From: an uncultured Chitinophagales bacterium | GTDB lineage: Bacteria > Bacteroidota > Bacteroidia > Chitinophagales > JAHDHT01 | Assembly: GCA_938023075.1 (NCBI GenBank) | Contig: CALHDG010000144.1 | Location: forward strand, 1-40,482 | Direction of reading: 5' to 3' | DNA: 40,482 nt | Part shown: piece after piece, positions 1-40,482 of the stretch | Layout of the letters: each line of letters opens with the position of its first letter | How positions within the stretch are numbered: the first letter of the stretch is position 1 | Notes under the pieces: model-generated | Database searches by the model: none | The model's input: the letters and a program-made list of their open reading frames with translations, nothing else | Told to the model about the DNA's origin: nothing | Made by a program: the position numbers and the translations under genes

Positions 1-59
1 TGATTGCGTTTTTCGCCTCGATCTTGCCAAATTAAATTCAAAATTTTAGTGCAACATTT

Positions 60-505
60 TATAATTCAATTGGTATGTGCATCAAAAACAAAGGACTTCA
101 AGTATATGTCTAAGTATATATGACCAGTCACATTCATTTAACTATTGGTACAAATGGAAATCCTTTATCAGATATTATTCGAGATTGGAAAGCATTTACT
201 TTAAGGCATATCAGAAAATGTTTAGAAGAAGCCACCTTTGAAAGCAGGAAAGTATGGATATTACGTGTTTTAAAATATAGAGGGATTACAAATCCTAAGA
301 ACAAAGATTTTCAACTTTGGCAGCAAAACAATCACCCCATTGTATTAGACAGTAATTATTTGATTGATCAAAAAATAGCATACATTCATAACATCCGGTA
401 GTTCAAGGCTTGGTAGAAAAACCTGAATATTGGCTACATAGTAGTGCAGGTTTCTACTATGAAGATAATGAACTTTCTTTTATCAATTTAACCAAAATAG
501 ATTGA
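60..505 (+). pseudogene. Decayed REP-associated tyrosine transposase (RayT, IS200-like), C-terminal part
   Basis: Family: RayT/Y1 transposases nick single-stranded REP hairpins. The reading frame shows the HUH-like motif TSHIHL soon after position 120, then RDWKAFT, QLWQQNNHP and LIDQKIAYIH, all typical of Bacteroidota RayTs. The family continues with a run ending near the stop at 503-505 (VVQGLVEKPEYWLHSSAG), but that part is in another frame, so there is a frameshift at about 392-398. A TAA at 111-113 interrupts the part before the HIH motif, and the N-terminal third is missing. It is therefore dead. It is followed directly by REP-like hairpins, which fits a RayT with its own substrate repeats. 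Confidence in the family is high; the left border is approximate. Confidence 0.8.
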
Positions 506-521
506 GATTTTTTAATGAATA

Positions 522-564
522 AAGCGAGACGCTTAGGTGAAAAGGAACGTAGCGAGACGCTACG
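522..564. repeat. Two REP-like hairpins sharing the core GCGAGACGC
   Basis: AAGCG-AGA-CGCTT lies at 522-534 and CGTAGCG-AGA-CGCTACG at 548-564. Both are perfect stems with the same AGA loop. The second carries GTAG at the stem foot, the type of tetranucleotide that accompanies REP hairpins cleaved by RayTs. They follow a RayT relic by 17 bases, so they are probably its REP sites. Confidence 0.65.
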
Positions 565-744
565 ACCATTTTTGGGTTGCCTTTGGGCTGGCGTTGGAGA
601 GCCGGTTTATTTTTTTGGGCAGCTAGTATTTGTTTTGCTCAGGTTTATGTGGCAGCTCATTTCCCTTTAGATGTAATTGCAGGTGCGCTTTTGGGTATTA
701 GTATTGCTTTAGTGTTTTATTTCTCTTATAAAAATTACTACTAA
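565..744 (+). pseudogene. C-terminal remnant of a PAP2-family membrane phosphatase
   Basis: The open frame from just after the REP hairpin to TAA at 742-744 reads LPLGWRWRAG, then AQVYVAAHFPLDVIAGALLG and a hydrophobic end. This matches the last catalytic motif (SxxxxxHxxxD-like: AAHFPLD) and last transmembrane helix of PAP2 lipid phosphatases. The rest of the gene is absent. The frame starts exactly at the hairpin edge, so insertion or deletion at the RayT/REP element probably removed the 5' part. No start codon is available; it is not expected to make protein. Confidence 0.7.
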
Positions 745-911
745 AAGTTTAGCCGGCTAAGTTAATTGCATATACCTAGCTCAATACTAAAATTTTTGTC
801 ATTGTTTACTTGAACTTGAGTTCAAACGAATTGATTAGGTATTCGGCGTATATAGGCATAGCCAAAGCTCTAGCTGATATTCTCCAACAAAGTAATCGTT
901 CTACTTTTGCC

Positions 912-948
912 AAAGTAACCGACAGTATGAGCTTGACTGACTACTTAG
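912..948. repeat. Short dispersed repeat, copy 1 (second copy at 5542-5580)
   Basis: AAAGTAACCGACAG, then A/T, ATGAGC, a variable 8-10 bases and GACTACTTAG occur here and at 5542-5580. Both lie in gene-poor DNA next to gene ends. The function is unknown. Confidence 0.5.
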
Positions 949-950
949 GT

Positions 951-2918
951 CTAATTACTTTCTGGAAACTGCAAAACAAATTCGGAACCTTCATTATAGT
1001 TTGAATGCACTTTTATTTTACCACTTAACTCCATCATTATGTTTTTGCAAGTAAATAAGCCCAAGCCTGTACCAAAGCTTTCTTTTTCATCTCCTCTATT
1101 ATTTTTTTTGAATATCTCAGTTAATAGATCTTGTTTAATGCCTTTCCCATTATCTTTTACACTTACTAATAAATTGTTATTCTGTTTGGCAGAAAGTAAT
1201 TGTAATTGTAATTCTCTTGAGGGATGCTTATACGTAATTGCATTGCTAATTAAATTCTGAAACAATTGAACTAATTTACTTTCCTTACCCTTAACTATGG
1301 GCAATTTACTTTTTTCTATTAATACATTGTTACGATCAATATCAAACTTTAGTTTATCCAACACTTTACTTACTACCTTGTTTAAATCTACTGTATTAAT
1401 GGCTTCTATTTTATTATTGGAGGCATCAATTAAAATATCGTTAACCAGTTTGGTTAGATCTTTACTTAAAGTAGCAATAAGATTTAACGACTTTGCAATT
1501 TGCTTACTATTGGTTTCATATTGTTTTATAGCAATATCAGCAAAACCTGAAATTGTTCTTAAAGGTGCTTTTATATCATGGGAAACTATATGAGCAAAGG
1601 ATTGTAATTTTTCAATAGATTGTTCTAAAAGGTTTTGTGTATTTAACAAATCAATATTTTGTGAATTGATTTTCTCGTTCAATAATTTTAAAGCTTTTTG
1701 TGACTTGGTTCGCTGTTTTAACAACTTCAAAATTAGGGCAACAAAAAAACCTAAAACTGTCAACCCAATTAATAAAAACAAAATAATGAGGGTTGATCGG
1801 TAATTTTTTTTAGTCAATTCTTCATTATGAGTTTCAAATTTAATCATTTCAGTAAATGCTTTTTGGCTATAATCGGGTGTATTCAATAAAAAAGAACTTA
1901 CTTTTGAATGATATTCGAGAGCTTCGTCTTTAGTATTAAATTTAAAGTTTGCCGTAATTAAATTATGTCCACTTCGTAAAGTATTTAATTTTTTTTTGGC
2001 AATAGCAGTTTCTACACTTTTTTTGGCATATTCAAAAGCATCCTCTCTCAAATTTTTGTACAAAAAATATTTCGCACATTTATAATACAGCTCGGCCAGT
2101 TGAATACCAAAATTGTTATACTCGGTCAAATAAATGGCGTTTAAATAAAAATCATAACTTTTTTCTAAATTAACACTTGCAAATACATCGCCATTAAATT
2201 TATAATAATAAGCTAAACCTCTTTCGTACTTAGGTGCCGACCAAGTATTAAATGCAAGTTCGGCATAATGCAATACAGAATCAATTAAAGCATTTTGATC
2301 ATGTTTTGATCTTGCTATATTTAAATAAGCATATCCCAAACTTATATTTGCACTATACTCTATCGCTAATTTAGCAGCCAATTTCAAATTCTTTTCTGCT
2401 TTATCATATTGTTTTAGGTTCATAAACAATAAGCCCTTATTGTTATAAACATCAATTAATTCGTTTGCTGACATTGATTCTTTCGCTAAGCGTTCAGTTT
2501 CTTCAAAACGAATCTTTGCTGAAACATAATCCTTTTCCAAAATATCCACCAAACCCAGTAGTTTCAAATTTCTAATCAATGCATTAGTGGGTTCGTTTAT
2601 CGATAAAATTTTATTGGCTTCGTTTAAAAAAACATAAGCAGAGTCGCTATTAGACTTTATATATTGTCTAAACCCTAAATAATTAGCTGATAAAGCTCTT
2701 AAATAATTGTCGTTACTTACTTTAGCGTAACAATAAAGTTGCTTGGCTTGTGCGGAAAAGTTATATTCAGAATTAAATTCTCCAGATAAATTCTTAGTAA
2801 ATACAGTTAAACTATCATCTGAGATAACAAAATTTACGGCATTGCAAATATTGCCTGTGGCAAAACAGCAACTCAGACTTATCCATAAATTTAAGACCAC
2901 ACAAATATTTTTTTTCAA
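951..2918 (-). CDS. TPR-containing membrane sensor histidine kinase
   Basis: This 655-residue protein has an N-terminal signal-like segment, a long periplasmic region of TPR-like helical repeats (about 60-340), one transmembrane helix (about 374-399), a coiled-coil linker, then a HisKA dimerisation domain and an HATPase domain. The phospho-acceptor is His447 in the H-box SHDIKAPLR. The ATP-binding lid shows N-box N555/N559, DNGKGI (589-594) and GTGLGL (616-621). This is the usual Bacteroidota architecture in which periplasmic TPRs sense a signal and the kinase passes phosphate to a response regulator. No receiver gene is adjacent, so it is an orphan kinase and its partner is unknown. A good promoter lies just upstream (2958-2985). 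Decayed mobile DNA surrounds it, but the frame is intact. Confidence 0.9.
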   Translation of the reverse strand: MKKNICVVLNLWISLSCCFATGNICNAVNFVISDDSLTVFTKNLSGEFNSEYNFSAQAKQLYCYAKVSNDNYLRALSANYLGFRQYIKSNSDSAYVFLNEANKILSINEPTNALIRNLKLLGLVDILEKDYVSAKIRFEETERLAKESMSANELIDVYNNKGLLFMNLKQYDKAEKNLKLAAKLAIEYSANISLGYAYLNIARSKHDQNALIDSVLHYAELAFNTWSAPKYERGLAYYYKFNGDVFASVNLEKSYDFYLNAIYLTEYNNFGIQLAELYYKCAKYFLYKNLREDAFEYAKKSVETAIAKKKLNTLRSGHNLITANFKFNTKDEALEYHSKVSSFLLNTPDYSQKAFTEMIKFETHNEELTKKNYRSTLIILFLLIGLTVLGFFVALILKLLKQRTKSQKALKLLNEKINSQNIDLLNTQNLLEQSIEKLQSFAHIVSHDIKAPLRTISGFADIAIKQYETNSKQIAKSLNLIATLSKDLTKLVNDILIDASNNKIEAINTVDLNKVVSKVLDKLKFDIDRNNVLIEKSKLPIVKGKESKLVQLFQNLISNAITYKHPSRELQLQLLSAKQNNNLLVSVKDNGKGIKQDLLTEIFKKNNRGDEKESFGTGLGLFTCKNIMMELSGKIKVHSNYNEGSEFVLQFPESN

Positions 2919-2957
2919 ATCTAATAAAAGTTTAGAGTATAAATATTAATTTTATAA

Positions 2958-2985
2958 CAAATATAACGCCAATGTTATATTGCAA
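2958..2985 (-). promoter_or_regulatory. Bacteroidota promoter of the histidine kinase
   Basis: On the minus strand a TTG (2985-2983) is followed after 17 bases by TATATTTG (2965-2958), a perfect TAnnTTTG. The kinase start codon is about 40 bases downstream. Confidence 0.55.
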
Positions 2986-3154
2986 CAGTAAATTGGTCAA
3001 TCTACTTGGTTAAGGATATATGGTTTTTGTTTTACGTAAAAACAACAATTAACGTTGCAACAAATAGTTACTTTATATTTACTTATGTAAGCACCGTAAT
3101 TGACTACAAAAGAGACTTTTATTAAAGAACAATTCCAATCTTAAATTCCACTCT

Positions 3155-3177
3155 CGGCAAGATTTGTAATCTCGCCG
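3155..3177. repeat. REP-like imperfect hairpin
   Basis: CGGCAAGATT-TGT-AATCTCGCCG forms a 10-bp stem with one mismatch. It lies 100 bases before a second RayT relic, so it may be a REP relic of that family. Confidence 0.45.
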
Positions 3178-3278
3178 CATTTTCAATACAACCACAAAAG
3201 CAAGCATTTGTAATACGACTATATTACCACTACCAATCTTTATATTAGTGACATTTGCCTATTGATTGCTAAACCATT

Positions 3279-3385
3279 ATGGCAGAAAGCTATAAAATAA
3301 ATGATGAAAAGGATTATACTTTATTACCATTACAGCAGATGTAAAGATGTTATTATAGATGCTTTTCTTGCGAGTAGGCGGCTAT
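3279..3385 (+). pseudogene. N-terminal remnant of a second RayT transposase
   Basis: The ATG at 3279 begins MAESYKINDEK, a typical RayT N-terminus. The following GLYFITITADV is one frame away, and a further shift gives KDVIIDAF, matching the family order. At least two frameshifts and the loss of most of the gene show advanced decay. The right border is approximate. Confidence 0.6.
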
Positions 3386-3415
3386 GGCATATACACAATG
3401 TTTTGCAATCGCCTG

Positions 3416-3772
3416 TTAGGCAATTTGTAAATATGCTTCTTCCAATTTAACATTAAAATTTATCTCGGCTTTCAAGGCTTTCAACACTTTCAAAATAGTA
3501 TCAATGGTCGCACTATTGGCACTACGGAATGATGAAAAAATAAATGCTCAAATTTTAGCAAAGAGATTTTTTGATATACAAATAAAACGCAGGCTTAGTG
3601 GTGCTAAGCCGAGTATTTTTAATGAAGTAGATCGGAAAATCTCAAAGGTAAAAATGGACAGTTATTTTTGAATTATTCCTACTTTCTAATTTTGAAATTT
3701 GAGTTTGCTGCACACCACAAGTTCGTTAAATTGTTCTTGTGTTAGTTTCCTTTCTTTTCGTACGAGCAATTT
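3416..3772 (-). pseudogene. XRE-family helix-turn-helix regulator (antitoxin-like), broken by a frameshift and an inserted element
   Basis: On the minus strand VRKERKLTQEQFNELV (frame 1) continues, after a missing base, as GVQQTQISKLES (frame 2), then a 154-bp insertion (3526-3679). After it the same frame 2 resumes as SANSATIDTILKVLKALKAE and ends at TAA (3418-3416). This is a Cro/CI-type HTH as found in HigA-like antitoxins. Deleting the insertion plus one copy of the flanking TAC joins ...KLES to SANSAT in frame, so the insertion hit a coding gene. A stop near 3773 and the frameshift make it non-functional today. No toxin partner is visible. Confidence 0.7.
3526..3679. mobile_element. 154-bp fold-back (palindromic) MITE-like element inside the XRE gene
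   Basis: The ends are inverted: GGAAT-n-AT-nn-AAAAATAA on both sides (15 of 18 positions match). Similarity between the left half and the reverse complement of the right half continues inward (GAGATTTT...GAT-n-TAC) to a perfect central hairpin GGCTTAG-TGGTG-CTAAGCC (3592-3610). TAC at 3523-3525 and 3680-3682 is a 3-bp target duplication. No transposase is encoded; it would be moved in trans by an unidentified element. Confidence 0.7.
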
Positions 3773-3787
3773 TTAAAATAAGAAACA

Positions 3788-4039
3788 AGTAATTGTGCCG
3801 AAGCTTTGTTGTATAAAGGGGTCTCTGAGTTAGCCATCAATTGGAATGAAAAGGCAAAATTGACCTTTCAACAAGTAGCCGAAAATCATTCATCTTATAA
3901 AGATATCGCTAATTGGTATTTAGCTTTGTTTTATCTTAAAAAAGACGATAAGGAAATGGCTACAACTTATTTGAAGCGTATCACTAAAAACGATCCAGCA
4001 TATTATGAAAAAGCGTAACAGTTAAGAAAGGAATTTTAA
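3788..4039 (+). pseudogene. C-terminal fragment of a TPR anti-sigma-like protein
   Basis: An open frame without a credible start reads ...GVSELAINWNEKAKLTF and NWYLALFYLKKDDKEMA, then reaches TAA at 4016-4018. The family clearly continues with QLRKEF to a second stop at 4037-4039, so the first stop is a nonsense mutation. The pattern matches the C-terminal TPR end of the protein encoded at 23131-23919 (KWYLALAYLKNNDVENA ... LLKEL). It is probably a relic of another sigma/anti-sigma locus. The left edge abuts the XRE relic. Confidence 0.55.
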
Positions 4040-4061
4040 TTGAACATTTACCCTGCGCAAC

Positions 4062-4093
4062 ATTTGATATTAAGCTGAATTTAACAACCTTTG
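4062..4093 (+). promoter_or_regulatory. Probable promoter of der
   Basis: TTTG (4062-4065), a 20-base spacer and AACCTTTG (4086-4093; 7 of 8 match to TAnnTTTG). The start codon follows 16 bases later, so the leader is very short. Confidence 0.4.
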
Positions 4094-4109
4094 CACAAAA
4101 GAGCAGAAC

Positions 4110-5417
4110 TTGAGTTTTACTATCGCTATTGTAGGTCGCCCGAATGTGGGAAAATCCACTTTGTTTAATCGTTTAATTGGTGAACGCCAAGCCATTGTTG
4201 ATAACATCAGCGGGGTTACCCGGGATCGACAATATGGCGAATCAGAATGGAATGGCAAAGTATTTAATATTGTAGATACCGGCGGCTTTGTACCCAACTC
4301 AGCCGATATTTTTGAAAAAGCCATTAAAGAGCAAGTAGAAATTGCGATTGATGAAGCCTCCCTAATTTTATTTATGGTGGATGTAACTACCGGCATTACC
4401 GATTTAGATGATATGATGGTACAGATGTTAAGGCGAACAGACAAACCTGTTTTTGTGGTAGTGAATAAAGTAGACAACTCGAAACGGATATTAGAAGCCA
4501 ATGAGTTTTACAGTTTGGGTATGGAACATACCTATTTTATCTCGTCAATTAATGGTAGCGGTACGGGAGAATTGTTAGATGGAGTAGCAGAAGTGATACC
4601 CGAACAGAAGGAAAATGAAGATGGTGATCAACTAATGAAAGTAGCAATTGTGGGGCAACCGAACGTGGGTAAATCTTCTTTGTTAAATGCCATGGTAGGC
4701 GAACAGCGCAATATTGTGACAGACATTGCCGGCACTACGCGCGATTCTATTCATACCCATTACAATTTATATGGTAAAGATTTTTTGCTGATTGATACCG
4801 CAGGGATTCGCAAAAAAAGTAAGGTGATGGAAAACTTGGAGTTTTATTCCGTTATCAGAGCAATTAATGCCATTGATGAATGTGATGTTTGCATTTTAAT
4901 GATTGATGCCAAAGTGGGCATTGAAGGGCAAGATTTGAAAATATTACACCTTGCCGAAGTTAAACGAAAAGGAGTGGTACTCTTAGTAAATAAGTGGGAT
5001 TTAATTGAAAACAAGGCGGAAAAAATTAAACCCACCATTGATCGTATTAAAGGTAGAATTGCTCCATTTAGTGATGTACCCATCTTGTTTGTATCTGCCT
5101 TAGAAAAAACGCGCGTTATGAAAACGATTGATACCGCTATAGAAGTTTTTGAAAGAAAAACTACCAATATTACCACCTCAGAAATAAATGATAAGTTGCA
5201 AGAGGTTATTGAAAGAACACCACCGCCTTCCATAAAAGGTAAGTATGTAAAAATTAAATACATTACTCAATTAGATACACCGTATCCAGCATTTGTATTT
5301 TTTTGCAATCTACCTCAATACATCAAAGAACCGTATAAAAACTTTTTAGAAAATAAAATACGAACCATTTGGAATTTTACCGGCGTACCGATAAGGTTGG
5401 TGTTTAGAAAAAAGTAA
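4110..5417 (+). CDS. der: Ribosome biogenesis GTPase Der (EngA)
   Basis: Der is a tandem GTPase that acts in the cytoplasm on maturation of the 50S ribosomal subunit. The 435 residues carry two G domains: the first with GRPNVGKS (9-16) and NKVD (about 118), the second with GQPNVGKS (about 181), DTAG and NKWD (about 294). A KH-like C-terminal domain follows. The length equals short Der proteins such as that of Bacillus rather than the longer E. coli form. The start is TTG at 4110: an in-frame stop lies at 4071-4073 with no ATG between, and the frame begins MSFTIAIVGRPNVGKS as the family does. It stands alone, with relic DNA upstream and a 550-base repeat-rich gap downstream. Confidence 0.97.
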   Translation: MSFTIAIVGRPNVGKSTLFNRLIGERQAIVDNISGVTRDRQYGESEWNGKVFNIVDTGGFVPNSADIFEKAIKEQVEIAIDEASLILFMVDVTTGITDLDDMMVQMLRRTDKPVFVVVNKVDNSKRILEANEFYSLGMEHTYFISSINGSGTGELLDGVAEVIPEQKENEDGDQLMKVAIVGQPNVGKSSLLNAMVGEQRNIVTDIAGTTRDSIHTHYNLYGKDFLLIDTAGIRKKSKVMENLEFYSVIRAINAIDECDVCILMIDAKVGIEGQDLKILHLAEVKRKGVVLLVNKWDLIENKAEKIKPTIDRIKGRIAPFSDVPILFVSALEKTRVMKTIDTAIEVFERKTTNITTSEINDKLQEVIERTPPPSIKGKYVKIKYITQLDTPYPAFVFFCNLPQYIKEPYKNFLENKIRTIWNFTGVPIRLVFRKK

Positions 5418-5541
5418 AACGGAATGTTTATTTAACGGAAAGTATAAAAGACCATAACCTTTTAATCCTATTTTTAGAGAAAATACTAAATTCAGTTAAG
5501 TACTAATTGGAGCTTTTTAGCCCTAAACATCTAACGAAGTA

Positions 5542-5580
5542 AAAGTAACCGACAGAATGAGCGCATGATGGACTACTTAG
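5542..5580. repeat. Short dispersed repeat, copy 2
   Basis: This is the partner of 912-948: AAAGTAACCGACAG, ATGAGC and GACTACTTAG blocks in the same order with a slightly longer variable middle. It lies downstream of der. Confidence 0.5.
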
Positions 5581-5594
5581 AGTGTCCAAATCGT

Positions 5595-5616
5595 TTTTGC
5601 TATATATATAGCAAAA
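5595..5616. repeat. Perfect 22-bp AT-rich palindrome
   Basis: Two 11-base half-sites (TTTTGCTATAT and its complement) meet without a spacer. It lies between der and the convergent arylsulfotransferase-like gene. It could be a protein-binding site or part of a terminator; there is no T-run to decide. Confidence 0.5.
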
Positions 5617-5691
5617 CAACCTTTATTTCTAAAGCACTCATCTTTTTTGACATGTTTATCTAAACCAAAAAGTAGTTGACACTTTCTTTTT

Positions 5692-5817
5692 AATTTTTTT
5701 TTGAAGCGAAACTTTGTGATGTTTAAATAACTTAGGTCCCGCTTTCCGCTCAAATGCCATGGCTACGCTGCAATATCCGCGCGACATCATGGCATAACCG
5801 CTGCAATCGGGGCTAGC
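5692..5817 (+). ncRNA. Structured intergenic element, copy 1 (covarying hairpin family)
   Basis: After a T-run and GAAGCGAAA comes the conserved frame GTCCCGC..TCCGCTCAA, then inner stem ATGCCATG (5754-5761)/CATGGCAT (5788-5795), then AACCGCTGCAATCGGGGCTAGC. The outer arms CCCG/CGGG also pair. Three further copies (24003-24124, 30110-30236, 33117-33203) keep the flanks while the stem sequence changes on both sides. All sit between convergent genes. It may be an RNA, a DNA hairpin or a transcription boundary. It resembles a repeat common in Bacteroidota, perhaps the Flavo-1 motif, which I cannot verify. Confidence 0.6.
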
Positions 5818-5853
5818 TTATAAAATTCGCCCCTTCGTAAGCCGGCTGTTTTT

Positions 5854-5901
5854 GTGCGTTCCAAACGCACTTCTTGGGCATCCTCGTTGCAAATGAGGAT
5901 G
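5854..5901. repeat. Two tandem perfect hairpins (REP-like)
   Basis: GTGCGTT-CCA-AACGCAC (5854-5870) and CATCCTC-9 nt-GAGGATG (5879-5901) lie back to back, 70 bases beyond the 3' end of the arylsulfotransferase-like gene. They could act as a terminator for that gene or be REP relics. Confidence 0.5.
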
Positions 5902-5973
5902 AGTTAAGGGTTAAACTTAGTACTTTACCCCACTAGTTTAACCAACCTTTATTTAAGACTATTTGTGCTACCT

Positions 5974-7845
5974 TCAGAGCTTAACAAAACGTTCTACTTT
6001 AAAAGGTTTATTCTTAAAACCTTCGGCTTGTAAAAAATAAATGCCTGCCGGTAAATTTTGAATCTCAACTGCATAATGAGGATTTTCCATTTGCTTTACT
6101 ACTAACCCGGCTTCATTAAAAATACTGATCTTTTTAAGAGAGTTAACTGAAAAAAGTAGCTTGTCATTTATAATATTAGTGGTCAACAATTGATTTGCGT
6201 GGTTAAATTGTTCAATTGATGTTGCCGTAATTTCTATAGCTTTGCAATAGCTGTCGTTGCCAAAACAATTGCTGCCATTTACACAAACTTCATAAGTTCC
6301 AGGCATTTCAAAAATATGTGTTGGGTTATCTTCAGTAGACGTGTTACCTTCACCAAAATCCCAGCTTACTTCCCCATGGTTTTGGGCAGAAAGGGTGAAA
6401 TCGACTTCCGCCCCGTTAATCGCAAACAAAAAAGCGATATTCGGACTCCAAAACTGCGCACATTCATCGCTCAACATATTTTCATTTTCAATTATAGAGG
6501 TACCGCATAAATCTCTACCTAATAGACCAGGGTAATCGGCTTTATACTTCTCCACTTTGTATACTTGGGAGTTTGCTCTGGTACCTTGGGCAAAAATATA
6601 ATAGTAACCTATCGGGCATTGATACATCCAAACTACTTTTCCGTCTTCATCAAATTCTGTTAATCTTCCTTTTTCAGCTTCACAGGTTACTATGTTGCCA
6701 TTAGGCTGTACAACCGCTCCTGACATAAGATTTGAAAACATAGGTCCGCCTATTACGGCTCCAGTATTAGGCAATACATACTCATAGCTTTCTGGTAAAA
6801 AATTACTTCCTTCCATTTCGTATACACCGTCTCTATCAAGGTCAGGATTGATTACGACTACAGCACTTTTCTCTAAATTATTCCCTAACAATTCTTCATA
6901 GCGATTATTATAGATTGATAACATACCACCAAAACGCTCGAAGTCTTCTGGAATCCAACGGGGGTTATGCTGACCTAATAAACGTTGTTCTTTTTCTACA
7001 CCATAATTTGAAGGATTTCCCCATCTAAATAGAAAATCGCCTCCATATCCATATTTGCCTCCTGACGATTCGGCTGCTTCTTCTATGGTGGTACTATGAT
7101 CTATAATGTATATTTCGTGATCGTTCCACGAAGAGACCACAATTTGATCTAAGGATTCATTATAATCGATACTGTTAAAATGCGTAAAATCTTCAAATAA
7201 ATTCGCATCATATTTTCGAGGATGTTCAGCTATTATCCCATAGTTATCTTTCGACTCATCGAACTCTTGAATTAAATGATCTTTCATACGCCACTGCCAA
7301 ACTATTTCTGCACTATCTATTCCTAAAGGTTTTAATTCAAGCACAGCTTCAAGGTTATAGTTATTTTTTAATAAAGAAGGATTAACCCCACTTAATATCG
7401 CTTCTTCAACACTAAAATATTCTTGCATTAAAATTAAAACATTGCCATTAGGCAAAATGTGCATATCTGAATGAAATTCGCCCACTTCACTATCAATGCA
7501 ATATTCCCAAATTAGTTCATCATTCCAACTGCGGCGTTCAATGCAACTTTCACTACCTTTATATCCATATGGGTAGTCGTTGGTTAAATTTAGTACCGAA
7601 CCATCTTCCAATAAATAACAACCGGAATAAACAGAAGTTTTAGTAAAAGCCCATTGATTGACTATTAAGCCACAATTATCAATTAAATAAGCATTTTGAG
7701 AACCCAACGGAACAAATAGTAAATATCCCTCGCTTACTTTTTCGGGTTCGCTATATAACAAACCTACTGTATTAGTTGTATTGGTAATTTGACCATTAAC
7801 TTTAATAAGTAATAACAACAATATCAAGAACATAATCTGCTTCAT
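5974..7845 (-). CDS. Secreted arylsulfotransferase (ASST)-family protein with PKD domain and T9SS sorting tail
   Basis: The 623 residues start with a clear signal peptide (1-19, MKQIMFLILLLLLIKVNGQ). The central region is the six-bladed propeller of arylsulfate sulfotransferase-like proteins: GEFHSDMHILPNGNVL (H125, H129), FEDFTHFNSIDY (H222), FRWGNP (273-278) and LGQHNPRW (H293). ASST enzymes use a catalytic histidine to move sulfate between phenols; whether this homologue is catalytic is not shown by sequence alone. A PKD/Ig-like domain follows (about 475-545; WDFGEG, PGTYEVCV), then a Por-type C-terminal tail (about 548-623; GLVVKQMENPHYAVEI, LPAGIYFLQA) for type IX secretion to the cell surface or medium. 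It stands alone, convergent with der. Confidence 0.85.
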   Translation of the reverse strand: MKQIMFLILLLLLIKVNGQITNTTNTVGLLYSEPEKVSEGYLLFVPLGSQNAYLIDNCGLIVNQWAFTKTSVYSGCYLLEDGSVLNLTNDYPYGYKGSESCIERRSWNDELIWEYCIDSEVGEFHSDMHILPNGNVLILMQEYFSVEEAILSGVNPSLLKNNYNLEAVLELKPLGIDSAEIVWQWRMKDHLIQEFDESKDNYGIIAEHPRKYDANLFEDFTHFNSIDYNESLDQIVVSSWNDHEIYIIDHSTTIEEAAESSGGKYGYGGDFLFRWGNPSNYGVEKEQRLLGQHNPRWIPEDFERFGGMLSIYNNRYEELLGNNLEKSAVVVINPDLDRDGVYEMEGSNFLPESYEYVLPNTGAVIGGPMFSNLMSGAVVQPNGNIVTCEAEKGRLTEFDEDGKVVWMYQCPIGYYYIFAQGTRANSQVYKVEKYKADYPGLLGRDLCGTSIIENENMLSDECAQFWSPNIAFLFAINGAEVDFTLSAQNHGEVSWDFGEGNTSTEDNPTHIFEMPGTYEVCVNGSNCFGNDSYCKAIEITATSIEQFNHANQLLTTNIINDKLLFSVNSLKKISIFNEAGLVVKQMENPHYAVEIQNLPAGIYFLQAEGFKNKPFKVERFVKL

Positions 7846-8115
7846 TTTATAAAGATATACATTTTAATACAATTATTTCTACAACATTTAGTAAAATTGT
7901 AATTTTGTTAAACCACTAACCTTAATTTAAAAGACTGAATATAAGTTATTTATAAATTGCGTAAGGTTTTTAAACAAAAAATAGACGTGTACATTTTTAC
8001 AAATTTTTTACATATCAATTCAACCAGCAAATTGAATAAATTAAATGCATTTGAAAAGTTCTAATCAGCTAAATAAATGAGTTCTTATAATCCAACAAAT
8101 TTATAAATCTTTTCC

Positions 8116-8123
8116 TATTTTTG
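8116..8123 (+). promoter_or_regulatory. -7 box of the tRNA-Pro promoter
   Basis: TATTTTTG matches TAnnTTTG exactly and lies 14 bases before the tRNA. No TTG is seen at the expected -33 spacing. Confidence 0.45.
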
Positions 8124-8137
8124 TAACTATTATAATT

Positions 8138-8212
8138 CGGGATGTAGCTCAGTTCGGTTAGAGTACACGTCTGGGGGGCGTGGGGTCGGAAGTTCAAATC
8201 TTCTCATCCCGA
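8138..8212 (+). tRNA. tRNA-Pro (anticodon GGG)
   Basis: The acceptor stem CGGGATG/CATCCCG has C1:G72 with discriminator A, the proline identity set. The D arm, the anticodon stem CACGT/GCGTG with loop CTGGGGG (anticodon GGG) and the T arm GGAAG-TTCAAAT-CTTCT all form. CCA is not encoded. It borders an accessory island to its right, but no integrase and no repeat of its 3' end were found. Confidence 0.93.
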
Positions 8213-8224
8213 CTTAATTAACAG

Positions 8225-8259
8225 GCAGTTATGAATTATAAATTTGTAGCTGCTTTTTT
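8225..8259 (+). terminator. Probable terminator of tRNA-Pro
   Basis: GCAGTTA (8225-8231) pairs with TAGCTGC (8247-8253) with one G-T pair, followed by a T-run. Confidence 0.5.
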
Positions 8260-8475
8260 ATTTGCATACGATTTGCCTACAAAATGCTTTAAAGTTGGTG
8301 TTTAAGGCTTATATCTTTTAAAATAGTTGGTTAACAGTTTTACTAAATAATGCTTCTGCTGCTGACACACACAATTAACCACAATCTAAAGGCTGCTATC
8401 TCTAATCACTCTTTAACAAACACCAACAGAACCAATGCTTTTTATGAAGGTTTAAAACTAAGTTGGTTAAAGTAG

Positions 8476-8670
8476 TTAGCGTTCATCCACTTTTGATTCT
8501 TTCAGCATAGGAAACCAATAGTTGCTTAATCGGTTGTAACTAACGTAGGTTAGTATTTTTATTGCTCTTGGTTCATCTTCAAAGTTTAAGCCCCTTTGCT
8601 TTAGCAGTTCTACTTGCTCTTTAAAAGATTTTGGTTTTTTGGTGTATGTTTCTTTGTTTGTAGAAGACAT
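8476..8670 (-). pseudogene. Truncated AbiF/AbiD-type gene (5' end only)
   Basis: Starting MSSTNKETYTKKPK, this 64-codon frame matches the first 64 residues of the intact protein at 10936-11886 (KSFKEQVELLKQRGL; ILTYVSYNRLSNYW) and stops just after KESKVDE. All HEPN catalytic parts are missing, so no RNase is made. The upstream leader RNA and -7 box are still conserved. It is one end of a duplicated segment. Confidence 0.75.
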
Positions 8671-8678
8671 GGAAAAAG

Positions 8679-8727
8679 AAAAAACCGCCCAAAAAATGCA
8701 CATCGTAGAGAGGTCCGTACAGTATTG
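8679..8727 (-). ncRNA. AbiF leader RNA, orphan copy
   Basis: The minus-strand block CGGACCTCTC-n-ACGATGTGCA, then TTTTTTGGGCGGT and a T-rich run, is nearly identical to the leader of the intact gene (11889-11940). A perfect -7 box TATATTTG lies at 8741-8734; a -33 TTG at the right spacing is absent. It may be an orphan antitoxin-like RNA now that its gene is truncated. Confidence 0.6.
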
Positions 8728-8900
8728 TTAATGCAAATATAACATTAAAGTGCCTAAAATAAAATTTGTAGGTTTAATTTCTATTTGTTTTATATTCACA
8801 ATATCTACCTGATTTTGAAATTATCCCAATTGCATTAGTAGTTCCAATTCATCTATTTGGTGTAAGTGTAAAGCTGTTAGACTCGGCTTGGTTTTTAAAG

Positions 8901-8916
8901 GCATCGAATTCGATGC
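8901..8916 (-). terminator. Palindromic terminator of the PIN toxin-antitoxin operon
   Basis: GCATCGAATTCGATGC is a perfect 16-bp palindrome with A-rich DNA on one side and T-rich DNA on the other, 44 bases after the PIN gene. A hairpin without a loop must open its centre, so a true terminator is likely but not certain. Confidence 0.45.
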
Positions 8917-8959
8917 TTTAAAATTTGGATTTTGTTATGTTTAATGTTTAGTTTAAGTT

Positions 8960-9394
8960 TTAACGTTTAACCTGTAACTGTTTAAATGTAGTTACTTTTT
9001 GATAACCTTTAGCAATAAGTCCATTGTAGAGTTCTAAGTCACCAGTTACCAGAGTGCCATCCGTAAATTCATTTAATGCTACAAAAGGCATATCACCCAT
9101 ATCTACATCTTTAACATAAAATACGGCTGTTTTATAGTGTTGAAATGGGATGTCTTTATCATCAATAAAATTGATTTTGGAGTAAAGCAGTTCTAAAATA
9201 CGCTTAATTTGGGGTACTTCCAATTTAGAAATCAGTACTAATTTAGGGATGTACTTTTCAATTTCTGATTTTAAATATGCTGGTGCATAAAACTGTATGT
9301 TATTTGCATTAGAAGATAATATAAATTGACCAATTGAACTTTGTAAATTTAGTACTGCCGAAAACACTAAGTTGGTATCAATAATGTATTTTAT
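8960..9394 (-). CDS. PIN-domain toxin (VapC-like), with a doubtful start codon
   Basis: PIN-domain toxins are Mg-dependent RNases. The reading frame holds the N-terminal PIN signature KYIIDTNLVFSAVLN (first catalytic Asp), a central IDDKDIPF with acidic residues and DMPFVALNEFTDGTLVTGD with further acidic residues. The family normally starts with M just before KYIIDTN. Here that codon is ATA (9394-9392), and no ATG, GTG or TTG lies between it and the in-frame TAG about 14 bases upstream. The GTG at 9367 would remove the first catalytic Asp. Either ATA is used or the toxin has lost its start. The frame follows the antitoxin stop by 7 bases, a normal operon spacing. Confidence 0.75.
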   Translation of the reverse strand: MKYIIDTNLVFSAVLNLQSSIGQFILSSNANNIQFYAPAYLKSEIEKYIPKLVLISKLEVPQIKRILELLYSKINFIDDKDIPFQHYKTAVFYVKDVDMGDMPFVALNEFTDGTLVTGDLELYNGLIAKGYQKVTTFKQLQVKR

Positions 9395-9401
9395 TACGCC
9401 A

Positions 9402-9635
9402 CTACTCTATATCTTCAAATCCTTCTTTACCACTAAAACGGTGTTTGTTGTTTTCCCACCAATTTTGGTTAACCTCTTTTGCTAACGCATCTATTTGCGG
9501 TTGGGTAGCTTGGCTTTGTTCTGCTAAGTTGATGTATTCAAAATAATTGAGTATTTGCTCTACATCATCATTTTTAGTGCTTAGTGGCAACTTAATAACA
9601 ATTGCTTCATCAGTACGTTCAACGCTTATGTTCAT
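9402..9635 (-). CDS. Antitoxin partner of the PIN toxin
   Basis: This 77-residue acidic protein starts MNISVERTDEAIVIKLP. The N-terminal beta-strand pattern is like AbrB/MazE-type or Phd-like antitoxins, and the C-terminal tail is helical (NQNWWENNKHRF, GKEGFEDIE), as expected for a segment that wraps a toxin. An upstream in-frame start at 9680 is less likely because the domain begins at MNIS. The short gap to the PIN frame supports a toxin-antitoxin operon. I do not recognise a named family. Confidence 0.7.
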   Translation of the reverse strand: MNISVERTDEAIVIKLPLSTKNDDVEQILNYFEYINLAEQSQATQPQIDALAKEVNQNWWENNKHRFSGKEGFEDIE

Positions 9636-9685
9636 ATTGTAAAGGTAAGTTATTTTAAGTAAAGTTTTCTGCAAAAGCAAAGTGG

Positions 9686-10230
9686 TTACAAGTTACCATT
9701 GGCATCTGTTTTAACATAGTAAATAAACTCACAATCACTTATGCTGCCTACCATAATGAAACCATCATCAGGCGTTTGATTTATATCTTCTAAGGTCTCG
9801 TCACCTTCACTACCATAAGTTTTTTCCGATAGAATATCACCATTTGGAGTAATTTTAATCACCCAAAAATCACTTAAACCCCTATGGTTATTTACATCAA
9901 AATCAGAAGAAAAAGTATTACCTGCTAATATGAAATTGCCATCATTTAGTTTTAGCATTGATTTTAAATAATCATCAGAACTACCGCCATAATTCTTTTC
10001 CCACAAAATTTCACCTGCTGTATTTGTTTTTACAATCCAAATGCCACTATCGCCATAATTGTTAGTCACGTCATCATCATTTGATGTTGTGCTGCCACTT
10101 AATAAATAATTATTGTCATTAGTTTTGATAATGCTTGATTGATTGTCTGAACCGGTTTCGCCGTAGCTTTTTGACCAAAGTATATTGCCGTCAAAATCTG
10201 TTTTGGTTAATAATCTATGTCTCCACTTTC
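9686..10230 (-). pseudogene. Fragment of a repeat-rich surface (beta-propeller-like) protein, copy 1
   Basis: The open frame from about 10230 to 9686 has three repeats of the form (W/S)xK(N/S/T)YG(G/E)(S/T)...(D/N)(D/N)xxxIIKTNDNNYLLSGSTTS / MLKLNDGNFILAGNTFS / INQTPDDGFIMVGS. These are blade-like repeats seen in large Bacteroidota secreted proteins. It has no signal peptide or credible start and ends at KTDANGNL. A near-identical shorter fragment lies at 12045-12345, so this is one arm of a duplicated segment. Confidence 0.6.
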
Positions 10231-10298
10231 AACTTTACACCAATTTTAAATTCAGTATAAGTTACAAATATATATTTATTTTTATGCCTATTTAAAAT

Positions 10299-10877
10299 CT
10301 ATAACCAAACGTTTACCCCTCCGTGCCGTGAGCAAGTACCTCTGCGGTTATAACTAAAACTATAAGTACCATCCGAACAAATTGCAGTTGCCCCTGTTGG
10401 CTTGTTGTTATACCGGGTTGGTGATTGCACCCGATCTCCATAACTATTGCTGTAATAAGTTATTGGTTCTGTTGCTTGGGTTGAGTTGTTTTGTGCAGCC
10501 TTTGCCTTGCTGCTACTATTAGGCTTAGAATAGCCGTAGTAGCTTTTTGAGGGTTTACTGTATGTGCTGCTCCACTTGTAAGTATTTCGCTTTGCTGGTG
10601 GGCTGTAATTGATTGTGCTTGCGCTGTTGGTTTTTGTTTTGGTAGCTGCAATGGTTTGTTTGGTTGTGGTGGTGTAATTTGAAAGATATTTGAGCAAATA
10701 GTTTTCAACTGTTTTGTTGCTCAATTTTGATGTTGCCGTTTCTTTAAAAGGCTCCTGTAATAGTTGTTGTGTTGATACACCGTTTTCAATTGAATTTGTT
10801 GCCTGAATATCCTTATTGGTTTGGCTGATGAATAGAATGCTTAACGCTCCCAGTATAAAGTAAAATGTTGCTTTCAT
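10299..10877 (-). CDS. Secreted DUF3761 protein
   Basis: The 192 residues start with a signal peptide (MKATFYFILGALSILFI, about 1-20) and a long low-complexity Ser/Thr/Lys/Tyr linker (about 70-140). The C-terminal block is GATAICSDGTYSFS, RRGTCSRHGGVNVWL (about 162-192), the Cys/His signature of DUF3761. The biochemical function of that domain is unknown to me. The two cysteines and the histidine could form a disulfide or metal site; this is inference. It lies in the accessory island between the duplicated fragments. Confidence 0.8.
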   Translation of the reverse strand: MKATFYFILGALSILFISQTNKDIQATNSIENGVSTQQLLQEPFKETATSKLSNKTVENYLLKYLSNYTTTTKQTIAATKTKTNSASTINYSPPAKRNTYKWSSTYSKPSKSYYGYSKPNSSSKAKAAQNNSTQATEPITYYSNSYGDRVQSPTRYNNKPTGATAICSDGTYSFSYNRRGTCSRHGGVNVWL

Positions 10878-10935
10878 TAGTTTAACTTTTTAGTTAATAC
10901 CAAGTTAGGTAAAAGGTAACCCAAATAAAAATATT

Positions 10936-11886
10936 TTATTCACTCCATAAATCTTCTTGCGCCCAATTTTCAGGGAAACCCATATCAGCAAGATTGATGG
11001 TATGTTTATATTTTGGTATCTCTATCAACTTGAAAAGATTATCCTTAAAATTGTTATAGGGGTTTACGAATTTGAGCATATAAGCAATCATACAAAGTGC
11101 AGCGTATAGTTTCAGTTTTTTATCATTTGTAATATTTGCTTGATTATCATTTTCCCACCTGCTTACCCATTTATCTTTAGGGCTTTTCATCCATACAGGA
11201 GCGATATTTAAACCTATGTTCCATAAGCGTTGATGATGAGCGCAAACATTTCTAACATAAACCAAACATTCTACCCACGATGTAAGTACTGAATGATGCA
11301 AGCCAAAACTATTACTAATGGGTATAATTTGCTTTTGCTCATTTAGATTTTTTAAAATAGTGGAAATGGTTCTGAATGTTGCCACTTCAAACATTTTCCA
11401 TGCAGGTGGCATGCTGTTGGTATACTTTTTTTTATATTTTGTAAGATACTCTTGCTTTGATTCATCATAATTTTTAACCAGCTTATTTAAGGTTGATGAA
11501 TAGTTGGGAATTGTATTAAAGTGTTCTTTATCTAAATACCAAAATCCCGAATTATTTTTAATAGATAGATGATAAATAAGCTGCGTTCTAATTGCCACTT
11601 CAAGTTGTTCTATGGCATTAAAAGTAAGGGTTCTTAATTCGCTGTCAAATTGGTATAACCTGAATACATCAATAAATTTTGAACCTGTTTTAAATTGTTC
11701 ATCATCTTTTGGTTCTTTTAGCATAAAATGCCAGTAGTTGCTTAATCGGTTATAGCTTACATACGTTAGTATTTTAACGGCTCTTTGTTCATCTACAAAA
11801 TGTAAGCCCCGTTGTTTTAGTAGTTCTACTTGTTCTTGAAAAATTTTTGGCTTTTTGGCGTAAGTTTCTTTGTTTGCAGAAGTCAT
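10936..11886 (-). CDS. AbiF/AbiD (Abi_2) HEPN-domain abortive-infection protein
   Basis: The 316 residues belong to the Abi_2 family of phage-defence proteins. The N-terminal part reads ILTYVSYNRLSNYW and LYQFDSELRTL; a HEPN RNase motif R212-NVCA-H217 (R-x4-H) lies within VRNVCAHHQRLWN. Known family role: these proteins limit phage spread by RNA cleavage after infection. The start at 11886 (MTSANKETY) matches the truncated copy; an in-frame ATG 30 codons upstream lies inside the leader RNA. Only two bases separate the start from an eight-base T-run, leaving no room for a ribosome site after the terminator. A perfect promoter lies at 11947-11976, and the RNA it makes is described separately. 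Regulation probably uses that RNA. Confidence 0.88.
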   Translation of the reverse strand: MTSANKETYAKKPKIFQEQVELLKQRGLHFVDEQRAVKILTYVSYNRLSNYWHFMLKEPKDDEQFKTGSKFIDVFRLYQFDSELRTLTFNAIEQLEVAIRTQLIYHLSIKNNSGFWYLDKEHFNTIPNYSSTLNKLVKNYDESKQEYLTKYKKKYTNSMPPAWKMFEVATFRTISTILKNLNEQKQIIPISNSFGLHHSVLTSWVECLVYVRNVCAHHQRLWNIGLNIAPVWMKSPKDKWVSRWENDNQANITNDKKLKLYAALCMIAYMLKFVNPYNNFKDNLFKLIEIPKYKHTINLADMGFPENWAQEDLWSE

Positions 11887-11888
11887 AT

Positions 11889-11940
11889 AAAAAAAAGACC
11901 GCCCAAAAGTGCACATCGTTGAGAGGTCCGGGCGATACTG
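11889..11940 (-). ncRNA. AbiF leader RNA (abiF-type motif)
   Basis: Downstream of the promoter, CGGACCTCTC-A-ACGATGTGCAC, then TTTTGGGCGGTC and T8 form a short structured RNA. GACC pairs with GGTC next to the T-run, giving a terminator-like end exactly before the abi start codon; CGCCC/GGGCG also pair here. A second copy at 8679-8727 keeps the core but not CGCCC, so the GACC/GGT(C/T) stem is the better-supported one. Computational surveys describe an abiF RNA upstream of such genes; identity is to be checked with its model. Confidence 0.7.
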
Positions 11941-11946
11941 TTGATA

Positions 11947-11976
11947 CAAAGGTAACATTAACTTGTAGAAAAACAA
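11947..11976 (-). promoter_or_regulatory. Promoter of the AbiF leader RNA and gene
   Basis: TTG (11976-11974), exactly 19 bases, then TACCTTTG (11954-11947): a full match to the Bacteroidota consensus TTG-N19-TAnnTTTG. Transcription would begin near 11940. Confidence 0.75.
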
Positions 11977-12044
11977 ATTTAAAGATTCATTTTATATATG
12001 TTTTACATTGCTGTTAGCGTTTTATGTTAGCGTTTTAAATGCCA

Positions 12045-12345
12045 TTACAAATTGCCATTAGCATCTGTTTTAACATAGTAAATAGACTCACAGTCATTCA
12101 TGCTACCTACCATAATAAAACCATCATCAGGCGTTTGTTTTATATCTTCTAATGTCTCGTTACCTTCTCTACCATAAGTTTTTTTCCATAGAACATCACC
12201 ATTTGGAGAAATTTTAATCACCCAAAAATCACTTAACCCCCTATGGTTATTCACATCAAAATCAGAAGAAAAAGTATTACCTGCTAATATGAAATTGCCA
12301 TCATTTATGATCGTCATTAGTTAGGATAATGCTTGGTTGTTGTCA
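12045..12345 (-). pseudogene. Fragment of a repeat-rich surface protein, copy 2
   Basis: This nearly repeats the last part of 9686-10230 (DGNFILAGNTFSSDFDVNN; GFIMVGSMNDCE; KTDANGNL and stop). Upstream, QASIILTND-like remnants fuse the start of one repeat to the middle of the next, as if an internal deletion between repeats had removed about 200 bases. With the truncated and intact abi genes it shows a segmental duplication. Confidence 0.55.
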
Positions 12346-12358
12346 CTCAAAGCAATTT

Positions 12359-12814
12359 TCACCCTTCCAATTTTTCAATAGCTACGGTGGCACATTCGTT
12401 TATAATAGCTGCATTTTTTGATAGCCCGATAAAAGATAGATATTGCTTATCCTCGCCTTCCCCAAGTGTAAGGTCTCTTTTAAAATAAGTACCGTCATTT
12501 AATTTTTTGAATATGGCAGCAAACAATTTATTACGGTATTCTTGTGGGCTTAATTTTCGATTTCTTTTGCTTGTATAAAGTGACCTGTCGTCGCAAACGT
12601 AGGTAAGCACACCATTTTGGTTTTTAGATAGAAAATCTCTAAAAATTCTGCCTATAGCAAATAAATCCTTAAGACTAAGACTGGTGTTTTTATGGGTATG
12701 CAAATCAATTGAAATAGAAAGGATACTGTAAGATGAAGTATTTGATTCATCAATAAATTTCAAGACGTATTTGTATCCTTCTTCTGATACAAAGGTAATG
12801 CGTTTGGTTTCCAA
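12359..12814 (-). CDS. Hypothetical protein (151 aa), second gene of a small operon
   Basis: I do not recognise the family with certainty. The protein reads METKRITFVSEEGYKYVLKF, then SILSISIDLH, a region VLTYVCDD and RNRKLSPQEYRNKLFAAIF, ending INECATVAIEKLEG. The V-x-Y-x-C-D-D...R-N-K-L-F order recalls DUF6169-like orphan proteins; this is a weak resemblance. It has no signal peptide or membrane segment. It starts 9 bases after the end of a 52-residue gene (12824-12982) and probably shares its promoter and operator. The size and pairing are like a toxin-antitoxin or regulator pair, which is speculation. Confidence 0.6.
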   Translation of the reverse strand: METKRITFVSEEGYKYVLKFIDESNTSSYSILSISIDLHTHKNTSLSLKDLFAIGRIFRDFLSKNQNGVLTYVCDDRSLYTSKRNRKLSPQEYRNKLFAAIFKKLNDGTYFKRDLTLGEGEDKQYLSFIGLSKNAAIINECATVAIEKLEG

Positions 12815-12823
12815 ATGAAAAGA

Positions 12824-12982
12824 CTATTCTGGAAAATAAAGATGCGTATTTTGTAAATCAGCTTGCCTTCTTCTTTCCTTCTCATCTAAAATCTTTCGTA
12901 CATTCTCCATCATTTTTTTGCTCGGATTTTTGATAACCGTAACAACGTGATTTTCCGATTTTTTTATGGTTTCGATATTCAT
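12824..12982 (-). CDS. Small basic protein (52 aa), first gene of the operon
   Basis: It starts MNIETIKKSENHVVTVIKNP, has a charged helical middle (KKMMENVRKILDEKERRRQ) and ends HLYFPE. The codons run uninterrupted from ATG to TAG and stop 9 bases before the next gene. A -7 box TATTTTTG and a perfect inverted repeat (13001-13015) precede it. Its size, charge and position fit an antitoxin or DNA-binding regulator, but no family is recognised. Confidence 0.55.
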   Translation of the reverse strand: MNIETIKKSENHVVTVIKNPSKKMMENVRKILDEKERRRQADLQNTHLYFPE

Positions 12983-13000
12983 TATTTCTAATTTAAATGA

Positions 13001-13034
13001 TGTCTACTTTAGACAACGGATTAACGCAAAAATA
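13001..13034 (-). promoter_or_regulatory. Promoter and operator-like palindrome of the 52-aa/151-aa operon
   Basis: TATTTTTG (13034-13027) is a perfect -7 box. Twelve bases on, TGTCTA-CTT-TAGACA (13001-13015) is a 6-3-6 palindrome that would cover the transcription start. This fits autorepression. Confidence 0.5.
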
Positions 13035-13161
13035 CAATAAAAAGTTTACTAAGGTTGGTTTTAGCTTTTAAAATCGAAAGGTCAGCAGTTAGAACAGACT
13101 TGTTTTATTTTGAAACTTATAGGTGTTTTTGTATATTTTAATTTTCTAAGATAAAAAAAAT

Positions 13162-13317
13162 ATGGCATATCATTCAATTAAAAGAGATATTCATCACATC
13201 TATAAAAAATGTACTGTTGGTAACAATATTGAAAAAAATAATTTGAAGAACGGTACAGGAGGAAAAAGACTATGTAAAACGTGTGCCGATATAAAAGCAG
13301 GAATTAGGAACAGATAA
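13162..13317 (+). CDS. Small cysteine-containing protein (51 aa)
   Basis: It reads MAYHSIKRDIHHIYKKCTVG, NNIEKNNLKNGTGGKRLC and KTCADIKAGIRNR. It is strongly basic, with C-terminal C-x2-C and an earlier Cys and His pair, so a small zinc-binding fold is possible. Codons fit the region and the next gene starts 15 bases after the stop, so it probably leads a three-gene operon on the plus strand. The function is unknown. Confidence 0.5.
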   Translation: MAYHSIKRDIHHIYKKCTVGNNIEKNNLKNGTGGKRLCKTCADIKAGIRNR

Positions 13318-13332
13318 CTAAAAGAAATTATT

Positions 13333-13563
13333 ATGACAAAATTTATTAAAGGTATTATAGAAAGAAAAATACCACTAAGTTTAACCGAAGAATTGGGTCA
13401 AGAAGAAAGAGAAGAGGAAATAACTTTCAATGCAGATGATATTTCCTCTATCCTTAATTTTGGAGAAAGTAAGAGAGCAGTTTATTTAAAAACTCCACCA
13501 TTTGAAAATACTGTGGATAAATTACTCAAAAAATCCATCCAAGTCTTACAGAGAGCATGTTAA
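13333..13563 (+). CDS. Small hypothetical protein (76 aa) with an LKTPPFEN motif
   Basis: This acidic protein (EELGQEEREEEITFNADDISS) has the block SKRAVYLKTPPFENTVDKLLKKS near its end. The following gene has the related block ESVVVLKNPPFSNDYILICKS. The stop TAA overlaps the next start (TAATG), so the two are translationally coupled. They may be paralogues or halves of one ancestral protein. I do not recognise the family. Confidence 0.55.
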   Translation: MTKFIKGIIERKIPLSLTEELGQEEREEEITFNADDISSILNFGESKRAVYLKTPPFENTVDKLLKKSIQVLQRAC

Positions 13564-13730
13564 TGGGTGAGGCTGAGGAAAGTAAAAAAATTATATTTGA
13601 TTTAAGTGAAATATCATCATATTCAGATTTTGATGATGAAGAAGGTGAATCAGTTGTAGTTCTTAAAAATCCTCCTTTCTCAAATGATTATATTTTGATA
13701 TGCAAAAGCAATGAACTACCATCAACTTAG
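13563..13730 (+). CDS. Small hypothetical protein (55 aa), coupled to the gene before it
   Basis: It starts with ATG at 13563, sharing one base with the previous stop. Sequence: an acidic N-terminus, DLSEISSYSDFDDEEGE, then the LKNPPFSN block and CKSNELPST. The shared V-x-LK-x-PPF-x-N spacing with 13333-13563 suggests a common origin. The function is unknown. Confidence 0.5.
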   Translation: MGEAEESKKIIFDLSEISSYSDFDDEEGESVVVLKNPPFSNDYILICKSNELPST

Positions 13731-13842
13731 TTCAAATTACCATCTATTTTCGATGTAATAATATTGATACTAACACAAAATTAATTGCCGATTGCCAATT
13801 ACTTAACTTTTAGCATTTCCGTTTAAATCAAACATACATGGC

Positions 13843-14709
13843 CTATTCATTTAACTTGTTTAATAATTTTTCTAATTGAATTTGTGATAAAATCCGACCT
13901 ATGTTACCAATTGAAGGAATAATCTGGGTTATTAGCTTCTTACTTTGAGAACCAATAACTCCATCAACATCAATATTATAACCCACATTTTGTAATATCC
14001 TTTGGGTCATCCTATTTATTTTAACCTCATAATACTCATCTCCTCTTTTACCACTTTCCCTATATAATTCATATGCTTTTATATAGTCTCTCGTTAGTCC
14101 AAGACCAAATTCATAAAGTGATGCATAAGTGTCACATTTTCCTCCTCTTTTATAGGCTTCTTTTGCACAGAATAAAGCTAATTCGTAATTGGGATTAAAT
14201 ATAAACTGCTCATCAGTATTGTGGCATCTATTAACTATCTGACCGTGTTTATCTCTACAAATAGGATTAAAGTAACCTTTTTGAAAATAATATGAAAAGT
14301 TTCTGAACTTCCAACCAATATCATCATTTTTATTATTTAAAATACTGGTTATATATAATTTCCTTAGTTCATCAACATTTAGTTTAGGCAAGTATTGACT
14401 TTGCATAAAATCATTAATTGATGCACTATTGATCATTTGGGTAAAATGTTCTTCTACCATTTTAGCAGGATTAGATTCAATTGCATAAGCTTCATCCTCT
14501 TTTTTAATAAATGATTTAGGTGTTTGTTTATCGACTTCTGGTTCTTGTATATTCACTTTAGGTTGTTCCGGTGCATCAATAATAACAGCCTTTTGGTAAT
14601 TTTTCTGCACCTGCTCAAAATTGATACTCACTATTTTAACCTCCCAATTGCCATTTATTTTATCACAACGGACTTCTGCCGTTCTTTGGTAGGTGTTGGT
14701 TAAGTCCAT
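13843..14709 (-). CDS. Sel1-like/peptidoglycan-binding-like protein, possibly 5'-truncated
   Basis: The first part (about 1-40) is a beta-rich region (NTYQRTAEVRCDKINGNWEVK), followed by a linker with Pro/Gln/Lys. The C-terminal half has helices like Sel1 repeats (ALFCAKEAYKRGG, YEFGLGLTRDYIKAYELYRES), then VGYNIDVDGVIGSQSKKLI, which resembles the PG_binding_1 fold. The same frame stays open upstream to 14862 and reads YAWATIYYEDGVQF and FAIVTFERTLNGRSAYLN, with a stop at 14863-14865 and no start codon. The natural protein was therefore longer, and this gene is either truncated or uses the internal ATG at 14709. No signal peptide remains. Confidence 0.6.
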   Translation of the reverse strand: MDLTNTYQRTAEVRCDKINGNWEVKIVSINFEQVQKNYQKAVIIDAPEQPKVNIQEPEVDKQTPKSFIKKEDEAYAIESNPAKMVEEHFTQMINSASINDFMQSQYLPKLNVDELRKLYITSILNNKNDDIGWKFRNFSYYFQKGYFNPICRDKHGQIVNRCHNTDEQFIFNPNYELALFCAKEAYKRGGKCDTYASLYEFGLGLTRDYIKAYELYRESGKRGDEYYEVKINRMTQRILQNVGYNIDVDGVIGSQSKKLITQIIPSIGNIGRILSQIQLEKLLNKLNE

Positions 14710-14862
14710 ATTAAGGTAAGCACTTCTGCCGTTTAGGGTTCTTTCAAAGGTTACAATGGCAAATAAATAATCCCCTTTATAAACTTCACTTACTGCTACA
14801 TTTTTTAATTTAAATTGTACGCCATCTTCATAGTAAATTGTCGCCCAAGCATATATAACTGT

Positions 14863-15197
14863 TCACTTTTTCATCATAACAAGATATTGGAAGGTTGTTT
14901 GCCAAAGTTAAATTTGGAATATACTTTCTTAGGTTGAGTTTTGGGCTTTTTTTGCTACTGGATTTTGTGTTTAGGCGATTCAAAAAATCGCTTCATAGTG
15001 GTGTTATGGAGCTATTTTTTGAAGAAGTATAAGTGCAAAAGCCTTAGTCAAAAAGTTTAAAATTCAGCCTAATCAAGTTTAACATAAACAAGCAATACTG
15101 TGGCGATTATATAAAAAGAAAGAATTCTATCATTTTTAAAACTATGAATATTTCTCTTTAAAAATTTAAATGTAAACAATAAAAAATATATAATTAA
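14863..15197. other. Non-coding gap with one hairpin
   Basis: A GCGATT-5 nt-AATCGC hairpin lies at 14975-14991. No open frame is convincing. It probably holds the 3' end and terminator of the CHAT gene. Confidence 0.35.
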
Positions 15198-18065
15198 TTA
15201 TGGTTTAATCTTGTTTTTACTCAAGTAATATCGAGCAAAAAACAACATGACAAAAAAAGCAAGACAGCCGATTAAACTGTATAACCAAATAGGATGGTTA
15301 GACTTAAAATCTAAGGCATCTAAATTACCAACGGCTACCAAACCTGCCCAATACAATGGATGCGATTTTTCAGAAGTCTCTAAAAAATGGAGTTTAGCTT
15401 GTTGCAAAGCCACATCTTTAGTCGCTCCCTCTTTCAAATTTTTAAAGAAACCATCCAATACTTTAGTTGAGGAAACATCAGGAATGCTCCATAAACTCAT
15501 GACCAAACTGGGGCAACCGGCATAAGTAAAGGCACGCGACAAACTCATAACCCCCTCCCCTTTTTGAACTTTGCCTGTGCCTGTGTTGCAAGCTCCCAAT
15601 ACTGCTAAATTTGTTTGCAATTTGGTATTGTACAGGTCAGCTGCATAGAGTTTGTTTAAGCTATCAGTTTTAGTAAACACCAAATGAGAATTTAATGGCA
15701 AAGTATCATTAACCTTGCCGTGCATGGCAAAGTGTAAAATGTTATACGCATTTTGATCATTTAAAAAAGCAGATTTCGTAGCCGTATCGGCTACATAAGA
15801 TTTGCCTTTAAATAGCCCGGCTATATGTTGTACTTGTTCTCGGGCAATGGGTAAATCGGCATCTGCTTCTTCAAAGCCATGTTGAGAAGCGTAACCCCCA
15901 TAGGCAATATGGTTTTGTAATGGTTCAGTATTTAAATTATTGATCCATAAGTTAGCCGAGTAGGCATAACCAATAGCCTTTTGCCTAATAAGATACGGTA
16001 AATTACTAAAGGTAAGTTTATTGGTAGTATCCGGTTTTTCATAAAACAACACATCAAAAGGGATGTAGTTCAATTCGGCATCCGGTATAATTTGAAGATG
16101 GGTAATTTGTTTATCTAAATCATCCAAAGCTTGTTGTATTAGAGTTTCATAGAAAAAAGTAGCTCGTTCGGTAAATCGATTCACCGTAGCAACACTATGT
16201 AAATCATCACCTAAACTTACACCATTAAAAATACCCACAAAATCATCAATGCGTTTATCCCAATCCTCGGATTTTTCAATTTGGTACAACTTAGTTTTAT
16301 TTTTTTGGATAGACAATATATAAAGTTGATTAGAACCTACAAAATATTCTAAAATAGCTGTTTCATCATTCAATTGACTTTGTACCTCAGCTAAAGTCGT
16401 TTCTTTTTGTTTATATTTAAACTGATAGTAGTCGGGATATTTTTCCTCCAAATTTCTAATTAAGCGATGGTAGTTTTCTTTGCTTACAAACAGGTCATTT
16501 TCTAATTCATTGATTTCGCTTTCTAACTCTTCCCTTTCTTCTTCAGAGGAGGACACTTCAGATTTGGCTTCATTTAATCTTCTTTCATAAAAAGATATGG
16601 CGAGTTTTATATCTTGTTCTTGTTCTCTTAAACTATCGGGTAAATTGGCAAATAGTAAAGCATCGTTTTCATTCATTAATTGTGCTAAAACGGTTGCCTT
16701 ATTTTTTTCTATTAAGCGGAAAGTGGCTTGGGCATTAAATTGGTTGATGGATTGTTTGGTGTAGGCTATTTCTAAGGCTTGTTCTATAAATGGAACAATT
16801 TTGTTCGCTTGTAATAGTCTTGAATTTTCTGTTGAAACGTCAAGTTGCAAATGAGTATGGAAATCCAATAGGGTTTGGTAGGTTTGTTCAGCTAAACTGA
16901 GATAATTTTCATCACCGTCTTTTTTATAATATTCAAAGGCAGCAATTGCTTTTAAATCAAGTACTTCTATTAAATAACGTTTCGAATAAATGTAAAAAGA
17001 ATTACTTAATTGAGGGTTTTTGAAAATATCATCATCTCTAAATTTATCTGTTAGATTCATTATGGCTTTTTGGTAACAAATTAGACTAGTATCTAGCTCA
17101 TCAATTTCAACAAAATTGCTTCCAAGATTTCTGTAATTACTAACATAGTCAAAATCAAATTCTTGATGATTGTTGTACTGTTGCTTAAAATATAAAGACT
17201 CACCTAACAAATTTATTGCTTTTGTATAATTTTCTAAATAGTGATTAACATTGGCAATATTATTTAATGCGAAGGCTTTTTTTTGTATATTCTCTGAATT
17301 ATCAGCTAATTTTGTATATTTCTTATAATATTTAATTGCATTGTTAAAATCTTCCTTCCAAAAATAAGCTATTGCTAATTCATTGATTGCAACCATTTGA
17401 GTAGTTATTTTTTCACTTTTTTCAATAGCTTGTTTTGCATGATAAATAGCCTCATCATAATAAAGTGAGTCTTCGGCAGCTGTAATAATTTCAGAAATCC
17501 TACTATGAATTCTTGCTTTATCATTTTCACTGGTCTTGATTTTAAGAGCCTGTTCTGCAATAGTCTTAGCTCTATGGTGTTCACCTGTTTTTGACAAGAC
17601 TTCAGCGAGATAACGAAGCAATTGTGCTTCGTAATTAGGTTCTTTGTTTTCATAAGCTTTGATTGCTAATTCAAAAAAAATAACCGATCTGCTATATTCG
17701 TTCAATAGTTTATAACAAATACCTATATTTCTTAACGACTTCCAATATAAACCATCATCATATTTTTTTCTTAAGTCAGCCGCTAATTGATTATATTTAA
17801 TTGCTTTTACATAATCTCTGTCTCTTTTAAATAGTTGTAACCCAATTTGATGATAGCAGCATGCTAATAGTGCTGTGTCTTTAATAGTATTTGATTGTAT
17901 AGTTTCTAATAAAAAATCAATATCAACTTTAGACGCAGTACACTTATACGATTTAATATCGTCATTGTAGTAAGATTGAGGTAAACTTTGAGCAAAAGAA
18001 GGAGAGTTTAATAGGTTTGCTATCTGAAAATAAAATAGAAATTGACAAATCTGGTTTTTAAGCAT
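15198..18065 (-). CDS. TPR-CHAT protease
   Basis: The 955 residues start with a signal-like segment. TPR-type repeats cover about 50-430 (AKTIAEQALKIK, AIKYYKKYTKLAD and AINLLGESLYF units), followed by a charged coiled coil. The CHAT domain (caspase family, clan CD) is at about 640-905: the catalytic His is H782 in LHFAMHG, the catalytic Cys is C826 in LGACNTGTG, and SLWSIPD and YWAGLVAVG follow. A C-terminal transmembrane helix (about 925-945) ends in basic residues. TPR-CHAT proteins are peptidases activated by partner binding, like Csx29 of type III-E CRISPR; the substrate here is unknown. It is a single gene with its -7 box at 18104-18111, next to the split subtilisin gene. Confidence 0.9.
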   Translation of the reverse strand: MLKNQICQFLFYFQIANLLNSPSFAQSLPQSYYNDDIKSYKCTASKVDIDFLLETIQSNTIKDTALLACCYHQIGLQLFKRDRDYVKAIKYNQLAADLRKKYDDGLYWKSLRNIGICYKLLNEYSRSVIFFELAIKAYENKEPNYEAQLLRYLAEVLSKTGEHHRAKTIAEQALKIKTSENDKARIHSRISEIITAAEDSLYYDEAIYHAKQAIEKSEKITTQMVAINELAIAYFWKEDFNNAIKYYKKYTKLADNSENIQKKAFALNNIANVNHYLENYTKAINLLGESLYFKQQYNNHQEFDFDYVSNYRNLGSNFVEIDELDTSLICYQKAIMNLTDKFRDDDIFKNPQLSNSFYIYSKRYLIEVLDLKAIAAFEYYKKDGDENYLSLAEQTYQTLLDFHTHLQLDVSTENSRLLQANKIVPFIEQALEIAYTKQSINQFNAQATFRLIEKNKATVLAQLMNENDALLFANLPDSLREQEQDIKLAISFYERRLNEAKSEVSSSEEEREELESEINELENDLFVSKENYHRLIRNLEEKYPDYYQFKYKQKETTLAEVQSQLNDETAILEYFVGSNQLYILSIQKNKTKLYQIEKSEDWDKRIDDFVGIFNGVSLGDDLHSVATVNRFTERATFFYETLIQQALDDLDKQITHLQIIPDAELNYIPFDVLFYEKPDTTNKLTFSNLPYLIRQKAIGYAYSANLWINNLNTEPLQNHIAYGGYASQHGFEEADADLPIAREQVQHIAGLFKGKSYVADTATKSAFLNDQNAYNILHFAMHGKVNDTLPLNSHLVFTKTDSLNKLYAADLYNTKLQTNLAVLGACNTGTGKVQKGEGVMSLSRAFTYAGCPSLVMSLWSIPDVSSTKVLDGFFKNLKEGATKDVALQQAKLHFLETSEKSHPLYWAGLVAVGNLDALDFKSNHPIWLYSLIGCLAFFVMLFFARYYLSKNKIKP

Positions 18066-18103
18066 TTTTTAAACATTTAATTTTCAAACAATCATTCACA
18101 GGG

Positions 18104-18111
18104 CAAAGATA
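18104..18111 (-). promoter_or_regulatory. -7 box of the TPR-CHAT gene
   Basis: TATCTTTG on the minus strand matches TAnnTTTG exactly, about 39 bases before the start codon. No good -33 element is seen. Confidence 0.4.
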
Positions 18112-18420
18112 TAATTTAATCAATTTAATGGTTATGCCTATATTTTTAATAGATGAGACTAAAAGCCGGAAGCATTGCAAATTGTTTAGTAAAGTAGGAT
18201 AGGTCACTCATAAAATCTCTGCTTCACTAGAAACTCCAGAAGCTTCTCAAAAACCACTGCCGTCATCGTGGAAAATGTGGAGAGTAACAGAACATTTATT
18301 CTATATTGATTAGTTGGTACAAGCTATTCTTTAGTTTTTATATTCAGATATGTTTCCATATATGTTCGGTTTTTGACTAAAGGGGATTCTGGATATTTTG
18401 TTTCGTTTTAATAAACAAAA

Positions 18421-18457
18421 TTCCAGCACGACGGGTTCTTTTAACGCCATGCTGGAA
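18421..18457 (-). terminator. Terminator hairpin after the subtilisin gene
   Basis: TTCCAGCA (18421-18428) and TGCTGGAA (18450-18457) form a perfect 8-bp stem, with T-rich sequence on both sides, so it could act in both directions. The rest of the gap 18112-18499 shows no gene. Confidence 0.5.
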
Positions 18458-18499
18458 GATTTTTTTTATTGTATCAATAACACCTTTTAAGTGTAAATT

Positions 18500-19999
18500 T
18501 TATTTTAAGACCGGAAGTTTTAGTATAATATTCTCTTCTAGACCATTATTGGGCTCATAGCCTACTTGTAGAAAATATATTCCTGGCTTAAGTGTATTTT
18601 TAGATAATGGGAGTTGATGATTACCTCTGTTGATATTTTCATTTAATAAATGTTGTACAAATCTTCCTGAGGCATCATATAAACTAACTTTCACTGCTCC
18701 ATTTTCAGGAACTTTGTAATTGAGTGTAGCCATATCTATTGATGTTTGTACTAATTGTGTTTCAATGGATGAATTATAAGCGATCTTTCCTCTGCCGAGT
18801 ATATTCTGGTATTGTTTGATAAGATTTAAATGTACACGTTTACCTGTTATTGTTTTTTGGTTTGAACTAAACGTTCCAATTCCATCCCAGCTTAGTTCTG
18901 CTTCGAAGGTATTCCAAATTTCATCTAAAGTTCGGCTATTATCTTTGGCAATTTCTAAAGCAAGATAACGACTAACCACAAATGTAGCAAATGAAGTACC
19001 GCCTCCTATTACATTATTACAATCTAAGGAAATTCCTGCCAATTCTTCTCCTAAACAAGATAAAGTAACCGACTTAGGTCCAAAGTTAGTATTGTCCGCA
19101 AATTGTTCTTTCCCTTTTTGAGAGGCAACAGAAATAACATTAGCATAACGAGTAGAATCAATTACTTCACCCTCTTCGTTATATTCATAGTGATATAAGC
19201 CAGCAAAACTAGCAGGATATTGAGGAAGGGTATCAATGTTTATACCATTATTACCGGCAGAGGTACAGATAAACACTTCTTCTTCTCTGGCGGTATTAAT
19301 AGCATTTTCTAAAATTGTTGACAACTGTCCTTGATAACCGGCACTGATGTTCACCAAATGGGCACCGTGATCAATGGCGTGATACAATGCGCATGTTAAA
19401 TCAAACAAATTGCCATTTCCTTCCTGATCAAATATTTTTAAGGGGATAATATTGATATTACCGGCATAGGTGAAACCACTGCTCATCGTATTATATCCGA
19501 AAGTACCGTGCCCCTGATCATCCTGATAATTTATGTTGATATAATCGCCATTAGGTCCATTTTGTTCTAAATAATCGTAACCTCGAGCAGAACCATCATA
19601 GCAAACATCAACCGGTGCATCATCTAATAAGAAGTTAACATCTAAACATATGGCATCATCATCTACACCAGTATCCAAAATAAATAGATTAACTACATCA
19701 GGATAATTACCCAAGCTTGGTGCCGGAAGATAATAAGCTAATTGCTGAGTAGCTTCCGTGTCCGCCACTCTGTTTACTGTATTATTAAAGCCACCATCTA
19801 TATCATTTTCACTATCATGATCGTTTTGAAGTTTTCCATTAATTTCGGTTAAAGCAGCCAAAGCATCTTCCGTGCTTGGAAATTGCCATAAATACAACTC
19901 GCGGTTGCAGTTGCAGCGATCAATCATAAAACCGGCGTTGGGGAATAAAATTTGCTCTTCGTAAAACTCGGTAGATTCAGGACTGTCAAACTCCACCAT
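18500..19999 (-). CDS. Subtilisin-like serine protease with T9SS tail (C-terminal part of a split gene)
   Basis: The first good ATG (19999) reads MVEFDSPESTEFYEEQ, but the frame is open well upstream and continues the gene at 20152-21036 (see below), so this is probably the C-terminal part of a single protein. The S8 catalytic triad is D109 (FILDTGVD), H164 (GHGTFGYN) and S336 (GGGTSFATF), with the oxyanion Asn N250 in SAGNNG. A Por-type tail (about 425-499: VKVSLYDASGRFVQHLL, LKPGIYFLQVGYE) targets the protein for type IX secretion. The role is extracellular proteolysis; the substrate is unknown. Confidence 0.85.
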   Translation of the reverse strand: MVEFDSPESTEFYEEQILFPNAGFMIDRCNCNRELYLWQFPSTEDALAALTEINGKLQNDHDSENDIDGGFNNTVNRVADTEATQQLAYYLPAPSLGNYPDVVNLFILDTGVDDDAICLDVNFLLDDAPVDVCYDGSARGYDYLEQNGPNGDYININYQDDQGHGTFGYNTMSSGFTYAGNINIIPLKIFDQEGNGNLFDLTCALYHAIDHGAHLVNISAGYQGQLSTILENAINTAREEEVFICTSAGNNGINIDTLPQYPASFAGLYHYEYNEEGEVIDSTRYANVISVASQKGKEQFADNTNFGPKSVTLSCLGEELAGISLDCNNVIGGGTSFATFVVSRYLALEIAKDNSRTLDEIWNTFEAELSWDGIGTFSSNQKTITGKRVHLNLIKQYQNILGRGKIAYNSSIETQLVQTSIDMATLNYKVPENGAVKVSLYDASGRFVQHLLNENINRGNHQLPLSKNTLKPGIYFLQVGYEPNNGLEENIILKLPVLK

Positions 20000-20151
20000 A
20001 ATTTGGTTGCTTTCTACCGGTTGCCCATCAAAATCATAGCCCGGGTAAATAATATAGATGGGGTCAGAGACGAGTTCAAAATCTTCTGTACATGTATTTT
20101 TTATATGAAGTGTGTAAATGCCTGCATCTTCTGGTTGAATTTCATCAAAAT

Positions 20152-21036
20152 TTAAAGTGGCAACATTATCAGAATCAATAGCTGAACTATTAGAGTAATA
20201 ATTGCCATTTTTTTCCAGTAATAATCTAAGCTACTATCATTAATATCTACATCACCTGCATCTTGAGCTACTCTCCGTCTATTTAAAGTATAATCAGTAA
20301 TATCAATACTAATATTAACACTATTCGTCTGAATAATGTCTGCTACAATTGGCTCATAATCATGTGCAAATTGCTGAGAAGAATATAGAAAAGTTGTATT
20401 AGGATTAATAGAGGCTTTACTAGCATTAATTTCTTCACAAGTAAATCTATTATCCTGTATCATTAATAATTGACTAATGTTTTGGAAATTAGGAATGGTA
20501 CCGGTCAAGTTGTTAAGTACTAATATCAAAACCCGTAAATGATTTAGATTGGCTAATGAATTGGGGATAGAACCACTTAGATGATTGTCTGCAAGTCTCA
20601 AAATATCTAAGTAATACAGTAAACCTAATTCATCGGTTAGGTTACCTCGCAAATTATTATTTACTAAAGCTACTTCAATCACTCTACCTTTAGAATTCGT
20701 TTCTATTCCGTACAAATCATTTAAATCACAATTTCTGGATGGGTAAAAAGATTGAACAGCTTCCCAACCGTCATTATTTTTCCAATTATCCCCATCTGTA
20801 CTCTCATACAACGCCTTTAAAGCGGTCCAATCATCAATATGGCAATTGTTTGATGATGCCGAAACGTTAGAGGTAAAAGTAAGTTGCGCCTTACCCGGCA
20901 AACTGCCCATAAGTAAGCAAATTAGCATACCGCATACAAAAAATAATCTTTGTAGCGTTTGAAAGTTGGTGTCCTTATTAAACACTTTACATAAAGGGGT
21001 CTTTAGTATCAAATGTGTTGTTTGTGTTGTTAACAT
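20152..21036 (-). CDS. Secreted LRR/Ig-like protein, N-terminal part of the split subtilisin gene
   Basis: It has a signal peptide after a basic start (about 28-52, FFVCGMLICLLMGSLPGKAQ) and plant-type LRRs (DWTALKALYESTDGDNW; LTDELGLLYYLDILRLADNHLSGSIPNSLANL). An Ig-like region then reads SLDYYWKK. At this point seven A bases (20208-20214) shift the frame; one extra A would continue YYWKKNGNYYSN ... PEDAGIYTLHI ... VESNQIMVEF into the subtilisin frame. The natural product is therefore probably one 845-residue LRR-Ig-S8-T9SS protein. Whether the split is real, a slippery site or a sequencing error cannot be decided here. Confidence 0.8.
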   Translation of the reverse strand: MLTTQTTHLILKTPLCKVFNKDTNFQTLQRLFFVCGMLICLLMGSLPGKAQLTFTSNVSASSNNCHIDDWTALKALYESTDGDNWKNNDGWEAVQSFYPSRNCDLNDLYGIETNSKGRVIEVALVNNNLRGNLTDELGLLYYLDILRLADNHLSGSIPNSLANLNHLRVLILVLNNLTGTIPNFQNISQLLMIQDNRFTCEEINASKASINPNTTFLYSSQQFAHDYEPIVADIIQTNSVNISIDITDYTLNRRRVAQDAGDVDINDSSLDYYWKKMAIITLIVQLLILIMLPL

Positions 21037-21061
21037 TTTAATTGATTAATTTGTTCGTACC

Positions 21062-21110
21062 TATATCGCAAGGGTATGAATATACTTACCCTGGTTAGAT
21101 AGTTTTTTTA
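21062..21110 (-). repeat. Repeat with ACTTACCCTGGT core, copy 1 (5' leader of the LRR-protease gene)
   Basis: TATATCGCAAGGGTATG ... ACTTACCCTGGT, then a T-rich run, recurs at 22003-22052. In this copy AGGGTA/TACCCT can pair. Its position is the leader of the LRR-protease mRNA, so it could regulate it. Confidence 0.4.
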
Positions 21111-21680
21111 ATTTTATTTTTTGAGGCATCATCAAACCCTTAAGCGTGAGTTAGGTTCGCAGACGATGATTCATCATTTACACTGCCATGCGAAATGAAA
21201 GAATTTAAATAAAACTAATAAAAAATCATACCAAATTAACGGATAGCCAATTAAAAGGTACCAAAAGTTGATATTATGTTTCAAACAAACCTCCCAACAC
21301 AATTTAACTCATATTAAAGACGGTTTTGCTAGAATTATTAAGACAAGTGAACTTGCCCTTACAGCAAGTTCATGAATTACAACTAAACTGCTTTTTAGTA
21401 TTGGGCTCTAAAGTTTCAAGATTTAGAGTAATAATTTGTTCTCAATAGTAAAAACTTCTTTAACTAAAGAAGACTTCGTCAGCTCAAATGCTAAAGTCAA
21501 AAAAAGCCAGTTTTTGGATGTTTTGTCATACTAATCATTTTTATTTTATATCAATTTAAAAAGGGTGTTTTTGGGTGTTCTTTAGTAATCGGGTAGCTCA
21601 TTAAATACTTTTTTAGTAACCTTTGGGTATTCTGGTGTGTTAAAGTATTCAGTATTCTAGTATTGGATGTTTTTGTACTT

Positions 21681-21710
21681 GGGGTTTTAAGTGGTTTTAA
21701 GTGGTTTTAA
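21681..21710. repeat. Three tandem 10-bp repeats (GTGGTTTTAA)
   Basis: GGGGTTTTAA is followed by two exact GTGGTTTTAA copies; a degenerate fourth (AATGGTTTTA) follows. The function is unknown. Confidence 0.55.
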
Positions 21711-22002
21711 AGTAAATGGTTTTAGGGTGGATGTTGTTTAGTTTCAGGCATTTTTAATAAGGTGATTTATAGCTCTCAGCATTTTTTAATAGACTATTAT
21801 AATTATAATAAAGTTTTGGCGTGAACTTCACTTTATTTAAATTTAAGTAATAATAGGTAAGTGTTATTTTATTCATATTTTATTGAAAATTTACATAAGT
21901 TTAAAATTATTGTATCAAATCAATCTATTAAAATTTTTGCTAATCATTTAAAAACTTTAATGTTTTAATTGTTAAGCATTTAATTATTATTGATTTCATA
22001 AG

Positions 22003-22052
22003 TATATCGAAAGAGGCATCGATAACTTACCCTGGTCTCTTTATTTTTTAAA
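22003..22052 (-). repeat. Repeat with ACTTACCCTGGT core, copy 2
   Basis: TATATCGAAAGAGGCAT ... ACTTACCCTGGTCTCTTT, followed by a T-rich run. Here AAAGAG and CTCTTT flank the core and can pair. The core is conserved, but the stems differ from copy 1. Confidence 0.4.
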
Positions 22053-22180
22053 ATTATTTTTCATTGTAGATAAATTGCAGGTAATGAACCATAGAAATAT
22101 ATGTAGACAATATTCCTTAAAACTAAGTCTTTTAACACCTCAATTATGAGTATGGTTAGCACAGAAAGCATAAAAGAAAA

Positions 22181-22204
22181 AAGCTCAAGTATACACTTGA
22201 GCTT
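22181..22204 (-). terminator. Strong minus-strand terminator hairpin
   Basis: AAGCTCAAGT-GTAT-ACTTGAGCTT on the minus strand, then TTTTCTTTT. It has no annotated gene upstream. Confidence 0.6.
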
Positions 22205-22408
22205 AAAAGTACTTTATGAAGGATTTGATTTTAAAAAACTGAGAACTGCCGGCTATTGCATTTAAAAGTCCTCAGCAACAACACAAAAGTTTAAGTACTT
22301 AACATCAATTTGTGATTGATTAAATTGTGGTTCATTAAAAAATTAATAAGAAGTGCGTTTTGTAAGTAGCGCATGCTTTATTTGAGTGAATTTTATTATA
22401 TATCGTTA
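22181..22408 (-). ncRNA. Candidate small RNA with two terminator-like hairpins
   Basis: A minus-strand -7 box TATTTTTG (22422-22415) is followed by 230 bases without a clear gene. CTGAGGAC/GTTCTCAG (22275-22239) is followed by T6, and a perfect 10-bp stem AAGCTCAAGT/ACTTGAGCTT (22181-22204) is followed by TTTTCTTTT. Together these suggest a short transcript, but the -33 element is poor. Confidence 0.35.
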
Positions 22409-22532
22409 CATATGCAAAAATATTACCCCTATTTCTCAACTTTATTTTATTTTTCAAATAACACGATAATTACCTATTATTGCACTAAAAGAATTTAATA
22501 CAAGTTAGTGTTACACAATTTTTATAGATATT

Positions 22533-23120
22533 ATGCCAGAGTATAGTCATCCCGATCATAAATATATAGAAGCGTTGAGAAATAACGATAGTCTTTTAAT
22601 AGAAGAAATTTACCAAAAATGGTACAAAGAAGTTATTCAATATGTCACCAAAAATAATGGTAGCGTTCAAGATGCGGACGATCTATTTCAGGAAGCTTTA
22701 ATGGCTATAGTTAAAAAGGTTAGAAAAGAAGATTTTAAATTGAAGGTTCCCTTTGGAGGCTACTTTTATTTTATTTATAAAAACAAATGGATAGATAAAC
22801 TTAGAAAAAATAAAAAAATTAGGGTAATTAATGAAGATAATGAACGATATAAACATGAAGTTGATAGTAAGGTAATTGCAAATGATACCAATCAATCAGA
22901 TGAACGTTATCAATTGTATTTACTTTGTTTTGAACAACTTAGCGAATCTTGTCAAAAAGTATTGCGTTTAAGTTTGCAAGGTATTTCTGCAAAAGAAATT
23001 ATGCCTCAGTTAGGTTTTGCCACGGTTAACAGTACCAACCAGCGCATTCACCGCTGTAGAGGAAATCTTCAAAAATTAATCAAAGATCACCCGGCTTATA
23101 AAAATTTAACGAACCCTTAA
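22533..23120 (+). CDS. ECF-type RNA polymerase sigma factor
   Basis: The 195 residues have sigma region 2 (QDADDLFQEALMAIVKKV, then FGGYFYFIYKNKWIDKLRK) and region 4 with a helix-turn-helix (QKVLRLSLQGISAKEIMPQLGF ... NQRIHRCRGNL). There is no region 3 or region 1, as in ECF factors. It would direct RNA polymerase to a small set of promoters. The gene is followed after 10 bases by a membrane TPR protein that is probably its anti-sigma factor, so both form an operon. Confidence 0.9.
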   Translation: MPEYSHPDHKYIEALRNNDSLLIEEIYQKWYKEVIQYVTKNNGSVQDADDLFQEALMAIVKKVRKEDFKLKVPFGGYFYFIYKNKWIDKLRKNKKIRVINEDNERYKHEVDSKVIANDTNQSDERYQLYLLCFEQLSESCQKVLRLSLQGISAKEIMPQLGFATVNSTNQRIHRCRGNLQKLIKDHPAYKNLTNP

Positions 23121-23130
23121 TTTAAAGGCA

Positions 23131-23919
23131 ATGGAATACAATTACGAACAGATTGAAAAATATTTAAAAGGCGAATTATCTATGGTAGAATTAAACAATT
23201 TCGAACAAGAACTTGCCACCAATAGTACTTTAAAAGAAGAAGTGGCATTATATAAAGATGTAGATGCTTCACTTAATAATCATTTTCGATTTGAAAAAGA
23301 AGATAAAGCCCTCAAAGCTATGTTTAATGAATATGGCAAAAAGTATGCAGTTGAATATGCATCCGATCAAAATAATACTTCAATTGAACAAAATATTGAG
23401 CATAATGATGCTAATAAAGTGCCAAAACGTACAACCATTACAAGACGATTGTTTCCATTGGCTGCACTTGCGGCTGCGGCAGCTTTATTACTGTTTCTCT
23501 TCAATCCATTTACAAATCAAGTGTCACCTACCCAATTGGCGGAGCAAAATTTTACGCCCTATACTTTAGAAACTTTTATGGGAGGCGGTCAATCAGATGA
23601 AATACTGAAAAAAGGAAAAAAATATTATAACGGCAAGGCTTATGATTTGGCTTTAGAAAATTTTAATCAATACTTAGGCATTAATGCCAATGATAGCGAA
23701 GTACTATTAGCAAAAGGTTGCGCCGAATTTAAACTCCATCAAACCAACAATGCTATTCAAACTTTCCAAAAAATTAAAGGTCAGGCATCAGCAAAATGGT
23801 ACTTAGCCTTGGCTTACTTAAAAAACAATGATGTTGAAAATGCTAAAGCACAATTACAAAGTTTAACAAGCAACGCACAATATGGAAAAAATGCCAAAGC
23901 CCTGTTAAAAGAACTTTAA
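23131..23919 (+). CDS. Membrane anti-sigma-like protein with TPRs
   Basis: The 262 residues have a cytoplasmic N-terminus that could bind the sigma factor (IEKYLKGELSMVELNNFEQELA), as in Bacteroidota anti-sigma proteins. One Ala-rich transmembrane helix lies at about 107-126, followed by periplasmic TPR-like repeats (KGKKYYNGKAYDLALENFNQYLG; EVLLAKGCAEFKL; AKWYLALAYLKNNDVENA). The pattern links an external signal to sigma release. The fragment at 3788-4039 is a decayed paralogue. A covarying hairpin element follows. Confidence 0.75.
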   Translation: MEYNYEQIEKYLKGELSMVELNNFEQELATNSTLKEEVALYKDVDASLNNHFRFEKEDKALKAMFNEYGKKYAVEYASDQNNTSIEQNIEHNDANKVPKRTTITRRLFPLAALAAAAALLLFLFNPFTNQVSPTQLAEQNFTPYTLETFMGGGQSDEILKKGKKYYNGKAYDLALENFNQYLGINANDSEVLLAKGCAEFKLHQTNNAIQTFQKIKGQASAKWYLALAYLKNNDVENAKAQLQSLTSNAQYGKNAKALLKEL

Positions 23920-24002
23920 AATTTTAAGTTCAAAAATTGCAACTACAAATTAAATAAGGAAAGAGTTGCGAGATAATAATTGCTCAACATACAATGACTA
24001 TA

Positions 24003-24124
24003 TTTTTTAGAAACGAAACGGATGAATTATTTTAAAAACGCGCAGCCTGCTATCCACTCAAATGCTGTTTGCCATGCTACATAGCCTGCCCTGCAAAACA
24101 GCATAACCGCTCCTATCAGGGTTA
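24003..24124 (+). ncRNA. Structured intergenic element, copy 2 (covarying hairpin family)
   Basis: TTTTTTAGAAACGAAA leads to CCTGC..TCCACTCAA, inner stem ATGCTGTTT (24062-24070)/AAACAGCAT (24096-24104), AACCGC and TATCAGGG. The outer arms are CCTG/CAGG here, whereas the other copies have CCCG/CGGG: a paired change. It lies between the convergent anti-sigma and ATPase genes. Confidence 0.6.
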
Positions 24125-24163
24125 AACTTCCAACCGCACTCCGCTTTAATTACCTTCCTAATA

Positions 24164-25600
24164 TTAATTCTTAAACAGCTCGTCCATCATCACTTCATTT
24201 TGAACTAACAAATTAGCATATTTATTTTTCTCAACACCATAAGTGGTAATCATCGTTAAAAAAATCGATTTTTTAGTTTGAGTAGCGATTTTAAAAGTTG
24301 AAATTTTCGATCTTAGTTTTTCCGCATAAGCCTTGTCAATAGTAAAAGTATCTAATGAAAATTTACACTCGCCCACGTTAATAACCTGATCACGTCTATT
24401 AATTAACAAATCAATTTGAGCAGCTTTTCCACCGCTTTTGGCTTGCCAAACTACATTGTTTGATTGTATGCCACTAATACCAAGGGCTTGCTTAATTTGC
24501 CAAACGTGATCTAAGCAAATTTGTTCAAAAGCAAAACCTTGCCAAGCCCTATGTGCAGGATTATCAATAAGGTTAGTCCAACTATTTTTACCCTTATAAT
24601 GTCCTTTTTTGATAAATCTGAAATAGAAAGCAGTATAATAATCCGATAAGCGATAAAGCGTATTTTTTTGTTTGCTATCTAATGAAGTATACGAATGGAT
24701 AAAGCCACTTTCTTCTAAATCGCTTAAAACTTTAGTTAATGTACCGCCCGAAGAAATACCCGATAACTTGATAATTTGATTGCGTTGTAAACCTTTATTT
24801 TTAGTAGAAAGTGCTTCCACAACTTTTTCATAAATATCATATCTGCGAAAAAGAGAACGGTACAAATTAAAAAACTCATTTTTCAATAAACCGGCTTTGT
24901 CAAATAATAATTCCTGCATATTTTGAGTAGCACTTAAATGGGGTTGAACAGCTTCTAAATAATAGGGGATACCACCTAACGCCATATACAATTGAAGAAT
25001 TTGGTAGCGATCTAACACACAGTTTTTAGAAACCAGCATGGCTTCCGTTTCATTTAGGGTAAAGGCTTCTAATTTTATTTTTTGGGTAATGCGGTTATGT
25101 AAGCCACCGCTGTTGTTAATTAAATTATTCACCATCCACGAAGCTGCGGAGCCGCATACAATCAGCAATACATTTTTTCGATTGCTTGCCCAGCTATTCC
25201 AAAAATGTTCTAAGCCCATCATAAAATCGGATGCTTGCGTATCAAACCATGGAAGCTCATCAAAAAATATAACGATCTTTTTTTTATTTCGTTTTTGGTT
25301 AAGATGCCGAATTAAACGTTGAAAAGCAATTAGCCAATTTTTCGATTCATCTTCAAAAACAAGATTTGATTGTTCGCTTAAAGTAGTATCAAAATTAAAC
25401 AGTTGTTGTTGGGTATTGGCATTAGCTAAAGCCGATATTTGAAAATCGAACCTATATTTAAAATATTCTCTTATCAAAAAAGTTTTGCCAACTCTTCTTC
25501 TGCCGTAAACGGTTAAAAATTCAGATTTCTTGCTTCTTAAAATTCTGTTTAAGGTAGTTATCTCTTTCTTTCTTCCAATAATGCCTTTGTCCGTTGCCAT
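24164..25600 (-). CDS. AAA+ ATPase with C-terminal PD-(D/E)XK nuclease-like domain (DUF234-type)
   Basis: The 478 residues have Walker A GRRRVGKT (33-40), Walker B IVIFFDELPWFD, a sensor-like CGSAASWM and a winged-helix region (GLQRNQIIKLSGISSGGTL). The C-terminal part holds the nuclease-like pattern AQIDLLINRRDQVINVGECKF, with D, E and K in the usual order. This is the archaeal-type ATPase/DUF234 family, often multi-copy in Bacteroidota; the function is not established. The start at 25600 (MATDKGIIGRK) is better than the one 6 codons upstream because the family begins there and it lies just after the promoter and a palindromic array. A TACTTTTG box ends a few bases before the start, so the mRNA is probably leaderless. 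Confidence 0.8.
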   Translation of the reverse strand: MATDKGIIGRKKEITTLNRILRSKKSEFLTVYGRRRVGKTFLIREYFKYRFDFQISALANANTQQQLFNFDTTLSEQSNLVFEDESKNWLIAFQRLIRHLNQKRNKKKIVIFFDELPWFDTQASDFMMGLEHFWNSWASNRKNVLLIVCGSAASWMVNNLINNSGGLHNRITQKIKLEAFTLNETEAMLVSKNCVLDRYQILQLYMALGGIPYYLEAVQPHLSATQNMQELLFDKAGLLKNEFFNLYRSLFRRYDIYEKVVEALSTKNKGLQRNQIIKLSGISSGGTLTKVLSDLEESGFIHSYTSLDSKQKNTLYRLSDYYTAFYFRFIKKGHYKGKNSWTNLIDNPAHRAWQGFAFEQICLDHVWQIKQALGISGIQSNNVVWQAKSGGKAAQIDLLINRRDQVINVGECKFSLDTFTIDKAYAEKLRSKISTFKIATQTKKSIFLTMITTYGVEKNKYANLLVQNEVMMDELFKN

Positions 25601-25603
25601 TAT

Positions 25604-25742
25604 CAGCCAAAAGTACATAAAAAATAGTAGTTTTGGCTGCTAAATTTATTTTTTGCAGCCAGAAATAAGAATTCTAACCTAAATTGGCTGTATAAATACT
25701 TTTTTACAGCCAGAAATGTATATTTACAAGTAGTTTTGGCTG
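25604..25742 (-). repeat. Three palindromic CAGCCA...TGGCTG units with 16-bp spacers over the ATPase promoter
   Basis: Units at 25604-25639 (36 bp), 25656-25690 (35 bp) and 25707-25742 (36 bp) each begin CAGCCA and end TGGCTG. Both spacers are exactly 16 bp and T/A-rich. Two units share CAGCCAAAACTACT. The right arm of the unit nearest the gene overlaps TACTTTTG, a perfect -7 box. A protein that bridges the arms would block the promoter, so autoregulation is likely. Confidence 0.75.
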
Positions 25743-26078
25743 ATTATAAATTAAAGATAGCATAACAATCGATTTGGCAGAAAAGCAAATATGTTGTACA
25801 GCTCCAAAAAATCACATTCCTTTTCCAAAGAAAAATTATATCTTAGAGTAATTAAATGAAAGGCAATACATGAAGAACAAGAGTTTAAGATATAGCCCCA
25901 ATTTACGATCGAAGTGGTATTTTTTATATGGAAAAATTCAACATTTAAAATTCGGTGTTCGATATTCGATATTTTTTGGATGACCAATTAATGAATAATG
26001 AATGTTGAATGAAAAAATAGATCTAATGCCCAATAAAATTTTAAGTACGTATAACACATAGTAGAACGTAAAAACAAC
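25743..26078. other. Non-coding gap before rel
   Basis: It contains AT-rich repeats of the ATTCGGTGTTCGATATTCGA type, common in Bacteroidota intergenic DNA. No gene is credible. The rel promoter must lie near its right end but has no clear boxes. Confidence 0.4.
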
Positions 26079-28295
26079 ATGACAGTAGTTTCACCGGAAG
26101 AGGATAAAAAATTAATTATCAATGCCTATCGCCAATTGGTGCGATGCAGCGAGCATAAAGCGGACAAACGCAGCAAAAAAAGAATAAGACGGGCTTTTGA
26201 AATGGCAAATGAAGCACACGAAGGGATGCGCCGAAAATCTGGTGAACCTTATATTTTGCATCCTATTGCGGTTGCTAAAATTGCGTGTAAAGAAATTGGT
26301 TTGGGACCTGTAGGTATTATTTGTGCCTTGCTGCACGATACGGTTGAAGATACCGAACTAACCTTAATAGATATTGAGCACTCTTTTGATTCGCAAATTG
26401 CCAACATCGTTAATGGCTTAACCAAAATATCAGGCATTTTTGATTTAGAAAATTCTATACAAGCTGAAAATTTTAGAAAGTTAATATTGACTTTGGCAGA
26501 TGATGTACGCGTAATTTTAGTGAAAATTGCAGACCGCCTGCATAATATGCGCACGTTGGTTTCTATGCCGGAGCATAAGCAAATCAGAATTGCTTCGGAG
26601 ACTAAATATTTGTACGCGCCCTTAGCGCATCGTTTGGGTTTGTATGCGATTAAGTCGGAGTTAGAAGACCTTTCTATGAAATACACCGATAAAGAAACCT
26701 ATCGGGGAATTGCCAAAAAATTAGCGGCTACCAAAATAGAACGGGCAAAATATATTAAAGAATTTATTAAACCGATAAAAAGCTCGTTAAAAGCGCAAGG
26801 ACTGATTAATTTTAAAATAGCCGGCAGACCAAAATCGATACACAGTATTCAAAATAAAATTCATAAGAAAAAAGTTGAGTTTGAAGAAGTTTATGACCTG
26901 TTTGCCATTCGGATAGTAATCAATTGCCCTAAAGAAGATGAAAAAGCACTTTGTTGGAAAGCCTATTCCATAATAACCGATCACTATGTACCAAATCCCG
27001 ACCGTTTGCGCGATTGGGTTTCAACACCTAAAGCGAATGGTTACGAATCGTTGCATACTACCGTGATGGGACCCGACGGAAAATGGGTAGAAGTACAGAT
27101 TAGAACAACCAGGATGGATGAAATTGCAGAGAAGGGTTTTGCTGCACATTGGAAATATAAAGATGATAACACAAAAGATAATAATAAGGAAGGGGCACTA
27201 GATGAATGGTTGAACCAAATTAGAGAAACGCTGACCAATCCCGAATCGGATGCCTTAGATTTTATACATAATTTTAAATTAAACTTATATCAAGATGAAA
27301 TTTATGTATTTACGCCCAAAGGAGAATTGCGTATCTTACCGCAAGGAGCTTCTGCCTTAGATTTCGCTTTTGATATACATACCGACATTGGGGCAAAATG
27401 CATTGGGGCTAAGGTCAATCACAAGTTGGTGCCCTTAAGCCATAAATTAGTGAATGGTGATCAAATAGAAATTATTACTTCTAAAAAACAAAAACCAACC
27501 GAAGATTGGCTGAAATTTACGACTACTTCTAAAGCCCGTTCTAAAATTAAATCTGCCCTTAAAGATGAAAAAAGAAGAATTGCCGGTGATGGAAAAGAAA
27601 TTTTATTCCGGCGTTTAAAACAACTAAAGCTAACCCCAACTAACGAGTTTTTAAACGATTTGCTACAACATTACAAACAAACCGACTTGTTAGATTTGTA
27701 TTTTCATATTGCCAATAGAGATTTAAGTCTCGAAGAAATAAAACGCTTAGAAATAAAAAGTAACCGGATTGTTTTCAAAAAGAATATTGAACAACATAAA
27801 GAACAAGTTAAAATTCGGGATACCGAGATTAATAAAAAAGACAGCGATTTATTACTTTTTGGTGATGTTGGAGACAAGTTAGATTATACCATGGCAAAAT
27901 GTTGCAGCCCTATACCCGGCGATGATGTGTTTGGTTTCGTAAGTATTGGGCAAGGTATAAAAATACACCGGAAAAATTGTCCGAACGCTTCTTCGCTAAT
28001 TGCTAATTATGGCTACCGGGTAATCAAAACCAAATGGTCGCAAAAAAAGAAGATAGCTTTTTTAACCGGTATACGGGTAACGGGTTTAGATGATATTGGC
28101 ATCATACAAAAAATAACGAATGTAATCAGTAGCGATTTAAAGGTGAATATGCGTTCCATTTCGATAGATGCCAGTGAAGGTATATTTAAAGGACATATTA
28201 TGGTATATGTAGATGATACCAAACAGTTGGATAAATTAATTAAAAAACTCAAACAGATTGATGGTATTTTATCGGCTTCACGTTTTGATAGTTAG
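26079..28295 (+). CDS. Bifunctional (p)ppGpp synthetase/hydrolase (RelA/SpoT homologue)
   Basis: This cytosolic stringent-response enzyme makes pppGpp or ppGpp from GTP/GDP and ATP and degrades it. Of 738 residues, the HD hydrolase domain is at about 40-200 (LLHDTVEDT near 84; KIADRLHNMRTL), the synthetase domain at about 240-350 (YESLHTTV near 321, EVQIRT), the TGS domain at about 400-460 (VFTPKGELRILPQGASALDFA) and the ACT domain at the C-terminus (about 660-738). The intact HD motif suggests hydrolase activity remains. It leads a likely operon with the next two genes (gaps of 64 and 17 bases). Confidence 0.95.
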   Translation: MTVVSPEEDKKLIINAYRQLVRCSEHKADKRSKKRIRRAFEMANEAHEGMRRKSGEPYILHPIAVAKIACKEIGLGPVGIICALLHDTVEDTELTLIDIEHSFDSQIANIVNGLTKISGIFDLENSIQAENFRKLILTLADDVRVILVKIADRLHNMRTLVSMPEHKQIRIASETKYLYAPLAHRLGLYAIKSELEDLSMKYTDKETYRGIAKKLAATKIERAKYIKEFIKPIKSSLKAQGLINFKIAGRPKSIHSIQNKIHKKKVEFEEVYDLFAIRIVINCPKEDEKALCWKAYSIITDHYVPNPDRLRDWVSTPKANGYESLHTTVMGPDGKWVEVQIRTTRMDEIAEKGFAAHWKYKDDNTKDNNKEGALDEWLNQIRETLTNPESDALDFIHNFKLNLYQDEIYVFTPKGELRILPQGASALDFAFDIHTDIGAKCIGAKVNHKLVPLSHKLVNGDQIEIITSKKQKPTEDWLKFTTTSKARSKIKSALKDEKRRIAGDGKEILFRRLKQLKLTPTNEFLNDLLQHYKQTDLLDLYFHIANRDLSLEEIKRLEIKSNRIVFKKNIEQHKEQVKIRDTEINKKDSDLLLFGDVGDKLDYTMAKCCSPIPGDDVFGFVSIGQGIKIHRKNCPNASSLIANYGYRVIKTKWSQKKKIAFLTGIRVTGLDDIGIIQKITNVISSDLKVNMRSISIDASEGIFKGHIMVYVDDTKQLDKLIKKLKQIDGILSASRFDS

Positions 28296-28359
28296 TCCAG
28301 AGAAACCCATTAAAACAGACTTATTTATCATTCAAATTGAAAAATTATAATTAACTAAA

Positions 28360-28851
28360 ATGGATATTTTAAGCGCAGAACGGATTGCAGACAAACTAAA
28401 ACGCATTGCCTACGAAATTGCCGAACGCAATTATAAGGAAACAAAAATTTACCTGATTGGCATAAAAAGTAGAGGAACTCAATTAGCCAATATTATTGCC
28501 GGGCATTTGCAAAATATAGCTACCGAAACAGAAATTGTGGTTTCTACGCTTAGTTTAGAAAAAAGAAATCCACTACAAGAAAGTATCGATTATGCAATTC
28601 CATTAAATGAATTAAACAATAAAGTGATCATTTTGGTAGATGATGTTGCCAACACCGGACGCACCACCTTTTACGCTATGAAACCTTTATTAGACATCTT
28701 ACCCAAAAAAATTCAGGTAGCCGTTTTAATTGACCGGATGCATAAACTATTCCCAATTCAGGTAGACTATGTTGGCGTTCAATTGTCTACTTCTTTACAA
28801 GATTATATTAAAGTTGAATTAGAAGAAGAACCCCGTGTTTTCTTAGCATAA
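28360..28851 (+). CDS. PyrR-like phosphoribosyltransferase
   Basis: The 163 residues have the PRPP-binding motif VILVDDVANTGRT (89-102) and the type I PRTase fold pattern (IKSRGTQLANIIAG; LIDRMHKLFPIQVDYVG). It resembles the PyrR/uracil-phosphoribosyltransferase group that binds PRPP and a pyrimidine, but without a nearby pyr operon or attenuator the substrate is not settled. It sits between rel and lysA in the same direction and is probably co-transcribed. Confidence 0.8.
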   Translation: MDILSAERIADKLKRIAYEIAERNYKETKIYLIGIKSRGTQLANIIAGHLQNIATETEIVVSTLSLEKRNPLQESIDYAIPLNELNNKVIILVDDVANTGRTTFYAMKPLLDILPKKIQVAVLIDRMHKLFPIQVDYVGVQLSTSLQDYIKVELEEEPRVFLA

Positions 28852-28868
28852 ACCCTTATACGTGTTAA

Positions 28869-30110
28869 ATGATGATTTTAAAAAACGACAAGTATCAAAT
28901 AGGAGAAATAGATGTATTAAATTTAGTGGAGCGATACGGCACACCTTTATACGTTTACGATACCAGTAAAATGTTAGTAAAGTTGCAATTAATGCAATCC
29001 GCTTATCAAGGCATTGCTATAAAAATAAAATATGCCGTTAAAGCCTTAAGCAACATCAATGTTTTACAATTTTTTAAGCAACAAGGCATTGGGGTAGATG
29101 TCGTTTCTATTCAAGAAGCCTACATAGCCTTAAAAGCCGGTTTTGCCGCAACCGATATTATGTTTACCCCCAACTGTGTGGGTTTCGATGAAATTGAAAA
29201 AGCCGTTGAACTCGGCATACCCGTTAATGTTGATAACATTGCACAATTAGAAGAATTTGGCAATACCTTTGCAAATACCATTCCATTATGCATTAGAGTT
29301 AATCCACATTTAAATGGTGGTGGAAATTCCAAAATTCAAACCGGACACATCGATTCTAAATTTGGTATTTCTATTTTACAGATGCGACACGTACATCGCA
29401 TTATAAAAGCCAATAATATTAATGTGCATGGTTTACATGTGCATACCGGTTCCGATATTTTAGATGCCAACGTTTTTTTAAAAGGTGCCGAAATTATATT
29501 TGATGCCGCTCAAGATTTTGAAGACCTTCATTTTATTGACTTCGGCAGTGGCTTTAAAGTGCCATACAAAAAAGGCGACATTGTTACGGACATTGCTCAA
29601 TTAGGCAAAAAAATGACCGAAGCCGTACACGCGTTTAATCAACAATATGGTAAAGAGGTCGAAATTTGGTTTGAACCCGGTAAATTTTTAGTAAGTGAAG
29701 CCGGGCATTTTTTGGTAAAAGCCAACATTGTTAAACAAACACCTGCCACTACTTTTGTGGGGGTAAATTCTGGCTTAAACCATCTCATTCGCCCAATGAT
29801 GTATGGTGCTTATCATCATATCATCAACCTCTCTAATCCAAACGGGCAACAACGCATTTACGATGTGGTGGGCTACATTTGCGAAACCGACACCTTAGGC
29901 GCCAACCGCAAACTCCATGAAGTACGGGTTGGCGATATTTTATCCATAGAAAATGCCGGAGCGTATTGTTACAGCATGGCTTCCACGTACAATAGCCGCT
30001 ATCGTCCGGCAGAAGTATTAATCCATCAAGACAAAGATTATTTAATTAGAGAACGCGATACGATGGACGAACTTTTAAAGGGACAAATTTCGTTAAGTAT
30101 TTTTGACTAA
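28869..30110 (+). CDS. lysA: Diaminopimelate decarboxylase
   Basis: It converts meso-diaminopimelate to L-lysine with PLP in the cytoplasm. The 413 residues of the fold III decarboxylase have the PLP lysine K58 in KYAVKAL, HVHTGSDI (about 189-196; PLP phosphate and ring), GSGFKVPYK (about 226), EPGKFLVSE and the C-terminal catalytic Cys in YICETDTLG (about 338), followed by ENAGAYCYSM. The start uses the first of two ATGs, a minor choice. It is the last gene of the rel operon, followed by a covarying hairpin element. Confidence 0.95.
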   Translation: MMILKNDKYQIGEIDVLNLVERYGTPLYVYDTSKMLVKLQLMQSAYQGIAIKIKYAVKALSNINVLQFFKQQGIGVDVVSIQEAYIALKAGFAATDIMFTPNCVGFDEIEKAVELGIPVNVDNIAQLEEFGNTFANTIPLCIRVNPHLNGGGNSKIQTGHIDSKFGISILQMRHVHRIIKANNINVHGLHVHTGSDILDANVFLKGAEIIFDAAQDFEDLHFIDFGSGFKVPYKKGDIVTDIAQLGKKMTEAVHAFNQQYGKEVEIWFEPGKFLVSEAGHFLVKANIVKQTPATTFVGVNSGLNHLIRPMMYGAYHHIINLSNPNGQQRIYDVVGYICETDTLGANRKLHEVRVGDILSIENAGAYCYSMASTYNSRYRPAEVLIHQDKDYLIRERDTMDELLKGQISLSIFD

Positions 30111-30236
30111 TTTTTTTTGAAGCGAAAGAACAGTCCTCGCAAAATGGATAGTCCCGCCATCCACTCAAATGCTGCGGCTTGGCTACAAAAGCAATCGCTT
30201 CAAGCAGCATAACCGCTACTGTCGGGGCTAGGCTTC
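30110..30236 (+). ncRNA. Structured intergenic element, copy 3 (covarying hairpin family)
   Basis: It starts at the lysA stop with a T-run and GAAGCGAAA as in copy 1. TAGTCCCGCCATCCACTCAA, inner stem ATGCTGC (30169-30175)/GCAGCAT (30204-30210), AACCGCTACTGTCGGGGCTAGG. The arms TAG-T-CCCG and CGGGG-CTA pair over 8 bp. It lies between convergent lysA and the TonB receptor. Confidence 0.6.
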
Positions 30237-30270
30237 TAAGTGCGGTCTGCCGTAATTTGGTATCAATCTA

Positions 30271-32364
30271 TCAAATTCCAAGTCTCAATCCACCATAAAA
30301 TAAAATATTAGGGGCTGCCTCGTAAAACCGGTTTCCGAAAGCATTAATTCTAATATTATCGGCATATTTAGTTTGGAATATATTGTTCACGCCCACATAC
30401 GGAAATAGCTTAAACCGTTTTCTGTCAACAGTATATTTTAAAGAAATATTAGAAACAATCTTGGGTTCTTGAAAGGCATCATTTTCATCATTCATAAATA
30501 TTTTGCCCGTCACTTGGTTTTGAAAATTCAGCTGCATTCCTTTCAAAAATGTAAAATCCATTTGTATAAAGCCTTGAAAATTTGGTAAACCCGGCAACTT
30601 ATTATCCTTAAAATTTACACCATCTAATTCATAGTCTTTAAAAGTAAAATGATTGAAACTCCAATTAGTAGAAAGTTCTATCGCTTTACTAATTGGATAT
30701 TGGACAAATAATTCAAGCCCTAGTCTATCCGTACTTCCTACATTTCTAAAAAAAGTTCTGCCCGGTATAGAATCTACCTCAAACGGTAGTAACTCATTTT
30801 TTGAAGCTACTTTAAACAAAGATATTTGAAAAGCAGTCTTTTGTTGCAGATAACCTTTTATACCCAATTCAAGATGTTGCGCCGTTTGGGCTTTCAAATT
30901 CGGATTAAAACCACTCCCATCAGGATTATTAGAAAGTTCATTGAGCGTAGGCGTTTCAAAACTTGTTGAATAATTCATAAACAGGTTTTTGCTATCTGCA
31001 ATTTGATAAGCCAAGCCAATAGAATAGTTAAAATCATTCAAATTAATTGAACCGGAATTATCATTTAAATCAAACCATTCATCTACAATTTTTATAAAAT
31101 TAATATCATAGCGTAGTGCAAGACTTAGGTTAAGTTTATCATAGCTAACATCATTTATTGCATAAAAGCCAGCATTGGTAAATTGTTCTTTTTGAGCAAG
31201 TGTGGTATCACCTTTTTCACCATCCTCATTTATAAAACGTTCTCTAAAATCTCTTTGTGTTGATAATTCATAACCCCCAACAGCAGTCCATTTAATGTTA
31301 TTTTTTTTCAAACTTTTAGTCAACGAAGTGCCATGTCCAAAAAAATTTCGGTTTAAATCAATAATACCGCCAAATGAAAAAGGCAAACTTCCAAGGAAAT
31401 TTCTTTTTGAGTAAAATGCATAGGTGTTTAAGTTCAAATCTTTACCTATGTTACCTTCATATCTCAATGATGATTTGAATTGATAGATCAATTCACCTGC
31501 CTTAAATTGTAAGTTGCTATCTCTTGCCGCAGTGGGTAAACTATCAAATTGTTCTACAGTAAGCCCACCGGGGTCTTCTGCTTTTAAGCTAAGCATACTA
31601 TTAACAATAGCTTCCAATTTATTGGATGGAGAAAATTTATGAACCACCCGAACATTTTGATTGCTTGATGCAAATGCGGAGTGGTCTCTATAGCCATTAC
31701 CCAAATGATTATTAACGTGCAACAATACACTGGTTTTTTTTAATTGTTGACCGATAGTTAACTGATGTTGTTGCCCTTTAAAAGATTGGAAACCAAGTCC
31801 GGCATATAAAAAACGATCTTTTGCAAACAGTGCGTTTTCATTGATGGTTAAAATATTAATTACGCCACCAGAAGCATTACCATAAAGAGATGAAGAACCA
31901 TTGTTTAATATTTCTATTCGATCAATAATGCCTAAGTTAAGATTATCTAACTGTCCTTGACCATCGGTAGTGGTTTCCGGTATGCCATCAACAATAATTT
32001 TTACACCTCTTACACCAAAAGCAGCTCTAGACCCAAAGCCCCTGATGGCAATACGCAAGTCTTGCGCTTTATTGTTTGCATTAAGCGCGAAAATGCTTGG
32101 GCTTTGCAACAAATATTCTTGCAAACTATTTTGAACCAACTGATCTTTAGTTTTGGGTATGATGACATAAACTGAATTAGTAGTAGGTTGCCAACTTTTT
32201 TGGGTTTTTGTAGCTTTTATTAAAATAGGTTCGAGGCGTTGGATAGCAGGCACAATGGTATCGGATTGACCGTTGACAAAATAAAAAAATATACAAGCCC
32301 AACAGACCAAGTATATTTTTACATAATTATATTTACCAAATAACTTAAAGTTTACCATAGCCAA
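30271..32364 (-). CDS. TonB-dependent outer-membrane receptor
   Basis: The 697 residues have a signal sequence ending near NGQ (position 34), a plug domain at about 60-180 (LLQSPSIFALNANNKAQDL; RIAIRGFGSRAAFGVRGVKI; IDRIEILNNGSSSLYGNASGGVINIL) and a 22-strand barrel with a typical C-terminal aromatic end (FYGGLRLGI). These import siderophores, vitamins or oligomers using TonB energy; the substrate cannot be read from the sequence and no SusD neighbour is present. The start may be ATG 32364 or the second ATG 32358. A perfect -7 box lies at 32378-32385. Confidence 0.9.
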   Translation of the reverse strand: MAMVNFKLFGKYNYVKIYLVCWACIFFYFVNGQSDTIVPAIQRLEPILIKATKTQKSWQPTTNSVYVIIPKTKDQLVQNSLQEYLLQSPSIFALNANNKAQDLRIAIRGFGSRAAFGVRGVKIIVDGIPETTTDGQGQLDNLNLGIIDRIEILNNGSSSLYGNASGGVINILTINENALFAKDRFLYAGLGFQSFKGQQHQLTIGQQLKKTSVLLHVNNHLGNGYRDHSAFASSNQNVRVVHKFSPSNKLEAIVNSMLSLKAEDPGGLTVEQFDSLPTAARDSNLQFKAGELIYQFKSSLRYEGNIGKDLNLNTYAFYSKRNFLGSLPFSFGGIIDLNRNFFGHGTSLTKSLKKNNIKWTAVGGYELSTQRDFRERFINEDGEKGDTTLAQKEQFTNAGFYAINDVSYDKLNLSLALRYDINFIKIVDEWFDLNDNSGSINLNDFNYSIGLAYQIADSKNLFMNYSTSFETPTLNELSNNPDGSGFNPNLKAQTAQHLELGIKGYLQQKTAFQISLFKVASKNELLPFEVDSIPGRTFFRNVGSTDRLGLELFVQYPISKAIELSTNWSFNHFTFKDYELDGVNFKDNKLPGLPNFQGFIQMDFTFLKGMQLNFQNQVTGKIFMNDENDAFQEPKIVSNISLKYTVDRKRFKLFPYVGVNNIFQTKYADNIRINAFGNRFYEAAPNILFYGGLRLGI

Positions 32365-32377
32365 TATTGTGGATAGC

Positions 32378-32385
32378 CAAAGATA
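32378..32385 (-). promoter_or_regulatory. -7 box of the TonB receptor gene
   Basis: TATCTTTG on the minus strand, 14 bases before the start codon; the leader is very short. No -33 element is visible. Confidence 0.4.
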
Positions 32386-32486
32386 AGTAATGAAAATGTA
32401 ATGTAGCTTTTCTTGATTTTCGAAATATTAATTCAATTTTCATTTTACCAATAGTTTTATATATTTACACAAGAAAAAAAACCAGT

Positions 32487-33005
32487 ATGTCAAATTTATT
32501 TTCAGTAGTTAATTTAAAACAATGGGTTGAAGACAACCGGCATTTGCTGAAGCCACCGGTAGGCAACAAATGCATTTGGGAAAATGGCGAGTACATTGCC
32601 ATGGTAATTGGCGGACCCAACTCCCGAAAAGATTACCACTTAAATAAAACCCCCGAATTCTACTATCAGGTTGAAGGAGATATTGTTTTAAAGGTTATTG
32701 ACAATGGCGAAGCTAAAGACATTCACATCAAGGAAGGAGATGTTTATTTATTGCCATCTAATGTACCCCACTCACCACAACGTGGACCGGGCACTATAGG
32801 TTTGGTAATAGAAACCAAACGCCCTGCGGATATGGAAGATGGCTTAGTCTGGTTTTGCGAAAATTGTGGCAATGAATTGTATCAAGAAGATTTTCACGTA
32901 AAAAATATTGAAACCGATTTGCCAGTAATTTTTGATAAATTTTACAACAATGGTGCGTTGTTGAAATGTGCTAAATGTGGTGTTGAAATGAAAGCTCCTG
33001 TGTAG
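32487..33005 (+). CDS. nbaC: 3-hydroxyanthranilate 3,4-dioxygenase
   Basis: This cytosolic cupin dioxygenase opens the ring of 3-hydroxyanthranilate in the tryptophan-to-quinolinate path (NAD synthesis). The 172 residues have the iron ligands H51, E57 and H95, and the substrate residues R47 and R99 are conserved. The C-terminal rubredoxin-like metal site is C124-x2-C127 and C161-x2-C164, typical of the bacterial enzymes. The length is normal. No other kynurenine-pathway gene lies in the window. A weak -7 box TATATTTA precedes it. Confidence 0.95.
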   Translation: MSNLFSVVNLKQWVEDNRHLLKPPVGNKCIWENGEYIAMVIGGPNSRKDYHLNKTPEFYYQVEGDIVLKVIDNGEAKDIHIKEGDVYLLPSNVPHSPQRGPGTIGLVIETKRPADMEDGLVWFCENCGNELYQEDFHVKNIETDLPVIFDKFYNNGALLKCAKCGVEMKAPV

Positions 33006-33116
33006 AATTCAAAATCCAAAATCCAATCTTTTCGATTTTTAATTGTTTGGATTTAAACGGTAGCTATTATCATGTCTTTTTGAGAAACTTAGCTACGAAG
33101 AACAAAAGTTAGTAAA

Positions 33117-33203
33117 CTAAACCCGATTGCAGCGGTTATGCCGTTTTGCGGTTGGGCATTGTCGCGGAGCAAACGGCATTTGAGCGGAAAGCGGGACTAT
33201 CCT
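33117..33203 (-). ncRNA. Structured intergenic element, copy 4 (covarying hairpin family, reverse orientation)
   Basis: Read on the minus strand: GTCCCGCTTTCCGCTCAA, inner stem ATGCCGTTTG/CAAAACGGCAT (one bulged A), AACCGCTGCAATCGGGTTTAG. It lies between convergent dioxygenase and acyltransferase genes, like the other three copies, but is inverted. Confidence 0.6.
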
Positions 33204-33261
33204 TTAATTGAAACAGGCTGGTTGTTTTCAAATATTTTTGCAGATCATTTGTATTGTAAAA

Positions 33262-34038
33262 TTAACCAACCGTATCATATACGTTATTTTTTATTAGTTG
33301 ATGCGCTTCATCAATAATGGTATCGTTGCTTTTGCCGGCTCTTTCAATTAGGGGCAATACAGTACACGATAAGTTTAACCAAAATCCCATAGGTTTCAAT
33401 TTGTATTGTGTTAGTCGCCAAAAGCCATCTAAAGCTACGGGCACAATAAGGGCATCGGGCATATTATTTAACATGGTATGTAAACCTTTTCGTTTAAATT
33501 CATGTACATGCCCATTTTTACTTCGGGTACCTTCTGGAAAAATGACCCCGCTGCGTTGGTGTTGGTTGAGATAATGTGTAAAGGCATTCAGTTTATCCAA
33601 GGCTTCTGTACGTTTTTTATTTTTGATGGCTTCCGAATCGTTTTTTTTAGGGCGTTCAAACCATATGGACCCACCATTTCGAATATTATACGACACACTT
33701 GGAATGCCATAAGCTAAACTTTTTTTAGAGATGTATTTAGGATGTTGTTTTTTTAAGATTTGCCCAATAGCCGGAATATCAAACATACTTTGATGATTAC
33801 TTATGATGATAGCGGGTTTGTTGGTCGGTAGCTTTCCTGCAAGGTTAGTAAATTTAATGGGGCTTAGCAAGCACCACATATTGAGGTTTATAAAAAATAT
33901 CATACCGTTAACCACTTTGGTGTGTGCGGTATAGCCTAATTTTAATGCCATTACTTGTAGTGCATGAAACACTATTAAAATTAAGCCAAAGCTTAACATA
34001 AAAGGAATAGTAGGAATCCATAATAGGAATTTTTTCAT
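33262..34038 (-). CDS. plsC: 1-acyl-sn-glycerol-3-phosphate acyltransferase
   Basis: It makes phosphatidic acid at the inner membrane. The 258 residues carry the acyltransferase motif NHQSMFD (H82, D87) and FPEGTRS (167-173). An N-terminal membrane helix (about 8-32) anchors it. It is typical of PlsC/AGPAT proteins in size. It lies downstream of comM in the same direction, so it may share its transcript (gap 37 bases). Confidence 0.92.
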   Translation of the reverse strand: MKKFLLWIPTIPFMLSFGLILIVFHALQVMALKLGYTAHTKVVNGMIFFINLNMWCLLSPIKFTNLAGKLPTNKPAIIISNHQSMFDIPAIGQILKKQHPKYISKKSLAYGIPSVSYNIRNGGSIWFERPKKNDSEAIKNKKRTEALDKLNAFTHYLNQHQRSGVIFPEGTRSKNGHVHEFKRKGLHTMLNNMPDALIVPVALDGFWRLTQYKLKPMGFWLNLSCTVLPLIERAGKSNDTIIDEAHQLIKNNVYDTVG

Positions 34039-34075
34039 ATGTCAATTATCTTTTAGTTATTAATAATATTTAATT

Positions 34076-35617
34076 TTAACCCGCCCAATTTTCTCGATCT
34101 AAACTTCTAAAATTGATGGCTTCTGCCAAATGTTCTACCAATATTTCTTCTTTAGCAGCCAAATCGGCAATGGTGCGGCTTACCTTTAAAATTCTATCAT
34201 AGGCTCGTGCTGAAAGCCCTAATTTTTCCATAGCAGCTTTCAACAAAGTTTTGCCGGCTTGATTAATGGCGCAAAGCTCTCGAACCATATTGCTGGGCAT
34301 TTGAGCATTACTAAAAATATCTTGTTGTTGGTTGAAGCGGTCGTTTTGTATGTCGCGCGCAGCAATTACCCGTTCGCGTATGGCTTCGCTCGGTTCTGAT
34401 TTTTTCATAGAACTCAACTCCTCAAAAGAAATGGGAATCACTTCAACATGCAAATCAATTCTATCCAATAATGGTCCACTAATTTTGTTGAGATATTTTT
34501 GAACTACGCCGGGCGCACAAACACATTCCTTTTCAGGATGGTTGTAATAACCGCAAGGGCAGGGATTCATAGAAGCAACCAACATAAAACTCGCCGGATA
34601 ATCTACGGTAAATTTTGCCCTTGAAATGGTGATGCGCCGTTCTTCCATGGGTTGCCGAAGCACTTCTAACACAGTACGTTTAAACTCGGGTAATTCATCA
34701 AGAAACAAAACACCATTGTGGGCAAGCGAAATTTCGCCGGGCTGCGGATGATTGCCTCCGCCTACCAAAGCCACATCAGATATGGTATGATGTGGTGCTC
34801 GAAACTGGCGTTGCGCAATTAAAGAATCGCTAGCCGCCAACTTACCGGTTACCGAATAAATTTTGGTGGTTTCTAAAGATTCGCGCAAATTCATGGGTGG
34901 CAAAATAGTAGGTAAACGTTTTGCCAACATGGTTTTACCGGCTCCTGGCGGACCAATTAAAATAACGTTGTGTCCGCCGGCGGCGGCAATTTCTAAAGAT
35001 CGCTTAATGTTGAATTGCCCTTTAACATCGGCAAAATCGAAAGCGGCGTTGGTAATGTTTTCAAAATATTCGGTGCGCGTATCAATAACCGTTTGCTTTA
35101 TGGTAGATTGCCCATTAAAAAAATCGACTACTTCGCTTAAGTGTTCAACACCATACACTTCTAGGTCGTTCACAATAGCTGCTTCACGTGCGTTTTGCTT
35201 GGGTAAAATAAAGCCTTTAAATTTTTCTTGTCGTGCTTGTATGGCAATGGGCAAGGCACCTTTAATTGGGCGAATGGTGCCATCGAGCGACAACTCACCC
35301 ATTAGAATAAATTTACCGAGTTCCTCATTATTAATTTGGTCAGATGCCGCCATAATCCCCATGGCTATCGGTAAATCGTATGACGAGCCTTCTTTTCTAA
35401 TATCGGCTGGTGCCATGTTCACTACTATTTTTAAGCCGGGCATTCGGTAGGCATTGTTTACTAAAGCTGCTTTAATGCGTTCATAGCCTTCTCTCACGGC
35501 TAAATCGGGCAAGCCTACCAAAAAGTATTTTCCTCCTTTAGAAATATTGATCTCAATTTCTATGGTGGTAGCACTAATACCAAAAACGGCACTCCCAAAT
35601 GATTTCGACAAACTCAT
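34076..35617 (-). CDS. comM: YifB/ComM-type Mg-chelatase-like AAA+ ATPase
   Basis: ComM is a ring helicase that aids DNA recombination during natural transformation in other bacteria. The 513 residues have an N-terminal Lon-protease-like fold (about 10-160, GLPDLAVREGYERI), Walker A GPPGAGKT (222-229), Walker B LFLDELPEF, the Cys-rich loop NPCPCGYYNHPEKECVC and a C-terminal Mg_chelatase_C region. All match YifB/ComM. The start ATG at 35617 has the expected MSLSKSFGSAVFGI. Confidence 0.95.
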   Translation of the reverse strand: MSLSKSFGSAVFGISATTIEIEINISKGGKYFLVGLPDLAVREGYERIKAALVNNAYRMPGLKIVVNMAPADIRKEGSSYDLPIAMGIMAASDQINNEELGKFILMGELSLDGTIRPIKGALPIAIQARQEKFKGFILPKQNAREAAIVNDLEVYGVEHLSEVVDFFNGQSTIKQTVIDTRTEYFENITNAAFDFADVKGQFNIKRSLEIAAAGGHNVILIGPPGAGKTMLAKRLPTILPPMNLRESLETTKIYSVTGKLAASDSLIAQRQFRAPHHTISDVALVGGGNHPQPGEISLAHNGVLFLDELPEFKRTVLEVLRQPMEERRITISRAKFTVDYPASFMLVASMNPCPCGYYNHPEKECVCAPGVVQKYLNKISGPLLDRIDLHVEVIPISFEELSSMKKSEPSEAIRERVIAARDIQNDRFNQQQDIFSNAQMPSNMVRELCAINQAGKTLLKAAMEKLGLSARAYDRILKVSRTIADLAAKEEILVEHLAEAINFRSLDRENWAG

Positions 35618-36131
35618 TGATCGAAATATATTAAAAAATTATGGGAATGATAAAGAGATTAAGTATTTATTTTCAGATTGCCTGTTCGGTTGTTTGGATG
35701 CGGTAGAAATATTGTTTTTGTTTTATCTGTAAAATAATAATGTAACAGATAATAACACTGACCTTGATGAGTACAAAGTGTATATAAAAATATTTACCCG
35801 GATAAAGTTAAACTCTTCTAAGTTAAATCCATTAGCGTTGAGGTGATTAAAGCAACACTTAGTTGAAATAGTGCGTTTCTAGCTGTAGCTTGTGCTTACC
35901 TTCACAAAGCAACTATCTTTTTTATGCATTTAATTACGTAATTAAATATAATATAATATGTTACAACTTACGTACTTGCATATTTGTTTAAAATGTGATA
36001 AGTTAAAGACAATTAAGGAAATGTTAAACTGTAACTATTTCATATAATTTTCATCTACTTTTGATTTACACAAGTAAAAACTAATCGGTTCAGCAAGCCT
36101 CTTTTATCAACCATTTTAATTAGTCGAAACT
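35618..36131. other. Non-coding gap with a 20-bp palindrome
   Basis: ATTTAATTACGTAATTAAAT (35928-35947) is a perfect palindrome. TACTTTTG (36056-36063), a perfect -7 box, lies 69 bases before the next start. Otherwise no gene is seen. Confidence 0.45.
36056..36063 (+). promoter_or_regulatory. -7 box before a broken surface protein gene
   Basis: TACTTTTG matches TAnnTTTG exactly; no -33 element at the usual spacing. Confidence 0.4.
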
Positions 36132-36692
36132 ATGAAACTTCATCTCATTTTTTCAGAGCAATACTAGTAATCAATATATGCCTACAGTGCCACACACTAC
36201 TTTAAATCGTATGGTTGTACCAATGTTTGCGCTTTTGATGATTTTGGTGTTCAAATAATACATACCAACCCTCGTGGTGCAATTATTAATTTTAGTGTTA
36301 TACCGGGCGCACAATACACTTTTCATTACTGGAAAAAAGGAGAAGCTGAACAAAGCTATAGTACCATTATGCCACTGGTAATGTTATTTAATTTAGAAGA
36401 AGGGGCAGAATATCGTTTTTATGTAACCGTAAAATGTGGCAACAATGCAAGCGACCGCACACCAACATATCCTCAATTTTATTCTTTTGTTGCCGAAGAT
36501 AATCCGCTGTTACAATTAGATGCCGGTGATGATTTGTTTGCCCAAGAGTTGACTTATGAGGGAAGTAATATTTATACTAACTTTTCTAAAACTTTACAAA
36601 TTGATGATAATCAAGGTCTAAAATTATGGAGAGCTTATAACGGCTTAACCGATCGTTATGCATTATACAATAATACAGTTTGGGGACCTTAA
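36132..36692 (+). pseudogene. Broken secreted protein (fibronectin-III-like fragment)
   Basis: ATG 36132 begins MKLHLIFSEQY, then TAG and TAA follow in frame, and the same frame continues open to TAA at 36690-36692. The open part reads FDDFGVQIIHTNPRGAIINFSVIPGAQYTF and AEYRFYVTVKCG, a fibronectin-III-type pattern of Bacteroidota surface proteins, ending LWRAYNGLTDRYALYNNTVWGP. The tandem stops suggest decay, although a perfect -7 box remains upstream. Confidence 0.5.
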
Positions 36693-36702
36693 CTAAATTG
36701 AT

Positions 36703-37044
36703 ATGAAAAATTTAATATGTTATTTAACTATTTTATGCTTAAACATAAGTTGCAATTTATTTTGCGGAAATCTTGGTGATACACATAAGCAAATGTTAAG
36801 TGAAGCGCAGAATTCATTTGCTCAATACTGTTCAATTGAACCTATTCCTTGCGAATCATATTACTTAAATGTAAATCTTAAACAGGACATTAAACTTATA
36901 AATTTAGGTAAACTTCATAGTATTTTGTACGATTCAAAAAGTAAAACTGGGTGGATGTCTCTGCATATTTATAATGAAGATGGTGTTTTTCAAATGACTC
37001 ATCTTCATTATGGTAACACTTCCAAAAAAGCCCCAAATTGGTGA
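36703..37044 (+). CDS. Small secreted protein, possible immunity protein
   Basis: The 113 residues have a hydrophobic signal (MKNLICYLTILCLNISC; a lipobox-like end at Cys17 is imperfect), two cysteine-rich stretches and no known family. It starts 10 bases after the broken surface gene and ends just before a repeat (37062) that also follows the immunity-type gene at 38346-38867. By position it may be an immunity gene of a lost Rhs cassette. This is inference. Confidence 0.5.
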   Translation: MKNLICYLTILCLNISCNLFCGNLGDTHKQMLSEAQNSFAQYCSIEPIPCESYYLNVNLKQDIKLINLGKLHSILYDSKSKTGWMSLHIYNEDGVFQMTHLHYGNTSKKAPNW

Positions 37045-37061
37045 TTTAAATGCCCAAAGCT

Positions 37062-37172
37062 GGCGCAAGTGTTCCGCTAAGGATCACTTGTGACTAAAAA
37101 TAAGGCAAGTTTTTAACTTGTTCACAATAAACCAACAGGTTCTTAGATAAATTTATTTAAGAACCTGCTTTA
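37062..37172 (+). repeat. Rhs-cassette repeat, copy 1, with terminator
   Basis: GGCGCAAGTGTTCCGC, AAGGATCACTTGTGACTAAA (CAAGTG/CACTTG stem, 37066-37090), an AACTTGTT block, AACCAACAGGT and a terminator stem CAGGTTCTTA/TAAGAACCTG (37136-37167) plus T-rich end. The second copy at 39047-39161 has CAGGTTTCTAAG/CTTAGAAACCTG, i.e. paired changes. Confidence 0.65.
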
Positions 37173-37181
37173 TTATATAAT

Positions 37182-37211
37182 AAAAAACATCATACCAAAA
37201 AATAAAAATTG
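37182..37211 (+). repeat. 30-bp repeat before the Rhs gene (second copy 40453-40482)
   Basis: AAAAAACATCATACCAAAAA then A-T-(A/G)-AAAATTG occurs before the Rhs gene and at the very end of the window, after an ISL3 element. It marks a second cassette that starts beyond the window. Confidence 0.6.
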
Positions 37212-37233
37212 TGTAACTTGCATCAAACTAAGC

Positions 37234-38343
37234 ATGCACACTTTCAAAAACAACATAGAAGTAAATACCGTGTACTACCGCGATAACATAGAAATACGCA
37301 ACAACGCTGTAATAGTAAACCACAGCGAGGGCAGAGTAGTATACACCAACGGCGGCGGTGCAGGCGATTACCAATATTACCTAAAAGACCACCTCGGCAA
37401 TATACGCCTAAGCATAAGCGACAAAAACAACGACGGCAAAGCCACCACCACCGAAGTAATCAACGAAAACCACTACTACCCTTTTGGTTTAAAAATGGAA
37501 GGCGATTGGAACAGCAATAACACTGCTGCGCCCGAAGTAAGCAACCAATACAACGGCAAAGAATGGGTCAACGATTTAGATTTGGGTATGAATGATTACG
37601 GTGCCAGATGGTACGACCCGACTGTGGCGAGGTGGAGTAGTGTTGACCCGCTGGCGGAGATGCGACTAGGCTTGTCTCCTTATAATTATGTTCAAAATAA
37701 TCCATTGATTAGGATTGATCCAACTGGTATGTTAGATGACTATATTTTTAATGAAAGAGGTGAATACGTTGATAAAATTCCAACTAATGAACCAGATAGA
37801 ATTGTAATACAGAACAGTCAAACTTGCAAAGTTGAGTGCATTGCAATCCTAAATGATCAAAAATATGATGGAAAAAATATTGAAAAAGAAAATGGACAAT
37901 ACAATAAAGTATTTATAATAAATCCGTCAAATGTTGAATCTGTAATTCATGGAAGTGGTGTATGGTATACAAATGAAAATAAAGTAATTTATGCTGAAAG
38001 GGAAGGTAGACCAAGAGGAGATAAATCAATTTTATCAGGAGTAAGTAAGGGCAACTTAGATTTTGTTGGCAAGGCTAATGCAGTTCCAATTGTTAGAGCT
38101 TTCTATTTGGTAGAAGGAACTGGGAAGGCTTATAATGGTAAAGATTATGGAAATTTTCTTTTTGGGGTAGCAACTAATCAATTAGGAATGAATAGACCAC
38201 TTCAAATTTTTGGTTCACAAATAAATAATATTTTGAATAGTAAAAGTGATAACCCTGGTCTCGAATATCATTTTTGGGATTCAATTGAAGACCAAAAAGC
38301 AATAGAAGATGGATATTACTATATCTATCTAAATAATTATTAG
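37234..38343 (+). CDS. Orphan Rhs core with C-terminal toxin domain
   Basis: The 369 residues begin with a truncated Rhs core (about 1-165: YLKDHLGNIRLSISD; YYPFGLKM; QYNGKEWVNDLDLGMNDYGARWYDPTVARW; DPLAEM; YNYVQNNPL; DPTGM). The variable C-terminal toxin domain follows DPTGM (about 166-369). DYGNFLFGVATNQLG ... YHFWDSIEDQKAIEDGYYY resembles Ntox44-like toxins, which are proposed nucleases, but this is weak. Full Rhs proteins exceed 1000 residues, so this is an orphan cassette. The core DNA is clearly GC-richer and the toxin part AT-rich, with a sharp break near 37660. The next gene is a lipoprotein, probably its immunity. Confidence 0.75.
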   Translation: MHTFKNNIEVNTVYYRDNIEIRNNAVIVNHSEGRVVYTNGGGAGDYQYYLKDHLGNIRLSISDKNNDGKATTTEVINENHYYPFGLKMEGDWNSNNTAAPEVSNQYNGKEWVNDLDLGMNDYGARWYDPTVARWSSVDPLAEMRLGLSPYNYVQNNPLIRIDPTGMLDDYIFNERGEYVDKIPTNEPDRIVIQNSQTCKVECIAILNDQKYDGKNIEKENGQYNKVFIINPSNVESVIHGSGVWYTNENKVIYAEREGRPRGDKSILSGVSKGNLDFVGKANAVPIVRAFYLVEGTGKAYNGKDYGNFLFGVATNQLGMNRPLQIFGSQINNILNSKSDNPGLEYHFWDSIEDQKAIEDGYYYIYLNNY

Positions 38344-38345
38344 TT

Positions 38346-38867
38346 TTGAAAATAATCTTCATAAATATAGTTATAATACTTGTGCTATTTTTTGTTAATA
38401 GTTGTATTTTTAATTCAAAAGAATTTCAATACAGCAAGATAAGTGAAGCGGAATTAGAACTGCTAAAAGGAGTTTCAATTTTAGCACGAGGTGTAAAAAA
38501 TGGAAAGAATTATGCAACTCGATTTTCAAAGCAAGTCGAAGGCAAGAATTACGAATTAGTAAAAGGGGATGATTGTATTGATTGTACAAAATTTGAAAAT
38601 ACAGATTACTATAAGGGTTTAAATGTTAAATCAATTAATCAATATTTAGACAATATATTATACATATTTAATTCTCTGTCTGATGTATATGACTTGCATA
38701 GCGATCCTCAAAATATTGGTGAGTTGCTATTATTTCACGTAGATAAAAATATCTACTTGTACAAGTATGGTAAAGTTGAAAATCCAAAATTTAGTACCTT
38801 GATTAGTTCCTGTGATAGACTTAATACTATGTGGTACAAATGTCATAATCCTATTCTAAAAGAATAG
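38346..38867 (+). CDS. Lipoprotein, probable immunity protein to the Rhs toxin
   Basis: It starts with TTG at 38346, two bases after the Rhs stop, so it is coupled. The 173 residues have a lipoprotein signal ending FFVNSC (Cys20) and no recognised domain. Position and coupling fit an immunity protein that neutralises the toxin in the periplasm or at the membrane. The alternative, an unrelated lipoprotein, is less likely. Confidence 0.6.
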   Translation: MKIIFINIVIILVLFFVNSCIFNSKEFQYSKISEAELELLKGVSILARGVKNGKNYATRFSKQVEGKNYELVKGDDCIDCTKFENTDYYKGLNVKSINQYLDNILYIFNSLSDVYDLHSDPQNIGELLLFHVDKNIYLYKYGKVENPKFSTLISSCDRLNTMWYKCHNPILKE

Positions 38868-38950
38868 AGAATATAGTAAAGCTCTCCCCAAGCTACCCGT
38901 AGTTTTCCGAACTGGCTATCCGTTAGTCTCCCGGATAAAAGAATATAAAA

Positions 38951-38977
38951 AGCCTCGCCTTTGGCGGGGCTTTTTTT
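38951..38977 (+). terminator. Terminator after the immunity gene
   Basis: AGCCTCGCC-TTT-GGCGGGGCT (one G-T pair) followed by T7: a strong intrinsic terminator. Confidence 0.75.
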
Positions 38978-39046
38978 ACTTTTTGCCTTAAAGTTGTCCA
39001 TTTTCAGCCTCTAAGTCGCTCAAAAATCATAAAGTTATCCACATTG

Positions 39047-39161
39047 GGCGCAAGTGTTCCGCCAAGGATCACTTGTGACTAAAAATAAAAAAAGTTTGCA
39101 ACTTGTTAACATAAACCAACAGGTTTCTAAGCACACCACTTAGAAACCTGTTTTATTTTAA
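39047..39161 (+). repeat. Rhs-cassette repeat, copy 2, with terminator
   Basis: Same blocks as 37062-37172, with terminator stem CAGGTTTCTAAG (39120-39131)/CTTAGAAACCTG (39139-39150). Its T-rich end was cut by the ISL3 element. Confidence 0.65.
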
Positions 39162-40441
39162 GGTTCTACAAGAATTTGTGTGAATAGAGCCTTAATTTAG
39201 CGCTATGTTACCAAATTATGATAAAGAATTTTTTCAGTTAGCTTTAGGATTTCCTTCTCCATGGGAGGTACAATCGGTAGAGCTAAACAAAGCCAAAGAA
39301 TCAGTACATATTTATATATCTTATAACTAAACAACCTATCTTACAGATGGTGGAGAGGAGCTAAAGGTATATGATTATAGAAAAGAACGGGTTTGGCAGC
39401 ACCTTCCTATCCTTCAATTTACATGTTATATTCATTGCAGAATACCGAGAGTAAAACTGCAGACAGGTGGGATCAAAAGTATTGCTGTCCCCTGGGCATC
39501 AAGTTATGATAGTTATACCTATCAATTCAATAATTATGTGATAGATATATTGAAGGCTTGCCATAATCAAACCCAAACGGCACATTTAGCCAAAACTACT
39601 TTTTATATAGCCAATACCATTATGCACAAGTCGGTAGAGTTAGGTTTGTCAAGGCGGGTATTAGAACAACCTGTAAAACGATTAAGCATTGATGAAAAAT
39701 CAATTGCTAAGGGGCATCAGTATGCCAGTATTTTAGTAGATGTAGATGAGAAAAGAGTGCTGGACATCTGTAAAGGCAGAGACAAAAAATCAGTAAAACA
39801 GTTGATTAACAATACTTTACAAGGCGATTTAATCAATCAAGTAGAAGTAATTTGTATGGATATGTGGGAAGCCTTTATGTCAGCCTGTAAAGAATTGATG
39901 CCCAAAGCTGACATCACACACGATAAATTTCACATTGTACAATATCTAAACAAAGCAGTAGATACTTGCCGAAAAAAAGAAGTAGCCACCAACAAACTAC
40001 TCAAAAACAGTAAGTATACTTTACTCAAAAATTACAAAAACAGAAGCGACCAACAACAAGCCCATTTTAGTGAAATTATGGATAGTAATTTATACACCGC
40101 ACAAGCTTGGTTAATGGCTAATCAGTTTAAAGACACCGTACTGAATTGCCATGACATCATTGAAGCAGCAGCCTATTTTGATATGTGGACAGACAAAGCC
40201 GAAGAATTGAAAGATATCAAGCCCATCACTCAATTATCAAAAACACTCAATAAACATAAAACAGGAATTTTAAATTACGTTAAACACAAAATAACCAATG
40301 CACTCATTGAAAGAGTAAATGGCATGATTCAAAATATTAAGAATATTGGAAGAGGTTACAGAACCTTTGAAAACTTAAGATCTGCCATTCTATTCTTCAA
40401 TGGTAAACTCGACCTCTATTCACACAAATTCTTGTAGAACC
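39162..40441 (+). mobile_element. ISL3-family insertion sequence (1280 bp)
   Basis: Perfect 28-bp inverted repeats begin GGTTCTACAAGAATTTGTGT (39162-39189 and 40414-40441). TATTTTAA at 39154-39161 and 40442-40449 is an 8-bp target duplication, as expected for ISL3. The transposase fills the inside. Intact ends and duplication point to a recent insertion. Confidence 0.85.
39205..40437 (+). pseudogene. ISL3-family transposase, interrupted by a single stop
   Basis: From ATG 39205 the frame runs to 40437 (410 codons), the normal ISL3 length, but TAA at 39328-39330 stops it after residue 41 (...YISYN stop TTYLTD...). The downstream part has the ISL3 catalytic region: LSIDEKSIAKGHQYASILVD, then ICMDMWEAFMSACKE, HDKFHIVQYLNKAVD and the C-terminal ERVNGMIQNIKNIGRGYRTFEN (DDE residues Asp, Asp, Glu). 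An internal GTG at 39538 could start a shortened protein without the N-terminal binding region. Its stop codon lies inside the right inverted repeat. Confidence 0.8.
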
Positions 40442-40482
40442 TATTTTAACTTAAAAAACATCATACCAAAAAATGAAAATTG

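Follow-up and report, generated by a model that had tools for sequence, protein, structure and literature searches.

PDC-S27 is a PADLOC phage-defence candidate (PMC12988326), whose anti-phage activity is reported as unvalidated. Among defence candidates still to be validated it is one of the most abundant, with 3,503 archaeal and 4,562 bacterial detections in one survey (PMC12988326), and in the sections of that paper bearing on it, no cognate palindrome array or self-specific operator is described. In the RptR system of defence islands (PMC12255303), a protein encoded at the locus recognises repeats over a defence promoter and represses that promoter; RptR is a small dedicated regulator, and its TAGCTA site is constant. 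Toxin-antitoxin and restriction-controller systems also repress a defence-like gene via palindromes in its own promoter, and there a separate antitoxin or C protein does the binding. Lastly, a similar AAA+/STAND core with a winged helix is found in Orc1/Cdc6 on origin DNA (2QBY) and in STAND/NLR ATPases (7DFV, CED-4). Orc1/Cdc6 is also known to bind repeated origin sites.

Here we describe a PDC-S27 gene with a regular palindrome array over its promoter. It lies in a window, the whole stretch of DNA analysed, of 40,482 nucleotides from an uncultured Chitinophagales bacterium (contig CALHDG010000144.1). Compared with RptR, regulation here seems to fall to the effector itself, and the site varies from one paralogue to the next. 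Whereas toxin-antitoxin and restriction-controller systems use a separate binding protein, one protein seems to hold both roles in PDC-S27. Unlike Orc1/Cdc6 and STAND/NLR ATPases, the gene has no replication or cell-death gene context, and the structural matches barely reach its nuclease domain. No earlier report of these arrays was found in the literature searched (on PDC-S27, on palindromes with DUF234, and on winged helices acting at their own promoter). The gene and the parts of its product are as follows.

24164-25600, minus strand: PDC-S27 ATPase gene, 478 aa, with an ATPase_2/STAND-like ATPase, a winged helix and a C-terminal PD-(D/E)XK domain.
24641-24847, minus strand: winged-helix domain, residues about 252-320, from AlphaFold secondary structure and covariation.
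24731-24751, minus strand: recognition-helix residues S284, T287 and K290, which covary with operator bases 14 and 17.
24665-24667, minus strand: wing residue K312, which covaries with operator base 12.
24362-24412, minus strand: nuclease motif D397 ... E411-x-K413.

Membership in PDC-S27 rests on a full-length match to PADLOC profile PDLC04984 (residues 6-476, E 1.8e-194) and on the fusion of an ATPase to a PD-(D/E)XK domain with intact motifs, a domain make-up that agrees with the one published for the family (PMC12988326). Among aligned homologues, 98-100% retain K39/T40 and D114/E115 (Walker A and B) as well as D397, E411 and K413 of the nuclease motif. Pfam gives ATPase_2, and DUF234 only as a sub-threshold match. 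NCBIfam and PDB sequence searches with the window's protein returned no match. The AlphaFold model (mean pLDDT 81; 63-65 for the other four models) contains a helix–turn–helix, with the recognition helix at 286-298 and wing strands at 301-304 and 315-318. For residues 2-329, the best fold matches (VIA) were two archaeal ATPases, 2QEN from P. abyssi (Z 21.7, rmsd 3.1, 302 aligned) and 2FNA, SSO1545 (Z 21.0, rmsd 2.9, 299 aligned). These differ from the window's protein in being chains of about 350 residues, so that the alignment covers the ATPase and winged-helix part only. NLR/CED-4 (e.g. 7DFV) and Orc1/Cdc6 (2QBY) ATPases matched more weakly, with Z of 14-16.

The array consists of three palindromic units of 36, 35 and 36 bp, separated by gaps of 16 bp, with dyads 51.5 bp apart.

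25604-25639, minus strand: operator unit 1, gene-proximal, CAGCCAAAAGTACATAAAAAATAGTAGTTTTGGCTG, with half-sites CAGCCAAAAC / CAGCCAAAAG and dyad at 25621.5; it overlaps the promoter.
25656-25690, no strand assigned: operator unit 2, middle and weakest, CAGCCAGAAATAAGAATTCTAACCTAAATTGGCTG, dyad at 25673.
25707-25742, no strand assigned: operator unit 3, distal, CAGCCAGAAATGTATATTTACAAGTAGTTTTGGCTG, dyad at 25724.5.
25608-25615, minus strand: -7 box TACTTTTG, of the Bacteroidota TAnnTTTG type, within the gene-proximal arm of unit 1.

With the family palindrome model described below, trained without the window's gene, the two outer units were the best two sites of the 40-kb window (scores 23.2 and 19.4), the next reaching 9.1. 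The array is thus not a chance occurrence. The middle unit fell below the model threshold and was identified from its arms and exact phasing. The exact array pattern had no match in IMG/VR.

Most of what an earlier, sequence-only reading had claimed about this region held: the unit lengths, the gaps, a period of 51-52 bp, and a -7 box in the last, gene-proximal arm, a position which proved to be conserved across the family. The start codon, placed by that reading four bases past the array, is the ATG at 25600-25598, which leaves three bases in between. Another ATG at 25618, given in an ORF-finder listing, was rejected as the start; it falls inside the array and is unused by homologues. That the array is not CRISPR also held. 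A CRISPR array has direct repeats and unique spacers of roughly 25-40 bp, whereas these units are palindromic and their gaps measure 16 bp.

The reading had proposed to look for the same spacing upstream of homologues, and the outcome was strongly positive, nearly all of them having it. Inverted repeats scoring at least 11 were found upstream of 90% of 115 relatives, against 3% for shuffled sequences and none for control stretches inside genes. The palindrome model placed at least one unit before 109 of the 118 training relatives and at least two before 72, leaving nine genes without a unit above threshold; the best unit score averaged 18.6, compared with -1.3 in shuffles, whose maximum was 7.2. 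A second set of 109 relatives, fetched after the rules were set and not used to build the model, had a unit in 105 cases (shuffles, 2/109). In both sets the dyad period was mostly 51-55 bp, about 52 bp. This family layout is therefore shown, and it is constant within the unit as well: an outer TTATA, a variable core, an inner AAAnYTA and a T-rich centre.

The core is what varies. Among 103 genes, 46 different six-base cores were found. The window's genome holds eight full-length copies of the gene, the other seven being 40-51% identical to the window's protein, and its eight arrays have eight different cores. Whether paralogues within one genome avoid a common core received mixed support: identical pairs numbered two where matched protein distance predicted 7.1 (P 0.02), yet permuting the labels gave P 0.45, so that such avoidance is at most suggestive. 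Distribution of the gene is patchy, with relatives in 57/395 genomes of the class and 89/398 of the order, and up to 37 candidate copies in a single genome.

By eye and by repeat search, similar units were also seen before relatives on an Emticicia plasmid, a Butyrivibrio plasmid and a Wolbachia phage. In the last case (L300, phage WO, MN180249), two ACCGCGG...CCGCGGT-like units at 2390-2485 stand in front of a PDC-S27 relative at 2489-3952, located between minor-capsid and head-decoration genes. Related WO phages that lack the gene still have a single similar palindrome there (L303, 2286-2318).

If the protein reads its own array, the variable bases should follow its residues. A partial Mantel scan over 472 residues, corrected for overall protein distance, peaked at residues 276-292, the best single columns being S284 (r 0.246) and T287 (0.161). 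A blind scan of 472 residues against 14 operator positions (6,608 pairs, half-sites in register) gave as its five best pairs S284-14 (z 13.8), K290-17 (8.9), S284-13 (8.6), K312-12 (7.6) and T287-17 (7.1). All five lie in the winged helix, in the recognition helix and wing, and the best pair elsewhere reached 5.0. The spacing of residues 284, 287 and 290 puts them on one helix face. With Ser or Thr at 284, base 14 was C in 50/52 genes; with Asn it was T in 20/25, and with Asp, G in 13/17. For base 17, Arg290 went with G (27/31), Thr287 with A (25/29) and Asp287 with C (9/9). The window's protein (S284, T287, K290) agrees with its own array (C14, A17).

Such covariation could reflect common descent. 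As a phylogenetic control, residues 268-322 were left out of the tree on which independent pairs were counted. The counts were 14:0 for 290R with G17, 11:0 for 290K with A17, 8.6:0 for 284N with T14, 7.4:0 for 284D with G13, 6.9:0 for 312R with T12 and 7.8:1 for 287T with A17. These six were the top six of 13,728 phylogenetic tests, and all fall in the winged helix. The count runs over all branches; a starred-branch version (treekit) had too few pairs for significance.

On the held-out relatives, the residue-284 rule was right on base 14 in 90 of 102 cases, while copying the nearest training protein, or giving always the commonest base, was right in 55. When the nearest training protein was less than 60% identical, the rule scored 54/59 versus 28/59 for the nearest neighbour, and 38/43 versus 24/43 once an over-represented genus was left out. 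Arg290 predicted G17 in 26/29 and Thr287 predicted A17 in 25/27. However, the Lys290 to A rule was weak (16/35), and the preset base-17 rule was poor overall (43/70; nearest neighbour, 36/70). Base 17 therefore depends on at least two residues, and the code is solved only in part. The link between operator letters and recognition helix is shown, and supports the proposal of the sequence-only reading that the ATPase is the reader. That the ATPase recognises its own operator is very likely; it is inferred from sequence alone, by covariation and held-out prediction, with no biochemistry.

The overlap with the promoter is likewise shown. In the right arm of gene-proximal units, T occupies +6 in 76% and A occupies +7 in 93%, whereas the mirror positions of the left arm are far less constant (31% and 54%). 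A TAnnTTTG box is present in 36/87 proximal versus 8/98 distal units (P about 1e-7). From this conserved TA and this enrichment, we conclude that the operator arm incorporates the -7 box. A location in the central AT loop was considered and dropped, since in the orientation-specific logo it is the gene-proximal arm that carries the conserved TA. The ATG lies mostly 28-36 nt past the proximal dyad. The locus thus shows one mark of an autoregulated operator: the cognate site lies within the promoter of the same gene and covers one of its core elements.

We then consider where else the site occurs. In the 6.1-Mb genome, the only zero-mismatch matches to the window's unit pattern were the two outer units; with up to three mismatches, matches came at about the control rate, the motif exceeding it only at its own promoter. 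Of three paralogues of this genome searched in this way, the window's gene among them, each had its palindrome only at its own promoter. Confined in this way to their own genes, they do not qualify as a dispersed repeat of the REP/RAYT type, and self-control is favoured over a regulon or a dispersed repeat.

The best explanation is probably autogenous control through a self-specific operator, most likely by repression; both binding and repression are inferred, there being no binding or expression data, so that the autoregulation suggested by the sequence-only reading is supported to that extent. The ATPase-nuclease would bind its own array via the winged helix, with one recognition helix per half-site and two half-sites per palindrome. 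As units recur every five helical turns, several protomers may stack on one face of the DNA, although formation of such an oligomer is inferred. With the -7 box inside the gene-proximal arm, RNA polymerase should be shut out whenever the protein is bound, which would keep the gene low (negative autoregulation). The preference for repression as the outcome is itself an inference, and a bound unit might instead activate. The array may also hold the enzyme on DNA until the ATPase is triggered; its release on infection and a role in defence are hypotheses. Since every paralogue pairs its own helix with its own operator, several copies per cell may be regulated separately. An operator of this kind, self-specific and decodable in part, is a direct handle on PDC-S27 gene control and offers a route to inducing these genes in the laboratory. 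The family also provides a natural collection of repressor–operator pairs, apparently separate from one another, whose recognition code can be read.

A bolder reading, which we hold to be improbable, makes PDC-S27 a DNA-anchored immune sensor, a STAND-like ATPase-nuclease docked by its winged helix on a private array. The array would then be both operator and resting place, a trigger would strip the protein off, freeing the nuclease and inducing the gene at once, and a short amino-acid-to-base code would keep many sensors in one cell apart. The other suggestion of the sequence-only reading, that the array is a recognition site for the nuclease, is not excluded.

Simple autorepression at the promoter neither explains nor needs a further set of units. 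A cognate unit was found just after the stop codon in 32/151 genes (about 21%), its dyad mostly 20-40 bp downstream. In these units the half-sites match but most of the loops have diverged, a pattern suggestive of selection rather than recent duplication. They may serve in looping, read-through control or mobility. Loci L089, L081 and L087 are examples in which the post-stop unit bears the gene's own half-sites.

Among rival explanations, the one that survives best, though we consider it unlikely, is a mobile or selfish gene: the ATPase-nuclease would move, copy or protect a unit delimited by these palindromes, and its control of the promoter would be secondary. In its favour are the post-stop units, the patchy distribution with up to 37 candidate copies in one genome, and the Wolbachia phage WO relative lying between head genes at a site where phages without the gene keep a palindrome. 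Against it, 79% of the genes have no downstream unit, the tested paralogue palindromes are not found genome-wide, the paralogues are too diverged (40-51% identity) to be recent copies, no transposase or target duplication was seen, and the proximal unit incorporates the -7 box. Still less probable is that the bound ATPase recruits RNA polymerase (positive autoregulation) or assembles an active complex on the array (a DNA scaffold). Extra units in phase upstream of the promoter, and a fold related to oligomerising STAND/Orc ATPases, speak for such a role; but the -7 box, and probably the transcription start as well, lie under the proximal unit. It is very unlikely that the palindromes, whose form would allow either, are bound by an unrelated regulator or act as an RNA hairpin or attenuator, as the letters of the arms track the recognition helix of the ATPase itself and as the transcript, inferred to begin in or after the right arm because the -7 box sits there, could not form the hairpin.

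Some further arrangements were seen around these genes. At locus L039, the PDC-S27 gene has a CRISPR-like array next to it, directly upstream of the operator array, with a repeat of about GTCAGAGAATGTGCTAATGAAAAGTTGCACTGAGAC. Two divergent PDC-S27 paralogues stand tail to tail at short distance on contigs C23 and C50 of genome G1087, hence on two contigs of this one genome, and on contig C5 of G946. Elsewhere in the window, reading of the sequence pointed to an ORF resembling Abi_2-type abortive-infection proteins (10936-11976), a large TPR protein, possibly an effector, whose C-terminus is CHAT-like, hence caspase-like (15198-18065), and an ORF resembling an ISL3-type transposase (39538-40437).
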